A stretch of DNA of 64,000 bases from NCBI RefSeq assembly GCF_002846335.1, contig NZ_PJMQ01000001.1, positions 1,240,001 through 1,304,000 on the forward strand, given 5' to 3'. Made by a program: the position numbers and the translations under genes. The notes under the pieces were generated by a model, which saw nothing but the letters and a program-made list of their open reading frames with translations, was not told the origin of the DNA and made no database searches. Below, piece after piece: positions 1 to 64,000 of the stretch; the first letter of the stretch is position 1, and every line of letters begins with the position of its first letter. Source of the DNA: Janthinobacterium sp. 61. Lineage in GTDB: Bacteria; Pseudomonadota; Gammaproteobacteria; Burkholderiales; Burkholderiaceae_D.

Positions 1-802
1 TGGTCTCCGTGCCGGAGCGCACTTCGGAGACGATGCGCACCAGGCTCTCGCTCATGTCGGCCATGGCGGTCATCAACTGACCTACCTCGTCGTTCGAGGC
101 GGCGCTGATCTGCACGCTGAGATCGCCGCCTGCAATGGTGCGGGCAACACCGACGGCGCTGGCCAGCGAGGAGGCGATGCGCCGTGCCAGCATCAAGCCC
201 ATGCCGGCCACCAGCACCGTCACGGCCAGGGCCAGGACTATGGAAATCCAGCGCGCACTGGCAGCGGCAGCGGCGCCGTCGGCGGCGCCCTTGGTGGCCA
301 GGCTTTCGTTGTAGTGGTGGTGGGCGGCGAGGGCGTCGACCAGTTCCTTAATGATGGGCTGGTTCTGCATCAGCAAGTCGCGTGCCGCGTCGAGCTCACC
401 CGCCTTCGACAGCGCCAGTACCTTGTCGCGCACGCCATCGTAGCGCAGCAATACGGCACGGTCCGTGGCCAGCAGCGCTTTGTCTTGCTCGTCGGAAATA
501 TCCTCTTTTTCATATTTGTCGAGCGCCTGGCTGACTGCCGCGCGCGCTTCATTGATGCTCGCTTCCAGCTTGGCGCGCGCGGCGGCATCCTTGCTGGCCA
601 TATGTTGCCAGACGGCCGTGCGCATCTGTGTAAAGGGCACGAAAGCCTGGTTCAAGGTCAGCAGGCTGGGAACGGTGTTGACCGTGGCATAGCTGGCCGC
701 TGTGTAGACGCGGTCCATTTCATAGATGCTGAAGCCCGTCAGCGCGGCGAGTCCGAGGACGACGGAGAGTATTAATGCATACAGGCGTTTTGCGATTGTC
801 AT
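1..802 (-). CDS. Methyl-accepting chemotaxis protein, N-terminal part (cut by window start)
   Basis: Reading leftward from an ATG at 800-802, about 267 residues are visible before the window edge. Residues 7-27 form a first membrane helix, about 28-185 form a periplasmic helical region resembling a four-helix-bundle ligand domain, about 187-209 form the second membrane helix, and a HAMP-like linker follows (RRIAS..., then DEVGQLMTAMADMS). The methyl-accepting signalling domain would lie outside the window. The role by family is to sense a small ligand or redox cue and signal to CheA/CheW at the inner membrane. The ligand cannot be told from sequence. The gene is divergent from the glucose dehydrogenase at 1116 across an AT-rich spacer. 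The class is well supported although the signalling tip is not seen. Confidence 0.88.
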   Translation of the reverse strand, partial: MTIAKRLYALILSVVLGLAALTGFSIYEMDRVYTAASYATVNTVPSLLTLNQAFVPFTQMRTAVWQHMASKDAAARAKLEASINEARAAVSQALDKYEKEDISDEQDKALLATDRAVLLRYDGVRDKVLALSKAGELDAARDLLMQNQPIIKELVDALAAHHHYNESLATKGAADGAAAAASARWISIVLALAVTVLVAGMGLMLARRIASSLASAVGVARTIAGGDLSVQISAASNDEVGQLMTAMADMSESLVRIVSEVRSGTET

Positions 803-882
803 GATGGGTGCCGCTCCACGTGAAGGTTGAAAATCGGGAAAATCGGTTGCAAAAGTTCATATTTTTCATTTTACGGGAAAAA

Positions 883-922
883 TTTGATTTATTCGAGAAA
901 TTTGTGATTTATTTGATTTATT
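883..922. repeat. AT-rich promoter spacer with three TGATTTATT repeats
   Basis: The 313-base gap between the chemotaxis receptor (minus) and gcd (plus) is AT-rich from about 855 to 945, in contrast with the GC-rich surroundings. The nonamer TGATTTATT occurs at 885-893, 905-913 and 914-922, the last two in direct tandem. This is probably promoter or UP-element DNA, or a site for a regulator; no such regulator is identified. The rest of the gap (945-1115) holds no gene that I can support. Confidence 0.4.
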
Positions 923-1115
923 TTGTGTTTTTTTGAAATCACAAGATGAAGGGGCTGCTGGCGGGGACGGATTGTGATGAAAAGCAACACCGCGCGGATA
1001 TCGCTTTCTGGCGTGTGCCACGCTTGGCAAAATAGTGAAAAAATGGAACTCCTTGATTGCCATCAAATACGGTGCGCAGGCGCGTGCCGCCGACCGACTC
1101 TTGTAAAGGAGCATC

Positions 1116-3566
1116 ATGACTGCCTCTGCCCGGCCTGGACCCTTGCTTATCCTCACCGCAGTCATCTTCATCTTGCTGGGCCTGGCGCTTGCCGGCGGCG
1201 GCGCCTGGCTCGTCAGCCTGGGCGGCTCCTGGTATTACGTCGTGGCCGGCATCGGCATGCTTGTCGCCGGTGCGCTGGTATGGCGAGGGCGGCGCAGCGC
1301 ACAGCTGTGTCTCGCGCTGCTTTTGTTCGCCACCCTGATCTGGTCCGTGATCGAAGTGAAGTTCGACTGGTGGCAATTGCTGCCCCGCCTCGATATTTGG
1401 TTTGCCGCTGCCGTCTGGCTGCTGCTGCCCTTCATCGACCGCCGCCTCGATCCGCCATTGACGGCCGGGGCGAAACCGCGCGACGCCGGCAAGAGCGCCC
1501 TGGCCGCCGCGGTGCTGCTGACGGCGGCCGTGGGGGTGTTCTCGCTGTTCCAGGATTACACCACCTTGCACGGCGAAGTGCCGGCCGAGAACATGGCCGC
1601 CGCGCCGCAAGGCGATTTTGCGCCTGGTGTGGCGCCCAACGACTGGGCTGCGTATGGCCGCTCCGGCTATGGCGATCGCTACGCGCCGGCCGCGCAGATC
1701 ACGCCGGCCAACGCCGCGCAGCTGAAACAGGCGTGGGTGTACAACACTGGCGACTTCAAGGGGCCGAACGACCCGGGCGAGATCGCCAATGAAGTCACGC
1801 CCCTGAAAGTGAACGGCATGCTGTATCTGTGCACGCCGCATAACATCGTCATCGCGCTGGACCCCGACACGGGCAAGGAAATCTGGCGCCACGATCCGAA
1901 GATCAACCGCGACGCATCCAGCTATCAGCACATGATCTGCCGCGGCGTCTCCTACTGGGATGTCAACGCTGGCCGTGCCAAGGATGATCCGGCGCCCGAG
2001 GCGGCAGGCATGGAATGCCCGCGCCGCATCTTCGCTCCCACCATGGATGCGACCCTGATTGCCGTCAATGCCGATACGGGAGTAGCGTGCAAAAGCTTTG
2101 GCGAAAACGGGGTGATTGGCCTGTACCACGGCATGGGCATGAAGAAGCGGGGCTTTTTGATGCCGACGTCGCCGCCGGCCGTGGCGCAAAACGTGGTGGT
2201 GATGGCCGCCAGCGTGACGGACAACTTTTCCACGGAAGAGCCGTCGGGCGTGATCCGTGGTTACGATCCCGTTACCGGCAAGCTGATGTGGAACTGGGAT
2301 GCTTCGAATCCGGACGACACGGCGCCGATTGCCGAGGGCAAAACTTACACGAACAATTCGCCCAATTCCTGGGGCGTGTCCAGCGTGGATGAAAAACTGG
2401 GCATGGTGTATATCCCGATGGGTAATGAAACGCCGGATACCTGGGGCGGCAACCGCAATCCAAACGGAGAGAAATACAATAGCGCCATCGTCGCGCTCGA
2501 TCTTGCCACCGGCAAGGTGCGCTGGGTCTACCAGACCGTGCACCACGATATCTGGGACATGGATATCGGCGGCCAGCCCACCCTGGTCGACATCGACACG
2601 CCGAAAGGCAAGGTCCCGTCCGTGGTCGCCACAACCAAGCGGGGCGACATCTATGTGATCGACCGCCGCGACGGTAGCCTGGTCGTGCCGGCGCCGGAAA
2701 AACCCGTGCCGACCGCCAACGCGGCCCCTGGTGACAAGCTGTCGCCCACGCAGCCATTCTCGGCCCTCACTTTCCTGCCCGAGAAAAACATCAGCGAAAC
2801 GGATATGTGGGGCACGACGCCGTTCGACCAGCTGGCGTGCCGCATCATCTTCCGCCAGCACCGCTATGAAGGGCCGTTCACGCCGCAGACGGTGGCCGAA
2901 GGCAAGATCAAGGGCGCCATCATCTCGCCGGGTCCGCTGGGCATCTTCGAGTGGGGCGGGGCGGCCGTCGATCCCGTGCGTCAGTTGCTGTTGGTCAATC
3001 CCGACTACATGGGATTCCTGGAGCGCCTGGTGCCGCGCGCGCAAGCCAACGCGAAAGGCGGCACGGGCACGGAAATGGGCTTGCAGCCGCAGACGGGCGT
3101 GCCGTTTGCCGTGGAAATCAAGCCCTTCCTGTCGCCACTGGGCTTCCCATGCCAGGCGCCGCCGTGGGGCTATATCGCCGCCGTCGACCTGCGCACCATG
3201 AAAAAAGTGTGGATGCACAAGAACGGCACCACGCGCGACAGCGCGCCCGTGCCCATCGCCTTGCCGCTGGGCGTGCCCAGCCTGGGCGGCATGAGCACCA
3301 CGGGCGGCGGCGTGGCCTTCCTCAGCAGCACGCTCGACTACTACATCCGCGGTTACGACGTGCGCAATGGCAAAACCGTCTGGAAAGCCCGCTTGCCGGC
3401 CGGCGGCCAGGCTACGCCGATGAGCTATGTCTCCGACAAGACGGGCAAGCAATATGTCGTCGTCATGGCTGGCGGCCACGGTTCGCTGGGCACCAAGATG
3501 GGCGATAGCCTGGTGGCGTTTGCCTTGCCGGATGAAGCGGTGAAGGAGGCGGGGAAAACGAAATAG
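1116..3566 (+). CDS. gcd: Membrane-bound PQQ-dependent glucose dehydrogenase
   Basis: Oxidises D-glucose to gluconolactone in the periplasm and passes electrons to ubiquinone; needs PQQ and a divalent metal. The 816 residues are close to E. coli Gcd (796). Residues about 8-145 hold several membrane helices, followed by a PQQ beta-propeller from about 165 (DWAAYGRSGYGDRYAP) to the end (GGHGSLGTKMGDSLVAFALP). Blocks characteristic of the E. coli enzyme are retained, including NEVTPLKVNGMLYLCTPH, PTSPP, SVTDNFSTEE, NSPNSWG and TVHHDIWDMD, which carries the conserved catalytic-region Asp. AAAGGAG sits just before the ATG. No PQQ synthesis genes are in the window. The gene appears monocistronic. 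Confidence 0.95.
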   Translation: MTASARPGPLLILTAVIFILLGLALAGGGAWLVSLGGSWYYVVAGIGMLVAGALVWRGRRSAQLCLALLLFATLIWSVIEVKFDWWQLLPRLDIWFAAAVWLLLPFIDRRLDPPLTAGAKPRDAGKSALAAAVLLTAAVGVFSLFQDYTTLHGEVPAENMAAAPQGDFAPGVAPNDWAAYGRSGYGDRYAPAAQITPANAAQLKQAWVYNTGDFKGPNDPGEIANEVTPLKVNGMLYLCTPHNIVIALDPDTGKEIWRHDPKINRDASSYQHMICRGVSYWDVNAGRAKDDPAPEAAGMECPRRIFAPTMDATLIAVNADTGVACKSFGENGVIGLYHGMGMKKRGFLMPTSPPAVAQNVVVMAASVTDNFSTEEPSGVIRGYDPVTGKLMWNWDASNPDDTAPIAEGKTYTNNSPNSWGVSSVDEKLGMVYIPMGNETPDTWGGNRNPNGEKYNSAIVALDLATGKVRWVYQTVHHDIWDMDIGGQPTLVDIDTPKGKVPSVVATTKRGDIYVIDRRDGSLVVPAPEKPVPTANAAPGDKLSPTQPFSALTFLPEKNISETDMWGTTPFDQLACRIIFRQHRYEGPFTPQTVAEGKIKGAIISPGPLGIFEWGGAAVDPVRQLLLVNPDYMGFLERLVPRAQANAKGGTGTEMGLQPQTGVPFAVEIKPFLSPLGFPCQAPPWGYIAAVDLRTMKKVWMHKNGTTRDSAPVPIALPLGVPSLGGMSTTGGGVAFLSSTLDYYIRGYDVRNGKTVWKARLPAGGQATPMSYVSDKTGKQYVVVMAGGHGSLGTKMGDSLVAFALPDEAVKEAGKTK

Positions 3567-3577
3567 AGCATGGACGG

Positions 3578-3606
3578 TGCGGCGCCATCGCGTGGATGGT
3601 GCCGCA
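3578..3606 (+). terminator. Hairpin after gcd
   Basis: TGCGGCGCCATC (3578-3589) pairs with GATGGTGCCGCA (3595-3606) around a 5-base loop, with one G-T wobble. There is no clear T-run, so it may be a terminator or an mRNA-stabilising hairpin downstream of gcd. Confidence 0.45.
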
Positions 3607-3663
3607 TGCAATTGCGCATGGCGGCACTCGGCCACCTGCGCTTGTTTTATTTGAAAGGCAGCC

Positions 3664-4020
3664 ATGAGTACAGCCAGGACCAGATTGATTGGAGCGCTCA
3701 GTGCCGTCCTGAGCTTTCTCGCGGTATTTCTCGTCTACACGAGCTTTGAAAATTTCCCAGGCATGGTGCATGTATTGGCCATCGCTTCATGCGGATTGGT
3801 CATCGGCATATGCCAGGGTTTTTTTATCCAGCGTCCACAACATCGAACCATCGGCATGGCGACCTTCGTCGGTGTGTTGATTTTATGGCTGCCGGTGGTC
3901 TTTGTTACTTACGGGTTTGCCTTGCTGGCACTGCCCCTGCTGGCTGCATTTTCGCTGCTGGTCTTCTACGGTGCCAGACTGGGTAGCCATATACGCGCGT
4001 CGGCTTGCCGGTCCGCATAG
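3664..4020 (+). CDS. Small integral membrane protein of unknown function
   Basis: This 118-residue protein starts with ATG after an AAGG ribosome-binding site (3652-3656). Three to four hydrophobic helices cover residues about 9-28, 35-55, 63-82 and 83-105, with short polar ends, so it should sit in the inner membrane. I recognise no family. It lies between gcd and a convergent gene, and its end faces a strong bidirectional hairpin. It could be cotranscribed with gcd, although a hairpin at 3578-3606 lies between them. Confidence 0.6.
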   Translation: MSTARTRLIGALSAVLSFLAVFLVYTSFENFPGMVHVLAIASCGLVIGICQGFFIQRPQHRTIGMATFVGVLILWLPVVFVTYGFALLALPLLAAFSLLVFYGARLGSHIRASACRSA

Positions 4021-4049
4021 CAAGCAGCCGGCACTGCTGCCGCTTGCAT

Positions 4050-4080
4050 GGCGTTGCCGCAAGCTTGTTGCGGCAACGCC
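4050..4080. terminator. Bidirectional hairpin between convergent genes
   Basis: A perfect 13-bp stem, GGCGTTGCCGCAA (4050-4062) and its complement (4068-4080), encloses a GCTTG loop. It sits between the ends of the small membrane protein gene (plus) and the DUF748 gene (minus). It has no long T-run, but its position suggests a shared terminator. Confidence 0.6.
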
Positions 4081-4086
4081 TGTCGA

Positions 4087-7000
4087 TTACTGCGCAGCCA
4101 ATCCCAGCTTCAGGCCCACTAGCTTGCCCGGCGCGGCCTCCGTTTTTTCCGGGGGGCCCGCGCTGACCCTGGCTGCTGGCGTTCCGTCCTGCTGCAGGGC
4201 CGCCAGGATGGCTGCGCTGCGCTGGGTACCCAGCTTGCTCAAGGCATCGGCAGGCAAGGGCTGCTTGGCTTCCAGCTGTTCGCGCAAGCCGGTATAGAAG
4301 GCGCCCGTATCGGCCACTTGCGGCTCGCCTTCAATCAGCTTGCCCAAACGTTGGAAGACGGGGATTTTTGCCGCTGCGGGAGCGGAGGCGGCAGATGAGG
4401 CCGCCGCTGTCGCCGGCGCGGCCGATTCCGCCGCCTTCTTCTGCTTGTCCAGCTCGGCCTTGCCGAAGCGTTCGCCGTACAGGTCGCGCAGGGCGCCCCG
4501 TATCTTGCGTTCGCCCAGGTTCAACGGTCCCGGTTCTTCTCCCGCTTCCAGCTTGATGCCGGCCTTGGCGGCGACGGCGCGGCGCACGGCTTGGGCGCGC
4601 AGGGCAGCCGCATCCGTGTCGCTGTACTGGCCCGGCACGGCCAGCTTCAGCTGTTCGCGTTTGGCCAGGATTTGCGCCACCTGTTTGAGCTTTTCCCGTT
4701 CGGGCGGCAGCAGCACGGCGCTGCCCGCGTCGAAGTCGATGGCTTCGAGCTTGTCGGCGCTGATGCCCAGCAAGTTGCCCAGCGCGCGGAACGGCGCCGT
4801 GACGATTTTTGTCAGCACATTGCCCAAGGCTTTCCAGATCAGGGCGCCATAGCTGAATTGCGGGTCGTTCATGTCACCCGACACGGGCAAACCGAGGTCG
4901 ATGCGCCCGTCGCTATCCTTGAGGATGGCCAGCGCCAGTTCCAAAGGCAGTTTCAGGGCGTCCGGGCTGTCGATGCGCTCGCCCAGGGTCAGCTTGTCGA
5001 GCACGATCTGGTTGGTGCCGTCGAGCTGGCGGTTGCGCACCTTGTATTGCAAATCCAGCGAAATCTTGCCTTCGGCCACCTTGTAGCCGGCGAATTTCAT
5101 CGTGTACGGCGAGGCGGACACCATGTCGACGTTCTTGAAGACCACATTCAAGTCCGTGTTGTCGGTGGGCGCGAACGGGTTCAGCTGGCCGCGCACGCGG
5201 GCCAGGCCGAATTCGTCGATGCGGCCATCCAGTTCGATCTGGCTGCGCGCATCGCGTTTCGTCGACAGGCTCGTGACGACGCCATTGAGTTCATAGATCT
5301 TGGCGGCGAACTGGGGCCGCAGGCTGAGGTCGGCGAAGTCCAGCTTGGCGTTTTGCAGGCGCACGCGGCGCACGCGCACGGGGAAGGCGGCGTCGGCCGC
5401 CGGCGTGGCGGTGGCGACGGGGGCGGCGGCGGACGGCGCTGTTGCCGGCTCCGGCGCCTTGACCAGCAGGCGCTGCGCATTGAGGCTGCGGTCGTTTTCG
5501 ATGATCAGCTGGGCGTTCGGTTCCACCACGCGCAGTTCGGGGATGTCGACAAAATCGGGGCCCACGCTGGCCGTCAGCTTGTCGGCGCGCACGCTCTTCC
5601 ACGACGCAAAACGCTTGCCATCCGTTTCATTGAGCACCAGGCCGGCGATATCAACGCCGCCCTCATAGCGTACTTTTGGCGCTTTCGGCGCACCGCCGCC
5701 CGTCGTCAGGCGGCCGCTGCCGGAGAGCGAGCCGCCCGCCAGTTTCAGCTTCACATGCTGCGCCAGCAAGGGTTGCACTGGCGCCAGGGTCAGCTGTTTC
5801 AGGTTCAGCTGCGCATCGACGGCGCCCGTGCCAGGCACGAACTTGCCATTGGCCGTGAGCAAGCCGCCTTCGCGCAAGCCCACGCCCAGCTCGAACGGCA
5901 GCGCCTGTTTCATGTCGTTGCTGACGTTGTGCAGGGACAGGCGTGCATCCTGCAAGTTGCCCTTGATGCCAGTGCCCGCATCATCGAAACGGGCGCCGAA
6001 CTTGCTCAGTTCCACCTTGTCCACCTTGGTGGACCATGGTGCGGATGGTGCGTCCTTGTTTGCGTCGGCTTTGCCGGAGCCAAAGACCGGTAGCTTTTGC
6101 GAAATTGCAAATTCCCCCTGGCGGTTGCGCGCCAGGTCGATCTGCGCGCCACTGGCCGTCAGCACGCCCAGGTGCACGGTATGCGCTGCCAGATCGATCT
6201 TGCCTGCCGTAAAGCCCAATTGGTCCAGCTTGAACGGTGTTTGTGCACCGCGCTGCATGGTGAGATCGGCCAGGCCGAAACTGGCGCCATCGACAATGAT
6301 GCTGTTCCCCGCCTGCGCCTGCTGCAAGGCCAGTTGCAGGTTCAGCTGCAGCTGCCTGGCGCTCAGTTGCAGGGCCGGCGAAACGGTTTCATCAATGGCG
6401 AACACGTCCACGTTGGCCAGCGCCAATTGCTTCAAGTCCACCTTCCACCTGCCAGGCTTGGATGGTGGGGTAGGCGCGGCGGAGCTTGTCGGTGCAGGGT
6501 TGCCTGGCAGCATCAAATTTGCCACGTCGATTTCGCCCCTGGCATCGCGGCGCACGGCCACCTTGCCGCCATACAGATTGATTTTATCGACGGTGACGTT
6601 CTGGTGCGCCAGGTCGGCGTTCACGCCGGCAATACCCAAGGTGTTCAGCGACGTAAATGCTTCTCCCTTGCCGTCGCGTACCAGCGCCAGGTCGCGCAAG
6701 GCCAGGCCAGCGCCTTTGACCGTGGCTTCCAGCTTGCCGTCGGTATAGGAAAAGGCGTAGGGCAGGCGCGCGGACAGCTTGCCGCTAGTCACTTGCGCGC
6801 GCGTATAGGCTTTCAAATACGCGGCCAGGCCGGGCAGGGAGGCGTCGTTCAGGATCAGTTCGCCTTCGCCACGGATGGGGCTGAGCGAGGCCGTGCCGCG
6901 CCAGTGCAGCTTGCCGCCGCGCGCCGCATCGGCGCTGAGGCTATAGCTGCCGTTGGCGTCGGGCAGGGTGGAGATATTATCGAGCGTGAAGTTGATCGGC

Positions 7001-7563
7001 GTGAAGTTGTCCGCATAGCCGGCCTTTTGATCTTGCCAGTCCACTTTGCCTTGCTCCAGCGCAAAGTGGGCGATGACGAGGCGCGGCATGCCGCCGTCGG
7101 TCTTTTCCGGGTGATTGCGTTGCCAGGTGGCCAGCACTTCGGCCAGGTTGAACTTGCCGTCGGGCGTGATCGTCATATGCGTTTGCGGTGCCGTGATGCG
7201 GATTTCTGCCAGGCTCCAGGCGCGGCGCACGATGGACTTCCATTCCAGTTGCACGGCCAGCGCACCAATGGACAGCAGCGGCGCACCGGTTTTGCCATCC
7301 GCGCTGGCCGCTTCCTTGAAATCGATCTTGTCCGCTTCCAGGCGCAAGGTAAACGGGTTGAAGCGTACGTCGTCTATGCTGGCCTGGCGCGCGAGTTCTT
7401 TTTCGGCAAATTTGGGTAACTGGTTTTTGATGACGTAGGGCACCAGCCAGAAGCCGGCCGCACTGTAGGCGGCCAGGGCGCAGCCTGTGCCAACGGCCCA
7501 GCGCTGCCAGCGTTTCCAGCGAAATGTTTTCGTCTGCACGCTTTTGTTGTCGATTGTGTTCAC
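4087..7563 (-). CDS. DUF748/AsmA-like envelope protein
   Basis: I place the start at the GTG at 7561-7563, seven bases after an AAAAGGT Shine-Dalgarno-like element, giving 1158 residues; a longer frame begins at 7650 but lacks a better site. One membrane helix lies near residues 20-40 (WAVGTGCALAAYSAAGFWLV). The long remainder is repetitive beta-rich sequence typical of AsmA-like/DUF748 proteins, with alternating layers such as LSKFGARFDDAGTGIKG and LDLQYKVRNRQLDGTNQIVL. AsmA-like proteins are thought to bridge the periplasm and move phospholipid or affect outer-membrane assembly. The C-terminal 150 residues are Ala/Lys-rich. The gene stands alone, divergent from the siderophore receptor. The family call is firm; the specific role is not. 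Confidence 0.8.
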   Translation of the reverse strand: MNTIDNKSVQTKTFRWKRWQRWAVGTGCALAAYSAAGFWLVPYVIKNQLPKFAEKELARQASIDDVRFNPFTLRLEADKIDFKEAASADGKTGAPLLSIGALAVQLEWKSIVRRAWSLAEIRITAPQTHMTITPDGKFNLAEVLATWQRNHPEKTDGGMPRLVIAHFALEQGKVDWQDQKAGYADNFTPINFTLDNISTLPDANGSYSLSADAARGGKLHWRGTASLSPIRGEGELILNDASLPGLAAYLKAYTRAQVTSGKLSARLPYAFSYTDGKLEATVKGAGLALRDLALVRDGKGEAFTSLNTLGIAGVNADLAHQNVTVDKINLYGGKVAVRRDARGEIDVANLMLPGNPAPTSSAAPTPPSKPGRWKVDLKQLALANVDVFAIDETVSPALQLSARQLQLNLQLALQQAQAGNSIIVDGASFGLADLTMQRGAQTPFKLDQLGFTAGKIDLAAHTVHLGVLTASGAQIDLARNRQGEFAISQKLPVFGSGKADANKDAPSAPWSTKVDKVELSKFGARFDDAGTGIKGNLQDARLSLHNVSNDMKQALPFELGVGLREGGLLTANGKFVPGTGAVDAQLNLKQLTLAPVQPLLAQHVKLKLAGGSLSGSGRLTTGGGAPKAPKVRYEGGVDIAGLVLNETDGKRFASWKSVRADKLTASVGPDFVDIPELRVVEPNAQLIIENDRSLNAQRLLVKAPEPATAPSAAAPVATATPAADAAFPVRVRRVRLQNAKLDFADLSLRPQFAAKIYELNGVVTSLSTKRDARSQIELDGRIDEFGLARVRGQLNPFAPTDNTDLNVVFKNVDMVSASPYTMKFAGYKVAEGKISLDLQYKVRNRQLDGTNQIVLDKLTLGERIDSPDALKLPLELALAILKDSDGRIDLGLPVSGDMNDPQFSYGALIWKALGNVLTKIVTAPFRALGNLLGISADKLEAIDFDAGSAVLLPPEREKLKQVAQILAKREQLKLAVPGQYSDTDAAALRAQAVRRAVAAKAGIKLEAGEEPGPLNLGERKIRGALRDLYGERFGKAELDKQKKAAESAAPATAAASSAASAPAAAKIPVFQRLGKLIEGEPQVADTGAFYTGLREQLEAKQPLPADALSKLGTQRSAAILAALQQDGTPAARVSAGPPEKTEAAPGKLVGLKLGLAAQ

Positions 7564-7724
7564 GAACTTACCTTTTGATCTTGTTGGGCGGCGCACCTGT
7601 GCGCCGTGACTGTCAGTATGCCTCTTTGCGGCCTCGTCTGCAAAATCCAAACGTGTTCATGTGATAACAGGCGCCAGAGGGAGCTTGTTTCTTCTGTAAA
7701 ACTCACACAAACTCACCATTTCTT

Positions 7725-7750
7725 GATAATGATTCTCATTACGAGTATCA
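7725..7750 (+). promoter_or_regulatory. Fur box upstream of siderophore receptor
   Basis: GATAATGATTCTCATTA at 7725-7741, continued by CGAGTATCA, closely matches the Fur consensus of inverted GATAAT-type hexamers. It lies about 60-80 bases before the TonB receptor start, so iron-dependent repression is expected. Confidence 0.8.
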
Positions 7751-7807
7751 TGCTCGCTTACCGTAAGTTTCCATTTGTACATATTTTCTCATTGAAAGCC
7801 CGATGTC

Positions 7808-9952
7808 ATGCCTGTCGTTTCTCTCCGCACCCGCCTGCTTCCACTCGCCGCTTCGCTGTCGCTGGCCTTCGCTCCCCACGCCGCGCTGGCGGTCAATGGG
7901 GCCAGCGGCCAGGACGACTTGACGGCGGACGATGCGAAAGTCATGCAAGCCGTGCAAGTGACGGGCGCACGGGCACAAGGTCTGGTGCCCGTCACTACGG
8001 AGGCGGGCAGCTTTCGCGGCGCCAACATCATGGATGTGCCATCGACCGTTAACGTGATCACGCGCGAATTGCTGGAACAGCAAGCCGTCTCCGGCCTGTA
8101 CGATGCCGTGCGCAATACGGCCGGCGTGACTCGCCAGCAAAATGGCGGCGAAACCTGGGACCAATTGGTGATACGCGGCATCGCCGTGGAAAACCGCACG
8201 AATTACCGCCTCAACGGTTCCATGCCCATCATGAACTTCTCGCAAGTACCCATGGAAAACAAGGAAAGGGTGGAAGTGCTGAAAGGCGCTTCGGCCCTGT
8301 ACTACGGTTTCACCTCGCCGGCCGGCGTCGTCAACTTCGTCACCAAGCGGGCCGGCAGCCAGCCCGTCACCAGCATGGGCCTGAGCCTCGATGACCGGGG
8401 CAGTGCCGTGGCGAACGTCGACGTGGGCCGCCGTTTTGGCGCCCAGCAGGAATTCGGCGTGCGTCTGAATGCGGCCGGTGGCACCCTGGGTTCTTACCTG
8501 GACCATGTCGGCAACGGCAACCGCCGTTTTATCTCCACGGCGCTGGACTGGCGCGTGACCAACAAACTGCTGCTGAAGGCGGACCTGGAATACGAGCGCC
8601 GCAAGGTGACGGAGCAGGCGGGCGTGGCCTTGCCGGCCGCCGTGAAAGGCGTGATCACCTTGCCTCGCGCCGTCGATCCGCGCCAGCTGATCGGCCCCGA
8701 CTGGTCCGCTTTCGAGGCGCAAACGAAAAACGCGCAATTGCGCGCCGATTACGCCATCACGGATGGCTGGGCCTTGACGGTGGAGGCGGGCCACTCGGAA
8801 ACGGCGCGCGACCGCCGCCTGGCCATCTTTCGCCTGAACAATGCGGCGGCACTGGCCACGGGCGCGGGCCGCATCACGGGCAATATCCAGCACAGCGTGA
8901 CGGCGTCGGACTTGCTGCGCTTTGAACTGGCCGGCAATTTCCACACGGGTTTGATTGCCCATGAACTGACCCTGGGCGCCTCGCGCACGGACAAGTCGCA
9001 AGACCCGATTTACCAGAGCAATTACACGATTGCGTCGCAAAACCTGTACAACCCTGTGCCCGTGACGAATGTCGTGTTCGGTCCCAAGCCAACTTCGCCC
9101 ACGACGGCTGCGCTCGACACGCGCGATACGGGCTTGTACGCGCTCGACCGCATGGTCTTCAGCCCGCAATGGCAAAGCGTCATCGGCGTGCGCCGCAGCA
9201 GCTATCAAAGCGACCAGGGCGCCAGCCACTACGACGTCAGCAAGACGACGCCGATGGCCTCGCTGATTTACAAGGCCACGCCCGAACTGTCGTTCTACGC
9301 GTCCACGGCGCGGGGGCTGGAAGAGGGAGAGACAGGCCCGACGGGCACCGTCAACCAGGGCGTCAAGATGGCGCCCGGCGTGAGTAAACAAAAGGAACTG
9401 GGCGCGCGCTGGCTGACGCCTGCTGGCACCTTGCTGTCGGCCGCGCTGTTCGACATCACGCGCCCCGGCTATTACACGGATGCCAGCAATGTGTTTACGT
9501 CGGATGGCGAACAGCGCTACCGCGGCCTGGAACTGTCGACGCAGGGCAAGCTGACGCGCCAGCTGTCGTGGCAGACGTCGGCCCAGTTCCTCGACCCCAA
9601 GTTTGCCAATATCAATGCCGATTACAACGGCAAGGCGCCGGAAAACGCTTCCAAGCGCACGGCCAGCGCCTTCCTCGCCTACGCGTTTGACGCTGTGCCG
9701 GGCCTGTCCGTCAACGGCGGCGCGTATTACTACAGCGCCCGTCCCGTCAACGATTTGAACCAGGCCTTCCTGGGCGGAGTGACACTGTTCAGTGCGGGCG
9801 CCCGCTATGCGAGCCGCGTGATGGACAAGTCTGTCGTGTGGCAGCTGAACGTGGAAAACCTTGCCGACAAGCGCTACTGGGCCGGCGCCGGCACGCGCCT
9901 GGCCTCGGGTGCGCCGCGCGCCATCAAGCTGTCGATGAAGGTGGATTTGTAA
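7808..9952 (+). CDS. TonB-dependent siderophore receptor
   Basis: Outer-membrane gated channel that imports a ferric siderophore with energy from TonB-ExbBD. The 714 residues begin with a signal peptide (about 1-28, cleavage near APHAALA). The plug domain follows with the motifs DVPSTVNVITRELL, VIRGIAVENRTNYRLNG and VEVLKGASALYYG, and the 22-strand barrel ends in an aromatic-poor but typical final strand (GAPRAIKLSMKVDL). A Fur box upstream supports iron regulation. No siderophore synthesis or TonB genes are adjacent, so it may take up xenosiderophores. The ligand cannot be assigned from sequence. Confidence 0.93.
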   Translation: MPVVSLRTRLLPLAASLSLAFAPHAALAVNGASGQDDLTADDAKVMQAVQVTGARAQGLVPVTTEAGSFRGANIMDVPSTVNVITRELLEQQAVSGLYDAVRNTAGVTRQQNGGETWDQLVIRGIAVENRTNYRLNGSMPIMNFSQVPMENKERVEVLKGASALYYGFTSPAGVVNFVTKRAGSQPVTSMGLSLDDRGSAVANVDVGRRFGAQQEFGVRLNAAGGTLGSYLDHVGNGNRRFISTALDWRVTNKLLLKADLEYERRKVTEQAGVALPAAVKGVITLPRAVDPRQLIGPDWSAFEAQTKNAQLRADYAITDGWALTVEAGHSETARDRRLAIFRLNNAAALATGAGRITGNIQHSVTASDLLRFELAGNFHTGLIAHELTLGASRTDKSQDPIYQSNYTIASQNLYNPVPVTNVVFGPKPTSPTTAALDTRDTGLYALDRMVFSPQWQSVIGVRRSSYQSDQGASHYDVSKTTPMASLIYKATPELSFYASTARGLEEGETGPTGTVNQGVKMAPGVSKQKELGARWLTPAGTLLSAALFDITRPGYYTDASNVFTSDGEQRYRGLELSTQGKLTRQLSWQTSAQFLDPKFANINADYNGKAPENASKRTASAFLAYAFDAVPGLSVNGGAYYYSARPVNDLNQAFLGGVTLFSAGARYASRVMDKSVVWQLNVENLADKRYWAGAGTRLASGAPRAIKLSMKVDL

Positions 9953-9953
9953 G

Positions 9954-10073
9954 AACGCCTATCAAAACCTACTGCGCGTCGGTATAGGCGGCCTGCGATG
10001 CTCACCGTGCTCAAGCACGGTTGCGCTTCTCAGCCACCTCTTCCTTCCGCTCGCTACGGTTTTGTTAGGCGTT
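9954..10073. repeat. 120-bp intergenic element with terminal inverted repeats
   Basis: The element starts with AACGCCTATCAAAACC (9954-9969) and ends with its inverted copy GGTTTTGTTAGGCGTT (10058-10073), with one mismatch. Inside is a perfect 7-bp hairpin with a TCAA loop (10004-10021). It begins directly after the receptor stop codon. The layout resembles a small non-coding dispersed repeat (MITE- or REP-like), and I see no ORF in it. That it is multicopy is inferred. Confidence 0.65.
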
Positions 10074-10132
10074 GTAAGTCAGGTTTGACCTGCGCCCTGT
10101 GCGCAGGGTGCTTGCCCTGATACAATGTTGCC

Positions 10133-10531
10133 ATGTTCATCAGCAAAAGCAAGGCTAGCATCGTCCTGTGGATCGCGTGTATCGCCATCTTCCTGGCCAC
10201 GCTCGCCCCTACGGTGTCGCGCGCGCTGACGGTCGCCAGCGGCATGGCCGTGCCCAGCCTGGAAATCTGCTCGGTGGCGGGCGGCATGCAAGCCATGCCC
10301 ATCCGCTACAGCGCGGAGCAGCCATCGGCGCCTGAAAAATCGGGCATGCGCATGGCTGATTGCCCCTGCTGCAGCATGCATGCTGACACTTTATCGATTC
10401 CGCCCACCTCTCTCGTGCTCGCTTCCGGAGAACTGCTCACGGGCTTGCTGCCCGAGCTGTTCTACCAGTCCGCCACGCCGCTGTTCGCCTGGACGCCCGT
10501 CCAGCCCCGTGGCCCGCCCGCCGCTTTCTGA
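10133..10531 (+). CDS. DUF2946-type protein, probable metal-linked
   Basis: A 132-residue protein with an N-terminal hydrophobic helix (about 8-32, SIVLWIACIAIFLATLAPTVSRAL). A Met/Cys/His-rich patch follows (ICSVAGGMQAMP..., GMRMADCPCCSMHAD), then a second hydrophobic stretch and a Pro-rich tail. This matches the small DUF2946 proteins that often precede copper-related TonB receptors, as here (89 bases upstream of one). The likely location is the inner membrane or periplasm. The CxCC and Met pattern suggests Cu(I) binding; this is inference. Confidence 0.7.
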   Translation: MFISKSKASIVLWIACIAIFLATLAPTVSRALTVASGMAVPSLEICSVAGGMQAMPIRYSAEQPSAPEKSGMRMADCPCCSMHADTLSIPPTSLVLASGELLTGLLPELFYQSATPLFAWTPVQPRGPPAAF

Positions 10532-10620
10532 TCTGTCTCTTTTCCTGAACAGCCTTGCGCCGCGCGTGTCGTGCGCTTGCGTCTGTTCGACTTACCTATA
10601 CAGAATTTGAAAGCAGCACC

Positions 10621-12708
10621 ATGAAACATTTACCGTTATTGATTTCCCTCGCCATCGCCATGCCTGCCTTGGCGCAATCCCGCAATGAAGCAGATAGCAC
10701 CGTCCTGCCCGAGATGAAAGTCATCGTTACGGCCATTGGTGATGGCTACCGGCCCGTCGCCGACACGGCGCTGATGCTCAGCAGTACGCCTGGCTATAGC
10801 GTGGCGGCAGGCGGCGGGGTGTCCGGCTTGCCAGTGGTCAATGGCTTTGCGGATGACCGCATCAAGATTCGCATCGACGGCATGGAATTGACGTCGGCCT
10901 GTGCCAATCACATGAATGCGCCGCTTTCCTACATTGATCCGCAACAAGTGCAGCGCATACGCCTGATCGCCGGCGTCACGCCCGTCAGCGCGGGCGGCGA
11001 CAGCATAGCCGGCACCATCGAGGTGCAATCGAACGTACCCGTGTTCGCCCAGCCCGGCGCGCCGCTGTTGACGCAAGGCAGCTTTGCCGTGTCGGGCCGC
11101 AGCGTCAACAATAGCGTGGCGACCAGCGTGCATGCCTCGGCCGCCAGCGACAGCCTGAGCGTCGGCTACAGCGGCGCCTATACACGCGGCCACAGCTATG
11201 ACGATGGTCATGGCAACAAGGTGCTGGGCAGCATGTTCGAGAGCATCAACCAGGCCATCGTGCTGGCGGCAAAAGGCCAGGGCCAGCAGCTGACCCTGCG
11301 CGCCGGCGTGCAGCACATCCCGTACCAGGGCTTTCCGAACCAGTATATGGACATGACGGACAACCACGGCCAGTTCGCCAATCTCGCTTACAAGGGCGAA
11401 TTCGGCTGGGGCGTGCTTGATGCGCGTGCCTACTGGCAACAGACGGACCATGAAATGGGCTTTTTTACGCCCGAGCGCACTGGCACGATGCCGATGCTGA
11501 CGCACGGGCGCAACACGGGCTATGCGTTGATGGCCAGCCTGCCCACGGGCATGGGCGAGTTGCGCCTGGGGCAGGAGTGGCACGGTTTTCGCCTCGACGA
11601 TTACTGGCCGGCCGTACCCGGTTCCATGATGATGGGGCCGCGCACCTATCTGAACATCAACGACGGCAAGCGCGACCGCACCGTGCTGTTCGGCGAACTG
11701 GAAACGCGCCACGATGCGCGCTGGACGAGCGTGCTGGGCTTGCGCGGCGAATCCGTGCGCATGGACACGGGCGACGTGCAATCGTATGGGACCAATATGA
11801 TGAACATGCCGGACGTGATGGCCGCCAGGGCCTTCAATGCGCGCGACCGGAGCCAGCGCGACACGAATATTGATGCCTCGGCGCAAGCGACCTTCACACC
11901 GGACGCTGCCAGCAACTATGCATTCGCGCTGGCGCGCAAGGTGCGCTCGCCGAATCTGTACGAGCGCTACTCGTGGGGCCGCGGTTCGATGGCCATGACC
12001 ATGACCAATTGGTTTGGCGATGGCAACGGTTACGTGGGCGATATCGACCTCAAGCCCGAGACGGCTTACACGGCAGCCTTCACGGCCGACTGGCATGGCG
12101 GCGGCGAGGAGGGCTGGTTCCTGCGCGTCAATCCCTATTACAGCAAGGTCGACAATTACATCGATGTCGATGTGCTGGCGTCTTTCCACCCGTATATGAA
12201 AATGGGCGCGAACGGCAATTTGCTGCGCTTCGCCAACCACGACGCCAAGCTGTACGGCGCCAATGTGGCATGGCAGCTGCCGCTGGCCAGCAGCGCACGC
12301 TGGGGCCGCTTCATGGCGACGGGCAATGCTGCTTACACGCGGGGCAAGCGCAGCGATGGTGGCGACCTCTACCGCATGATGCCGTTCAACGCCTTGCTGG
12401 CCGTCGAGCACAAGCTGGGCGCCTGGAGCAGCCGCATCGAAACGAAGATCGTTGCCCGCAAGGACAAGGTCGACGCCCGCCGCTTTGAGCCGGAAACGGG
12501 CGGCTATGCCCTCGTGAACCTGCGCAGCAGCGTGGCATTGAGCAAGATGGCTAGCCTGAGCGCGGGCGTGAGCAACCTGTTCAATCGCACGTATGCGGAC
12601 CCGCTCGGTGGCGTGTATTTGTCGGGCTTGAAGGCGAACGGTGGCGAGCTGCAAGCCTTGCCGGCCGAGGGCCGGTCGATTGATCTAGGGCTGCAGCTCA
12701 AGTTCTAA
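10621..12708 (+). CDS. TonB-dependent receptor, probable copper (OprC-like)
   Basis: I chose the ATG at 10621 because it begins a clean signal peptide (about 1-20, MKHLPLLISLAIAMPALAQS); an upstream in-frame start would spoil it. The 695-residue protein has a plug domain (LPVVNGFADDRIKIRIDGME, then CANHMNAPLSYIDP) and an outer-membrane barrel ending in RSIDLGLQLKF. The barrel is unusually methionine-rich (GSMMMGPR, TNMMNMPD, GSMAMTMTNWF), as expected of copper receptors such as OprC. The neighbouring DUF2946 protein fits the same role. No Fur box is seen upstream. Substrate copper is an inference; the TonB receptor class is firm. Confidence 0.88.
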   Translation: MKHLPLLISLAIAMPALAQSRNEADSTVLPEMKVIVTAIGDGYRPVADTALMLSSTPGYSVAAGGGVSGLPVVNGFADDRIKIRIDGMELTSACANHMNAPLSYIDPQQVQRIRLIAGVTPVSAGGDSIAGTIEVQSNVPVFAQPGAPLLTQGSFAVSGRSVNNSVATSVHASAASDSLSVGYSGAYTRGHSYDDGHGNKVLGSMFESINQAIVLAAKGQGQQLTLRAGVQHIPYQGFPNQYMDMTDNHGQFANLAYKGEFGWGVLDARAYWQQTDHEMGFFTPERTGTMPMLTHGRNTGYALMASLPTGMGELRLGQEWHGFRLDDYWPAVPGSMMMGPRTYLNINDGKRDRTVLFGELETRHDARWTSVLGLRGESVRMDTGDVQSYGTNMMNMPDVMAARAFNARDRSQRDTNIDASAQATFTPDAASNYAFALARKVRSPNLYERYSWGRGSMAMTMTNWFGDGNGYVGDIDLKPETAYTAAFTADWHGGGEEGWFLRVNPYYSKVDNYIDVDVLASFHPYMKMGANGNLLRFANHDAKLYGANVAWQLPLASSARWGRFMATGNAAYTRGKRSDGGDLYRMMPFNALLAVEHKLGAWSSRIETKIVARKDKVDARRFEPETGGYALVNLRSSVALSKMASLSAGVSNLFNRTYADPLGGVYLSGLKANGGELQALPAEGRSIDLGLQLKF

Positions 12709-12723
12709 GGTTGCCATCAGAAA

Positions 12724-12764
12724 GGGCGTCTTCCTGCTGCCGATGCCGGGAGCGGAAGGCGCCC
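12724..12764 (+). terminator. Hairpin after copper-type receptor
   Basis: GGGCGTCTTCC (12724-12734) can pair with GGAAGGCGCCC (12754-12764), with one mismatch, followed a few bases on by TTTT. It is placed as expected for a terminator of the receptor gene. Confidence 0.45.
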
Positions 12765-12935
12765 GCTGACTTTTCGTATCGGCGACAGCCAGATGTTCGT
12801 GACAATGTGCGCATGTTTCGTTTCGGTAATTTGTTATTGTTTACAACTTACTGTTTCCGGCATTTTCCACACAGGAGTGCAATAGCGAGGCTCGTCGTTG
12901 TCGGTGGATGATGCTGACTTGCAAAAAGGGTGTAC

Positions 12936-13157
12936 ATGATCGCATTTAAAGATTTTCGTTCGTCGACTTCAGGCAGTCCTCTCTCCGATGGCATCGACAG
13001 ATCGCTGGTATTGGCCAATGAATGGCTGCAGAAAACGGGTGTCCGTCCTGTCAACATCGAAACCATCACGGAAACCAGGGGCTCGATGACGATAACCTTG
13101 GTTGAGCGGGGTCTGCGGGTGTGGTATGAAGTGGGCTCCATGCCGCTTACTCCGTAA
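12936..13157 (+). CDS. Small hypothetical protein
   Basis: A 73-residue protein starting with ATG at 12936, five bases after AAAAAGGG; a GTG six bases earlier is too close to that site. The sequence (MIAFKDFRSSTSGSPLSD...) is soluble, with a predicted beta-rich C-terminal half (VNIETITETRGSMTITLVERGLRVWYEVG). I recognise no family. It overlaps the likely start of the next membrane protein, which suggests that the two are cotranscribed. Confidence 0.5.
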   Translation: MIAFKDFRSSTSGSPLSDGIDRSLVLANEWLQKTGVRPVNIETITETRGSMTITLVERGLRVWYEVGSMPLTP

Positions 13158-13599
13158 GGGGATTGGTATTTTTCCCCGCAAACTGCTAGGCGAAGACGCC
13201 GCCGCCATCGTGCTGTCCCTGACCGTTGTCGCGTATGTGGCATCCTTGTTGTTAACGGCAATCGTGGACTCCCACGAAGTCTTGCTGGGTGGGGGCGTGT
13301 TATTGCTCGGCTGGTTAGGGCCGTTGACCGGCAGTTTTGCCTGGTTTGCCAATCCGCTGCTTATTTTTGCCATGTACTTCTCGAAAGAGAAGCCCAGTGC
13401 CGCAATGGTGGCCGCCTTTTTTGGCTTTGCACTGGCACTGACTACCTTTGGCATCAAGACAATTCCCATTGATAATGGTTACTACACGGCGCTGGGGTTC
13501 GGTGCCGGATGCTATCTTTGGCTGGGCTGTTTTCCAGCCGTGTTCATCGCATCGTTCTTAAGCAGCAGAAAATCCACGGCCCTTGCTCCTGGCGAATAG
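13126..13599 (+). CDS. Hypothetical four-helix membrane protein
   Basis: The frame is open from 13102, where only a TTG is available; the first ATG is at 13126, giving 157 residues and overlapping the preceding small gene by 32 bases. About four membrane helices are visible: AAAIVLSLTVVAYVASLLLTAIV, LLGGGVLLLGWLG with FAWFANPLLIFAMYF, MVAAFFGFALALTTF and YYTALGFGAGCYLWLGCFPAVFIASF. No family is recognised. The true start is uncertain and could be further downstream; the hydrophobic core is convincing. Confidence 0.5.
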   Translation: MKWAPCRLLRKGIGIFPRKLLGEDAAAIVLSLTVVAYVASLLLTAIVDSHEVLLGGGVLLLGWLGPLTGSFAWFANPLLIFAMYFSKEKPSAAMVAAFFGFALALTTFGIKTIPIDNGYYTALGFGAGCYLWLGCFPAVFIASFLSSRKSTALAPGE

Positions 13600-13720
13600 C
13601 ATGGTGTTTTCTGTAGCAGCATGACAGATGACCTCTCGTCATCCATTGCTTGATCAACCATCCTTTGCCAGCGGCGCCCGGATGCGGTCTAATCATGGCT
13701 TGTTCCTTCACGAGGTTGCC

Positions 13721-15052
13721 ATGCTGCCCACTTCCGCCATCGCCGCGCTGCGCGAAAAATTTCCCCTGATTACAGACCTGATGGCCTTGCAGCCCTTGAG
13801 CTGGTTCAATCCCGGCATCGCGCCGTCGGCCGAAGCCTTGAACGACGTGGGCTTGACGGCTGCTGACGTGGCGGACGCCAGCGCGCGCCTGGCGCGCTTT
13901 GCGCCGTATCTGGCCAAGGCATTTCCTGAAACGCAGGCCAGCGGCGGCATCATCGAGTCGCCCGTCGTGCCGCTGCCTGCCATGCAGGCGGCGCTGGGTT
14001 TGGCGTTAGGCATGACGAGCGGTCAGCTATGGCTCAAGCAGGATAGCCATTTGCCCATTTCCGGCTCCATCAAGGCGCGTGGCGGCATCTATGAAGTGCT
14101 GAAGCACGCGGAAATGCTGGCGCTGGACGCGGGTTTGCTCAAGGAGGGCGACGATTACAGCCTGCTGGCCAGCGACGCCGTGCGGGCGTTTTTCGGCCAG
14201 TACGCGATCGCCGTCGGTTCCACGGGCAATCTGGGCTTGTCGATCGGCATCATGAGCGCGCGTCTGGGCTTTCGCGCCACCGTGCACATGTCGGCTGACG
14301 CGCGCCAGTGGAAAAAGGATAAATTGCGCAGCCATGGCGTCACCGTCGTCGAGTACGCGACCGACTACAGCGTGGCCGTGGAAGCGGGGCGCAGGCAGGC
14401 GGAGAGCGACCCGACCTGCCACTTCGTCGACGATGAAAATTCGCACGATCTGTTTCTCGGCTACGCGGTGGCGGGCCAGCGCCTGAAAGCCCAGTTCGAC
14501 GCAAACGGCGTCAATGTGGATGCGGATCACCCCCTGTTCGTGTATTTGCCGTGTGGCGTGGGCGGCGGCCCCGGCGGCGTGGCCTTCGGCTTGAAGCTGG
14601 CGTTTGGCGATGCTGTTCACTGCGTCTTCGTCGAACCGACCCACTCGCCGTGCATGCTGCTGGGTGTGTACACGGGCTTGCATGAAGCCATCAGCGTGCA
14701 GGAGATCGGCATCGACAACCTCACGGCCGCCGATGGCCTGGCCGTGGGCCGGCCTTCCGGCTTCGTCGGGCGCGCCATGCAGCGGTTGATCGACGGCTAC
14801 GCCACCGTCACGGATGAAGAACTGTACCGTTTGCTGGCGACGCTTGAGCAAACGCAAGGCTTGCGTTTGGAACCGTCCGCCGTGGCCGGTTTCGCGGGCA
14901 TAGCACCTGTGCTGGCCGCGCCGCAATATCAGCAGCACCTGGAAACGGCGACGCACCTGGTGTGGGGTACGGGCGGCAGCATGGTGCCGCAAGAGGAAAT
15001 GGCCGCCTACGTGGCCCGTGGCCGCGCACTGCTGGTGGCCGGAGCCGCCTGA
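13721..15052 (+). CDS. dsdA: D-serine ammonia-lyase (D-serine dehydratase)
   Basis: PLP enzyme converting D-serine to pyruvate and ammonia, for detoxification or use of D-serine. The ATG at 13721 follows GAGG and gives 443 residues, against 442 in E. coli DsdA. With this start the lysine of the SGSIKARGG motif is residue 118, the same number as the PLP-binding lysine in the E. coli enzyme. The phosphate-binding [10 protein letters not shown] and the glycine-rich [13 protein letters not shown] loop are present. An earlier in-frame start at 13628 would add 31 residues unlike the family. Its stop overlaps the start of the following LysR gene by one base. Confidence 0.95.
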
Positions 15053-15990
15053 TGCCGGCCGGCGCGCCGCTCAAGGCCACGCTGACGGCCAGCCAGTTCG
15101 CCAACCTGCACACCTTCCTGGTGGCGGCGCGCCACGCCAGCTTCGCGCTGGCCGCGCAGGAACTGGCGCTCACGCCCAGCGCCGTCAGCCACCGCATCGC
15201 CCGCCTGGAAGCGAGCCTGGGCCTGCGCCTGTTCGAACGATTGACGCGGCAGGTAAAACTGACGCAAGACGGCGAACGCATCTTCGCCGCGCTGCAAATT
15301 GGCTGGGATGGCTTGCATGCGGCCATTGCCGGCGGCGATACGCTGGCGGGCAGCATCACCGTGCATGCGCGCCCCTCGGTGGCGCAATGCTGGCTGGTGC
15401 CACGCCTGGCAGGGTTCGCTGCGCAATATCCGGCATTGTCGATTGACTTGCGTGTGGGCAATGATAGCGTGGACTTTCGCGCGGGCCAGGTCGACCTGGC
15501 CTTGCACTATGGCGACGGCAGCTTCCCCGGCCTCGCATCGCGCAAGCTGATGGACGAATGGCTGGCCCCCGTGTGCAGTCCCGCGTATGCACGCGAGCAC
15601 GGCTTGTTTGACGCGCCGCAACAGCTGTCCGGCGCGACGGTGCTGCACGACACCCTGGCCTGGCCCGCCTGCGCGCCCGATGCCGAGTGGCGCCTGTGGC
15701 TGGACGCGCAGGCGCCAGAGGTGAACTTGCCCGTGCGCAGCCTGCGTTTCGACCGCGCCGACCTGTGCGCGCAGGCGGCCATCCACCACGCGGGCGTGGC
15801 CATGGGCCGGCGCCAGCTGGTGCAGCCGTGGCTGGCTAGCGGCCAGCTGGTCTTGCCGTTTGGCGGATTTACCCTGGCCAGCCCGCAGGCGTATTACCTC
15901 GTGCATGCCGCCCGGCCACTGCCGGCGAGAGTGCAGGCGCTGCTGGATTGGTTGCTGGGGCAAGGCCGGGGTCAGACCCGGCGGGTCTGA
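15052..15990 (+). CDS. dsdC: LysR-family regulator, probable dsdA regulator
   Basis: A 312-residue transcription factor with an N-terminal winged helix (about 14-72, FANLHTFLVAARHASFALAAQELALTPSAVSHRIARLE) and a LysR effector-binding domain. The ATG overlaps the dsdA stop (TGATG), so the two are translationally coupled. By position and size (E. coli DsdC is 311 residues) it probably controls D-serine catabolism, but E. coli dsdC is divergent, whereas here it is downstream in the same direction. The last six or so codons (RGQTRRV) and the stop come from a palindromic repeat at 15968-15994. The LysR call is firm; the dsdC assignment is from context. Confidence 0.75.
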   Translation: MPAGAPLKATLTASQFANLHTFLVAARHASFALAAQELALTPSAVSHRIARLEASLGLRLFERLTRQVKLTQDGERIFAALQIGWDGLHAAIAGGDTLAGSITVHARPSVAQCWLVPRLAGFAAQYPALSIDLRVGNDSVDFRAGQVDLALHYGDGSFPGLASRKLMDEWLAPVCSPAYAREHGLFDAPQQLSGATVLHDTLAWPACAPDAEWRLWLDAQAPEVNLPVRSLRFDRADLCAQAAIHHAGVAMGRRQLVQPWLASGQLVLPFGGFTLASPQAYYLVHAARPLPARVQALLDWLLGQGRGQTRRV

Positions 15991-15994
15991 CCCC
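15968..15994. repeat. Perfect palindrome spanning the LysR gene stop
   Basis: GGGGTCAGACC (15968-15978) and GGTCTGACCCC (15984-15994) form a perfect 11-bp stem around a 5-base loop. The LysR stop codon (15988-15990) lies in the right arm. It may act as a terminator without a T-run, or be a copy of a dispersed palindromic repeat. Confidence 0.7.
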
Positions 15995-16062
15995 AGTACG
16001 CCACTTCAGCCACATTTGATACACTGCGGCCCTTGCTGGAATCAGCGCAGGAAGGAAGCACC

Positions 16063-16878
16063 ATGCACGCATCATCTTCATTGACCTCCACGCCGCCACA
16101 GGAATTGCGCACGTATGCGCTTGCTTGCCTGCTCGAACCAGACCCGGCAACCAAGGTGGCGATGGTGGCGGCCATGGCCGAGGCGCCACTGGCACTCGAT
16201 GCGCAATCGCCTTTGGCCCCCACCGGCCCCGTGCCGGGCCGTCCCGAGCGCCCGGAATTGGTGCCGCCGCGCCTGGTGGGGCGGCGTTCAATGATCACGT
16301 CGGAAGGGCGCGCCATGCTCGTGCATGCGCTCGCGCATATCGAATTCAATGCGATGAACCTGGCACTCGACGCCCTGTGGCGCTTCCCGGACCTGCCCTT
16401 TGACTACTACACGGACTGGCTGCGCGTGGCCAAGGAAGAAGCCACGCATTTCGCCATGCTGCAGGCGCATCTGCAGGTGCTGGGCCATACGTATGGCGAT
16501 TTTCCCGGGCACGACAGCCTCTGGGAAATGGTCGACAAGACGCGCGGCGACGTGCTGGCGCGCATGGCGCTGGTGCCGCGCACCCTGGAAGCGCGGGGCC
16601 TGGACGCGATTCCACCGCTGCGCGCCAAGCTGGCGCAGGCGGGCGACATGGCCGCCGCCGCCATCCTCGACATCATCCTGCACGATGAAGTGGGGCATGT
16701 GGAAATCGGCAACCGCTGGTATGGCTACCTGTGCCAGCAGCGGGGCCTGGAGTTGCGTGCCACGTATGCCGAACTGGCCCTGCGCTATGAAGCGCCCACC
16801 CTGCGCGGCCCGTTCAACCTGCAAGCGCGGCGCCGGGCCGGGTTTTCGGAGCTGGAACTGTCCGATTTGCCGGCCTGA
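16063..16878 (+). CDS. DUF455 ferritin-like protein
   Basis: The ATG at 16063 follows GGAAGG, giving 271 residues. The helical core carries the metal-ligand pattern of the ferritin-like superfamily: HIEFNAMNLALDALWRF, then AKEEATHFAMLQAHL (E-x-x-H) and HDEVGHVEIGNRWY (E-x-x-H). It belongs to the DUF455 family, predicted di-iron proteins of unknown reaction. The N-terminal 80 residues are Pro/Ala-rich. It is a single gene, ending one base before the stop of a possible small convergent gene. The function is unknown; the family fit is good. Confidence 0.82.
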   Translation: MHASSSLTSTPPQELRTYALACLLEPDPATKVAMVAAMAEAPLALDAQSPLAPTGPVPGRPERPELVPPRLVGRRSMITSEGRAMLVHALAHIEFNAMNLALDALWRFPDLPFDYYTDWLRVAKEEATHFAMLQAHLQVLGHTYGDFPGHDSLWEMVDKTRGDVLARMALVPRTLEARGLDAIPPLRAKLAQAGDMAAAAILDIILHDEVGHVEIGNRWYGYLCQQRGLELRATYAELALRYEAPTLRGPFNLQARRRAGFSELELSDLPA

Positions 16879-17097
16879 TTAAGCGACCCACATACTGTCG
16901 GGTGGGATCAACGCGCCCGCGTTGACCAGGTCCGGCGTGGCTGGCTCATGCGGCGGTTTCCCGATGACGATCCAACGCTGCCAGGGCAGGTGGAAGACGT
17001 GAACCGGCCGTGGCACTACGACCATATCCCTCCGCAAGGCTTGCTTTGCAATGAAATGCCTGGCGCGCTCCGTGACTGGCCGCGCTCGCTTGGACAT
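16879..17097 (-). CDS. Small hypothetical protein
   Basis: A 72-residue frame, convergent with the DUF455 gene and ending immediately next to its stop. The protein is basic at the N-terminus (MSKRARPVTERARHFIAKQALRR) and then hydrophobic/aromatic (MVVVPRPVHVFHLPWQRWIVIG). The ribosome-binding site is weak. No family is recognised. It fills a gap that otherwise has no gene, but may be a chance frame. Confidence 0.35.
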   Translation of the reverse strand: MSKRARPVTERARHFIAKQALRRDMVVVPRPVHVFHLPWQRWIVIGKPPHEPATPDLVNAGALIPPDSMWVA

Positions 17098-17253
17098 TTG
17101 CGCAGGATGATACCTTAACCATGAACCGCGATTGTTGAGCCTGTCAGCGTTGTCCTACCCGTCTTGTCGAAACTGTCTGATTGTATGCCTTGTGGAAACA
17201 CGCGATGATCGTGTTCAAGCTGCAACAGCCAAACCAATCCGATGGAGTATGCG

Positions 17254-17478
17254 ATGCACAAGCCAGACCAGTCCATTCACGTGAACAAGCCTTTCCTGCT
17301 GATCTGCCTGTTCACCTTCTCGACCCTGGCGGCGACGTTGATGAGTACTGGCGAAGCGCAGTCGAGCGATGCCACACCGGCCGCCGTGGCGCGCGATGCG
17401 GGCCACGGCGCCTTGCCGGTGTGCAGCAGCGATGCCCTCAAGCTGTCGGCACACTGCCAGCCTGGGCGCCAGGCTTGA
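17254..17478 (+). CDS. Small hypothetical membrane-anchored or secreted protein
   Basis: A 74-residue frame with an ATG at 17254, six bases after GGAG. A hydrophobic segment at about residues 12-30 (PFLLICLFTFSTLAATLMS) looks like a signal or anchor helix, followed by a short polar tail with two Cys (VCSSDALKLSAHC). The last 41 bases overlap the convergent topoisomerase gene. No family is recognised. The ribosome-binding site and signal-like segment make it plausible. Confidence 0.45.
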   Translation: MHKPDQSIHVNKPFLLICLFTFSTLAATLMSTGEAQSSDATPAAVARDAGHGALPVCSSDALKLSAHCQPGRQA

Positions 17479-18535
17479 CTTGAGCTGCCCCTTGCAGCCG
17501 TTGCTGCAGCAAGGCCAGCACGGCCGCTTCTTCCGGCGCCAGCGCCGGCAAGTCTTCCTGCAACTGCTGGCGCGCCCGTACGCGCATGCCTTCCAACAGA
17601 CTGCCATCCAGATACGACGCCAGCACGGCCGGGTGCACATAGCACTTGCGGCAGATTGTCGGCGTGTTGCCTAGTTTTTTTGCCACCGACTCGATCGCCT
17701 GCACGATGTTCTTCTTGGCCTGCGCCTGGGAATCGACTTGCTCGAACGCCTGCAGGGCCAGCGCGGCGAGCACGGTGCCGGACCAGGTGCGGAAATCCTT
17801 GGCCGTGTAATCCTCGCCCGTCACCTCGCGCAAGTAATCGTTGACGTCGCCCGAATCGATGCCGTGGCGCTCGCCGTTTTCATCGACATATTGAAACAGT
17901 TCCTGCCCCGGCAGCTCGCGCATGCGTTGCAGCACCCTGGCCAGCTTGCGGTCGCTCAGGCGGATATCGTGGCGCACGCCGCTCTTGCCCCTGAAGTGAA
18001 ATGCCACGGCGCTGCCATCGACCTGCACGTGGCGCGTGCGCAGGGTGGTCAGGCCGAACGATTTATTCGTGCGCGCATATTCTTCGTTGCCGATGCGCAT
18101 CATCGTCAATTCCAGCAAGTGCACGATGGTGGCCAGTACCTTTTCACGGGGTAAGCCAGGCAGCTGCATGCCGCGCGCGACGGCGGCGCGGATGACGGGC
18201 AGGGCGCCGCCAAAGCTGAGCATGCGCTCGTACTTGGCCTCGTCGCGCACCGCGCGCCAGCGCGCATGGTAGCGGTATTGCTTGCGGCCCCGCGCATCGC
18301 GCCCCGTCGCCTGCAGGTGGCCGTTCGCACGCGCGCAGATCCACACGTCCGTCCAGGCCGGGGGGATGGCCAGTGCCTTGATGCGCGTCAAGGTGGCGGC
18401 ATCGCGCAGGAGCTGGCCTTCGCCGTCGCGGTAGCGGAACTTGCCGGGCTTGCCCAGGCGGATGATGCCGCTTTGATGGTCGCCCGTGTAGCGCAGGCCG
18501 GCGGCGCGGGCCGTAGTGGTAGCAGATATTTCCAT
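17438..18535 (-). CDS. DNA topoisomerase IB (poxvirus type)
   Basis: Relaxes supercoiled DNA through a 3'-phosphotyrosyl intermediate. The 365-residue protein has the N-terminal fold (RYRDGEGQLLRDAATLTRIKALAIPPAWTDVWIC) and the catalytic domain with RIGNEEYARTNKSFGLTTLRTRHV and FRGKSGVRHDI. A KDFRTWSGT segment and the active-site tyrosine in CRKCYVHPAVL (about Y299) are also present. The length and motifs match bacterial topoisomerase IB proteins, which are accessory enzymes found in many beta-proteobacteria. It is single and convergent with the small gene at 17254. Confidence 0.93.
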   Translation of the reverse strand: MEISATTTARAAGLRYTGDHQSGIIRLGKPGKFRYRDGEGQLLRDAATLTRIKALAIPPAWTDVWICARANGHLQATGRDARGRKQYRYHARWRAVRDEAKYERMLSFGGALPVIRAAVARGMQLPGLPREKVLATIVHLLELTMMRIGNEEYARTNKSFGLTTLRTRHVQVDGSAVAFHFRGKSGVRHDIRLSDRKLARVLQRMRELPGQELFQYVDENGERHGIDSGDVNDYLREVTGEDYTAKDFRTWSGTVLAALALQAFEQVDSQAQAKKNIVQAIESVAKKLGNTPTICRKCYVHPAVLASYLDGSLLEGMRVRARQQLQEDLPALAPEEAAVLALLQQRLQGAAQVKPGAQAGSVPTA

Positions 18536-18627
18536 GACGATAGCTTACCTTGCACACCGCCCGTCCGGCGCGCCGTTATGCTAAGGTGCGCATTCGTAAC
18601 GCCGTGCGCGGCAGACAGGAGCAACAG

Positions 18628-19011
18628 ATGTTTGGCAGAAAAAAGAATCTGGAAGAAGACCACGCCCCCCAGGCCGACAAACAGTATGAAAAGAAATACA
18701 CGGAAGACAGCTTCTGGGACAAGGTCGTCAAGTTCGCCAAGACGGCAGGGCGCGAAGTCATCGAGAAAGCCCTGTGGCTATACTACGCGGCGCAGCAGCC
18801 GAACACCCCGCTATGGGCCAAGACGGCCATTTACGGCGCGCTCGGCTACTTCATATCCCCCATCGATGCGATTCCCGACATCACGCCCGTGATCGGTTAT
18901 GCGGATGACCTGGCCGTGCTGGCGGCGGCCGTTGCCACGGTCGCCACCTATATCACGGCCGACGTCAAGGAACGCGCCGCCGAGAAACTGCGCGGCTGGT
19001 TCGGCGCCTAG
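18628..19011 (+). CDS. DUF1232 (YkvA-like) membrane protein
   Basis: The ATG at 18628 follows AGGAG, giving 127 residues. The DUF1232 signature lies at about 65-85 (LWAKTAIYGALGYFISPIDAIPDITPVIGYADDLAVL), with Pro-Ile-Asp and Asp-Asp typical of the family. A hydrophobic stretch then runs to about residue 112. The N-terminus is charged. These proteins are common, probably membrane-associated and functionally uncharacterised. It ends overlapping the convergent serine hydrolase gene by four bases. Confidence 0.8.
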   Translation: MFGRKKNLEEDHAPQADKQYEKKYTEDSFWDKVVKFAKTAGREVIEKALWLYYAAQQPNTPLWAKTAIYGALGYFISPIDAIPDITPVIGYADDLAVLAAAVATVATYITADVKERAAEKLRGWFGA

Positions 19012-20198
19012 CCTTTCTTGACAGCACGCGCGCCGCTGCCGCCATGCGCCAGCAGGCGCAGCACGACTTCTTTCTGGAACGAACGAAACTCCTTGTCGGC
19101 GCCGACGTTGGCGAAGGCGAGCACGGCGGTCTTGCTGGCGCGGTCGACGCAGACGACGGACGCGGCGCCCGGGTCGCCACCACTGTGCGTGGCCAGCGCC
19201 TTGCCGTCGACATCGCGCAGCAGCCACACCAGGGCCTGGCGCACGGACGAATCGGCAGGCACGACGGCAGCCGTTTGCGGGGCAAAAAATAATTGCAGGG
19301 TGGCATCTTGCAGGTAGCGGTGGCCATCGACCCGGCCACCATTGCTGAAAATGGCCAGGAAGCGGGCAAAATCATGCGCCGAGCTGCGCAGCAGGCCGGC
19401 CGGCCAGTCCGGATAGCCGACTGGCGGCAGCACTTGCAGGCCCGGCTCCTTGTGCGCATATGGCTGGGCAACGATGGCCCGCCGCGGCAAGCCGGCCAGA
19501 TTCCAGGCTGTGCTGTCCATGCCCAGTGGCTCGAACAGGTGCTCGTGCGTGTAGGCATCAAGACCGTCGGGGTTCAAGCGGCCCACCAGATAGCCGAGCA
19601 GGGCGATGGCCACATTGCTGTAGCGCCATTCCGTGCCGGGCCGGGCGGCAAACGATACATCCGCGTCATACCAGGCGCCGCCGCGCGACAGATAGCCCTT
19701 GACGAAGTCGCGCAGGGGTAATCGCGGATCGCCCTGCACGGCAAACGCCGTCGTCTTTTCGTACACGGCATCGGAAATGCCTGACGTGTGGCTGAGCAAA
19801 TGGCGAAAGGTGATGGGCACGTCGGGAAACTTCGGATGCATGAGCGGGAAGTCCAGATAGGCGGCCACCTTGTCGTCGAGCTGGAAGACGCCCTGTTCCA
19901 TCAGCATCATGACGGCCGTGGCCGTGACGAGCTTGCTGACGGAGGCGACATGGAACACCGTGTTGGCATCGGCCTTCTTGCCGGCCTGGATGTCGGCCCA
20001 GCCATAACCGCGCGCGAAAATGGTTTGCTCTCCGCGCACCACGGCCACGCTCATGCCCGGCGTTTCCGTGCGGGCCAGCCCGTCGCGCATGAAGCCGTCA
20101 AATTCTGTTTCCCACGCCAGCCTGGCCGGATCGGTGGCGCAGCCCGTTTGCAGCAGGGCCAGTGAGACACCCAGTCCCAGCACGCTTCTTCGTTTCAT
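19008..20198 (-). CDS. Serine hydrolase lipoprotein, class C beta-lactamase family
   Basis: A 396-residue lipoprotein: the signal peptide ends with a lipobox (ALLQTGC, Cys20). The beta-lactamase/transpeptidase-like domain has the SxxK motif S86-V-S-K89, the YSN triad (WRYSNVAIALLGYLVG) and the third-box-like HSGGDPG. Such proteins are esterases, D-aminopeptidases or penicillin-binding-like enzymes more often than true antibiotic resistance factors. The lack of a KTG box (HSGG instead) argues against calling it AmpC. It is probably anchored in the periplasm. Monocistronic. Confidence 0.85.
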   Translation of the reverse strand: MKRRSVLGLGVSLALLQTGCATDPARLAWETEFDGFMRDGLARTETPGMSVAVVRGEQTIFARGYGWADIQAGKKADANTVFHVASVSKLVTATAVMMLMEQGVFQLDDKVAAYLDFPLMHPKFPDVPITFRHLLSHTSGISDAVYEKTTAFAVQGDPRLPLRDFVKGYLSRGGAWYDADVSFAARPGTEWRYSNVAIALLGYLVGRLNPDGLDAYTHEHLFEPLGMDSTAWNLAGLPRRAIVAQPYAHKEPGLQVLPPVGYPDWPAGLLRSSAHDFARFLAIFSNGGRVDGHRYLQDATLQLFFAPQTAAVVPADSSVRQALVWLLRDVDGKALATHSGGDPGAASVVCVDRASKTAVLAFANVGADKEFRSFQKEVVLRLLAHGGSGARAVKKG

Positions 20199-20320
20199 TG
20201 ATTCTCTCTTTTACCGTTTTTAATTATCTTAACAATATTTCCGCCCGTCATAGGGGCAATTGACAAAACATTGCTTTGCAGCAATGACAAAGGGGGCTGA
20301 CCAGTGCTTATTTGCACCAG

Positions 20321-21616
20321 TTATTTGCGCCAGTAGCGTTCCAGCAGGGGTTTGACGGTCAGGCCGTGCGCGACGATGGAGAGGATGACGACGACGATGG
20401 TGATGTCGGCCAGTTCGCGCGCCAGGGTGCGCGGCAAGCCATGCGCGATGGCATAGCTGAGGTAGTACAGCGAGCCGATGCCGCGCACGCCGAACCAGGC
20501 GGCCAGGCCCCGCAGGCGCACGCTGGTGCCCGAAGCCAGCAAACCGAGCATCACGCTGGCCGGGCGCGCTACCAGCAGCAGGAACAGTGCCACGCTCCAC
20601 GCCTGCCAGCTCCAGGCGGCCGCCGTGACAGTACCGCCCAGCAACAGCACCAGGGTCAGTTCGGACAGGCGTTCCAGGTGTTCCTTGAAGACGAGCGATT
20701 CGCCGCTGACGGTCAGCGGCACCTCGCTGTCGTGCGGCTTGGTGGCGGACACCGCGTGGGTTTCCTCCGCTTGCAGCAAGCCTTGCCTGTCCTTCGGCGC
20801 GCCGGCCAGCCGCAGTTCCGTCTGGCGCAGGGCCACGCCGGCAAAGAATACGGCCAGGAAGCCCCAGGCGTGCAGCCACGTCGCCACGCCATACACGAGG
20901 GCGATCAGGCCCAGGGCGGCCAGGTCGTCCAGCATCGCGTGTTTCGGTTCCTTGGCGCGCACCTGCCAGCCCAGCCAGGCCAGCAGCGCGCCGCCGGCCG
21001 CGCCCAGGGCGATGGCGGCCCCGCTGGCCCAGAATAAATCGCGCCACAGCCAGGTGGCGCCATGCGGCCCCAGCTCATGCAGGCCCAGCAAGCCCAGGCC
21101 CAGCATGACGAAAGGAAAGCCGCTGCCATCGTTCATGCCCGCTTCGCTGGTCAGCATGAAGCGCAATTGCTCGCTGTCGCCCGCATGGCGCAGCTGCACG
21201 TCGGTAGCCAGCACGGGATCGGTGGGCGCGAGGATGGCGCCCAGCAGCACGCCCGCACCCAGGGGCAGGCCCAGCACCAGGCACGCAAAGGCCGCCACCA
21301 GCGCCACGGAGACAGCCATCGATAGCCAGGCCAGGCGCAGCGACGGCAGCCAGCGTGCCAGGCTGAAGGGGACGGGCATCTTGACGCCGGCGGAAAACAG
21401 GGAGATGAGGACGGCGATTTCCGTCAGGGTTTCCAGCAGCGGGGCCTGCTGCAGCAGGTCGAACGCAAACAGGCCGAGAAACATGGGCCCCAGCAGCAGG
21501 CCCACGCCCAGGTAAGCCATGGCCGAAGTCAATGGCAGGCGCGCGATGCGGTCGGCGCCCAGGCCACGCGCCAGCATCAGGCAGCCGATCAGGATGAACC
21601 AGGCGGTGGTGCTCAT
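20321..21616 (-). CDS. NhaP-type cation:proton antiporter
   Basis: The ATG at 21614-21616 gives 431 residues with about 12 membrane helices, typical of the CPA1 family, which exchanges Na+ or K+ for H+ across the inner membrane. Signature residues are in GAILAPTDPVLATDVQ and SEAGMNDGSGFPFVML, the paired-helix ion site with Asp and Asn-Asp. A cytoplasmic loop (about 285-325) is charged. The frame extends upstream to 21865 but without a better start. The exact cation is unknown. It lies between a serine hydrolase and a mechanosensitive channel, all on the minus strand, consistent with an osmotic or pH stress neighbourhood. Confidence 0.88.
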   Translation of the reverse strand: MSTTAWFILIGCLMLARGLGADRIARLPLTSAMAYLGVGLLLGPMFLGLFAFDLLQQAPLLETLTEIAVLISLFSAGVKMPVPFSLARWLPSLRLAWLSMAVSVALVAAFACLVLGLPLGAGVLLGAILAPTDPVLATDVQLRHAGDSEQLRFMLTSEAGMNDGSGFPFVMLGLGLLGLHELGPHGATWLWRDLFWASGAAIALGAAGGALLAWLGWQVRAKEPKHAMLDDLAALGLIALVYGVATWLHAWGFLAVFFAGVALRQTELRLAGAPKDRQGLLQAEETHAVSATKPHDSEVPLTVSGESLVFKEHLERLSELTLVLLLGGTVTAAAWSWQAWSVALFLLLVARPASVMLGLLASGTSVRLRGLAAWFGVRGIGSLYYLSYAIAHGLPRTLARELADITIVVVILSIVAHGLTVKPLLERYWRK

Positions 21617-21689
21617 GCGGCCATTGTAGCGGCGCGTGGGCCAGGGCAGCGCGCCGCAGGTTTTTTCAAGCCTGGTTTTTAGCCTGGTC

Positions 21690-22805
21690 CTAAGCCTTGT
21701 ACAGCGACACGCTGTCGTTCTGCGCCTGCATCTCGCGCACTTCGATGGGGTCGTGCGTGGAGCGCAGGCGGGGCAGGCCGTGCGGGTAATTGGCCGTAAT
21801 AAATGCCAGCATCTGCTCGCGCACGATGCAGCGCAGTTCGAAGGCCGTGCCCGAATCTTTCGCACTGATCAGAAAGCGTACGCGCACGGCCCGCTCGTTC
21901 GAATCCGTCGCCTGCACCGTGCAGACCCGGCCATCCCATTGTGTGGCGGACTCGCAGATGCGCGTCAGTTCCGCGCGCAGCGGCTTGATCGGGATGCTGA
22001 AATCGAGCCACAGAAACACCGTGCCCAGGATGTCCGAAGAGGTATGCGTCCAGTTTTCGAACGGATTTTCGATGAACCACTGCAGCGGCACGATCAAACG
22101 CCGTTCATCCCACACGCGCACGACCACATACGTGCCCTTGATTTCCTCGACCGTGCCCCATTCGCCATTGACGATCAGCACGTCGTCGATGCGGATGGGT
22201 TGAGAGAACGCAATTTGCAGCCCTGCAATGAAATTACCGAGCACGGGGCGGGCGGCGATACCGGCCACCAGGCCTGCCACGCCGGCCGAAGCGAGCAGGC
22301 TGGCGCCAATCTGCCGCGCGCCCGGCAGGGTCAGCAGTACGAAGGACAGGCCTAGGATGACGACGATGGCGTGTGCGCTGCGCGTCAGCACGCGCGCCTG
22401 GGTGATCCGGCGCCGCGCGCGCAGGTTGTCGGCCGCGTCGACGGGATTGATCTGGGAAATCGTGATGGAAAGCGACTCGATGCATTGCATGGCTAGCCAG
22501 GTCAGCGCGATGATCAGCGCCACGCTGGTGAGATGCGACATGGCGACCAGGCCCGGCGTGTCGTCGGGCGCGCCGGCCAGCACCATGCGCAGGCCGAAGA
22601 CGATCATGCACAGCTGGCTGGCGCGGAAGGCCACGCGCGCGACGTTGCTGGTGAACGGGTGGCCATTGGCCAGTTTTTTCAGCAAGCCGATGCCGGCCCG
22701 GTGCACGACGATGGCGACCAGGGTGACGAGCAGGGCGGAAACGAGCACGGTCAGCGCCGAGCGCAGCGGGCCTCCCATCAGCGAGTGGAACGTGCTGAGA
22801 TCCAT
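21690..22805 (-). CDS. MscS-type mechanosensitive ion channel
   Basis: A 371-residue protein with four or so membrane helices in residues 15-180, including the pore-lining helix (ASAGVAGLVAGIAARPVLGN). The MscS beta domain follows (FSQPIRIDDVLIVNGEWGTVEEIKGTYVVVRVWDERRLIVPLQWFIENPFENW) and then a C-terminal domain. By family it opens under membrane tension to release solutes during hypo-osmotic shock. It is divergent from the trehalose genes, which make a compatible solute, so the context is osmotic adaptation. The family call is firm. Confidence 0.92.
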   Translation of the reverse strand: MDLSTFHSLMGGPLRSALTVLVSALLVTLVAIVVHRAGIGLLKKLANGHPFTSNVARVAFRASQLCMIVFGLRMVLAGAPDDTPGLVAMSHLTSVALIIALTWLAMQCIESLSITISQINPVDAADNLRARRRITQARVLTRSAHAIVVILGLSFVLLTLPGARQIGASLLASAGVAGLVAGIAARPVLGNFIAGLQIAFSQPIRIDDVLIVNGEWGTVEEIKGTYVVVRVWDERRLIVPLQWFIENPFENWTHTSSDILGTVFLWLDFSIPIKPLRAELTRICESATQWDGRVCTVQATDSNERAVRVRFLISAKDSGTAFELRCIVREQMLAFITANYPHGLPRLRSTHDPIEVREMQAQNDSVSLYKA

Positions 22806-23043
22806 AGGCGAAAACTCCTTGAAATGGTGAGATGGATATCGGAAGCGGCTATTTTACGGGCAGATGACGTCGCGGGGGCGTGCGTTGCCGTACGGATAAG
22901 ACTTGGATCAAGGTAGATACTGGCAGAAATTGCTGCGGTGCGCCATGTCACGTTGACGTTTCAATACGCAAAGCAAACGGGCGCCGCCTTTTTGGAAATG
23001 TAGCCATACTTGCAATGGTTGTTTATGTCTGCAAAGGAAAACG

Positions 23044-25332
23044 ATGATAGTACGATCACTCCGAATGTCCTTGCGCTTCATCCTGCCACTGGCCCTGGTG
23101 CTGGGATTGTTTGCTTATATTGTGGTACCCCTGCTCGATAATATTACCTTGCGCTGGTATGTGCGCGACCTCGACAGCCGGGCGGAATTGCTTGCTGGAA
23201 CACTCCGGCCCTCGCTCAGCGAATACCTGCCCGCCCAAGACGCCACGCGCGTCAAAGAACTGTTCCAGGGCGCCACGCGCGACGAACGCCTGATCGCCAT
23301 CGGCTTTTGCGACAATGCGGGCCACCTCGTCTACCAATCCGCGCAATTCCCGGCCTCCATCGGCTGCTGGACCACGCCTTCCACGGGCGGCCTGTACAAA
23401 TCCCTGGCGCAGTTGCCGCAAGGGCAAGTCCACATCAGCGAAACTCCCGTCATGCAGGACGCGACCCAGCTGGGCCGCCTGGTGCTGGTGCAGGACATGA
23501 GCTTTGTCGAGCGCCGCAATACGGATACCAAGCGTTTCATCTTTGCCTTCCTGGCCGTGCTGGCCGTGCTGATTTCCCTGATGACCGTGTTCGTGGCGCA
23601 TCTGAGCTGGCGCGGCTGGCTGTCGGCCGTGAAGGATATATTGCGGGGCGAGTTGATGCCGCGCAGCGCCATGGCCGTCCAGGCCGCCGATGCGCCCGCC
23701 GCCGCGCCCGCGCCGCCGCCGGAAATGCAGCCGCTGATCGGCGACTTGCGCGAATTGCTGCAGGAGTACCATCTGGAACGCCAGGGCGACAGTGGCTGGA
23801 CCTCGGAATGGACGCCGGAAAAACTGCGCGGCTTGCTGGAAGCGGATCTTGCGGGAGATCAAGTGCTGGTGGTATCGAACCGCGAACCGTATATCCACAC
23901 CAAAACGGAAGATGGGATAGCGGTGCAGCGCCCGGCCAGCGGCCTGGTCACGGCCGTGGAAGCGGTGATGCGCGCCTGCTCTGGCACTTGGATCGCGCAT
24001 GGCGCCGGTTCCGCCGACCGCGAAACGGTGGATAAACTCGACCACGTGCCCGTGCCGCCCGATCATCCCAGTTATACCTTGCGCCGCGTGTGGCTGACGG
24101 AAGAGGAAGAGCAGGGCTATTATTATGGCTTCGCCAATGAAGGCATGTGGCCGCTGTGCCATATCGCCCACGTGCGCCCCGTGTTCCGCTCGTCCGACTG
24201 GGATCAGTATGTGAAGGTCAACCGCCGCTTCGCCGAAGCCGTGATCGCCGAGGCGAAGACGGACAATCCCGTCGTGCTGGTGCAGGATTACCACTTCGCC
24301 TTGCTGCCGCGCATGGTGCGCGAAGCCTTGCCGAAAGCGACGATTATTACCTTCTGGCATATCCCTTGGCCTAACTCGGAATCGTTCGGCATTTGCCCGT
24401 GGCGCGAAGAAATCCTCGACGGTTTGCTGGGCAGCACGATCCTCGGCTTCCACACGCCATTCCACCGCAAGAATTTCCTGGAAACGGTGGACCGCTACCT
24501 GGAAACCCGCATCGAGCCGGAAGCGTCGACGATTTCGTATGGCGGCGAGATGACGCAGGTGGAGGATTACCCGATTTCCATCGCCTGGCCGGAAGTTGAT
24601 CCGGCACAGCCCGACGTGGCTACCTGCCGCGCGCAAATCCGTGCCGAGCTGGGCGTGGCGCCCGATCACTTGCTGGGCATCGGCGTGGATCGCCTCGATT
24701 ACACGAAAGGCATCGTCGAGCGCTTCCAGGCCGTCGAGCGCATGCTGGAACAGCAGCCTGGCATGGTCGGCAATTTTACTTTCGTGCAAATTGCCGCCCC
24801 CAGCCGTGCTTCCCTGGACGAATATCAAAGTTTCGATGCCCGCGTGCGCAAGATGGTCGAGCGCATCAACCGCCGCTTCGGCAGCGGCAACTACGTGCCC
24901 ATCCTGCTGAAAGCCGAACACCATGGCCAGGACGACTTGCAGCGCTATTTCCGCGCTTCCGAGGTGTGCATGGTGACAAGCTTGCATGACGGCATGAATC
25001 TGGTGGCCAAGGAATTCATCGCCGCGCGCGACGATGAGATGGGTGTGCTGGTGCTGTCCCAATTCACGGGCGCGGCGCGGGAACTGCATGAAGCGCTGAT
25101 CATCAATCCGTATCATATCGAGCAGGGCGCTGATGCCTTGTACCGTGGCCTGGTGATGCCGCCCGTGGAGCAGCGCGAGCGCATGAAGAGCATGCGTGCC
25201 CGCGTGAAACATTTCAATGTCTACCGCTGGGCCGGCCGCATGCTGCTGGACGCGGCCCGTTTGCGCCAGCGCGACAAGGTCATGACCAAGATCGACGCCC
25301 ACAGCCGCATCAAGCGGCGCAAGGGGATTTGA
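23044..25332 (+). CDS. otsA: Membrane-anchored trehalose-6-phosphate synthase with sensor-like N-terminus
   Basis: Makes trehalose-6-phosphate from a nucleotide sugar and glucose-6-phosphate (GT20). The GT20 domain runs from about residue 272 ([10 protein letters not shown]) to about 745, with [39 protein letters not shown] and [12 protein letters not shown]. The first 270 residues are extra compared with E. coli OtsA. They hold a membrane helix (11-31), about 130 residues of predicted periplasmic domain, a second helix (about 163-187) and an Ala/Pro-rich linker. This resembles the input module of a histidine kinase. AAAGGA precedes the ATG. The stop overlaps otsB by one base. A related product such as glucosylglycerol phosphate cannot be excluded, but otsB and GH15 context favour trehalose. 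Confidence 0.88.
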
Positions 25333-26123
25333 TGACGGACATGCCTGACGATAGCGCTGCCCTTTTGGCGCTGCTGAGTACCCCCGGCAGCGCCGTCTTT
25401 CTCGACTTCGACGGCACCCTGGTCGACCTGGCGCCCACGCCCGATGGCGTGCGCCTGGAACCGGGTGTGGTGGAAGCGCTGGCGCTGCTGGCCGAGCGCC
25501 ATGGCGGCGCGCTGGCCCTTATTTCCGGGCGTCCCGTGGCGCAGATCGATGCCATGCTGGCGCCCCTGGTCTTGCCGGTGGCGGGCGTGCATGGCGTGGA
25601 GCGGCGCGGCGCGGACGGCGCGCTGCATGTAGCGGTGACGCCCGACGTGTCGCCCGTGCTGGCGCGCGCCCGGGCGCTGGCGGCGATTCACCCCGGCTTG
25701 CTGGTGGAGCAGAAGCGGGGCGCCGTGGCCCTGCATTACCGGCTGGCACCCGAACTCGAACATTTGTGCTCGCAGGAAATGACGGCCGCCGTGCAAGCGT
25801 GCCCGGGGGTGTTGCTGTTGCATGGCAAAATGGTCCTGGAAGCCAAGCCGGCCGCCACCGACAAGGGCGGCGCCATCGCCGCCTTCATGCAGGAAACCCC
25901 ATTCGCCGGCCGCCGGCCCGTATTCGCGGGCGACGACACCACCGATGAGGCAGGCTTTGTCTTTGTACAACAAGTTGGCGGGCAGGGCGTGAAAGTGGGC
26001 AGCGGCCCCAGCGCCGCCACCCTGCGCCTGGCCAGCCCCGGCACCCTGCGCACAGCGCTGCTGGCCGCCTCCGTATCCCCAGAAGGAGTAAATGATGACG
26101 CAATCCCAGGAACAACCGTATGA
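25332..26123 (+). CDS. otsB: Trehalose-6-phosphate phosphatase
   Basis: HAD-superfamily enzyme that removes the phosphate from trehalose-6-phosphate. The 263-residue protein has the HAD motif I with nucleophile D25 and acid D27 (FLDFDGTLVDLAP). It also has GVHGVERRGADG typical of OtsB, Lys in KPAATDKGGAI and motif III FAGDDTTDEAGF. The start ATG overlaps the otsA stop (TGATG). The last 32 bases overlap the start of the GH15 gene. It is soluble and cytoplasmic. Confidence 0.94.
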   Translation: MTDMPDDSAALLALLSTPGSAVFLDFDGTLVDLAPTPDGVRLEPGVVEALALLAERHGGALALISGRPVAQIDAMLAPLVLPVAGVHGVERRGADGALHVAVTPDVSPVLARARALAAIHPGLLVEQKRGAVALHYRLAPELEHLCSQEMTAAVQACPGVLLLHGKMVLEAKPAATDKGGAIAAFMQETPFAGRRPVFAGDDTTDEAGFVFVQQVGGQGVKVGSGPSAATLRLASPGTLRTALLAASVSPEGVNDDAIPGTTV

Positions 26124-27981
26124 CACGCCCAGCGGCGCCGCCGATTCGCTGGCTGCTTCCGCCACTGCCGCAGCCAGCGCGTCGGCACCCGTCACGCCCA
26201 TCCAGGCTAGTCTCAACTGCGGCGTGGTGGGCAATTGCGCCTTCAGCGCCCTGATCGACCAGGCAGGGCAGGTCGTCTGGTCCTGCTTGCCCCGTTTCGA
26301 TGGCGATCCCGTGTTCAACAGCCTGCTGGACGCGACGGAAAACGGCAGCGTGTGGGGCATCGATATTGAAAACTATGCGCGCAGCGAGCAATTCTACGAG
26401 CCGAACACGGCCGTGCTGCGCACGCGCCTGTACGACACGGAAGGGCGCGGCGTGGAAATCACGGATTTCGCGCCCCGTTTTCTCAGCCGCGACCGCATGT
26501 TCCGCCCGCTGATGCTGATCCGCCGCGTGCGTCCGCTCGATCACGCCGTGCGCATCAGGGTACGCCTGCGCCCCCGCTACGACTGGGGCAAGCTGGCGCC
26601 GCAGATCACGCAGGGCAGCCACCACATCCGCTATGTGGGGCCGGAACAGACCTTGCGCCTGAACACGGATGTATCGCTCAACTATGTACTGAGCGAAACG
26701 TATTTCGTGCTGGGGGGCACCGCCAACTTCCTGCTGGGCCCTGATGAAACCCTGGCTGGCGGCATCGACGAGACGGCGCGCATCTTTGAAAAGGAAACCG
26801 TCAACTACTGGCGCACCTACACGCGCCGCCTGGCCGTGCCCCTGGAATGGCAGGATGTAGTTATCCGCGCCGCCATCACCCTGAAACTGTCGCTGTATGA
26901 AGACACGGGCGCCATCATCGCCGCCATGACCACCAGCATCCCGGAAGCGCCGGGCAGCAGCCGCAACTGGGATTACCGCTATTGCTGGCTGCGCGACGCT
27001 TTCTTTGTCGTGCGCGCGCTGAACAGCTTGTCCGAAGTGGGCACGATGGAAGAGTACTTGCGCTGGCTGACGAATATCGTCGCCCGCTCGAAGGGCGGCC
27101 ATATCCAGCCCCTGTACGGTATCGGCCTGGAAGAGCAATTGCCGGAATCGACGCTAGCCCACTTGCCCGGCTACCGGGGCAACGGGCCCGTGCGCGTGGG
27201 CAACCAGGCGCAGGAACACTTCCAGCACGATGTCTACGGCAATATCGTCCTGGGCGCGGCGCAGGCTTTTCTTGACCACCGTTTGTTCCACCGGGCCGGC
27301 AAGGCCGAGTTTGCCGCGCTGGAAGCCGTGGGCGACCAGGCATTCCGCTTGCATGCGGAACCGGACGCGGGCATGTGGGAGTTGCGCACGCGGGCGCGTG
27401 TCCACACTTCGTCCATGCTGATGAGCTGGGCCGCCTGCGACCGTCTGGCGAAAGTGGCGTATAAGCTGGGCTTGCCGGACCGGGCCGACCACTGGAACAG
27501 CCGCGCCGTGCTGATCCGCGAACGCTTGCTGCGCGAAGCGTGGAGCGAGGAGCGCCAGGCCTTCGCCGAAAGCCTGGGTGGGCGCGACCTCGACGCCTCC
27601 GTCTTGCTGATGGCGGAAGTCAACTTCATCGACCCCATGGACCCCCGTTTCATCGCCACCGTCGACGCGCTGGAAGCATCGCTGTGCGACGGTCCCTACA
27701 TGCGCCGCTACGAGGCGCCTGACGACTTCGGCAAGCCCGAGACCGCCTTCAACATCTGCACCTTCTGGCGCATCGACGCCCTGGCGCGCATCGGCAGGAA
27801 AGACGAGGCGCGCAAAATTTTTGAGACCATGCTGCTGGCGCGCAACCACCTGGGCCTGCTGTCGGAAGACACGCATCCGGTGACAGGCGAAATGTGGGGC
27901 AATTTCCCGCAGACGTATTCGATGGTGGGCTTGATTAACTGCGCCGTGAGGTTGTCGGCGCCGTGGGATAGCGCTATTTAA
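26092..27981 (+). CDS. GH15 family glycoside hydrolase (glucoamylase or trehalase)
   Basis: A 629-residue cytoplasmic glycosidase. AGAAGGAG precedes ATGATG; the first ATG (26092) lies within the otsB end. After an Ala/Ser-rich leader of about 40 residues comes the GH15 N-terminal beta-domain (NCGVVGNCAFSALIDQAGQVVWSCLPRFDGDPVFNSLLD). The catalytic alpha-barrel follows with SRNWDYRYCWLRDAFFVVRAL, YGIGLEEQLPE and a C-terminal GEMWGNFPQTYSMVGLI. GH15 includes glucoamylases and bacterial trehalases; its place in the otsAB operon suggests trehalose breakdown or a related alpha-glucoside. It is translationally linked to otsB. The family call is firm, the substrate inferred. Confidence 0.9.
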   Translation: MMTQSQEQPYDTPSGAADSLAASATAAASASAPVTPIQASLNCGVVGNCAFSALIDQAGQVVWSCLPRFDGDPVFNSLLDATENGSVWGIDIENYARSEQFYEPNTAVLRTRLYDTEGRGVEITDFAPRFLSRDRMFRPLMLIRRVRPLDHAVRIRVRLRPRYDWGKLAPQITQGSHHIRYVGPEQTLRLNTDVSLNYVLSETYFVLGGTANFLLGPDETLAGGIDETARIFEKETVNYWRTYTRRLAVPLEWQDVVIRAAITLKLSLYEDTGAIIAAMTTSIPEAPGSSRNWDYRYCWLRDAFFVVRALNSLSEVGTMEEYLRWLTNIVARSKGGHIQPLYGIGLEEQLPESTLAHLPGYRGNGPVRVGNQAQEHFQHDVYGNIVLGAAQAFLDHRLFHRAGKAEFAALEAVGDQAFRLHAEPDAGMWELRTRARVHTSSMLMSWAACDRLAKVAYKLGLPDRADHWNSRAVLIRERLLREAWSEERQAFAESLGGRDLDASVLLMAEVNFIDPMDPRFIATVDALEASLCDGPYMRRYEAPDDFGKPETAFNICTFWRIDALARIGRKDEARKIFETMLLARNHLGLLSEDTHPVTGEMWGNFPQTYSMVGLINCAVRLSAPWDSAI

Positions 27982-28009
27982 GTGCGGGCCTGGATCGCGG
28001 GCCCGGGGA

Positions 28010-28025
28010 GCCCGAGGTTTCGGGC
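28010..28025. terminator. Hairpin between convergent GH15 and mdcR
   Basis: GCCCGA (28010-28015) and TCGGGC (28020-28025) pair around a GGTT loop. It lies between the ends of the GH15 gene and the minus-strand LysR gene; probably part of a weak shared terminator. Confidence 0.4.
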
Positions 28026-28035
28026 TTCGATGTAA

Positions 28036-28953
28036 TCATGCGCTTCGCTCGCCACGCCCATACAAGCGGCACTCGGCCGCCAGCGCCAGCAAATTCGGGT
28101 CGCGCTCGCGGCTGCTCAGCATCAGCAGGGTGATCTGCTGGTGCGAGCCGTAGCGCGCGTCCAGCGGCAGCAGTTCGATGCGCGAGCTGAAGGCGCGCAC
28201 CCGGCCGGGCAGCAGGCTGTAGCCGATGCCGCCGCTGACCAGGTTGATCAGCGAGAAGATATCGCCCACGCGCATGGCCGTGTCGGGCACGAAGCCCGCC
28301 AACTCAAACGCGTGGTTGAAGCTTTGCGAGGTGACGAAACCCTCGTTGAGCGTGACGAATTTATCGTCGCGCAGCTGCTGCAAGTCGACCGATGCGGCTC
28401 CCGCATAGGGCGAGGCTAGCGGCGCGGCTAGGTAGACGTCGTCCTGGAACAGGGGCACCGCTACCAGGCCCGCATGCTGTTCGTCTTCCTGCACGCCGAT
28501 GATGATGGCGTCCAGGCGGCCGTCAGCCAGGCTTTGCAGCAGGTCGCGGTTCGAGCCCAGGGTCAGGTCGATGTCGAGACCGGGCCGGCGCAGCTTCAGG
28601 GCGATCACCAGCTGCGGGATGCAGTGCAGGGTCAATGAATACAGCGAACCGATCTTCAGGCGCACGGGGTTGATGCCCGACATTTCGCGCACCTTGCGCA
28701 CGCCTTCCTCGCATTCGGCCAACGCGCGCCGGGCCGATTCGGCAAAGGTGTAGGCCGCATGCAGGGGGATCAGGCTGCGCCCCTCGCGCTTGAACAGGGG
28801 GCAGCGCAAGCCGTCTTCCAGCGAGTGCAGGGCGCGGTGCACGCTGACGGTGCTCTGGCCAAGTGCATCGGCCACCCGCGCCAGGTTGTTCAATTCCATG
28901 AAGCTGAGAAAAACTTCCAGCTTTTTCAGGGTAATTTCTTCGTTGATGGCCAT
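28036..28953 (-). CDS. mdcR: LysR-family regulator of malonate genes
   Basis: A 305-residue LysR protein with an N-terminal helix-turn-helix (about 11-68, LEVFLSFMELNNLARVADALGQSTVSVHRALHSLE) and an effector domain. It is divergent from mdcA, the usual place of mdcR in malonate decarboxylase clusters, and has the MdcR-typical start (EITLKKLEVF). By family it binds the shared promoter and activates the operon in response to malonate. Two inverted repeats in the 118-base spacer (28974-28998 and 29036-29055) are probable binding sites. The function is well supported by context. Confidence 0.88.
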   Translation of the reverse strand: MAINEEITLKKLEVFLSFMELNNLARVADALGQSTVSVHRALHSLEDGLRCPLFKREGRSLIPLHAAYTFAESARRALAECEEGVRKVREMSGINPVRLKIGSLYSLTLHCIPQLVIALKLRRPGLDIDLTLGSNRDLLQSLADGRLDAIIIGVQEDEQHAGLVAVPLFQDDVYLAAPLASPYAGAASVDLQQLRDDKFVTLNEGFVTSQSFNHAFELAGFVPDTAMRVGDIFSLINLVSGGIGYSLLPGRVRAFSSRIELLPLDARYGSHQQITLLMLSSRERDPNLLALAAECRLYGRGERSA

Positions 28954-28973
28954 GGCTAGCCCCTTCCAAGGGA

Positions 28974-28998
28974 GTTCATTAACTTCAGGGTAATGAAC
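28974..28998. promoter_or_regulatory. Probable MdcR operator, distal palindrome
   Basis: GTTCATTA (28974-28981) and TAATGAAC (28991-28998) are perfect 8-base inverted arms with a 9-base spacer, placed between mdcR and mdcA. The arms contain the T...A core (ATTA-N9-TAAT) common in LysR sites. Confidence 0.6.
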
Positions 28999-29035
28999 AT
29001 GGTAGCAGCTTGATTGTAGTGGTGCCGCCTTTTCA

Positions 29036-29055
29036 CTATCGTTGAAGTTCGATAG
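29036..29055. promoter_or_regulatory. Second palindrome near mdcA start
   Basis: CTATCG (29036-29041) and CGATAG (29050-29055) flank TTGAAGTT. It lies 17 bases before the mdcA start, a second candidate regulator site or a leader hairpin. Confidence 0.4.
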
Positions 29056-29071
29056 CTAACAGGGAGGCATG

Positions 29072-30745
29072 ATGTCAACCGCCACAGCAGCGCCAGCGCA
29101 GCGGCAAAAACAATGGGACACGCGGCGCACCGAGAAACGCCGCCGTCTCGACGCCGTGCGCCATTACGCGAACGGTCCCGTCCTGCAACAGGGGGACATG
29201 GTCGCCGTGCTCGAAGCCTTGCTCGCGCCGGGCGACCGCGTTGTTCTTGAAGGCAATAACCAGAAGCAGGCCGATTTCCTTGCCCGCATGCTGACCCAGG
29301 TCAACCCCGACAAGATCCACCATCTGCACTTGATCATGCCCAGCGTCAGCCTGCCCGAGCACCTGGACCTGTTCGAACGGGGCATCGCCCGCAAGCTGGA
29401 CTTTTCCTTTGCCGGCACGCAAAGCCTGCGCATCGCCCAGTTCCTGCAGGATGGCTTGCTGGAAGTGGGCGCCATCCATACCTATATCGAGCTGTATGCG
29501 CGCCTGTTCGTCGATCTCACGCCCAACGTCGTCATGGTGGCCGGCTATATGGCTGACCGCCAGGGCAATCTGTACACGGGCCCCAGCACGGAAGACACGC
29601 CCACCCTGGTGGAATCGGCGGCCTTCCGCGACGGCATCGTCATCGCCCAGGTGAACCAGATCGTCGATGATGTCAGCGACTTGCCCCGGGTCGACGTGCC
29701 CGGCTCGTGGGTCGATTTCGTCGTGCAGTCCGACAAACCGTTCTTCATCGAGCCTCTGTTTACCCGCGACCCGCGCGTGATCAAGCCCGTGCACGTGCTG
29801 ATGGCCATGATGGCGATTCGCGGCGTGTATGAAAAACACCAGGTGCAGTCGCTCAATCACGGCATCGGCTTCAATACCGCCGCCATCGAGCTGATTTTGC
29901 CCACCTACGGCGAGCAGCTGGGGCTGAAAGGCAAGATTTGCCGCAACTGGGTGCTGAACCCCCATCCCACCCTGATACCGGCCATCGAGACGGGCTGGGT
30001 CGAGAGCGTTCACTGCTTCGGCGCGGAGCTGGGCATGGAAGGCTATGCGGCCGCGCGGCCCGACGTGTTTTTCACGGGCCGGGACGGCTCCATGCGCTCG
30101 AACCGCGCCCTGTGCCAGCTGGCGGGCCAGTACGCGGTCGATCTGTTCATCGGTGCGACCCTGCAGATGGATGGCCTGGGCAACTCGTCGACCGTGACGA
30201 ATGGCCGCCTGGCGGGCTTCGGCGGCGCGCCCAATATGGGCCACGATCCGCATGGCCGGCGCCACCCGACACCCGCCTGGCTGGACCTGATCGAGACGGA
30301 CGACCCTCTGGCACGCGGCAGGAAGCTGGTGGTGCAGATGGTCGAGACGTTCCAGGATGGCGGCCAGCCGACCATCGTCGAATCGCTCGATGCGGTGGCC
30401 GTGGGCCAGGCCAGCGGCATGCCGCTGGCGCCCGTGATGATCTATGGCGACGACGTCACCCACGTGCTGACGGAAGAGGGCATCGCCTATCTGTACAAGG
30501 CCCGCTCGCTCGACGAGCGCAAGGCCATGCTGGCGGCGGTGGCTGGCGTGACGCCCATCGGCCTGCGCCACGACCCGAAAACCACGGCCAGGCTGCGCGC
30601 CGACGGCCTGATCGCGCTGCCCGAGGATATCGGCGTGCAGCGCGGCGACGCGAATCGCTCGCTGCTGGCGGCGAAAAGCATTGCCGATCTGGTCGAATGG
30701 TCCGACGGCCTGTATCAACCCCCCGCCAAATTCAGGAGCTGGTAA
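29072..30745 (+). CDS. mdcA: Malonate decarboxylase alpha subunit (malonate:ACP transferase)
   Basis: Exchanges acetyl for malonyl on the acyl carrier protein to start the decarboxylation cycle. The protein has 557 residues, the usual length. Two ATGs stand in tandem; 29072 has the better spacing from AGGGAGG. Family blocks include RRLDAVRHYANGPVLQQGDMVAVLEALLAPGDRV, VEGNNQKQADFLARML, VDVPGSWVDFVVQSDKPFFIEPLFTRDPR and GRDGSMRSNRALCQLAGQYAVDLFIGATLQ. It is the first gene of the operon, and its stop overlaps mdcB by one base. Confidence 0.96.
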   Translation: MSTATAAPAQRQKQWDTRRTEKRRRLDAVRHYANGPVLQQGDMVAVLEALLAPGDRVVLEGNNQKQADFLARMLTQVNPDKIHHLHLIMPSVSLPEHLDLFERGIARKLDFSFAGTQSLRIAQFLQDGLLEVGAIHTYIELYARLFVDLTPNVVMVAGYMADRQGNLYTGPSTEDTPTLVESAAFRDGIVIAQVNQIVDDVSDLPRVDVPGSWVDFVVQSDKPFFIEPLFTRDPRVIKPVHVLMAMMAIRGVYEKHQVQSLNHGIGFNTAAIELILPTYGEQLGLKGKICRNWVLNPHPTLIPAIETGWVESVHCFGAELGMEGYAAARPDVFFTGRDGSMRSNRALCQLAGQYAVDLFIGATLQMDGLGNSSTVTNGRLAGFGGAPNMGHDPHGRRHPTPAWLDLIETDDPLARGRKLVVQMVETFQDGGQPTIVESLDAVAVGQASGMPLAPVMIYGDDVTHVLTEEGIAYLYKARSLDERKAMLAAVAGVTPIGLRHDPKTTARLRADGLIALPEDIGVQRGDANRSLLAAKSIADLVEWSDGLYQPPAKFRSW

Positions 30746-31641
30746 TGACCACAATGATGACAATGACTATCGCGATGCCGCTGCGGGAACGCTCTGCCGC
30801 GCTGGCGCGGCAGGTGCTGCAGGCGCTGCTCGACGAAGTGACCCTGACGCCGAAACCGGGCCTGGTCGATTTGCGCAGCCGTGGCGCCCACACGGACTTG
30901 AACTGGGCCCTGATGTGCCATTCGGCCTGCGCGCTGCAGCCCGTGTTTGCCGCCATGGCGCAAGCGGGTTGGGAAAGTAACGATGACGACGATGACGACG
31001 GCCTGCGCCAGCGCATCGGCGCCATCGGCCGCGATGGCGAAGCGCTGATGCTGGCGGCCACGGATGGCGTGAACACGCACCGGGGCGCCATCTGGGCACT
31101 GGGATTGCTGGTGACGGCGGCGGCGCAGCTGAGCGCGCGCGGCGCGTCGCTGGCGCCGCGAGCCGTGGCGGCGCGGGCCGGTGCGCTGGCCCGTTTGCAG
31201 GACCGCAGCGCGCCCGGCGAGACGGGTAACAAGGGCGAGCTGGCGTGCCGCCAGTACCAGGTTGGGGGCGCACGGGGCCAGGCCCGCGCCGGTTTTCCCC
31301 TGGTGACGGGCGTCGGCTTGCGGCAGCTGCGCGCCTCGCGGTCGCGCGGCGACAACGAAACGACGGCGCGCCTGAATGCCTTGCTGGCCATTATCAGCCA
31401 GCTGGACGACACCTGCGTGTTGTCGCGCGGCGGCGAGACAGCCTTGCTGGAATTGCAAGCGGGAGCGGCGCAGGTGCTGGCGGCGGGCGGCGCGGCCACG
31501 GCCGCCGGGTCGCAGGCGCTGCTGGCGCTGGAAGCGTGCGCGCTGGCGCGCGGCGTGTCACCGGGCGGCGCGGCTGATTTGCTGGCGGCGACCCTGTTCC
31601 TGGATCGATTGACTGAAGGAGAAGCGCATGGAAACGCGTGA
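30745..31641 (+). CDS. mdcB: Triphosphoribosyl-dephospho-CoA synthase
   Basis: Makes the precursor of the 2'-(5''-triphosphoribosyl)-3'-dephospho-CoA prosthetic group from ATP and dephospho-CoA. The 298-residue protein starts at ATG 30745 overlapping the mdcA stop (TAATG). Characteristic segments: LDEVTLTPKPGLVDLRSRGAHTDLN, ATDGVNTHRGAIWALGLL, GETGNKGELACRQ and LDDTCVLSRGG. The N-terminus has repeated Met-Thr, and a run of six Asp occurs near residue 80, both odd compared with the conserved core. It overlaps mdcC by 14 bases. Confidence 0.93.
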   Translation: MTTMMTMTIAMPLRERSAALARQVLQALLDEVTLTPKPGLVDLRSRGAHTDLNWALMCHSACALQPVFAAMAQAGWESNDDDDDDGLRQRIGAIGRDGEALMLAATDGVNTHRGAIWALGLLVTAAAQLSARGASLAPRAVAARAGALARLQDRSAPGETGNKGELACRQYQVGGARGQARAGFPLVTGVGLRQLRASRSRGDNETTARLNALLAIISQLDDTCVLSRGGETALLELQAGAAQVLAAGGAATAAGSQALLALEACALARGVSPGGAADLLAATLFLDRLTEGEAHGNA

Positions 31642-31936
31642 CTATACATTCCCGGCCGGGAAGCCGGCGGCAGGGCGCGCCTTGGCCGGCGTCGTCGGTT
31701 CGGGCGACCTGGAAGTGCTGCTGCAGCCTGGCGACGATGGCGTGACACGCATCGTCGTCAACACTTCCGTCGATGGCAAGGGCGCTGTCTGGGATGCGCT
31801 CCTGCAGCGCGTCTTCGGCGGCGAGCCACTGCCAGCGGCCAGCATCGCCATCAACGATTGCGGCGCCACGCCGGGCGTGGTGCGCATGCGCATCGAGCAA
31901 GCCTACGAAGAATTGCAAGCGGGGAGGGCGGCATGA
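31628..31936 (+). CDS. mdcC: Malonate decarboxylase acyl carrier protein (delta subunit)
   Basis: A 102-residue carrier protein that holds the dephospho-CoA-derived prosthetic group. The serine in VGSGDLEVLL is residue 25, the same position as the attachment serine known in Klebsiella MdcC. The C-terminal DCGATPGVVRMRIEQA is conserved in the family. AAGGAG precedes its ATG inside mdcB. Its stop overlaps mdcD by four bases (ATGA). Confidence 0.95.
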   Translation: METRDYTFPAGKPAAGRALAGVVGSGDLEVLLQPGDDGVTRIVVNTSVDGKGAVWDALLQRVFGGEPLPAASIAINDCGATPGVVRMRIEQAYEELQAGRAA

Positions 31937-32787
31937 GCACATTGAAGGAATTACTCGCGCGCGACAGCTTCATCGAACGGAGCGCGCGCAGCCGGGCACG
32001 CGCCTTGCTGGACGCAGGCAGCATGCGCGAACTGCTCGACCCGTTCTGCGGTATCGCTTCGCCCTGGCTGCCGCAGCAGGGTGTCACGGCGCAGGCGGAC
32101 GACGGCGTGGTGGTGGCCAAGGGCCTGTTCGACGGCCAGCCGGCCGTAGTGCTGGCCATCGAGGGCGCCTACCAGGGCGGCAGCATGGGCGAAGTGGGCG
32201 GAGCAAAAATCGCCGGCGCCCTGGAACTGGCGGCGCGCGACAACCGCCAGGGCGTGCCGACACGGGCCGTGATCCTGTTCGAGACGGGCGGCGTGCGCCT
32301 GCAGGAAGCCAACCTGGGCCTCGCGGCGATTGCCGACATCCATGCGGCCATCGTCGACCTGCGCCGCTACCAGCCCGTGATCGGCATCACGGCCGGCACG
32401 GTCGGCTGCTACGGCGGCATGTCCATCGCGGCGGGCCTGTGCAGCTACCTGGTGGTCACGCGCGAAGCGCGCCTGGGTCTCAACGGCCCGGCCGTGATCG
32501 AGCAGGAGGCGGGAGTGGACGAATTTGACTCGCGCAACAAGCCCTTCATCTGGAGCCTGACGGGCGGCGAGCAGCGCTTTCACAGCGGCCTGGCCGACGC
32601 CTATGTGGCAGACGACACGGCGCAGATGCGCGCCACGGTGGCTGACTTGTTCCGCCGCGGCCTGCCGGCGCAGCACCGCAGCGATCAGGCAGAGGGCTTT
32701 CTGGCCTGTTTGGCCGAAGTGGACGCCAGCGTGCAAGCGACGCCGGACGCCGTGCGCACCATCTACAGCAAAGGAGTCGCAGCATGA
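31933..32787 (+). CDS. mdcD: Malonate decarboxylase beta subunit
   Basis: Carboxyltransferase-like subunit that, with MdcE, decarboxylates malonyl-S-ACP without biotin. The ATG at 31933 gives 284 residues. The crotonase-like core has AIEGAYQGGSMGEVGGAKIAGALELA, VILFETGGVRLQEANLGLAAIADIHAAI and TAGTVGCYGGMSIAAGLCSYLV, which supply oxyanion-hole glycines. It overlaps mdcC and mdcE by four bases each, so the subunits are translationally coupled. Confidence 0.95.
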   Translation: MSTLKELLARDSFIERSARSRARALLDAGSMRELLDPFCGIASPWLPQQGVTAQADDGVVVAKGLFDGQPAVVLAIEGAYQGGSMGEVGGAKIAGALELAARDNRQGVPTRAVILFETGGVRLQEANLGLAAIADIHAAIVDLRRYQPVIGITAGTVGCYGGMSIAAGLCSYLVVTREARLGLNGPAVIEQEAGVDEFDSRNKPFIWSLTGGEQRFHSGLADAYVADDTAQMRATVADLFRRGLPAQHRSDQAEGFLACLAEVDASVQATPDAVRTIYSKGVAA

Positions 32788-33596
32788 ACGCCATCACCGA
32801 CACGAGCCGCGGCGCCACCTGGCTGGCGGCACTCACGGATAACACTGCGCCGCTGGAAGGCTATCCGCTTTCCGTGCGCGTGGTGGACGCGCCACTGGCG
32901 GGCGAACTGGCGCGCTACCTGGCCGTGCTGCCGGACCCGGACAACCGCTTTACGCGCGCGCGCACGGGTGAAATCGGCCTGGTCGAAGCGTGGCAACTGG
33001 CGCGCGCCGTGCAGCAGGTGGTTCATGAAGACCACGCGCTGGCCGTCAAACGTCCCATCGTCGCCGTCATCGACGTGGCCAGCCAAGCGTATGGCAGGCG
33101 CGAAGAGGCGTATGGCATCCACCAGGCGCTGGCCGGCGCGGCGGGAGCTTATGCCAGGGCGCGCCTGGCCGGCCACCCCGTCATCGGCCTGATCGTCGGC
33201 AAGGCCATGTCGGGCGCTTTTCTGGCGCACGGCTACCAGGCCAACCGGCTGATCGCGCTCGACGATCCGCAAGTGATGGTGCACGCCATGGGCAAGGCGT
33301 CGGCGGCGCGTATCACCTTGCGCACTGTGGAGGCACTGGAAGCGCTGGCCGAGACCATCGCGCCCATGGCCTACGACATCAGGAATTACGCCACCCTGGG
33401 GCTGCTGTGGCAAACCTTGCAGGTGGCGCAGCCGGACGCGCCGTCAGCGCTTGATCTGGCGCAGGTGCGCGCCAGCCTGCAGGCAGCGCTGGCCGACATC
33501 CGCGCCGACCCGCTGCCGGATCTCTCCAGCCGGCTGGGCGCACCGCACCGCCAGGCCTCGGCCAGGGTCAGGGAGGTGCTACGGCAGCAATGGTAG
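32784..33596 (+). CDS. mdcE: Malonate decarboxylase gamma subunit
   Basis: Partner of MdcD in malonyl-ACP decarboxylation. The 270-residue protein has a crotonase-like fold, with PIVAVIDVASQAYGRREEAYGIHQALAGAAGAYARARLAGHPVIGLIVGKAMSGAFLAHGYQANRL and VMVHAMGKASAARIT matching the family. AAGGAG precedes the ATG at 32784. A 60-base gap follows before the transporter genes. Confidence 0.95.
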   Translation: MNAITDTSRGATWLAALTDNTAPLEGYPLSVRVVDAPLAGELARYLAVLPDPDNRFTRARTGEIGLVEAWQLARAVQQVVHEDHALAVKRPIVAVIDVASQAYGRREEAYGIHQALAGAAGAYARARLAGHPVIGLIVGKAMSGAFLAHGYQANRLIALDDPQVMVHAMGKASAARITLRTVEALEALAETIAPMAYDIRNYATLGLLWQTLQVAQPDAPSALDLAQVRASLQAALADIRADPLPDLSSRLGAPHRQASARVREVLRQQW

Positions 33597-33656
33597 GTGA
33601 AACAAAAGAGAAGACAAAAAGTCATTCCTATTCCTCATCCTGTAACGGAGACAATC

Positions 33657-34070
33657 ATGATCATTTACGGAACCGCACTGCTGGCCCTGTGCCATTTGCT
33701 CGGCATCTTCCTGGGCGACTTGCTCGGGCAGCTGATGGGCGTCAAGACCAACGTGGGCGGGGTGGGCATCGCCATGCTGCTTTTGATCTGCGCCCGGCTC
33801 TACATGCAGCGGCGATCCTGGCTGCCGCAGATGACCGAACGGGGCGTCGAATACTGGGGCGCCATGTATATTCCCGTGGTGGTGGCCATGGCGGCGCAGC
33901 AGGATGTGGTCGCGGCGCTGCGCGGCGGCCCGGTGGCCGTGCTGGCCGCCATCGGTTCCGTGCTCGTCTGCGGCGCCGTGATTTCTCTGATGAACAGGAT
34001 GGAAAGCCCGGCCGCCGTCGCCGCCGCCGAAGCTGAGTCGATTCTGATCAAGGAGCACCGTCATGCTTGA
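33657..34070 (+). CDS. madL: Malonate transporter small subunit MadL
   Basis: A 137-residue inner-membrane protein; ATG at 33657 after CGGAG. Four membrane helices are seen, with GTALLALCHLLGIFLGDLLGQLMGVKTNVGGVGIAMLLLI at the N-terminus, the MadL pattern. With MadM it forms a two-component malonate importer, reported as sodium-dependent in the Malonomonas system. It replaces the single-subunit MdcF carrier of some other clusters. It overlaps madM by eight bases. Confidence 0.92.
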   Translation: MIIYGTALLALCHLLGIFLGDLLGQLMGVKTNVGGVGIAMLLLICARLYMQRRSWLPQMTERGVEYWGAMYIPVVVAMAAQQDVVAALRGGPVAVLAAIGSVLVCGAVISLMNRMESPAAVAAAEAESILIKEHRHA

Positions 34071-34827
34071 AATTTTTGAAAAAGCCGCCATCCACAATGG
34101 CTTGGTGACGGCATTCGCCTTTGTCGGCCTGATCATGCTGCTGTCGGTGGCGCTATCGAAGTATCTGACCCTGGGCCGCGTGCACGGCTCGGCCATTGCC
34201 ATCGTGATCGGCCTGGGCCTCGCATACTGGGGCGGGGTGCATAGCGGCGGCCATAAGGGCCTGGCCGATTTGTCGCTGTTTGGCGGCATCGGCCTGATGG
34301 GCGGTGCCATGCTGCGCGACTTTGCCATCGTTGCCACCGCTTTCGAAGTGCAGGCGACGGAGGCGCGCAAGGCTGGCCTGATCGGCGTCGTGGCCCTGAT
34401 GCTGGGCGTGGTGCTGCCCTTTCTCGTCGGCGCTGGCGTTGCCTATGCGTTTGGCTACTCGGACGCCGTCAGCATGACCACCATCGGCGCCGGCGCCGTC
34501 ACGTATATCGTCGGCCCCGTCACGGGCGCGGCCATCGGCGCCAGTTCGGATGTCATGGCCTTGAGCATCGCGGCGGGCTTGATCAAGGCCATCCTGGTGA
34601 TGGTGGGCACGCCCGCAGCGGCGCGCTTCCTGCGCCTGAAAACGCCGCGTTCGGCGATGGTCTTCGGCGGCCTGGCCGGTACCGTCAGCGGCGTGTCGGC
34701 CGGCCTGGCGGCAACCGACCGCAGGCTGGTGCCGTATGGCGCGCTGGTGGCCACGTTTCACACGGGCCTGGGCTGCCTGCTGGGTCCATCCTTGCTGTTC
34801 TTTGCCGTCAAGGCGCTGGTGGCCTGA
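34063..34827 (+). CDS. madM: Malonate transporter large subunit MadM
   Basis: A 254-residue polytopic protein with about eight membrane helices. Conserved motifs include HNGLVTAFAFVGLIMLLS at the start and TTIGAGAVTYIVGPVTGAAIGASSDVMALSIAAGLIKAI in the middle. It pairs with MadL for malonate uptake. The start lies inside madL, and the stop overlaps mdcG by one base (TGATG), so transport and enzyme genes form one unit. Confidence 0.93.
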   Translation: MLEIFEKAAIHNGLVTAFAFVGLIMLLSVALSKYLTLGRVHGSAIAIVIGLGLAYWGGVHSGGHKGLADLSLFGGIGLMGGAMLRDFAIVATAFEVQATEARKAGLIGVVALMLGVVLPFLVGAGVAYAFGYSDAVSMTTIGAGAVTYIVGPVTGAAIGASSDVMALSIAAGLIKAILVMVGTPAAARFLRLKTPRSAMVFGGLAGTVSGVSAGLAATDRRLVPYGALVATFHTGLGCLLGPSLLFFAVKALVA

Positions 34828-35444
34828 TGCAAAATCTTCGCGCGCATGATCTGCTCTGGGCATCCGGCCTGCCTGAGGGGGCGCCGTTGCCCGCCTGGCT
34901 AGACGCGCTCTGGCTGCGGGCGGCGCCGCTGGTGGTGCGGCGCGCCAGCTGCGCGCCCGGACGCATTCCCGTTGGCGTGCGCAGCATGCTGCGCAGCGAG
35001 CGGCACGCGTGCGAAGTGGAGGCCGCCGCCGTGCTGCACCGCGTGACGCCGGAAATGCTGGCGCGGCTGGCGCACGCGCCGCTGCCTGGCTTTTCCTGCG
35101 CTGCGCTCGATGCGCTGCGGCAGGTGGCGCCCCTGCTCGACGCCACGGGCTGGAACTGGGGCCCGACGGGAGGCGTGGGTTTCGCGCTGGCCAGCGGCTT
35201 GCCCGTGCTGCGCGCCGACAGCGACCTCGATCTGCTGCTGCGCATCGCCGCGCCGCCGGATGGCGCGCAAACCGATTCCCTGCGCGCCATCGCGGCGAGT
35301 GTCACGGCGTGCCGGCTGGACTTGCAGATCGACACGGGCATAGGCGGCTTTGCGTATGCCGAATGGGCGGCGGACCGGGGCAGGGTCTTGTTGAAAACGG
35401 ATCGCGGCCCGCTTCTGACGGCCACGCCCTGGGAGCTTGCATGA
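34827..35444 (+). CDS. mdcG: Holo-ACP synthase of malonate decarboxylase
   Basis: Phosphoribosyl-dephospho-CoA transferase that attaches the prosthetic group from MdcB to Ser25 of MdcC. The protein has 205 residues. The nucleotidyltransferase-like motif WNWGPTGGVGFALASGLPVLRADSDLDLLLR carries the metal-binding Asp pair; DLQIDTG and ALLKT-like ends follow. It starts within the madM stop and overlaps mdcH by four bases. Confidence 0.93.
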   Translation: MQNLRAHDLLWASGLPEGAPLPAWLDALWLRAAPLVVRRASCAPGRIPVGVRSMLRSERHACEVEAAAVLHRVTPEMLARLAHAPLPGFSCAALDALRQVAPLLDATGWNWGPTGGVGFALASGLPVLRADSDLDLLLRIAAPPDGAQTDSLRAIAASVTACRLDLQIDTGIGGFAYAEWAADRGRVLLKTDRGPLLTATPWELA

Positions 35445-36376
35445 GCGTGTTATTTACCTTTCCGGGCCAGGGGGCCCAGACTCCGGGCATGCTGCATGCG
35501 CTGCCGGACGATGCGGCCGTGACGGATACCCTGGCCGCAGCGGCGGCCGTGCTGGGCCGCGATCCGCTGGCGCTGGACACGGTCGCCGCACTGGCCTCGA
35601 CGCGGGCCGTGCAACTGTGTTTGCTGATTGCCGGCGTGGCGATGGCGCGTTCCCTGGCCACGCGCGGCGCGCTACCGGACATGGTGGCCGGCTTTTCGAT
35701 CGGCGAGTATGCGGCGGCCGTCGTCGCCGGCGCGCTCGATTATGCCGATGCCCTGCGCCTGGTGGCGCGGCGCGGACAATTGATGGAACAGGCGTATCCC
35801 AGCGGTTATGGCATGGCGGCCATCATCGGGCTTGACTTGGCGCGACTCGAATCGTTGCTGGCGCAAGTGCACGGCGCCGCCACGCCCGTGTATATCGCCA
35901 ACCTGAATGCGCCGCGCCAGATCGCCATCGCCGGCAGCGAACCCGCCCTGCAAGCCGTGATGGCGCTGGCCCTGGCGCATGGCGCCAGCAAGGCCAAGCG
36001 CCTGGCCATCAGCGTGCCGTCGCATTGCCCGCTGCTGGACGGTGCCGCGACCGACATGGCCGCCGCCTTCGATGGCGTGATTGTGCGCCGGCCGTCGCTG
36101 GTCTACCTGAGCAGCAGCACAGCGCGCGCGCTGTTCGACCCGGCCCGCATCCGCGACAGCCTGGCCGCCAACATGGCGCAGCGCGTGCAGTGGACCGCTA
36201 CCTCGCGCCTTGCATGGGAGCGGGGCGCCCGGCTGGCGCTGGAAATGCCGCCGGGCAGCGTCCTGACGCGCCTGACGGCGCCTGACTTCACCGATGGCGT
36301 GGCCGTCTGCTGCGACGGCAACCGGGGCGACAGCCTGCTGGCGCTGGTGCACCGGGAGCGGGGTAGTGCCGCTTAA
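35441..36376 (+). CDS. mdcH: Malonate decarboxylase epsilon subunit (malonyl transacylase)
   Basis: Loads the first malonyl group from malonyl-CoA onto the carrier protein. The 311-residue FabD-like protein has FTFPGQGAQTPGM near the start, the nucleophile Ser86 in GFSIGEYAAAV, and the catalytic-His region SVPSHCPLLDGAA. The ATG overlaps the mdcG stop (ATGA). The last four bases overlap the convergent PepSY gene, so the operon ends here. Confidence 0.94.
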   Translation: MSVLFTFPGQGAQTPGMLHALPDDAAVTDTLAAAAAVLGRDPLALDTVAALASTRAVQLCLLIAGVAMARSLATRGALPDMVAGFSIGEYAAAVVAGALDYADALRLVARRGQLMEQAYPSGYGMAAIIGLDLARLESLLAQVHGAATPVYIANLNAPRQIAIAGSEPALQAVMALALAHGASKAKRLAISVPSHCPLLDGAATDMAAAFDGVIVRRPSLVYLSSSTARALFDPARIRDSLAANMAQRVQWTATSRLAWERGARLALEMPPGSVLTRLTAPDFTDGVAVCCDGNRGDSLLALVHRERGSAA

Positions 36377-37635
36377 TCGGCCGCCGCAAGCTTTTTCTTC
36401 GCCTGCAGCCGGCGCGAACGGCGTTTTCTTTCCCATATGACGATGCCCGTCACCGACAGCACGGCGACCATGACGCCCATGAAGGACATCAGAATGCGTC
36501 CCGGCAAGCCGAGGATGCGGCCCGAGTGCAGGGGGAACTGCAGTTGCACGAAGACGTCGGCGGCCGTGCCTTGCCACGGCTTGTGCTGGCCGATGATAGT
36601 GCCGTCCATGCCATCGACGTAGAGGTTGGACAAGCCCATGCCGGCCGCGCCGAACTCGTCGGCCGGGTCGAAGAACGACACGTTGTAGAAGGAATAATTA
36701 CCGCCATAATAGATGCCGCCTATGGGTGCCGTGATTCCGCGCTGCACGGCTTGCTCTTTTGCAATATCCACGGCCTGCTCGAAACCGATCACGGGCTTGA
36801 TGTAGCTGCCGTAGGGGGCCGGCGTCTGCGTTTCATACGGGCCTGGCGTGGTTGTCGATACCAGCGACATGAGGGGATAGAACACTTCGCGGTACAAATT
36901 CAGCGAGAACGAGGTAAACGCGACGACAATGATGATGGCCCACACCCACAGGCCCCCCGCACGGTGCAAATCGAAGTTGAGCTTGTAGCCGCCGGCCGCC
37001 CAGCGCACCACCCACGATGGTTTCCAGCGTTGCCACCAGCTGGCAGCATCGCGGTGGCGCGGCGCCTCGTCCGGGGCGCGCGGGCGCAAACGGCGTGGCG
37101 TGGTCAGATAAAACGCCACCATGCTGTCGAGCAGCCAGATCAGGGCGACCGTTCCCATCAGCCAGTAGCCCCAACGGTCGGTGCCCCAGAAGGCGGGCAC
37201 GTGCAGCCTGTAGTGCAGGTGGCGCAAGAACGGCATCAGGCTGCGGCGCGACAGGGAAATGGCGGTCGAATCGCGCGTGCCCGTGATGTGGGCCGTGACG
37301 GGGTCGATGTAGACTGTGTCGTAGTCGAGCACGAACGGCTTGTTGCTCGCCGGGTCCGTCAATGGGCGGACCATGAAGGCGGCGGCATGGCCTTCTTCCA
37401 GGCCCAGGGTCAGGTAATTGACTTCCACGCGCGGGTCTGCGGCGGCTACCTTGTGCGCCAGCGCAAACGGCGCCTGCAGGGGGCCGCGGCCCGGCGTGTC
37501 CATGATGTCGGCGTTGAGCCACTCGTCCAGTTCATGGTCCCACGAGGTGACGGCGCCCGTGAGGCCTGCGACGATGAGAAAAAGGGCGATGGTGAGGCCA
37601 GCCCAGCGGTGTATGACAGTCCAGAAAGCGCGCAT
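36373..37635 (-). CDS. PepSY-TM protein, probable iron-siderophore utilisation
   Basis: The ATG at 37633-37635 gives 420 residues. The PepSY-associated membrane layout is clear: an N-terminal helix with WTVIHRWAGLTIALFLIVAGLTGAVTSW, a helix near 190-210 and LHRAGGLWVWAIIIVVAFTSFSLN. A final helix is followed by a basic tail (ERKRRSRRLQAKKK). His residues in the first and third helices fit a heme- or metal-reductase-like role. Members are often Fur-regulated and linked to ferri-siderophore reduction. A Fur box sits at 37728-37752, about 95 bases upstream. The exact role is inferred. Confidence 0.82.
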   Translation of the reverse strand: MRAFWTVIHRWAGLTIALFLIVAGLTGAVTSWDHELDEWLNADIMDTPGRGPLQAPFALAHKVAAADPRVEVNYLTLGLEEGHAAAFMVRPLTDPASNKPFVLDYDTVYIDPVTAHITGTRDSTAISLSRRSLMPFLRHLHYRLHVPAFWGTDRWGYWLMGTVALIWLLDSMVAFYLTTPRRLRPRAPDEAPRHRDAASWWQRWKPSWVVRWAAGGYKLNFDLHRAGGLWVWAIIIVVAFTSFSLNLYREVFYPLMSLVSTTTPGPYETQTPAPYGSYIKPVIGFEQAVDIAKEQAVQRGITAPIGGIYYGGNYSFYNVSFFDPADEFGAAGMGLSNLYVDGMDGTIIGQHKPWQGTAADVFVQLQFPLHSGRILGLPGRILMSFMGVMVAVLSVTGIVIWERKRRSRRLQAKKKLAAAD

Positions 37636-37727
37636 GCAGTACAAACCTTCAACATGAAACCGGCTTGTTGCCGCCAGCGGGCGCCATAGCGGCGCACAGG
37701 GAAAGCCAGGCACACGCCTGGAATTTT

Positions 37728-37752
37728 GATAATAGGAATCGTTCTCATTATC
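37728..37752 (-). promoter_or_regulatory. Fur box upstream of PepSY gene
   Basis: GATAATAGGAATCG followed by TTCTCATTATC (37728-37752) contains two Fur-type inverted hexamers (GATAAT...ATTATC). It is placed upstream of the minus-strand PepSY gene, predicting iron repression. Confidence 0.75.
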
Positions 37753-37922
37753 CGTCGTGGCCAAGCGTTTGTCCAGCGCGAACGGTGTTGCCCAAGGTGC
37801 AATTGTGCATGCTAAGATGCCGGCAAGTAGGTAATTTACATTCCCAATGGAAATATTCTGGGCATGCGCATGGAAGATCTGCAGCATGTCCGCGTGAGCG
37901 AATGCGCCGGTGCGCCGCAGGC

Positions 37923-38179
37923 GTCGTGGTGTTCATGCACGGCCATGCCGTCAGCGGAGGTCCCCTGATTTGCGTGGGCCACTTCTGCGCCATGAACGCC
38001 TTGCCGGCTGCCATCGCCGCAGCGATCCCTGCGGCTAGCATCTCATCGTCGTGGCCATCACGGGCCAGGACAAGGACCGCCAACTGGCGTCCGATGGGGG
38101 CTTTGATTTGCACCTGAGCAAGCGCGCGGATGTTAATGCGCTCGATGCGATGTTGCAAAAGATGCTGCAAACGGGGTGA
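37923..38179 (+). pseudogene. Decayed response-regulator receiver domain
   Basis: The last 46 codons (38042-38179) read LIVVAITGQDKDRQLASDGG, then FDLHLSK and NALDAMLQKMLQTG. This is the typical end of a CheY-like receiver domain: the beta4-alpha4 region and the Lys of LSKP. In another frame upstream (37923 on), VVVFMHGHAV resembles the VVFMD phosphoacceptor strand but with His in place of Asp. A frameshift near 38040 and lost N-terminal sequence indicate a remnant. No neighbouring kinase is present. Identification rests on pattern only. Confidence 0.5.
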
Positions 38180-38186
38180 GGATGGT

Positions 38187-38726
38187 ATGAGTAAAATGAA
38201 AGACATGGAACAACTGACAGAACTTGAAATCGCCGTTTTCCAGCTCGACATGGGTTTTGCTCCGGCTGAGCGCTGCGTGGACTGGGCCGTGGAACGCCTG
38301 CGCCTGGACCAGGAAGGCGACGACCTGGAGGTCGTGCTGCTGGCCAGCGCCCGGGGGCGCGATGAAGTGCTGCCGCTGGCCGACGTGATCATCGCGCGCT
38401 ACCGTGGCGCGCAGCGGCGCGATCAGCAGTTTTTGGCTGGCAAATACATCGTCGAGTTGCGCCTTGCCTATCTGCAAAGACTGGAAAGCGTGTCGTCGCT
38501 CGATGCCATCTTTACCCGCTTGTACCCGGCGCTCGCTTATCCGGACTGGCTGGTCATGTTGAGCCGCAATTGCGAGTATGCGATGGACGTGTCCGATTTT
38601 GAGCAGCCGTTCGAAGAGGAATTCAATTACATCGCCGCATTGTGGGCGAATGCTGACAGTCGCGCTGACTTTGATCGCCTGTATAGCCGCGAGACGTCGA
38701 ACCGGCATGATGTCATGCTGGGCTAG
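38187..38726 (+). CDS. Hypothetical protein of unknown function
   Basis: A 179-residue soluble, acidic protein beginning with ATG at 38187 after a GAGG site; other ATGs nine and eighteen bases on are possible. It looks mostly helical (LTELEIAVFQLDMGFAPAERCVDWAVERLRLDQEGDDLEVV, FEQPFEEEFNYIAALWANADSRADF). No family is recognised. It is followed four bases later by the frame of a PP2C-like phosphatase, so the two probably form an operon and may work together. Confidence 0.65.
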   Translation: MSKMKDMEQLTELEIAVFQLDMGFAPAERCVDWAVERLRLDQEGDDLEVVLLASARGRDEVLPLADVIIARYRGAQRRDQQFLAGKYIVELRLAYLQRLESVSSLDAIFTRLYPALAYPDWLVMLSRNCEYAMDVSDFEQPFEEEFNYIAALWANADSRADFDRLYSRETSNRHDVMLG

Positions 38727-38780
38727 GGAATGACCACACTGGCCTTGCCAACCATCGTTGAGAAAAGAATCCACAGTCTG

Positions 38781-39674
38781 ATGAAAATTGTCCACGTATC
38801 CGATGCAGCCGGCGCAAAGAGTAATGAAGATCTGGTGGCGGTTTATCTGCACAATGCGGGAATCGTGGATATCCTGATATTTGATGGTGCAAGCTCGGTC
38901 TCCGAAAAGAATTATTTCGATACGCTGGTAGGCGACGCCGCCTGGTTCGTGTCGGCTTTTGCGGCCCTGCTGAAAGAGGTGGTCGCGCCCGGATTAAGTC
39001 AGCATGACAGCATCAAGCTGGCATTGGCACATTTTCAGCGCGATGTGCAGGCGAGTTTTAATCTGGCGCAGATTCCTGCGTATGCCTACCCGATTGCCGC
39101 CTTGACGTGGGCACGCATTGTCGAAGGCGGCGTGGATGCCGCTGTACAGATCTACGCGCTTGGCGATTGCAAGGTGTTTGTCTCGAACGCAGCCGGGGAA
39201 GTGCGCGATATCGATCCCTACGAGAATGCGCAAGAAGATATTCTGAAGGCGGCCATTGCACAGTTGAAAGCGCAAGGTATTGAGGATAAGGCGCAGGTAT
39301 TCGCGGCCTTGCTGCCGATGTTGCGGGAGCGGCGCGCATTCCAGAATATGCATGCTGCGCCGACGATACTGTGCATGTATCCGCAAGGGGAATTCGAGGC
39401 CAGGCAATATGCGTTTGACATGGAGGGGCAATCGCAACTGCTGGCAATGACAGATGGCTTCTACCGCCTGGTCGATACCTATGGCCTGTATTCCATGGTC
39501 GGACTGGTGCGGCGCTGTGCTGAAACGGAACTGGACACGCTGCTGCAGGAATTGCGCCAGTTTGAACAGGATAATCTGGCGTCCGGCGCACATTCCGTCA
39601 AAAAGTCCGACGATGCCTCGGCCGTGCGTTATGCGCGGCGCGCGCTCAACGGCGAGAGCATTGCAATTTTGTAA
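38781..39674 (+). CDS. PP2C-like protein phosphatase
   Basis: From the ATG at 38781 the protein is 297 residues. Motifs of the metal-dependent PPM/PP2C fold appear in order: NEDLVAVY, FDGAS (residues near 30), a middle IYALGDCKVFV, AMTDGFYRLV and the C-terminal SDDASAVRY, each with the Asp that bind Mn/Mg. Family members dephosphorylate Ser/Thr residues in signalling. An upstream in-frame ATG (38730) would add 17 residues; neither start has a strong ribosome-binding site. It partners with the unknown gene before it. The substrate is unknown. Confidence 0.72.
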   Translation: MKIVHVSDAAGAKSNEDLVAVYLHNAGIVDILIFDGASSVSEKNYFDTLVGDAAWFVSAFAALLKEVVAPGLSQHDSIKLALAHFQRDVQASFNLAQIPAYAYPIAALTWARIVEGGVDAAVQIYALGDCKVFVSNAAGEVRDIDPYENAQEDILKAAIAQLKAQGIEDKAQVFAALLPMLRERRAFQNMHAAPTILCMYPQGEFEARQYAFDMEGQSQLLAMTDGFYRLVDTYGLYSMVGLVRRCAETELDTLLQELRQFEQDNLASGAHSVKKSDDASAVRYARRALNGESIAIL

Positions 39675-39742
39675 GCCTGGCCACGCCTTTGCTTGGCTTG
39701 CCTCAACGTATAATTTACGCAATTCATGGCGTGGGATTTGAC

Positions 39743-40441
39743 GTGCAAAACAAGACTATCGGTTTAATTGGCGGCATCGGCTGGGCTTCCACCCTCGAAT
39801 ACTACCGCTTGCTCAATGAAATGCTGGTGGCGCGCATCGGTCCCGCCCATAGCGCGCGCATCTTGCTGGTCAGCATAGACCAGGCGGATTTTGTCGCGCA
39901 CGCATCGCAGCCCGATTCCCATGCTATAGAGCAATTTCTGGTCGGGGAAGGGCAGCGTCTGCAAGGCATGGGTGCGGATTTCTTCCTGCTGTGCGCGAAT
40001 GGCGCGCACCGTTTCGCCCCGGCCGTTGTGCCGCAGATCGGCTTGCCATTCATCAGCATCGTCGAGGAAACGGCGAAAAGGGTGCAGCAGTCGGGCGCTC
40101 ACAAGGTGGGCTTGCTTGGCGTCAAACAGACGATGGGGGGCAGGTTTTATCACCAGGCACTGGAACAGTGCGGCATCGCGACGGTGACACCCGATGCGGC
40201 CGACCAGGAAATCGTCCACGACATCATCTACAAGGAACTGGTGCAGAATATTTTTACCGACGCCAGCCGGGAAATTTTTCTCGGCATCATCGAGAAACTG
40301 CGGCTGCAAGGCGTGCAGGGCGTGATTTTGGGTTGTACGGAGATACCGCTGCTGATCCGGCAGGGCGATGTCGACTTACCGCTATTTAATACTACGGAGA
40401 TTCATTGCGAGGCGGCGGTGGCATTTGCCGTTGCGGACTAG
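39743..40441 (+). CDS. Aspartate/glutamate racemase family protein
   Basis: A 232-residue enzyme starting at GTG (39743), seven bases after GGGA; no in-frame ATG is near. Two-domain racemase fold with KTIGLIGGIGWASTLEYYR at the start. The two catalytic cysteines are about C84 (LLCANGAHRF) and C198 (VILGCTEIPLL). The first motif reads CANGAH where many members have CANTMH. It interconverts L- and D-forms of aspartate or a similar acidic amino acid; the substrate is not certain. A bidirectional hairpin follows. Confidence 0.88.
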   Translation: MQNKTIGLIGGIGWASTLEYYRLLNEMLVARIGPAHSARILLVSIDQADFVAHASQPDSHAIEQFLVGEGQRLQGMGADFFLLCANGAHRFAPAVVPQIGLPFISIVEETAKRVQQSGAHKVGLLGVKQTMGGRFYHQALEQCGIATVTPDAADQEIVHDIIYKELVQNIFTDASREIFLGIIEKLRLQGVQGVILGCTEIPLLIRQGDVDLPLFNTTEIHCEAAVAFAVAD

Positions 40442-40453
40442 GCGCAGGCAAAT

Positions 40454-40481
40454 GAGCGGCCGACCAAACTGGTCGCCGCTC
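40454..40481. terminator. Bidirectional hairpin terminator
   Basis: GAGCGG (40454-40459) and CGACC (40461-40465) pair with GGTCG (40471-40475) and CCGCTC (40476-40481), leaving one bulged C and an AAACT loop. It lies between the convergent racemase and MFS genes. Confidence 0.6.
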
Positions 40482-40491
40482 TTGTCAATCA

Positions 40492-41709
40492 TCAAGCCGG
40501 CTGCGCGCCGCTCAGGTTGCGGCTGCGGTTTTCCACCAGTACGGAAATGCCGAGCACGACGATGCCGCCGCAGGCCAGCATGGCGCCGACCCAGCCTGTC
40601 GAACGCAAGCCCATGCCCATGGCGATGGCGATGCCGCCGGCCCAGGCACCCAGCGCGTTGGCGATGTTGAAGGCGGAATGGTTGAGGGCGGCGGCCACGG
40701 TTTGCGCGTCGCCGGCCACGTCCATCAAGCGCGTTTGCACGGCGGGGGCGACGGCGATGCCGGCGCCGATGGCGAACAGGTTGATCGCCGTCAGCCAGAC
40801 ATTGCTGCTGGTGTAAGTAAACGCGGCCAGCGCGGCCACGTTCCACAGCAGTACGCCAAAAATCGTCCACAGGCGCGAGCGGTCGGCCAGCCAGCCGCCG
40901 ATCAGATTACCCAAGGTCATGCCGACACCGATGATGGCCAGCAAGATGGAAATGACCAGCGGTGACACTTTCGTGATTTCCAGCAAGGTGGGCGTGATGA
41001 ACGTGTAGACGGCGAACATGCCGCCGAAGCCGATCGCCACCATCAGCAGGGTCAGCCATACTTGAAGGCGGCGGAACACGCCCAGTTCGCGGCGCGGGCT
41101 GGAATCGCCGGCAGCGACCATGGGCACGAAGATGCGCACCATCAGCATGGTCAGCAAACCCAGCGCGGCGACCAGCAAAAAGGCGGAGCGCCAGCCCAGA
41201 GTCTGGCCGATATACGTGGCCAGCGGCACGCCGAAGATATTCGCGACCGTCAAACCCATCAGGACACGCGCCACGGCCTGGCCCCGCTTGTCCGGTTCGG
41301 CCAGGGCGGCCGCCACCAGGGCTGCCACGCCAAAATAGGCGCCATGGGGAATGCCGGCGACGAAGCGGGCCACCACCAGCAAGCCATAGTTGGGGGCGAT
41401 GGCGCTGAGCAAGTTGCCGCCAGCGAACATCAGCATCAGACACATCAGCATCAGCCGGCGCGGCATGCGCGCCAGGAAGATCGTGATCAGGGGCGCGCCG
41501 ATGACCACGCCCAGCGCGTAGGCGCTGATCATGTGGCTCATCTGCGGCAAGGTCGTGCCCAGGTCGTCGGCCACCACGGGCAAGATGCTCATGGAAGCAA
41601 ATTCGCCCGTGCCGATGGCGAGGCCGCCGATGGCCAGGGCCAGGTCGGCATAGCCAGCGCCAAAAGGCGCGGTGACGCGCGGAATGAGGGGATCTACGGA
41701 GGCGTGCAT
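40492..41709 (-). CDS. MFS efflux transporter (AraJ/YdhP-like)
   Basis: The ATG at 41707-41709 gives 405 residues and twelve membrane helices. The family is the drug:H+ antiporter type, as seen in ALAIGGLAIGTGEFASMSILPVVADDLG (motif near helix 1) and FLARMPRRLMLM (motif A loop). RFVAGIPHGAYFGVAALVAAAL and GWRSAFLLVAALGLLTML are also present. It would export sugars, drugs or amino acids with proton entry. The substrate is unknown. Monocistronic and minus strand. Confidence 0.9.
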   Translation of the reverse strand: MHASVDPLIPRVTAPFGAGYADLALAIGGLAIGTGEFASMSILPVVADDLGTTLPQMSHMISAYALGVVIGAPLITIFLARMPRRLMLMCLMLMFAGGNLLSAIAPNYGLLVVARFVAGIPHGAYFGVAALVAAALAEPDKRGQAVARVLMGLTVANIFGVPLATYIGQTLGWRSAFLLVAALGLLTMLMVRIFVPMVAAGDSSPRRELGVFRRLQVWLTLLMVAIGFGGMFAVYTFITPTLLEITKVSPLVISILLAIIGVGMTLGNLIGGWLADRSRLWTIFGVLLWNVAALAAFTYTSSNVWLTAINLFAIGAGIAVAPAVQTRLMDVAGDAQTVAAALNHSAFNIANALGAWAGGIAIAMGMGLRSTGWVGAMLACGGIVVLGISVLVENRSRNLSGAQPA

Positions 41710-41992
41710 GTTCTTGTTAGTTGGGTAAGGAATGACAGGGTGGAGAGGCGTGCTGTGGCCCGTCCGGAAGTGGCCATATGCCACCAGAGTCGACGGCTGG
41801 CCGGTATTTTCGGGCGATAAGAACTACTCAAGGACAACATTGTAAAAGATTCGGGCAAGCTCTGCTGGGCGATGGCTAAAATCTGCTGCACTGCACACAC
41901 CAGCGATTGCTATGTTTGTTAACGATAACACGGAACGCGTCCGCTGGTGGGATCTTCCGCGAGACCTTGCTGGAGCAGGCGGGCATCGCCGC

Positions 41993-42466
41993 CTAGATTT
42001 TCCTGGCGTGCTTCAAGTGCAAGGGCAGCCACCACCACATGCAGATGATGAGTGAGCCCATCAGCACGCAGGCGACGATGCCGGCGACGTGGCCGAAGAC
42101 TTCCGACATCACCAAATTGGTGCCGAGGATGAAGGCCAGTGCCAGGGAGAAGGCACCGCACATCATGATGCGGTCTGCCACGCGCTTGAAGCGCTCGCGG
42201 TCTTGCAGGGGGCGCATGACGCGGTGCTGGATGGCTGGCGCGCTGAGCAGCACCAGGCTGGTCATGGAGAGGAAAAACGTCAACAGGAAGACGATCTTTT
42301 CCGCTTGCACGATCTTTGCGAAGCCGCCGTTGAAGGGCAGGATGATGAGGAAGGCCGTCAGCATTTGCGCGCCCGGCAGCAGGATGCGCAATTCGCTGAG
42401 CAGGTCGGACAAATCGCCTTCGTCGCCTGGCTGGCCATCTTCATCCTGGTGTTGCGCGTGTGGCAT
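41993..42466 (-). CDS. DUF6328-type membrane protein
   Basis: From the ATG at 42464-42466 the protein is 157 residues. An acidic, polar N-terminus (MPHAQHQDEDGQPGDEGDLSDLLSELRILLPGAQ) precedes four membrane helices (LTAFLIILPFNGGF, IVFLLTFFLSMTSLVLLSAPAI, MMCGAFSLALAFILG, VAGIVACVLMGSLIICMWWWLP). The LLSELRVLLPG-like segment followed by FL...LPF and APAxxHR is the pattern of the small DUF6328 proteins. The function is unknown. Confidence 0.7.
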   Translation of the reverse strand: MPHAQHQDEDGQPGDEGDLSDLLSELRILLPGAQMLTAFLIILPFNGGFAKIVQAEKIVFLLTFFLSMTSLVLLSAPAIQHRVMRPLQDRERFKRVADRIMMCGAFSLALAFILGTNLVMSEVFGHVAGIVACVLMGSLIICMWWWLPLHLKHARKI

Positions 42467-42539
42467 GGGAGCGTCCTCGTGGTGGTGATGGGGCCAGTCT
42501 ACGCACAAGCGCCCAGGCCGACTGTGGCCCGGCGCACCG

Positions 42540-43241
42540 TCAGAAGCATTGCGTGTAGTGTCGACGCAAACGCCACAGGGGCGTCGAAACGATGGGCGTG
42601 GCGCTGTGCGAGGCATCATGGCCGCAATGGCCGCAACTGTGGCGCCGGTGCGGCGCCAGCGCGAAGCTGCCCAGGTCCAGATGCGGGTGGCCGCAGCGGG
42701 CGCAGTCGCTGCAGTCCATCGGCATGGCCGCCTGCAAGGCGGCGGCGTAGGCTTGCGCGGCGGGCGGCGTGATATTCAGCTGCACGATGTCGGGAGGGAA
42801 CAAGCCGGGCAGGGCGCGGCAGTCGATGGCCAGCGCGGCTGCGTTGCGTGCCAGCAGGGTGCCGCCGTCACCAGTCCGGGCGCGCAGTTGCAGCAAGCCA
42901 TCGGGGCCCAGACGCAAGGTGGTGGCGTGAAACTGGCTGGGGTCGAACAGCACCGGATACAGTACATAGCCCATGGGACTGGCGTGCTGGCGGCAACGCA
43001 TCTGCTGGCTTGCTTGCCGGTCGGCCAAGTCGGCCTGAGTGCCCCAGTAGCATTGGTGCGTGCGGCACCAGTGGCGTGCTGCGCCATTGCGAAACTTTCC
43101 GGCGGGGAGCAGGTCGCACAGGACGATGGCGTCTTCGCCCGCGCCGGCGCGAAAGTGGCCGGTGATGTGGGCGGTGGTGACGGCCAGATGGCCCGTGCTC
43201 GCTTGCAAGGGCCAGCAGATGCCGGGCAGGGTCAGCGGCAT
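42540..43241 (-). CDS. Hypothetical Cys/His-rich protein
   Basis: A 233-residue protein from ATG 43239-43241; a TTG six bases earlier is less likely. It has no signal or membrane helix. It has two Cys/His knuckles near the C-terminus (MDCSDCARCGHPHLDLGSF and HSCGHCGHDA) and a third cluster in the middle (HWCRTHQCYWG), suggesting zinc binding. The middle (MGYVLYPVLFDPSQFHATTLRLGPDGLLQLRAR) looks beta-rich. No family is recognised. Confidence 0.6.
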   Translation of the reverse strand: MPLTLPGICWPLQASTGHLAVTTAHITGHFRAGAGEDAIVLCDLLPAGKFRNGAARHWCRTHQCYWGTQADLADRQASQQMRCRQHASPMGYVLYPVLFDPSQFHATTLRLGPDGLLQLRARTGDGGTLLARNAAALAIDCRALPGLFPPDIVQLNITPPAAQAYAAALQAAMPMDCSDCARCGHPHLDLGSFALAPHRRHSCGHCGHDASHSATPIVSTPLWRLRRHYTQCF

Positions 43242-43297
43242 AGACAATGGCGGCTCCGCGCAGCTATCGGCTTGCCAGCCAATAGCCTCCCGGAATG

Positions 43298-43322
43298 AAA
43301 AAGCCCGCCGACTTGGGCGGGC
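43298..43322 (-). terminator. Rho-independent terminator (minus strand)
   Basis: GCCCGCC (43303-43309) pairs with GGCGGGC (43316-43322) around a 6-base loop. On the minus strand the stem is followed by five T (AAAAA at 43298-43302 on the plus strand). It ends the small gene at 43357-43569. Confidence 0.8.
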
Positions 43323-43356
43323 TGTGCTGACGGGCTTGGCTGGTGCATGTTCCCGT

Positions 43357-43569
43357 CTATTCTTCCGTATCGGCCAGGGTGACGATGGCGCGCGCCCACT
43401 TCGAGTATTTCAGGTTCGCCAGGTCGCGCACGGTCTTGATATTGAATGCCTGCTTGAGCAGCTCTGCATCCTTCTCGCTTACGCCTTGCAGCGCATCAAC
43501 AGGGGCATCAGCGATTTCCTTGAACGTTTTTTTCTCGTAGGCTTTGTCTACCGCTTTATTGATGTTCAT
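43357..43569 (-). CDS. Small helix-hairpin-helix-like protein
   Basis: A 70-residue protein with a clear site (GAGGAGT about nine bases before ATG). The sequence MNINKAVDKAYEKKTFKEIADAP then VDALQGVSEKDAELLKQAFNIKTVRDLANLKYSKWARAI is helical. Its centre matches the helix-hairpin-helix pattern (ALQGVSEKDAELL...FNIKTVRDLA) seen in DUF4332-like and Rad51-N-like DNA-binding folds. It may bind DNA or another protein. A terminator follows. The DNA role is inference. Confidence 0.65.
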   Translation of the reverse strand: MNINKAVDKAYEKKTFKEIADAPVDALQGVSEKDAELLKQAFNIKTVRDLANLKYSKWARAIVTLADTEE

Positions 43570-43742
43570 GTATTGATACTCCTCAGTAAGTAGGAAAATT
43601 AATTCTACACGTTTTTGCGAGCCGTCAATTTACGCTTGCATGTTGTGCCGAACTAAATATGATGGAGGTGGGCGCAGCTGAGGCCAAGCCTGTTTTTGAA
43701 TAGCTTGTTGCATTGTAAATATGGCATGTGAATTATGTATAG

Positions 43743-43830
43743 TATAATTGTTGTGTATGTCGGCGACTAGGCGTCGGCCTACCGGACGCCGCTATACGCG
43801 GCACTAATGGACAGCGTTCAGGAGAATACG
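43743..43830 (+). promoter_or_regulatory. Probable promoter and hairpin leader of YidB-like gene
   Basis: TATAAT at 43743-43748 in AT-rich DNA is a good -10 element, though no clear -35 is seen 17 bases earlier. The leader before ATG 43831 has a GGCGTC...GACGCC hairpin (about 43770-43790) and a GCCGC-TATAC-GCGGC hairpin. They may stabilise the mRNA. Confidence 0.4.
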
Positions 43831-44250
43831 ATGAGTTTGCTAGATCAACTTGCGGGACAGGCGATGAGCGCTTTGGGCAATAAGGGCGCGGATGGGGAGG
43901 CCCCGTCGGGGCTGATGGCCAGTGTAATGGATCTGGTCAACCAGCATGGCGGCTTGCCGGGCCTGCTGCAGAAATTCCAGGAAAGCGGCCTGGGCGACCA
44001 GGTGGCCAGCTGGATCGGCACCGGTGCCAATGCGCCTGTCTCCGGCGAACAGATCAAGGATGCGCTGGGTGCCGACACGATCTCCCAGATCGCTGAAAAA
44101 GCGGGCGTCGCACCGGACGCGGCCTCGGGCGGCCTGGCAGCCTTGCTGCCCCAGCTGATCGACAAGCTGACGCCCAACGGTCAAGTGCCAGAAAGCAATG
44201 ACCTCGTCAGCCAGGGCTTGAATATGCTCAAGGGTAAGTTCTTCGGTTGA
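43831..44250 (+). CDS. YidB-like DUF937 protein
   Basis: A 139-residue soluble protein; AGGAG is well spaced from the ATG at 43831. The YidB/DUF937 family pattern is MSLLDQLAGQAMSALG..., VMDLVNQHGGLPGLLQKFQESGLGDQVASWIGTGANAPVSGEQI and LPQLIDKLTPNGQVP. Family members are common, small and uncharacterised. It carries its own leader and terminator, so it is likely monocistronic and well expressed. Confidence 0.85.
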   Translation: MSLLDQLAGQAMSALGNKGADGEAPSGLMASVMDLVNQHGGLPGLLQKFQESGLGDQVASWIGTGANAPVSGEQIKDALGADTISQIAEKAGVAPDAASGGLAALLPQLIDKLTPNGQVPESNDLVSQGLNMLKGKFFG

Positions 44251-44270
44251 TTTTCTGGTCTTGGAAGTGA

Positions 44271-44299
44271 AAAACCTCGCAGCGATGCGAGGTTTTTTT
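44271..44299 (+). terminator. Rho-independent terminator of the YidB-like gene
   Basis: AACCTCGCA (44273-44281) pairs with TGCGAGGTT (44286-44294) around GCGA, followed by seven T (44293-44299). A strong classical terminator 21 bases after the stop. Confidence 0.9.
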
Positions 44300-44427
44300 A
44301 TGCGCAAGGTCTTGCGTGTAATGTGTGAACGTCTGAAAAACGCCTGCGGCCAGGCGCCGCCCCGATGGCAGTAGGCCAGTACGGCGAAGGACTAGAGTAA
44401 GCCCGGCAACAACGCCACGGTTTTTTT

Positions 44428-45522
44428 TCAGGCAGCGGCCATCATGCCGAAATGGGGTTGCGCGTCGGTCAGCCGCGCCGTACTTCCCTCCACCAGATAG
44501 GAACAATAGCGCCGCCGCTCGGCGATGCCGCCGCGCCGCTCCATCAGTTCGCCCAGCATGGCGACGGCATCGGCAGCCATTTTTTGCACGGGCTGGCGCA
44601 GGGTGGTGATGTCGTAGCTGAGCCAGCCGGACGCTTCCAGCGCGTCGAAACCGGCCACCGACATTTGCAGCGGCACCTGGATGCCCAACTGGTGGCGCGC
44701 CGTGTCCAGGCAGCCGATGGCCATGATGTCGTTGCCGCAAATGACGGCGTCCGGCACGCGACCCAGGCGGTCGATGACCTTGCGCAAGCCCCGACCGCCG
44801 CTGGCGTAATCGTAGTTGCCGCTGACGACGATGGGCGCGGGCAAGCCCAGCGTGAACAGCCGGTCCAGCACGCCGGCCTTGCGTTCCTGCGCCACGGCCG
44901 AATCGCCGGGGCCATCGATGATGGCGAACTGGCGGTGACCCGCCTCGGCCAGGCGCGAGACGAGCAGGCGCGCCGCTTCCGCCTGGTCGCACAGCACGGC
45001 ATGCACGGCGTGCTCTCGGGGGCTGCGGTTGAACAGCACCAGCGGCACGTCGCGGCGGCCAAATTCGGCCATTTGCTCGTCCGACAGGCAGGCGGCCACG
45101 ACGGCGCCATCGACCTGGTATTGCCACACATCGCTCAAGACTTTGCCGATGTCCGCTTCGCGCTCCAGGGTAAATAGCAATAAACGCTTGCCCTGGCGGG
45201 CGATTTGCTGGCTCAGGTCGGACAACACTTGTGGATAGTACAAATTGGCCAGGTTGGAAATGATGACGGCAACCAGGTTCGAGCGGCGCGTGATCAAGCT
45301 GCGCGCGGCCGCGTTGGGGATGTAGTCGAGGCTGATTGCCGCCTGCATGACCTTGGCATGCGTGGCGGGCGAGATGCTGGCGCCCGGCTTGAAGCATCGC
45401 GATACGGCCGATTGCGACACGCCGGCAAGCAGGGCCACATCATACGAGGTCACGCGCCGTCCGGCACCGGGTGCGGGGCGGGTGGTGATGGGTGTCCGGG
45501 CCACAGTATTCTTTTTTCGCAT
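44428..45522 (-). CDS. LacI-family transcriptional regulator
   Basis: The ATG at 45520-45522 gives 364 residues. The N-terminal helix-turn-helix (about 24-75) reads TSYDVALLAGVSQSAVSRCFKPGASISPATHAKVMQAAISLDYIPNAAARSL, and the periplasmic-binding-like effector domain follows (NLVAVIISNLANLYYPQVLSDL). The HTH has Cys where many have Val/Ala but is otherwise typical. It probably represses sugar genes elsewhere; no sugar operon is adjacent. The basic leader (RKKNTVARTPITTRPAPGAGRR) is atypically long. Confidence 0.9.
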   Translation of the reverse strand: MRKKNTVARTPITTRPAPGAGRRVTSYDVALLAGVSQSAVSRCFKPGASISPATHAKVMQAAISLDYIPNAAARSLITRRSNLVAVIISNLANLYYPQVLSDLSQQIARQGKRLLLFTLEREADIGKVLSDVWQYQVDGAVVAACLSDEQMAEFGRRDVPLVLFNRSPREHAVHAVLCDQAEAARLLVSRLAEAGHRQFAIIDGPGDSAVAQERKAGVLDRLFTLGLPAPIVVSGNYDYASGGRGLRKVIDRLGRVPDAVICGNDIMAIGCLDTARHQLGIQVPLQMSVAGFDALEASGWLSYDITTLRQPVQKMAADAVAMLGELMERRGGIAERRRYCSYLVEGSTARLTDAQPHFGMMAAA

Positions 45523-45974
45523 ATTGGTCTGGCAAGCAATCTGTCTCAAAATATTCCTGCAGGCCCGGCCGCTCGTGGCGGCCTGGGCGGGCAGAATGAG
45601 CATAGCGCAAAAGATTGCCGCATGGCAAGACTGTTTTCTTGTTCATGTTGCAAAAAATATGACTGAATGGCAAGTGGTATGCTTGCCCTTGAATCGGTAC
45701 CGCGCCGCCGCCGTCGCAGCAGACCAGGGAAACGAGGAGGGCAGCCAGCAACGCTGCGGCCAGGGCGCGCGGGCGGTGCATGGGGGCGTAGGGCGCGATG
45801 GGTCTCCGGGAGCTGGCCGAGTTGCTCGGTGTCACTTCCCAAGAGTAGCTTTTGCACGCCGTAGCTACTTGATGAAAAGCAAGCTTGTTGTCTTGGCCGT
45901 ACCGGAAGTATTTTTCTGGTGCAATGGCGTGCATTCTGATAAGATAACGCCCCTTTATTCAGGGAAGGGTCGAC
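45523..45974. other. 452-base gap, no supported gene
   Basis: This stretch lies between the LacI gene (minus) and the Hsp70-like gene (plus). A long minus-strand frame passes through it (45440-45934) but shows no family features. On the plus strand a 16-codon frame at 45798-45848 reads MGLRELAELLGVTSQE, resembling a helix-turn-helix fragment, then stops. The end nearest 45975 must hold the Hsp70 promoter. I call no gene here. Confidence 0.5.
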
Positions 45975-47225
45975 ATGGCCAATGCTTGCGGCGTCGATTT
46001 CGGCACGTCAAATTCCACGGTAGGCTGGGCGCGTCCCGGGCAGAGCACCATGCTCGGCCTGGAAGATGGCAAGACGACCTTACCGTCCGTTGTCTTCTTC
46101 AATGCGGAAGACGAGGAAGTCAGTTTTGGCCGCGCGGCGCTGGCCGGCTATCTGGCCGGCTACGAGGGGCGCTTGATGCGCTCGCTGAAAAGCTTGCTGG
46201 GCACCAGTCTCATCGACGGCCAGACGGAAGTGGGCGGCCGTGCGCTGCCATTTCGCATGTTGCTGGCCCAATTCATAGGCGAAGTGAAGCGCCGCGCCGA
46301 GCAATCCGCCGGCCGCGAATTTTCGTCCGCCGTGTTCGGCCGTCCCGTCTTCTTTATCGACGACAATGCGCAGGCCGACCAGCTGGCGCAAGATACCCTG
46401 GCCGAGGTGGCCCGTTCCGTGGGCTTCAAGGACGTTGCTTTCCAGTTCGAGCCGATTGCCGCTGCGTTTGACTACGAGTCGCAAATCGACAGGGAAGAGC
46501 TGGTACTGATCGCCGACATCGGTGGCGGTACATCCGACTTTTCCCTGGTGCGGCTGTCGCCGGAGCGTGCGAAGAAGACGGAGCGGCGCGAGGATATCCT
46601 CGCCACCGGCGGCGTACACATCGGCGGCACGGACTTCGATAAATACCTGAGCCTGTCTTCCGTCATGCCTCTGCTCGGCTATGGCAGCCGCCTGCACAAC
46701 AATAGCGAAGTGCCATCCAGCTATTATTTCAACCTGGCTACCTGGCACACCATTAACCTGGCTTACACCAAGAAGATCTGGATGCAGCTGGCCGACGTGT
46801 GTCGCGATTCGCGTGAGCAAGACAAAGTGAAACGTTTGCAAAAGCTCATCGACGAGCGCGCCGGTCATTGGCTGGCCATGAAAGTGGAAGAGGGCAAGAT
46901 TGCCCTGTCCGACGCGGCCGAAGTGCAGTTGGAGCTCGACCGTTTGTCGCCCGCGCAAAGCCTGTTGCTGAAGCGCACGCAATTCGACGAAGCCATCGGC
47001 CATTTGTGCGGTTCCGTGGAAGAAACCGTGCTGCGTTTGCTGCGCGATGCGGGCGTGGCGCCGGAAGCCGTTGACACCGTGTTCTTCACGGGCGGCTCTT
47101 CCGGCGTGCGCTTGCTGCGCGAAAAGATCGCCGCCCTGGTGCCGGCCGCGCGCAAAGTCGAAGGCGACTTGTTCGGCAGTATTGGCGCGGGATTGGCGCT
47201 GGACGCAGTACGTAAATTTGGTTGA
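45975..47225 (+). CDS. yegD: Hsp70-family chaperone-like protein YegD
   Basis: A 416-residue protein with the actin-like ATPase of Hsp70: phosphate loop VDFGTSNSTVGWA near the start, ADIGGGTSDFSLVRLS in the middle and a third nucleotide segment FFTGGSSGVRLLREKIA. It lacks the substrate-binding domain of DnaK, as does YegD of E. coli (450 residues). AGGG precedes the ATG. YegD's function is uncertain; an ATP-dependent chaperone-like role is assumed. The exonuclease gene follows 37 bases later. Confidence 0.9.
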   Translation: MANACGVDFGTSNSTVGWARPGQSTMLGLEDGKTTLPSVVFFNAEDEEVSFGRAALAGYLAGYEGRLMRSLKSLLGTSLIDGQTEVGGRALPFRMLLAQFIGEVKRRAEQSAGREFSSAVFGRPVFFIDDNAQADQLAQDTLAEVARSVGFKDVAFQFEPIAAAFDYESQIDREELVLIADIGGGTSDFSLVRLSPERAKKTERREDILATGGVHIGGTDFDKYLSLSSVMPLLGYGSRLHNNSEVPSSYYFNLATWHTINLAYTKKIWMQLADVCRDSREQDKVKRLQKLIDERAGHWLAMKVEEGKIALSDAAEVQLELDRLSPAQSLLLKRTQFDEAIGHLCGSVEETVLRLLRDAGVAPEAVDTVFFTGGSSGVRLLREKIAALVPAARKVEGDLFGSIGAGLALDAVRKFG

Positions 47226-47262
47226 TAATCATCACCCCGCCGCACCTCCGAAAGAACGCCCC

Positions 47263-47892
47263 ATGAATGTGTTTGACAAACCGATCGTCATGATCGACTT
47301 CGAGACGACCGGTCTGTCACCCGACATGGGCGATCGCATCACGGAAGTGGCGGCCTTGCGCATCGAGGGCGGGAAAATCACCGACCGCTATGTGACCCTG
47401 ATCAATTGCAATGCGCGCATTCCCTCGTTCATCACGGGCTTGACGGGCATTACGCAGGCCATGGTGGACAAGGCACCGCCCGTGGCCGAGGTGGTGCCGC
47501 AGCTGATCGATTTCATCGGCAGCGATGCCTTGTCGGCGCACAATGCCAGTTTCGATGAAAAATTCCTGCGCGCGGAAAGCGCCAGGCTGAACCTGACGCC
47601 CGCGCACCAGTCGCTCGTGTGTTCCTTGAAACTGTCGCGCCGCGTGTTTCCCGGCATGGCCAGCTACAAGCTGGGCTTGCTGTCGAGCCAGCTGGGCATC
47701 GCCTTCAAGAGCGCCGCCCACAGGGCCGAGTCCGACGCGGAAGTGGCGGCGCAAGTGCTGATCCATATTGGCCGCCATTTGCGCAGCAATTACGGCATTG
47801 CCGATGTCGACGCCGACCTGCTGGTGTCACTGAACAAGCTGGCGGCCGCGAAAGTGCCGCAATTCCTGCAAAAGCACCCATCACGCCGCTGA
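47263..47892 (+). CDS. DEDDh 3'-5' exonuclease
   Basis: A 209-residue single-domain exonuclease of the DnaQ type; ATG at 47263. Exo I is VMIDFETTGLSPD (D12, E14), Exo II SAHNASFDEKFLRAE, and Exo III HRAESDAEVAAQVLI with the DEDDh His. It probably degrades or proofreads DNA, or processes RNA; it is shorter than the DNA polymerase III epsilon subunit, which needs a C-terminal tail to bind alpha. It lies 37 bases after yegD, so may be cotranscribed. Confidence 0.9.
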   Translation: MNVFDKPIVMIDFETTGLSPDMGDRITEVAALRIEGGKITDRYVTLINCNARIPSFITGLTGITQAMVDKAPPVAEVVPQLIDFIGSDALSAHNASFDEKFLRAESARLNLTPAHQSLVCSLKLSRRVFPGMASYKLGLLSSQLGIAFKSAAHRAESDAEVAAQVLIHIGRHLRSNYGIADVDADLLVSLNKLAAAKVPQFLQKHPSRR

Positions 47893-48068
47893 GCTGCATC
47901 GCGCATCGAAGCGGGCTCATCAAAACGATATGATTTTGCTATTTCGTTTGAGCCTGCTCAAGTCCTTCCCCCGCATCGAATTTACAATTTAGGCAACACA
48001 CGATTTCGCCGCCCTGGGCCGCCGTTTTGCGCGTGCCGCCGGCAAGCGCGATGTGGGTGGGGGCGCAC

Positions 48069-49457
48069 ATGGACAAGCACCATACTGCCAGAGATAGCCA
48101 TCAGGCGTATATCTGGTTCCGCACGGCTGCCGAGCAGGGCAATGCCTATGCCCAGTTCAACCTGGGATTGCTGTACAGGAAGGGCGAAGGCGTGGCGCAG
48201 GACGACGCGCGCGCCTTTGTCTGGCTACGCCTGGCCGCGCTGCAAGGGCTGGCTTATGCGCAGAACCACCTGGGCGCCCTGTATTACCACGGCCGCGGCG
48301 TGGCGCAGAGCGACGAGGACGCCGTTCTGTGGTTTCGCCGCGCGGCCGCCCAGGGCGATGCTTCGGCCCAGCATAACCTGGGACAGATGTACCGCAAGGG
48401 GCGGGGCGTGCTGCAGAGCGACGAGCTGGCCCTGGCGTGGTTTTACCGCGCCTCGGAGCAGGGCGTGGCCAGTGCGCAATCGCTGCTGGGTGTAGCGTAT
48501 GCCCGAGGGCTGGGAGCGCAAAAGAACGATGCGCTTGCCCTGGCCTGGTTCCGCAAGGCAGCCTTGCAGGGCGATGCGCAGGCGCAGCTGAACCTGGGGT
48601 TCGTCTACAAGCGCGGCCAGGGCGTGGCGCAAAACGATGCGCAGGCGCTGTCCTGGTTCCGCCAGGCCGCTGCCCAGGGCTTGGCCGTGGCCCAGCGGCA
48701 ACTGGGCGTGGCGTATGCGGAAGGCCTGGGCGTGGCCCCCGATCAGCGGCGTGCCTATGCCTGGCTGCAGCGTGCAGCCGAGCAGGATGATGCCGAAGCC
48801 CAGTTCAACCTGGGTCTGATGCTGGCGCGCGGCCGGGGCGTGGAGCAGGACGAGGCGCGCGCCCTTGCCTGGTACCGGCGCGCTGCCCTGCAGGGCCATG
48901 GCATGGCGCAATACAATCTGGGCGGCATGTATGCGGGCGGGCGCGGCATCGCCCGCGACTTGCGCCAGGCGCTGGACTGGTATGCCAGGGCGGCTGCCCA
49001 GGGCGCGTCGAATGCGCAGTTCAACCTGGGCGTGATGTATGCCAATGGCCAGGGCGTGGAACGCGACGAAGTCTGTGCCGTGCGCTGGTATCGCACGGCC
49101 GCCGAGCAGGGCGATGCCAGCGCGCAAAACAACCTGGGCGTCATGTATGCGAATGGCCATGGCGTGCCGCAAGATGACAGCCTGGCCGTGCAATGGTATG
49201 CGCGCGCGGCCAGCCAGGGCCTTGCGCTGGCCCAGTACAACCTGGGTTGCATGTATAACAGCGGGCGCGGCGTGGAGAAGGACTTGCCGTGCGGTTACAT
49301 GTGGCTGGCGCTTGCGGCCGAGGGTGGCGATAGTGGGGCGGCCAGGGCCAGGGAAGCGGCGGCCGCCAGCCTGGAACCGGCACAGTTGGAAGAGGCGCAG
49401 CAGCGCTTGCGGCAATGGCAGCAGGGGCGTTACCCGCCGTCGCCGTCGCCTGACTGA
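48069..49457 (+). CDS. Sel1-repeat protein with twelve repeats
   Basis: From ATG 48069 (after GGTGGGGG) the protein has 462 residues; ATG 48051 and TTG 48027 are also in frame. Almost all of it is a regular 36-residue Sel1/TPR-like repeat of the form A..W.R.AA.QG.A.AQ.NLG.MY..G.GV..D: eleven full copies and a shorter last one. No signal peptide is visible, so a cytoplasmic location is likely. Sel1 arrays are scaffolds for protein-protein contact. The last 30 residues form an Ala/Gln-rich helix. Confidence 0.88.
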   Translation: MDKHHTARDSHQAYIWFRTAAEQGNAYAQFNLGLLYRKGEGVAQDDARAFVWLRLAALQGLAYAQNHLGALYYHGRGVAQSDEDAVLWFRRAAAQGDASAQHNLGQMYRKGRGVLQSDELALAWFYRASEQGVASAQSLLGVAYARGLGAQKNDALALAWFRKAALQGDAQAQLNLGFVYKRGQGVAQNDAQALSWFRQAAAQGLAVAQRQLGVAYAEGLGVAPDQRRAYAWLQRAAEQDDAEAQFNLGLMLARGRGVEQDEARALAWYRRAALQGHGMAQYNLGGMYAGGRGIARDLRQALDWYARAAAQGASNAQFNLGVMYANGQGVERDEVCAVRWYRTAAEQGDASAQNNLGVMYANGHGVPQDDSLAVQWYARAASQGLALAQYNLGCMYNSGRGVEKDLPCGYMWLALAAEGGDSGAARAREAAAASLEPAQLEEAQQRLRQWQQGRYPPSPSPD

Positions 49458-49583
49458 AGCGCGGCCACTGTGCGCGCACGCACGCGCACTGCATGCGATA
49501 ATTGCTCACCGGCATGTCGCGCCGCATTGAGGCAATGCGCGCATGCGTGCGGCGCAGATTTTTGGCATAGTGAAAGGTGGAAC

Positions 49584-50060
49584 ATGGTAAGGCAGGCAGG
49601 CGAGGATGCATCCGAGCAAAAAGTCATCGACGACATCGCCACGCATGGCTGGCATGGCGTCCATATCAGTGCTGATGAAGAAGGTCCCGGCTATGCCTTC
49701 ACCATAGGGGCTGGCCACAGCTTTGGCCAGCCCGAATTTCTCATCATGGGCTTGCCGCGCGCCATGGCCCATCAGATACTTGACCTGGCGCTGGATGCCG
49801 TGCGCAGCGGCGCCATCACGGATTTCGCGGCCACCACGGACGTCTTGCTGGAAGGCCATCAGTGCGCCTTCGTGCGCGTGCCCGTCGAGCAATACCGCAA
49901 CTATGTGGGCTATGCGCGCTGGTACTACCAGGGCGACGATTTTACCTTGTACCAGATCGTCTGGCCGTCGCGTGATGGCCATTTCCCGTGGCAGGCGCAG
50001 GCCAGTGCGCAATATGTGGATAGCCAGCCCCTGCTGGGACCGGCGCCGCTGGCGGCATGA
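49584..50060 (+). CDS. DUF4262 domain protein
   Basis: A 158-residue protein; ATG at 49584 after AAGGTGG. The DUF4262 pattern starts with VIDDIATHGWHGVHISADEEGPGYAFTIGAGHSFGQPEFLIMGLP and continues with HQILDLALDAVRSG. The later part YARWYYQGDDFTLYQIVWPSRDGHFPW is also conserved. The function is unknown; homologues are frequent near toxin-immunity and phage-like genes as well as alone. The last four bases overlap the next gene. Confidence 0.85.
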   Translation: MVRQAGEDASEQKVIDDIATHGWHGVHISADEEGPGYAFTIGAGHSFGQPEFLIMGLPRAMAHQILDLALDAVRSGAITDFAATTDVLLEGHQCAFVRVPVEQYRNYVGYARWYYQGDDFTLYQIVWPSRDGHFPWQAQASAQYVDSQPLLGPAPLAA

Positions 50061-50500
50061 CGGCAGGGACGACGGCCAGGGTTTGTACCGATACGGCTAC
50101 CCTGTGCGTGTTCGACCCGGCGCTCTTGCGTCACAAGCTGGACGATGACTGCGACTGGTGGAGCATCCCCGGCGCGGAACTGGCGGCCGTGAATGCGGGC
50201 CAGGTGGCTTTTTTTAACGTGAGCGGCGACGGCGCGTATGACCTGGTAGTGCACGCAGAACTTGCCGAGCCGCACGTGAGCGTGCATCTGGCCGTGGTCT
50301 CGGGCCGCGTCTTCATCGGTGCCGGGGAAGACGTCACGGGCGGCGGCCTGGAACCGGACACGGCATTTGGCGGCCTGTTCGTGGACGTGCCCGTGGGCGG
50401 CTGCCGCGTGCAGGCGCGCCGCGATGGCGACTTGATCAGCCTGGCATTCGTGCCCGATGCGCGCAGCAGCAATGCATTTGGCGACCTCGTGCGTATCTGA
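50057..50500 (+). CDS. DUF6386-type protein
   Basis: A 147-residue protein starting within the stop of the DUF4262 gene. It begins TDTATLCVFDPALLRHKLDDDCDWWSIPGAELAAVNAGQVAFFNVSGDGAYDL, typical of the DUF6386 family, and is beta-rich to the end (VDVPVGGCRVQARRDGDLISLAFV). The function is unknown. The coupled start suggests that it acts together with the DUF4262 protein. Confidence 0.7.
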   Translation: MTAGTTARVCTDTATLCVFDPALLRHKLDDDCDWWSIPGAELAAVNAGQVAFFNVSGDGAYDLVVHAELAEPHVSVHLAVVSGRVFIGAGEDVTGGGLEPDTAFGGLFVDVPVGGCRVQARRDGDLISLAFVPDARSSNAFGDLVRI

Positions 50501-50531
50501 TCCCCATTCATTCTCTTGCTATCGACCCTGG

Positions 50532-52451
50532 CTAGGCATCCAGGCGCGCCACGCCCGCACCTTGCCGCCGGTCCAGGAACAGGCTGTTGCCGTGGATTTT
50601 TTTCGCCTGCTTCTTTGCTTCGGCCGCCTGCGTGGCAATCTGATGGTGGGTGTAGTACTGGTGCGCCTCGACCTTGATGACGCCCAGGGATAAGCTGATC
50701 AATGAATAAAACACTTTCTTGCCCTGCCGGTCTTCGCTGATGTAGCCGCCCCGTTCGCAGTCGCTTGTGCTGTAATAGGCGAGAATGGCGGCGGCAAAGC
50801 GCTCCAGGATGGCCTGGCAGCGCGTTTCCCAGTCTTCGCTCTGGAACAGAATCATGAAATCGTCGCCGCCGATGTGGCCGATGAAGTCGCGGTTCGGGTC
50901 GCAATGGCTGCTGAGGATTTCCCCCGTCAGCTGGATCACGTCGTCACCCTTGCGGTAGCCGTATACATCGTTGAAGGGCTTGAAGTGGTCGAGGTCGCAA
51001 TAGCAGACCCAGAAACGGGCACCGCTGTGCAGCAGGCGGTCGATATGCTCGTTAATGGGCACGTTGCCGGGCAGTTGCGTCAGCGGGTTGGCGTAACGCG
51101 CTGCATTGATCTGCATCTGCGTGATTTCGCGCATCAGGTCGTGGCCCGTGCCCATGCCCAGGTAGCGGCCCTCTTCGGTGATGATGAAGCCGTTGAACAG
51201 ATGGTGGGCATCGGACTGCACCATGGTGTAGCTGAGTTCCTGCAAGCTCGTCTCGTGATCGGCAATCAGGGGCGTGGCATCCATGAACAGGCTGCATGAT
51301 TTCTTGCCATACAGTTCGCGCTGGTAGGGACGGGCGAAGTGGTCGATCATCTCGAAGCGGCTGATCAGGCCCAGCGGCACGCCGTCATCGACGACGGGGA
51401 TGATCATCAACTTCGGTTCTTTCAGGAAGATATCGTATACCTCGTTATTATTGCGCTGCGGCGAGACGGCCGCCACCCGGTGCAGCAGCTTGCGGATGCT
51501 GGAGCCGTTCTTTTCCAAGCTGCTGCGCTGCGGATACACGGCCACGCCGTTGCGCCCCAGCGCCTGCACCACTTCGGCCGGCAGCGCGCGAGCCGGCACC
51601 GCGTTGGGCCGTCCCAGGTGATAGCCTTGCCCGAAGGCCACGCCCAAGTCGCGCAAGACCAGCAATTCCGTCTGCGCCTCGATGCCTTCGGCAATGACCA
51701 GGGTGCCCGATTTTTCCGCGATTTCCTGGATCGAGCGCACGAACTGCAGTTTCACGGGATCATGATTGATGCCCTGGATGAAATGCATGTCGATTTTTAC
51801 GTATTCCGGGCGCAGTTCCGACCACAGGCGCAAGCTGGAAAAGCCTTCGCCCAGGTCGTCGATGGCGATCTGGAAACCCATATTGCGGTAATGTAGCACC
51901 GCTTCGCGCATCAGCTCGTAATCGTAGGTGGGTTGGTTTTCCGTCAGCTCGATGATGACACGGTCCGGATTGATGCCGATGTGCTCGATGTATTCCAGCG
52001 TTTCGCCATGGCGGGCATTGCGTAGCAGCAGGCATTCGGGGCTGACATTGAGAAACAGCTTGCCCGGTAGCTGCAGTTCGGCAAAGCGTTCGAGCACCAC
52101 TTGGCGGCACAAGTGTTCCACTTCCAGGGTCAGGTCATGCGCGCGCGCCACCTTGAACAGATTCATCGGCGCGTGCAGGGGGCTGTCGGACGGTCCCCGT
52201 ATCAAGCCTTCGTAGCCGATGATGTCGCCGCTGTGCATGTGGATGATGGGCTGGAACAGTGCGCTGAGTTTGCGGCCCGCCAGGATCTCGTGCAAGGCAT
52301 CCGTTCCTTCGATGGGCATGGGGGCCGATGGCGGCTTCAGGTAAGCCACATTCGATGGCATCGCGCCGGGCGGCGCGGCGGTGGTGGAAGGGAGGGCGAG
52401 AGTGTGCATAGGAGGATGTGGCGGCACGGCCTCTGGACGGGCCATGAACAT
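50532..52451 (-). CDS. EAL-CBS-GGDEF cyclic-di-GMP protein
   Basis: A 639-residue protein without membrane helices. The EAL domain covers about 50-300: the motif reads EGL (GYEGLIRG), with ELTEN, DDLGEGFSSL, YVKID and AEGIE retained, so phosphodiesterase activity is plausible. A CBS-like pair covers about 310-445, followed by a GGDEF domain whose signature reads GGDDF (HIGGDDFMIL). GGDDF may weaken cyclase activity. The layout EAL-CBS-GGDEF matches a known family that adjusts cyclic-di-GMP levels. The start at 52451 is the frame's first ATG; ATG 52445 is also possible. Confidence 0.9.
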   Translation of the reverse strand: MFMARPEAVPPHPPMHTLALPSTTAAPPGAMPSNVAYLKPPSAPMPIEGTDALHEILAGRKLSALFQPIIHMHSGDIIGYEGLIRGPSDSPLHAPMNLFKVARAHDLTLEVEHLCRQVVLERFAELQLPGKLFLNVSPECLLLRNARHGETLEYIEHIGINPDRVIIELTENQPTYDYELMREAVLHYRNMGFQIAIDDLGEGFSSLRLWSELRPEYVKIDMHFIQGINHDPVKLQFVRSIQEIAEKSGTLVIAEGIEAQTELLVLRDLGVAFGQGYHLGRPNAVPARALPAEVVQALGRNGVAVYPQRSSLEKNGSSIRKLLHRVAAVSPQRNNNEVYDIFLKEPKLMIIPVVDDGVPLGLISRFEMIDHFARPYQRELYGKKSCSLFMDATPLIADHETSLQELSYTMVQSDAHHLFNGFIITEEGRYLGMGTGHDLMREITQMQINAARYANPLTQLPGNVPINEHIDRLLHSGARFWVCYCDLDHFKPFNDVYGYRKGDDVIQLTGEILSSHCDPNRDFIGHIGGDDFMILFQSEDWETRCQAILERFAAAILAYYSTSDCERGGYISEDRQGKKVFYSLISLSLGVIKVEAHQYYTHHQIATQAAEAKKQAKKIHGNSLFLDRRQGAGVARLDA

Positions 52452-52735
52452 GTTGCCTATAGTAAAGAAGATTTATGACAGCTTGATGAAACGTATTAGC
52501 TTTTGATAATGTTTCTTTCCTACCTGTCAGTTTGCCGATTCTCCCCAAAAACGTGATTTACCACGGCGTTTACTGTGGAAGTCCCAAACAAAAAACGGCA
52601 AATCCCGCAGATAACTGTGCTTTAAAAGTGGCAATCCGCGCTATGATTTCTCTTGGCGAAAGTCAACATGGGCAGCCGCCACGCGTGTTTGCGCGGCCTG
52701 CTTTCCTCGACATCCAACAATGAGACAAACAACCC

Positions 52736-54925
<2,190 letters not shown>

Positions 54926-54933
54926 AACACGGC

Positions 54934-54978
54934 AGGTCGGATTAGCGCGGCATCGCCGTGCGTAATCCGACACCACCT
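54934..54978. repeat. Palindromic intergenic repeat, copy 1
   Basis: AGGTCGGATTAGCGCGG and GTGCGTAATCCGACACC form the arms of an imperfect palindrome. The unit resembles the 'GTCGGATTA...TAATCCGAC' REP-like elements seen between genes in many proteobacteria. It follows the prolyl oligopeptidase stop. Confidence 0.7.
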
Positions 54979-54993
54979 GTCATGTCAGCACGA

Positions 54994-55036
54994 TGTCGGA
55001 TTACGCGGGGCTTTTCGCCCCGCTAATTCGACCTAC
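54994..55036. repeat. Palindromic intergenic repeat, copy 2, forming the end of the STM4011 gene
   Basis: TGTCGGATTACGCGGGGC and GCCCCGCTAATTCGACC pair around TTTTC. The second repeat of this pair includes the stop (TTA, 55001-55003 on the plus strand) and about ten C-terminal codons of the minus-strand radical SAM gene. Confidence 0.75.
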
Positions 55037-55900
55037 AGTCACAATCCTCGCCAGCACACCCTCCCCAAACAAGGCCTGAAACGGCAAATCCTTGCGCTGC
55101 GCATAGCCGATATAGCAATCGCACTTGAAGCGGGGGCAGGGCCGTTCCTGCAGCATGTCCTCCAGTTCATCCGCATACAAATTCCCCAGCCGCTCGGGCA
55201 CGAAGTGGCAGCGCGCCAGTTCGCCAGCGCCATCGACGGACAGCGACGCTTCGCCCGCCAGGCAAGGTTTGCCGCGTGAGGGAGACGGGCGGCGGTTTTG
55301 CGCGAACCACGGGTCGACGCCATCGAGCCAGGCCAGGTCTTGCTCGCTGTAGTAGCCGGGGCCACGGCGGTCATACGCGTTCAGCCACAGGTAGACGTGG
55401 GCGGGCAGGGCCGTGCGCAGGGCGCGGATGGCATCCAGGTGTTCATTCATTGCCACGACGCCCACGGAGTAGCGCACGCCCATGGCGTCCAGGCGCGCGC
55501 AGCGTGCGAGAAAACGGGCCAGTGTCGTCTGGTCCGGATGGTAGGTGCACCACAGGCCGATCTTTTCCAGCCCGTCCATGTTCTCCAGCCAGCCCAATGG
55601 GCCGGACAGATTCGTCTGCAGCGCCACCTGGCGCACGTGCGGCAGCGTTGCCAGGGTTTGCATGGCCGTACGGTAGTGGCGCCGCACCAGCGCTTCGCCC
55701 CAGGGCGTGAACAGGACACTGATGTTCCGGTTTTGCGCCGCCACCCAGCTGGTGAAGCGTGCCACTTCGCGCGCATCGCGGGCCAGCGCAGCGCGGCTGT
55801 CGCGTTTTTTGGCAAACGGGCAGTAGCCGCAGGCGTAATTGCAGCTCGATAGCGTGCCCCGGTACAGCAGGGACAGCGTTGCTGCCGGCGCTGTCAGCAC
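55001..55900 (-). CDS. STM4011-family radical SAM protein
   Basis: A 299-residue radical SAM enzyme, the last gene of a five-gene operon. The SAM cluster motif is C20-NYA-C24-GY-C27. Further Cys toward the C-terminus (GKPCLAGEASLSVDGAGELARC, then CPRFKCDCYIGY) look like ligands of an auxiliary iron-sulfur cluster, as in SPASM-type enzymes that modify peptides. Substrate and product are unknown. The final residues (RISGAKSPA) are encoded by a palindromic repeat. The start overlaps the STM4012 stop by seven bases. Confidence 0.85.
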   Translation of the reverse strand: MLTAPAATLSLLYRGTLSSCNYACGYCPFAKKRDSRAALARDAREVARFTSWVAAQNRNISVLFTPWGEALVRRHYRTAMQTLATLPHVRQVALQTNLSGPLGWLENMDGLEKIGLWCTYHPDQTTLARFLARCARLDAMGVRYSVGVVAMNEHLDAIRALRTALPAHVYLWLNAYDRRGPGYYSEQDLAWLDGVDPWFAQNRRPSPSRGKPCLAGEASLSVDGAGELARCHFVPERLGNLYADELEDMLQERPCPRFKCDCYIGYAQRKDLPFQALFGEGVLARIVTVGRISGAKSPA

Positions 55901-57273
55901 GCCTGGCCGCCTTCGGCCATCAGCGCCCGCACCGTATCGGACGCCAGCCAGGGGCCGATGGTATCGGCGTAGCTGTAGCCCCGCTCATTCAGGCGCAGCA
56001 GCGGGCCATCCTCTTGCACCAGGGCCAAGGAGTGCAGCTCGGCCAGTTGCGGCAAGTCTTCTTCGCAGCGCGTGCCGAAGCGCGCCATGTAGGTGTCGCG
56101 GTCCAGGCCCGGTTCGGTCAGCAGCGACTGGATCACGTAGCGGCGGCGCTGTTCTGCTTCATCAAGCTGGTAGCCGTGTTCTGCCTGCGCGAAGCGCGCT
56201 TCATCGAGCGCCAGATACTGTTCGATGATGTTGATGGTGTCCGTGCGCGCCACTGCGTACTCGCTCGAATAATGGAGGTTGGCCGTGTAGGAGCGGGCGC
56301 CCGCGCCCAGGCCCACCATGCCATCGTTCTGGCAGCAGTACGATGGCCCGTTTTGTTCCGGCGCATGGGGCGCGCGGAACATGCGCATCGAGACCTGCTC
56401 GTAGCCTTGCGCGCGCAAATGGTCGCGCGCGGCCGCGTACAGGGCCAAACGGCTGTCGCCGTCCTGCGCCAGCATGATGGGATTGAGCGATTGAGCGCCC
56501 TGGCGGCGCGCCACCTTGCCGAGGCCCGTCTGCTCGCGCACGTACAGCGGATACAAATAGATTTCCTCGGGCGCGAAGGCCAGCGCGCTGTCGATGGAGG
56601 CCAGCAGGCTGGCCACGGTTTGCCCGGCGATGCCGTAGATAAGGTCCAGGTTCAGGGTCGGAAAACCGGCGGCGCGTATCAGGCCGATGGCGTGATGGAC
56701 GGTGGCGTTTTGCTGCGGCCGGGCCAGCGCGCGCATTTCGCCGGCGGCAAAACTCTGAATGCCCAGGCTGACCCGGTCGATGCCATGCGCGCGGCACACG
56801 GCCAGGCGTTCGGTGGTGATGGTTTCTGGCGACGCTTCGATGCCGGCCGGCGTGTGCTGCAGGTCGATGCCGAGGATATCGCGCGCGCCGCGCAGCAAGG
56901 TGTCCAGCTGCGCCGGCGACAGATAGGTGGGCGTGCCGCCGCCCAGCGCGAAGCGGGCAAAGCGCCGTTCGCCCAGTGCGCCGGCCAGGGCGCGCATCTG
57001 CACCAGCACTTGCTGCACGTAGCGCTCGACCATGTCGCCGCTTGGGCGGGCCATGGCGAACAGGTTGCAAAAGCCGCAGCGCATCTCGCAAAACGGGATG
57101 TGGATGTAGGCAAAGAGGGCGGAACGGTCTTGCTGCGCCCACAGTGGCGCGAGGGGCGCCGCCTGCGGCAAGGCGCGGTAGGCTGCCTTGTGCGGATAGG
57201 AGTAGGAATACGCCTGGTAGGGCGTGTGGCGCATGCGCTGCGCCAGGGTGCCAGGCTGTTCGGCTGGGTTCAC
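55894..57273 (-). CDS. STM4012-family radical SAM protein (HemN-like)
   Basis: A 459-residue radical SAM enzyme of the coproporphyrinogen-oxidase-like group. The cluster motif HIPFCEMRCGFCNLF gives C62, C66 and C69; GGGTPTYLS and ASPETIT are conserved in the HemN fold. The leader AYSYSYPHKAAYR is typical of STM4012. HemN itself is not expected here, because this subfamily always travels with STM4011-4015. The reaction is unknown. It overlaps STM4013 by four bases and STM4011 by seven. Confidence 0.88.
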   Translation of the reverse strand: MNPAEQPGTLAQRMRHTPYQAYSYSYPHKAAYRALPQAAPLAPLWAQQDRSALFAYIHIPFCEMRCGFCNLFAMARPSGDMVERYVQQVLVQMRALAGALGERRFARFALGGGTPTYLSPAQLDTLLRGARDILGIDLQHTPAGIEASPETITTERLAVCRAHGIDRVSLGIQSFAAGEMRALARPQQNATVHHAIGLIRAAGFPTLNLDLIYGIAGQTVASLLASIDSALAFAPEEIYLYPLYVREQTGLGKVARRQGAQSLNPIMLAQDGDSRLALYAAARDHLRAQGYEQVSMRMFRAPHAPEQNGPSYCCQNDGMVGLGAGARSYTANLHYSSEYAVARTDTINIIEQYLALDEARFAQAEHGYQLDEAEQRRRYVIQSLLTEPGLDRDTYMARFGTRCEEDLPQLAELHSLALVQEDGPLLRLNERGYSYADTIGPWLASDTVRALMAEGGQAC

Positions 57274-58112
57274 GGTGGGGACTCCTTGGGATGTGTATCG
57301 GGGGCGATGAGGAAGTGCGCGTACGGCACGTTCCAGACGCTGTCATGGGCCACCCTGTGGCCCCGGTAACCGTCTTCGCCATACGCGCTGCCGTGATCCG
57401 AGCAGACGATGGCAAACGTGGGCGCGCGCGCGGCGCAGGCGGCAAACAGTGGCGCGAGCGCCTGGTCGACATAGCGCAGGGCCGCCGCATGGCTTTCCAG
57501 GCAGTCGGCGCGGCAGCCGGGCAGGTAGGCGCGGTTCGGCGTGTGCAGGGCCGCCACGTTGATGAACAAGAAGGTGCGCTGATCGCTGTCCGCCAGGCGG
57601 GCTATGGCCAGTGCCACCTGTTTTTGCGTCGAATGGCGGCTGGCCACGCCCATGCCGGCGTTCCAGTGGCTTTCCTGGAACAGCGACGGCAGCACCGTGC
57701 CCAGCGCCGTCTGTTTATTAAAGAAACCCACGCCGCCGATGCAGATGGTGCGGTAGCCGCGCGCGGCCAGCGCGGAGGGAAGGTCCGCTTGCTCGAACGC
57801 AAACGTGTGCGGCGAGGTGGTTTCGCTGCCCGCGAAGGCGGAAGCGAACAGGCGCGGATGGCGGCCCGGTGCGGCCGGCGTGGGCAAAAAACCCGCGAAG
57901 AAGGCCTGGTGCGCCGCATACGTGAAGGTCGCAGGCGAGTGGCGCCGTTCCCAGCCTCCCGGTGGTAAAAAACGCCCCAGCACGGGCAGTTCGCCTGCTT
58001 CATGCAGCGCTTGCGCCACGTCAAAGCGCAGGGTGTCGAGCGTGATGAAGACGATGTCGTGGCTGCCGACGATGGCGTGCATGTCAGGGATGGTCGGTGG
58101 TTCTTTAGGCAT
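57270..58112 (-). CDS. STM4013-family sulfatase-like hydrolase
   Basis: The ATG at 58110-58112 gives 280 residues; the frame could extend but would run through STM4014. It has the alkaline phosphatase/sulfatase superfamily pattern: DIVFITLDTLRFDVA (metal Asp and Thr nucleophile) near residue 25 and CSDHGSAYGEDGYRGHRVAHD for the second metal. No formylglycine Cys/Ser motif is seen, so a phosphatase or phosphodiesterase-like reaction is more likely than a sulfatase. It overlaps STM4014 by eight bases and STM4012 by four. Confidence 0.82.
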   Translation of the reverse strand: MPKEPPTIPDMHAIVGSHDIVFITLDTLRFDVAQALHEAGELPVLGRFLPPGGWERRHSPATFTYAAHQAFFAGFLPTPAAPGRHPRLFASAFAGSETTSPHTFAFEQADLPSALAARGYRTICIGGVGFFNKQTALGTVLPSLFQESHWNAGMGVASRHSTQKQVALAIARLADSDQRTFLFINVAALHTPNRAYLPGCRADCLESHAAALRYVDQALAPLFAACAARAPTFAIVCSDHGSAYGEDGYRGHRVAHDSVWNVPYAHFLIAPDTHPKESPP

Positions 58113-59205
58113 GTTGGCTGAAATGAGAGAGCTGCGCCGTGTACGTATCCGCGTCATGCCACAGCAGGCCGGGCAGCAGGTCGCCAAAGGCATTGGCTTC
58201 GAGCACGCGGGCCTGGCCGTTGCTCACGACAAGGTCGTAGCCTGTCACATGGCTGGCGGGGAAGGCGCGCGCCGCTTGAGAGCTTGTGTCCTCCAGTGCG
58301 CGCATGTCGGCGTCGTTCAGCAGGCTGGAAGCGTCGCCGCGCCGGTTGTCGAGGTGCAGATTGGTCACCATGTGTTGTCCGATGCGCGCCACGCGGTGCG
58401 CGGGTTGGCCGGCTACGGTCACCACGCGCAGGTCGTAATGGCTGTCGCCGCAGCGGGGTTTGTTCAGCCACGCTTCCGCGTACAGTTCCTGCGCGGCCAG
58501 CGCATCGACCAGGGCCGCGATGTCGTGTTGCGTCTCGTAGCGCGCCATGCGCTTGACATTGAACAAGCGTGTCTGGCCATCCGCCTGCGATAAGGTGGCC
58601 GAGGTGGTGGCTTGCTGCCGCCCGGCCTTGTTCCTGCGGTAGGCGACGACGCCGGACGCGGACGAGCCGTAGCGCGGCTTCAGATACACGCGGTCCAGGT
58701 CATGCTGGTGCAGCAGCGACTGCAGGTGCGCGTAGCCGTGCACGGGGCCGAGCAGGGTGGGAATGGCGACGCCATGCGCGGCCAGGTGGCGCTGGCAGGC
58801 CAGCTTGTCCGTCATGAGGCGGATGTCGGCCGGCGCATTGACCACGCGCGCCTGCGGCAGCTCGGCCAACTGCGCGGCCAGGGTCGCCATGGCAGACGTA
58901 AAACCGGCAAACCAGGCATCCATGGCCAGCAGTTCGCCATGCGCGGGCGCGGCGACCGGCGGACGGTCCAGCAGCCGGCAGCCTGCCTGCAGCAACAGCA
59001 AATGGGCGGCGGGATCGTCGCCGGGAGGTTCGATTTTCAATAGGCCGGGATGCGCCAACGCGACATTGAGCAAGGCGGGCTGACTTAGCCAGTCGCGCCA
59101 TTCCAGCACCTGCGCGGGCGGCAGGCGCAGCTGCGCGCGCGCCGCCTGCATCAGGCGCACGCGCTTGCTGCCAGCGGTCGCCAGCAGGGTGAGATGCGTG
59201 TGCAA
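58105..59205 (-). CDS. STM4014-family ATP-grasp-like protein
   Basis: A 366-residue protein with features of an ATP-grasp ligase: VYLKPRYGSSASGVVAYR (nucleotide-binding Lys and glycine loop) and VLEANAFGDLLPGLLWHDADTY (metal-binding Glu-Ala-Asn). ATP-grasp enzymes join a carboxylate to an amine or thiol. Here the partners are unknown. It begins 29 bases after STM4015 and overlaps STM4013 by eight bases. Confidence 0.8.
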   Translation of the reverse strand: MHTHLTLLATAGSKRVRLMQAARAQLRLPPAQVLEWRDWLSQPALLNVALAHPGLLKIEPPGDDPAAHLLLLQAGCRLLDRPPVAAPAHGELLAMDAWFAGFTSAMATLAAQLAELPQARVVNAPADIRLMTDKLACQRHLAAHGVAIPTLLGPVHGYAHLQSLLHQHDLDRVYLKPRYGSSASGVVAYRRNKAGRQQATTSATLSQADGQTRLFNVKRMARYETQHDIAALVDALAAQELYAEAWLNKPRCGDSHYDLRVVTVAGQPAHRVARIGQHMVTNLHLDNRRGDASSLLNDADMRALEDTSSQAARAFPASHVTGYDLVVSNGQARVLEANAFGDLLPGLLWHDADTYTAQLSHFSQHA

Positions 59206-59234
59206 GGAATGAAACTCCGTTTACTTGACCACGA

Positions 59235-60161
59235 CTACTCGCCCACTGCCACGTAACGGTAGCTTTCACCGTCGTCTTCGTCCGCTTCCTGGGGATCGTC
59301 CAGCACCACCTCGAAGGGCAGCGCCTTCAGTTTCGCCTGGTTTTCCTCGGAAATGTAGTGGTGCGACAGGTCCAGGCGCGTCAAGCCGCCCAGCTGCGTG
59401 TGATTGAGCACGGCCACGGCGCCCAGGTCGCCGATGGTGCCCAGCGACAGGTCAAGCGTGGCGAGCTGCGCCACCAGCGGTTCTTCCGCCAGCCAGACGG
59501 CCAGGTCGTCGGCGATTTCCGCGTCGCGCAGGCCCAGGTAACGCAGGGAGGGCACGGTCAGCTGTGCCAGCACCTTGCGGTACAGGTCGACGTCGCCCGA
59601 AAAGCCATAGTCGTCCGTGCCCAGCCACAGTTCCAGGTGCTCCAGCTGCGGCATGCTCGATTGCGCCAGTGCTTCGGCGATCTTTTGATCGAGTCCGCCC
59701 GCTTCGATGATGAAGCGACGCAGGTGCTGGTGGGCGAACGGTTCGATGACAAGTTCATTGCCGCCGCGGATACGCAACTCTTCGAGCTGAGGAAAGGCAT
59801 CCAGCAGGGGCTTGTAGCTGCCTTGCACGATCCACGAGATTTCGCATTCCTCGTACGTCATGTCGCCGATGAACAGGGCGCGCAAGCTGGGCAGTTCGGC
59901 GGCGTGGGCGATCAGCGCGGCCATCACCTCGTCGGCGCCCGATTCGTACGGGTCGCCCCACATGCCGATGATCAGCGCTTCGAGCGCATTCTTGTCGGCC
60001 TTGCCGAGGAAGCCGGCGATCAGCTCGTCCATCTTGCGCTCGTCGTCGTACTCGAGCGACAAACGGTAGACGATGTCGGGCGAGGCGTCGAACGGCAGGT
60101 CCGGGTCGTACTGGACGACTTTCTTGTTGTGGAAGGTGGTGGTGCTGTCGGAAATCGTCAT
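59235..60161 (-). CDS. STM4015-family leucine-rich repeat-like protein
   Basis: A 308-residue acidic protein, first gene of the operon; GGAG precedes the ATG by about nine bases. Leu-rich units recur from about residue 85 to 280 (LPSLRALFIGDMTYEE, FPQLEELRIRGGN, MPQLEHLELWLG, VPSLRYLGLRDAE, LATLDLSLG, LTRLDLSHH), suggesting a curved LRR scaffold. The C-terminus, after a run of Asp/Glu (DDPQEADEDDGES), ends in YRYVAVGE. It may bring the other enzymes together or itself be the substrate. Confidence 0.82.
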   Translation of the reverse strand: MTISDSTTTFHNKKVVQYDPDLPFDASPDIVYRLSLEYDDERKMDELIAGFLGKADKNALEALIIGMWGDPYESGADEVMAALIAHAAELPSLRALFIGDMTYEECEISWIVQGSYKPLLDAFPQLEELRIRGGNELVIEPFAHQHLRRFIIEAGGLDQKIAEALAQSSMPQLEHLELWLGTDDYGFSGDVDLYRKVLAQLTVPSLRYLGLRDAEIADDLAVWLAEEPLVAQLATLDLSLGTIGDLGAVAVLNHTQLGGLTRLDLSHHYISEENQAKLKALPFEVVLDDPQEADEDDGESYRYVAVGE

Positions 60162-60252
60162 TGCTAAGGCTCCATGAAAGACAGTGAAAATCTTGTCTAA
60201 TCCAAAATCTTAGCATGGGCGAAAGAGCTTATTGCACACTGCTGAAAAGCAA
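60162..60252 (-). promoter_or_regulatory. Promoter region of the STM4015-4011 operon
   Basis: This 91-base spacer lies between the HTH-cupin gene (same strand) and STM4015. On the minus strand TGC followed by TAAGAT (60212-60207) resembles an extended -10 element, about 45 bases before the start. No strong -35 or terminator is seen, so readthrough from the regulator gene is also possible. Confidence 0.3.
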
Positions 60253-60828
60253 CTATCTATGGATGACCACTAATAAGGCCTTGCCTTCGGTCTTGCCCAG
60301 GTTGCGGATGATATGCGGCTGGTCCGCCGGATAGCGTGCCGTACCGCCATTCTTGACCTTTTTCTTTGCCGCGCCCACTTCCAGTTCCAGGTTGCCGTGG
60401 ATGACCGTCAAATGCTCGGTGGTGCCCGGATCATGCGGCTGCGACGCCAGTTCGCCACCCGGTGCCAGGGTCACTTCATACCATTCATATTTGCCCGCCA
60501 GTTCCATCGGCCCCAGGATGCGCAGCACGTAGCCCGCATGGTCGCCGGGCAGGGTGGGGGTTTCGTGGGCGTCCGTGATGCGGATGGTTTCCACGGCTTT
60601 TTCCGCGCTGGACAGCAATTCGCCGATCTGCACGCCCAGGGCGTTGGCCAGGCGCCAGGTGATGGCGATGGTGGGATTGGCTTTTTCGCGCTCGATTTGC
60701 GACAGCATGGACTTCGAGACGCCCGCGATGCGCGACAAATCCTCGAGTGTCAGGCCGCGCGCCAGGCGCAGCCGTTGCAGGGTGGCACCCACTTCAGGGG
60801 GAGAATTGGTCGAAACACTGGTTTTCAT
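60253..60828 (-). CDS. HTH-cupin transcriptional regulator
   Basis: The ATG at 60826-60828 gives 191 residues. The N-terminal XRE-type helix-turn-helix reads VGATLQRLRLARGLTLEDLSRIAGVSKSMLSQIEREKANPTIAITWRLANALGV (about 13-66), and a C-terminal cupin domain starts near 110 (WYEVTLAPGGELASQPHDPGTTEHLTVIHGNLELEVG). Such regulators bind a small ligand in the cupin. It is divergent from kbl across 220 bases containing nested inverted repeats, so it probably controls the threonine genes. It is also upstream of the STM4015 operon on the same strand and could affect that too. Confidence 0.85.
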   Translation of the reverse strand: MKTSVSTNSPPEVGATLQRLRLARGLTLEDLSRIAGVSKSMLSQIEREKANPTIAITWRLANALGVQIGELLSSAEKAVETIRITDAHETPTLPGDHAGYVLRILGPMELAGKYEWYEVTLAPGGELASQPHDPGTTEHLTVIHGNLELEVGAAKKKVKNGGTARYPADQPHIIRNLGKTEGKALLVVIHR

Positions 60829-60847
60829 CGGCGGGTGGCTTGCAAAG

Positions 60848-60902
60848 TTCAATAGGCTTGGGTAATATCCACTATATTGAATTTCAGTTCGACATAGTGG
60901 AT
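60848..60902. promoter_or_regulatory. Nested inverted repeats between regulator and kbl
   Basis: ATCCACTAT (60867-60875) and ATAGTGGAT (60894-60902) are perfect 9-base arms with an 18-base spacer. TTCAATA (60848-60854) and TATTGAA (60875-60881) are a second, overlapping pair. The location between divergent genes fits the operator of the HTH-cupin regulator. Confidence 0.55.
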
Positions 60903-61048
60903 TTTGAGGAAAAACACGGAAACGTGTAGACTTCAAACAGCGCTTCACGGTACAGCAAACTGCGCGCACCGGTCAAGCGGCCGCTCCCCCTATGACGGCT
61001 GAGGTCACCCGGCTACCACACATACAACAGGGACACACAAGGATCATC

Positions 61049-62272
61049 ATGAGCGAGCAAGCGAAGAACACCTTTTTCAGCGGTCTGCAACAGAATCTCG
61101 ATCAATTGCGCCAGCAGGGCTTGTACAAGCCCGAGCGCGTGATCGCCTCGCGCCAGGGCGCTGAAGTGGTGTGCGACGATGGCCGTACCCTGATCAATAT
61201 GTGTGCGAATAACTATTTGGGCCTGTCCGGCGACCTGCAAACGCAGGAAGCGTCTATTGCCGCTACGCAAAAATACGGTTACGGCCTGTCGTCCGTGCGC
61301 TTCATTTGCGGCACGCAAACCGTGCACAAGGAACTGGAACAGGCGATTTCCGCTTTTCTGGGTACCGAGGACACGATTTTGTACGCGGCCGCATTCGATG
61401 CCAACGGCGGCGTGTTCGAGCCTCTGTTCGATGAAAACGACGCCATCATCTCGGACGCGCTGAACCACGCCTCCATCATCGACGGCATCCGCCTGTGCAA
61501 GGCTGGCCGCTACCGCTATGCGCACAACGACATGGCGGACCTGGAAGTGCAGCTGCAAGCAGCGATTGCCGCCGGCAAGCGCCATAAAGTCATCGTGACG
61601 GACGGCGTATTCTCGATGGATGGCACGATTGCGCAACTCGACAAGATCTGCGACCTGGCCGACAAATACGGCGCGCTGGTGATGATCGACGAATGCCACG
61701 CCTCCGGCTTCATGGGCGCGACGGGCCGCGGCACGCACGAACACCACAATGTGATGGGCCGCATCGACATCATCACGGGCACCCTGGGCAAGGCACTGGG
61801 CGGCGCCATGGGTGGCTTTACCTCGGCGCGCAAGGAAGTCATCGACACGCTGCGCCAGAAATCGCGCCCGTACCTGTTCTCGAATACCCTGGCGCCATCG
61901 ATCGCAGGCGCCTCGCTGTCGGTGCTGGAGCGTCTGGCCAAGTCGACCGAGCTGCGCGACCGCCTGCATGAAAACACGGCTTTCTTCCGCAGCGAGATCG
62001 AGCGCATCGGCTTCACCATCAAGCCGGGCACGCATCCGGTGGTTCCCGTGATGCTGTTCGACGCCCCCGTGGCGCAGAAGTTCGCCGCCCGCCTGTATGA
62101 ACTGGGCGTGCTGGTGACGGGTTTCTTCTACCCGGTCGTGCCGATGGGCCAGGCCCGTGTCCGCGTGCAACTGTCGGCTGCCCATACCCGTGAACAGCTG
62201 GTGCAAGTGCTGGCCGCCTTCGAGCAGGCCGGCAAGGAACTCGGTCTGCTGACCACTACCACTACCAATTAA
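61049..62272 (+). CDS. kbl: Glycine C-acetyltransferase (2-amino-3-ketobutyrate CoA ligase)
   Basis: PLP enzyme that splits 2-amino-3-oxobutanoate with CoA to glycine and acetyl-CoA, the second step of threonine breakdown. The ATG at 61049 follows AAGGA, giving 407 residues (E. coli Kbl has 398). Motifs: CANNYLGLS near the start, HASIIDG, DECHASGF (Asp that holds PLP) and the Lys in GTLGKALGGAMGG. It ends 20 bases before the dehydrogenase gene. Convincing family match. Confidence 0.95.
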   Translation: MSEQAKNTFFSGLQQNLDQLRQQGLYKPERVIASRQGAEVVCDDGRTLINMCANNYLGLSGDLQTQEASIAATQKYGYGLSSVRFICGTQTVHKELEQAISAFLGTEDTILYAAAFDANGGVFEPLFDENDAIISDALNHASIIDGIRLCKAGRYRYAHNDMADLEVQLQAAIAAGKRHKVIVTDGVFSMDGTIAQLDKICDLADKYGALVMIDECHASGFMGATGRGTHEHHNVMGRIDIITGTLGKALGGAMGGFTSARKEVIDTLRQKSRPYLFSNTLAPSIAGASLSVLERLAKSTELRDRLHENTAFFRSEIERIGFTIKPGTHPVVPVMLFDAPVAQKFAARLYELGVLVTGFFYPVVPMGQARVRVQLSAAHTREQLVQVLAAFEQAGKELGLLTTTTTN

Positions 62273-62292
62273 CAAGAACCCAGGAAAATAGC

Positions 62293-63258
62293 ATGGAACG
62301 CATCTTAGTCATAGGCGCAAACGGCCAAATCGGTAGTGAGTTGGTGGGCGCGCTGGCGCAGCAGCACGGCGCGGACAACGTCATCGCCAGCGACATCGGC
62401 ACGAACAACCTTTACCAGGCCAAGCGCTATGCCCAGCTGAACGTGCTGGACAAGGACGGCCTGGCGAAAATCATCGCCGACGAAGGCATCACCCAGGTAT
62501 ACCAGCTGGCGGCCATGCTGTCGGCCACGGGCGAGGCGGCGCCATTGAAAGCGTGGAGCCTGAACATGGATGGCTTGCTCAATATCCTGGAACTGGCGCG
62601 CGAGCGGGGCGAAGCGGGCAAGCCGCTGCGCATCTTCTGGCCATCGTCGATTGCCGCATTTGGCCCGAACACGCCGCAGGTCAATACGCCGCAAATGACG
62701 GTGATGGACCCGACGTCGATGTACGGCATCAGCAAGCTGGCCGGCGAACGCCTGTGCGAGTACTACTTCAACAAGTATGGCGTGGACGTGCGCAGCATCC
62801 GCTACCCTGGCATCATCAGCTATAAATCGCCTCCGGGCGGCGGCACCACAGATTACGCCATCGCCATCTTCCATGCGGCCTTGCGCGGCGAACGCTACGA
62901 CTGCTTCCTCGATGCGAACACCACCTTGCCGATGATTTACATGCCCGACGCCATCCGTGCCACCATCGAACTGATGGACGCGCCGGCTGCATCGATCCAG
63001 ATCCGTTCGTCCTACAATGTGGCCGGCGTGTCGTTCAATCCCGAGCAACTGGCGAAAGCCATCGTGCACATGGTGCCGGACTTCAAGATCAGCTACAAGC
63101 CGGACAGCCGTCAGGCCATCGCCGACAGCTGGCCGCAAAGCCTGGACGACAGCAAGGCCAGTGCCGACTGGGGCTGGAAGGCGCAGATCGGCGTCGAGCA
63201 GATGGTCACTGACATGCTGGCCAATGTCGATGCAGGGCAGCCGGCCAAGGCAGCCTGA
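62293..63258 (+). CDS. L-threonine 3-dehydrogenase, SDR/epimerase type
   Basis: Oxidises L-threonine to 2-amino-3-ketobutyrate with NAD+. The 321-residue protein belongs to the extended SDR (epimerase-like) group rather than the zinc-type Tdh of E. coli. It has the Rossmann loop GANGQIGSELV, the DIG/NNL cofactor end, the WPSSIAAFGP Ser segment and the YGISK catalytic Tyr-Lys. Its placement directly after kbl supports threonine dehydrogenase over a sugar epimerase. AGGAAAAT precedes the ATG. Confidence 0.9.
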   Translation: MERILVIGANGQIGSELVGALAQQHGADNVIASDIGTNNLYQAKRYAQLNVLDKDGLAKIIADEGITQVYQLAAMLSATGEAAPLKAWSLNMDGLLNILELARERGEAGKPLRIFWPSSIAAFGPNTPQVNTPQMTVMDPTSMYGISKLAGERLCEYYFNKYGVDVRSIRYPGIISYKSPPGGGTTDYAIAIFHAALRGERYDCFLDANTTLPMIYMPDAIRATIELMDAPAASIQIRSSYNVAGVSFNPEQLAKAIVHMVPDFKISYKPDSRQAIADSWPQSLDDSKASADWGWKAQIGVEQMVTDMLANVDAGQPAKAA

Positions 63259-63306
63259 GTCCCACACAAGCATTCATAAAAACATACTAATATAAAGAGA
63301 CACTAC

Positions 63307-64000
63307 ATGGATATGAGCGTATTTGACCTGTTCAAGATCGGCATTGGGCCGTCGAGTTCCCATACTGTGGGGCCGATGGCGGCGGCGCGGCGTTTTCTGG
63401 TCGAATACGGTCCGCTGGACCAGGTAGTGGGCGTCGAGGCGGCCCTGTATGGCTCGCTGGCGCTGACGGGTGTGGGCCATGCGACGGACAAGGCCGTCAT
63501 TCTGGGTTTGATGGGTGAAACGCCGCAAGACGTCGCGCCCGATGCGGTCGACAGCAAGCTGGCCGCCATCGAGTCGGCCGGTGAAATCGCGCTGCTGGGC
63601 ACGCATGTAGTGCCGTTTACGGCGGCCACAGGCTTGATCTGGCACAAGAGCGAGTCCCTGCCCGAGCACCCGAACGGCATGCGCTTTACCTTGAAACTGG
63701 CGGACGGCAGCCGTGTCGACAAGGTGTATTACTCGATCGGCGGCGGTTTTATCCGCGAAGCGGGCGAGGCGCAGGCCGAAGCGGCCGTGGAGTCGGCCGC
63801 CAGCGCCAGAGTTGTGTTTCCGTTCGACACCATGGAGCAGTTGCTGGCGCATGGCGTGGAAAGCGGCCTGTCGATTCCGGAAATGCTGCGCGCCAACGAG
63901 TGCGTCAAGCGCAGCGACGAAGAATTGAATGCTGGGCTGGACCGCATCTGGCAGGTCATGCGCGACTGCATCGCGCACGGCCTGGAAACGACGGGTAACC
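63307..64000 (+). CDS. sdaA: L-serine ammonia-lyase, N-terminal part (cut by window end)
   Basis: Converts L-serine to pyruvate and ammonia with a [4Fe-4S] cluster. The visible 231 residues cover the N-terminal beta-domain: FDLFKIGIGPSSSHTVGPMAAARRFL is the family signature. The cluster-binding Cys lie beyond the window. It follows the threonine genes by 48 bases, so glycine and serine arising from threonine could be used by the same operon. Confidence 0.93.
   Translation, partial: MDMSVFDLFKIGIGPSSSHTVGPMAAARRFLVEYGPLDQVVGVEAALYGSLALTGVGHATDKAVILGLMGETPQDVAPDAVDSKLAAIESAGEIALLGTHVVPFTAATGLIWHKSESLPEHPNGMRFTLKLADGSRVDKVYYSIGGGFIREAGEAQAEAAVESAASARVVFPFDTMEQLLAHGVESGLSIPEMLRANECVKRSDEELNAGLDRIWQVMRDCIAHGLETTGN

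Follow-up and report, generated by a model that had tools for sequence, protein, structure and literature searches.

Among described biosynthetic systems, those closest to the locus analyzed here are the AmCP systems, for which the relevant sections of a published account describe activation of the γ-carboxylate of a C-terminal Glu, isopeptide bond formation with the building block, modification of the latter on the carrier, and hydrolytic release (PMC9303977). The corresponding sections of a second account report that mutating the C-terminal Glu abolished function in one such system, and describe the LysW-type AmCP as a small zinc-binding protein with three or four cysteines and an EDWGE tail that is recognized by the GSWGR motif of the LysX/ArgX ligases (PMC10433800). 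A comparable use of a ribosomal scaffold, with a building block placed on its C-terminus and modified there, is described for pearlin (PEARL) pathways such as that of 3-thiaglutamate (PMC9303977; PMC9016710).

The STM4011–4015 system works like the LysW/LysX pathway but is not a member of it, because it has no zinc-finger carrier, no EDWGE and no GSWGR. As in the LysW/LysX, LysW/ArgX, and Streptomyces AmCP secondary metabolism systems, a protein with a conserved C-terminal Glu is accompanied by a dedicated ATP-grasp ligase. Unlike the small zinc-binding AmCP, however, STM4015 is a 308-residue LRR protein with one Cys, and its tail reads VGE, VSE, or VAE in place of EDWGE. AmCP pathways use a kinase, a reductase, and a transaminase; the system here differs from them in its radical SAM enzymes and in the absence of a peptidase recurring nearby. 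What would be shared with the AmCP pathways is that the downstream enzymes work on the bound group (following the AmCP logic of PMC9303977 and PMC10433800). PEARLs differ in using aminoacyl-tRNA where STM4014 is an ATP-grasp protein, and the STM4015 scaffold is a folded LRR protein.

The locus lies in a window of 64,000 nucleotides from Janthinobacterium sp. 61, by which we mean the whole stretch of DNA that was analyzed. A sequence-only reading had placed a five-gene operon at 55001..60161; its coordinates, order, and strand are borne out by the open reading frames and by the NCBIfam scores (Table 1), all five proteins exceeding the curated cut-offs of families that take their names from the Salmonella loci STM4015 to STM4011. 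The spacing that it gave from STM4015 toward STM4011, a 29-base gap followed by overlaps of 8, 4, and 7 bases, is reproduced from the open reading frame coordinates. A longer open reading frame form of STM4013, from 58193, is also possible. Upstream, beyond the regulator listed in Table 1, are genes on the plus strand that we take from their translations to be kbl- and tdh-like. Among the 22 largest neighbor clusters, the flanking genes are confined to Janthinobacterium and its near relatives, and they are therefore not counted as parts of the system. A riboswitch was sought as a clue to the product: Rfam matches were absent from window positions 50000-64000, and in eight loci scanned the one match was an sRNA in Salmonella, lying between typA and glnA.

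Table 1. Features of the five-gene locus and its flanks, in window positions
Feature	Position	Strand	Remarks
STM4015	59235..60161	-	LRR protein, 308 aa; NF038076, 331.5 bits (cut-off 275)
STM4015 acidic linker	59259..59300	-	Residues 288-301; variable (alignments A2, A8; entropy per position)
STM4015 tail RYVAVGE	59238..59258	-	Glu308 (59238-59240) last; proposed attachment site
STM4014	58105..59205	-	TTG start; NF038074, 334.9 bits (cut-off 175)
STM4013	57270..58112	-	ATG at 58112; NF038075, 400.1 bits (cut-off 250)
STM4013 Thr codon	57921..57923	-	T59 (A4/A9 numbering from base 58097); putative nucleophile
STM4012	55894..57273	-	HemN-like radical SAM enzyme; NF006067, 575.3 bits (cut-off 380)
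STM4011	55001..55900	-	Radical SAM enzyme; NF038073, 371.8 bits (cut-off 200)
Prolyl-oligopeptidase-like gene	52736-54925	opposite to operon	Downstream; oligopeptidase B score below cut-off
HTH-cupin regulator (presumed)	60253-60969	operon strand	Upstream of STM4015; name from translation

Comparison of gene order across genomes, the check that the sequence-only reading had named, leaves the association intact. A scan anchored on STM4013, with one genome per species, returned at least 574 related loci, of which the best 80 were kept and joined by 8 plasmid loci, so that the counts over these 88 lean to near relatives. STM4013 is present at least in part in all 88, STM4015 in 79, STM4014 in 80, STM4012 in 81, and STM4011 in 78, some loci being cut by contig ends. 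All five families exceed 100 bits in 73 loci; among these complete loci the five genes share one strand in 71 and keep the strict order 4015(s)-4014-4013-4012-4011 in 66. In two further loci, both from Kitasatospora phosalacinea, STM4014 and STM4013 are read in one open frame with no stop between them. Incomplete loci whose contig would allow a full set are L056 (on the downstream side only), L060 (with a partial STM4012 far off), and L067; elsewhere one finds 4013-4012-4011 only (L061), 4011 and 4013 only (L072), a locus lacking STM4011 (L091), and STM4013 paralogs in other surroundings (L095, L099). Annotated records show the same gene order in Salmonella, Methylobacterium, Paenibacillus, Deinococcus, and Streptomyces, and it is found also in cyanobacterial and Lysobacter-type loci; because it recurs across genomes so unrelated, the arrangement is not due to chance. 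No protease, peptidase, or transporter was seen among the recurrent neighbors of the loci. A DUF6745 gene (24 of 88 loci) and a small partner gene (22 of 88), both mostly in Actinomycetes, were considered as a conserved sixth member and are read as accessory.

An independent count, in which each family was searched separately from the STM4013-anchored loci in 147 Kitasatosporales genomes, gives nearly the same number over cut-off for each (STM4015 65, STM4014 63, STM4013 63, STM4012 66, STM4011 65). All five occur in 63 genomes, none in 78, and a part in only 6, namely STM4015 in G307 and G439, STM4011 in G394, STM4011 with STM4012 in G426, and STM4012 in G354 and G409. The five genes are thus inherited as a block, with near all-or-none co-occurrence. 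STM4015 is uncommon in Cyanobacteria, where 10 of 194 genomes exceed the cut-off; of 299 Pseudomonadota genomes, only that of the window itself exceeds it for STM4011, with a single match in a profile search. The system spans widely divergent bacteria, taking in Proteobacteria, Actinomycetes, cyanobacteria, Deinococcus, Paenibacillus, Myxococcales, and Chloroflexi, with a partial copy in Bacteroides. Neither outcome that would have counted against the sequence-only reading was seen: the association is not lost in most other genomes, and no independent known roles for the enzymes emerged.

The LRR Pfam matches of STM4015 are weak, all falling below the Pfam cut-offs; a solved homolog from Bacteroides fragilis (PDB 2ra8) matches the family profile with E 1.2e-73, the alignment running through ...YSYPMIT and stopping one residue before the expected Glu. 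Alignments across phyla place the C-terminus among the best-conserved parts of the protein: the variable acidic linker is followed by R-Y-x-x-V-[GSAT]-E, immediately before the stop codon. Among 101 complete copies with scores of 180 bits or more, 100 have the terminal Glu (74 of 75 when non-redundant), while position -3 is Val in 92, position -6 is Tyr in 92, Phe in 5, and another residue in 4, and position -2 is Gly in 50. Three of the 104 hits fell below 180 bits and were dropped from this count, two of them (a second copy in L048 and a fragment in L076) ending in Glu and the third, in L082, being a frame that contains STM4012 together with the first part of an STM4015 gene that is split. 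Alignment A8 holds the window copy and 50 of 68 representatives, the oddest copies and all plasmid copies being set aside. Among 120 close homologs 118 end in Glu, and the other two are 259 and 270 residues long against 308 for the query, one of them labeled partial. In distant copies the Glu is almost all that remains of the pattern (...MNAMYTE in Salmonella, ...RSIAVSE in Methylobacterium, ...YYPMITE in Bacteroides), and cyanobacterial tails such as ...RRRCSVAE and ...RHTALYE carry Arg or His at -6. The tail pattern ends none of 16287 other mechanical open frames from the same loci, and a comparable C-terminal residue was not found in STM4014, STM4013, STM4012, or STM4011. The Glu could be thought an artifact of gene overlap, but 29 bases separate the gene from the next in the window, and 9 of 11 remote copies with no adjacent STM4014 retain it.

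Extra gene copies are a further feature of STM4015. Across the 73 loci that carry the four enzymes, it is single in 57, double in 15 (counting L082, where a single gene is split over two frames), and sixfold in one, with no enzyme duplicated in any of them. Given the near-invariant Glu tail and these extra copies, STM4015 is more likely to serve as carrier or substrate than as one more partner. Actinomycetes also have copies at a distance from the operon, of which 15 of the 17 examined keep the Glu tail; the two exceptions, L108 and L109, end alike but differently from the rest. In the genome of L108 (G439) the other four families are all below cut-off. The genome of L109 (G419), however, does contain the operon, and G307 has two tailed copies although none of its enzymes reaches cut-off (STM4011 survives as a 53-bit remnant), so that the link between tail and enzymes is no more than suggestive. 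A tailed STM4015 is also seen in five Actinomycete loci (L101-L105), where its neighbor is a divergent STM4014 from which most ATP-grasp residues are gone and no radical SAM gene accompanies the pair. Judged by its residues, this STM4014 can hardly be a ligase and looks like a tail binder; such pairs suggest that carrier tails, loaded or free, may also be bound by a non-catalytic relative of STM4014.

The earlier claim of an ATP-grasp-like, nucleotide-dependent ligase fold for STM4014 can now be made more specific. Its structure model (pLDDT 95.2) predicts an ATP-grasp ligase of the LysX/ArgX/RimK type, with the fold nearest to LysX/ArgX: ArgX with LysW ranks first by both Foldseek and VIA, followed by LysX and RimK, although ArgX/LysX and RimK lie within about one Z unit. 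The RimK–RpsF complex and the graspetide ligase PsnB are also among the matches, PsnB ranking below ArgX/LysX/RimK. All five PDB sequence matches are to LysX or RimK and are weak (E 6e-4 to 5e-3), and the NCBIfam cut-offs for LysX_arch (13.2 of 275.6 bits) and rimK_fam (23.1 of 143.4 bits) are not reached. At the loop where LysX/ArgX ligases have GSWGR, the STM4014 consensus is GSSASG. Residues aligning with the LysX catalytic positions, whose roles are assigned by homology, are kept in 39 of 39 operon-type sequences (alignment A7, 38 of 49 representatives plus the window).

For STM4011 the cysteine pattern predicts a radical SAM enzyme in which a second, SPASM/twitch-like group of Cys residues lies behind the barrel: CxxxCxxC together with C213, C231, C255, C260, and C262 is invariant in 26 of 26 sequences (alignment A5, 25 of 35 representatives plus the window). 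The SPASM Pfam match stays below cut-off (14.7 of 21.5 bits), and the sole PDB profile match, to SkfB (E 7.5e-4), covers the SPASM part. In STM4012, CxxxCxxC is invariant in 23 of 23 (alignment A6, 22 of 36 representatives plus the window), and the PDB profile matches are to HemN (E 4e-57) and the methyltransferase NocN (E 3e-36). Assignment as the heme enzyme HemN (coproporphyrinogen oxidase) or as HemW was rejected, the scores lying under the equivalog cut-offs (137.5 of 324.95 bits for hemN, 146.9 of 205.4 for HemW). PADLOC gives a partial match of STM4012 to the candidate model PDC-M51A (E 1.3e-6, residues 150-252), a weak pVip match for STM4011 (E 0.015), and nothing for STM4015, STM4014, or STM4013; we read these matches as shared radical SAM homology and not as a defense system.

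STM4013 matches the Pfam Sulfatase family, and its structure model (pLDDT 91.1) resembles sulfatases, EptC/EptA-type enzymes, and a phosphonate hydrolase. It has both the fold and the metal-site Asp/His pattern of the alkaline phosphatase superfamily. In type I (formylglycine) sulfatases the nucleophile is the Cys or Ser of C/S-x-P-x-R. Here, however, an invariant Thr, Thr59 (37 of 37 in alignment A4, 36 of 37 representatives plus the window), takes the place of that motif, within F-T-x-x-x-H at the nucleophile position as placed by eye, and a sulfatase identity is accordingly rejected. STM4013 would be a hydrolase or transferase of the superfamily, phospho-hydrolase-like and probably with a Thr nucleophile.

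Taken together, the five genes probably form an assembly line in which a building block is put onto the last residue of a scaffold and reshaped by two radical enzymes. We think it rather probable that STM4015 is the carrier or substrate, that its Glu is loaded by STM4014, and that the bound group is worked on by the radical SAM enzymes and STM4013. The horseshoe LRR domain would act as a docking scaffold, with the flexible C-terminal tail presenting the terminal Glu. STM4014, with ATP, would activate a carboxylate of this Glu, most likely the γ-carboxylate, to which a small building block would be joined through its amino group. The SPASM-type STM4011 and HemN-like STM4012 might then rebuild the carbon skeleton of the group held on the carrier, and STM4013 may remove or transfer a phosphate-type group on it. 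The gene block, the near-invariant Glu, the enzyme folds and families, and the copy-number pattern are direct results of the analysis; we infer the covalent attachment, the γ linkage, the order of steps, the action of the radical enzymes on the bound group, and the Thr nucleophile. The loading step draws on sequence and fold, and the middle steps on co-occurrence and enzyme types. The interpretation offered by the sequence-only reading is borne out in part. The biosynthetic pathway that it suggested, possibly modifying a protein or peptide, is supported by the conserved block, the near all-or-none co-occurrence, and the absence of a paper treating it among those found; we propose to narrow the suggested target to a single residue, Glu308 of STM4015.

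A second, though unlikely, interpretation takes the tail R-Y-x-x-V-x-E as a RiPP-like core whose own residues are modified by STM4014 together with the two radical SAM enzymes, for example by a Tyr/Glu cross-link or by a lactam or lactone as in graspetides. The LRR domain and linker would then be a giant leader, and the product would either stay as a built-in cofactor or be cut out by a housekeeping peptidase. A conserved tail after a variable linker, the occasional presence of several substrate genes per locus, the relation of STM4011 to SkfB, and the presence of PsnB among the STM4014 fold matches all fit. SkfB-type RiPP systems, too, combine a radical SAM enzyme having auxiliary-cluster cysteines with a dedicated protein substrate, but the substrate here is a folded LRR protein and no protease or transporter recurs beside it. 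Moreover, only the terminal Glu is nearly strict; the -6 Tyr differs in 9 of 101 copies, which disfavors PQQ-like Tyr chemistry as well, and because -2 is Gly in half of the tails there is no general hydroxyl for a lactone. The rank of PsnB in the fold comparison also argues against this interpretation.

RimK extends the C-terminus of the ribosomal protein RpsF, and STM4014, a relative of RimK in both sequence and fold whose matches include the RimK–RpsF complex, might likewise tag the α-carboxylate of STM4015 with Glu or another amino acid in a regulatory role, the radical SAM enzymes acting elsewhere. RimK/RpsF shares an ATP-grasp ligase acting on a protein C-terminus but has no known radical SAM partners. 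We consider such tagging improbable: the near-perfect co-occurrence of ligase, carrier, and both radical SAM enzymes suggests one pathway, and ArgX/LysX slightly outrank RimK. Equally doubtful is a purely docking role, in which the LRR scaffold brings the enzymes together, the tail serves for binding without being modified, and the product of STM4014 is a free small molecule; the apparent tail binders of L101-L105 would suit it, but a binding motif hardly needs its terminal Glu in all copies but one while the neighboring positions vary, and operon-type STM4014 retains its LysX-aligned residues throughout.

Our literature searches found no paper treating the function of the STM4011–STM4015 system; two papers list the loci in tables, as the position of a sigma54 site (within STM4013.S) and as an entry for positive selection (STM4015), and neither concerns function. 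The earlier reading called the operon a strong candidate for an undescribed system; the five families, for their part, already have curated NCBI models. NCBIfam STM4011–STM4015 are these same families, without a function, and what is added here is the carrier and ligase reading and the tail. With carrier loading by STM4014 as the preferred reading, the system is of a known kind in its logic and new in carrier fold and chemistry. Whether it constitutes a new class of carrier-protein biosynthesis, with an LRR amino-group carrier, LysX-like loading, two radical SAM enzymes, up to six carriers per locus, and a dead-ligase satellite as reader or store, we regard as evenly balanced. If the carrier reading holds, carrier-protein amino acid biosynthesis would be joined with radical SAM chemistry, and the near-invariant terminal Glu on an LRR protein would be explained. 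A solved STM4015 relative (PDB 2ra8) already exists, and the model would single out the final residues of STM4015 as the peptide to examine, turning five function-less families into a one-experiment question.

The tailed STM4015, the leucine-rich-repeat protein proposed as carrier, is also found remote from the operon, in two-gene pairs at five loci (L101-L105), where it ends in RFIAVAE or RYIAVAE and adjoins a divergent relative of STM4014. This relative has lost most of its ATP-grasp residues, and it looks like a pseudo-ligase or a reader of the tail. At one such locus (L104), the pair is also adjoined by a trypsin-like gene and by a further gene whose motif gives it a HAD-like appearance.

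Among 88 loci (the best 80 of at least 574 related loci in a scan that started from STM4013, plus eight from plasmids), DUF6745 adjoins the operon in 24 and a small conserved protein in 22. These are mostly from Actinomycetes, with Deinococcus, Methylobacterium and Chloroflexi also represented; a single cyanobacterium has DUF6745 only.

Individual families also occur by themselves. Four loci (L119, L120, L095 and L099) encode STM4013 paralogues with the other four families absent nearby. A MoaA-like radical SAM gene adjoins the L119 paralogue, with a NUDIX gene and a piece weakly resembling phosphohexomutase nearby; L120, judged from translation, has a similar radical SAM gene. In genomes G354 and G409, STM4012 alone of the five scores above cut-off. 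Its neighbors in the former are a DUF1152 gene and, read by eye, a putative transporter gene, and its surroundings in the latter appear similar.

On a Bacteroides plasmid (L100), a Cof-type HAD phosphatase is fused to STM4011. Because STM4013 is only a fragment there and STM4012 was not found at this locus, the copy looks deleted. In the window, a GC-rich inverted repeat of the form GGGGC...GCCCC takes in the 3' end of STM4011, and repeats of the TCGGATTACGC type are close by; the last residues of this STM4011 copy may therefore be repeat-derived.

Within the STM4015 repeat domain, the GD-x3-EECEISW patch is a candidate docking or active surface.

Locations of features and example loci
Feature	Locus or genome	Position	Remark
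DUF6745/small protein	L097	5171-6635	
DUF6745/small protein	L096		
DUF6745/small protein	L098		
Remote STM4015/STM4014-relative pairs	L101-L105; genomes G321, G315, G305, G325, G311		
GD-x3-EECEISW patch	window	about 59832-59867	residues 99-110; strong conservation in alignments
STM4011 3' end and repeats	window	54940-55060
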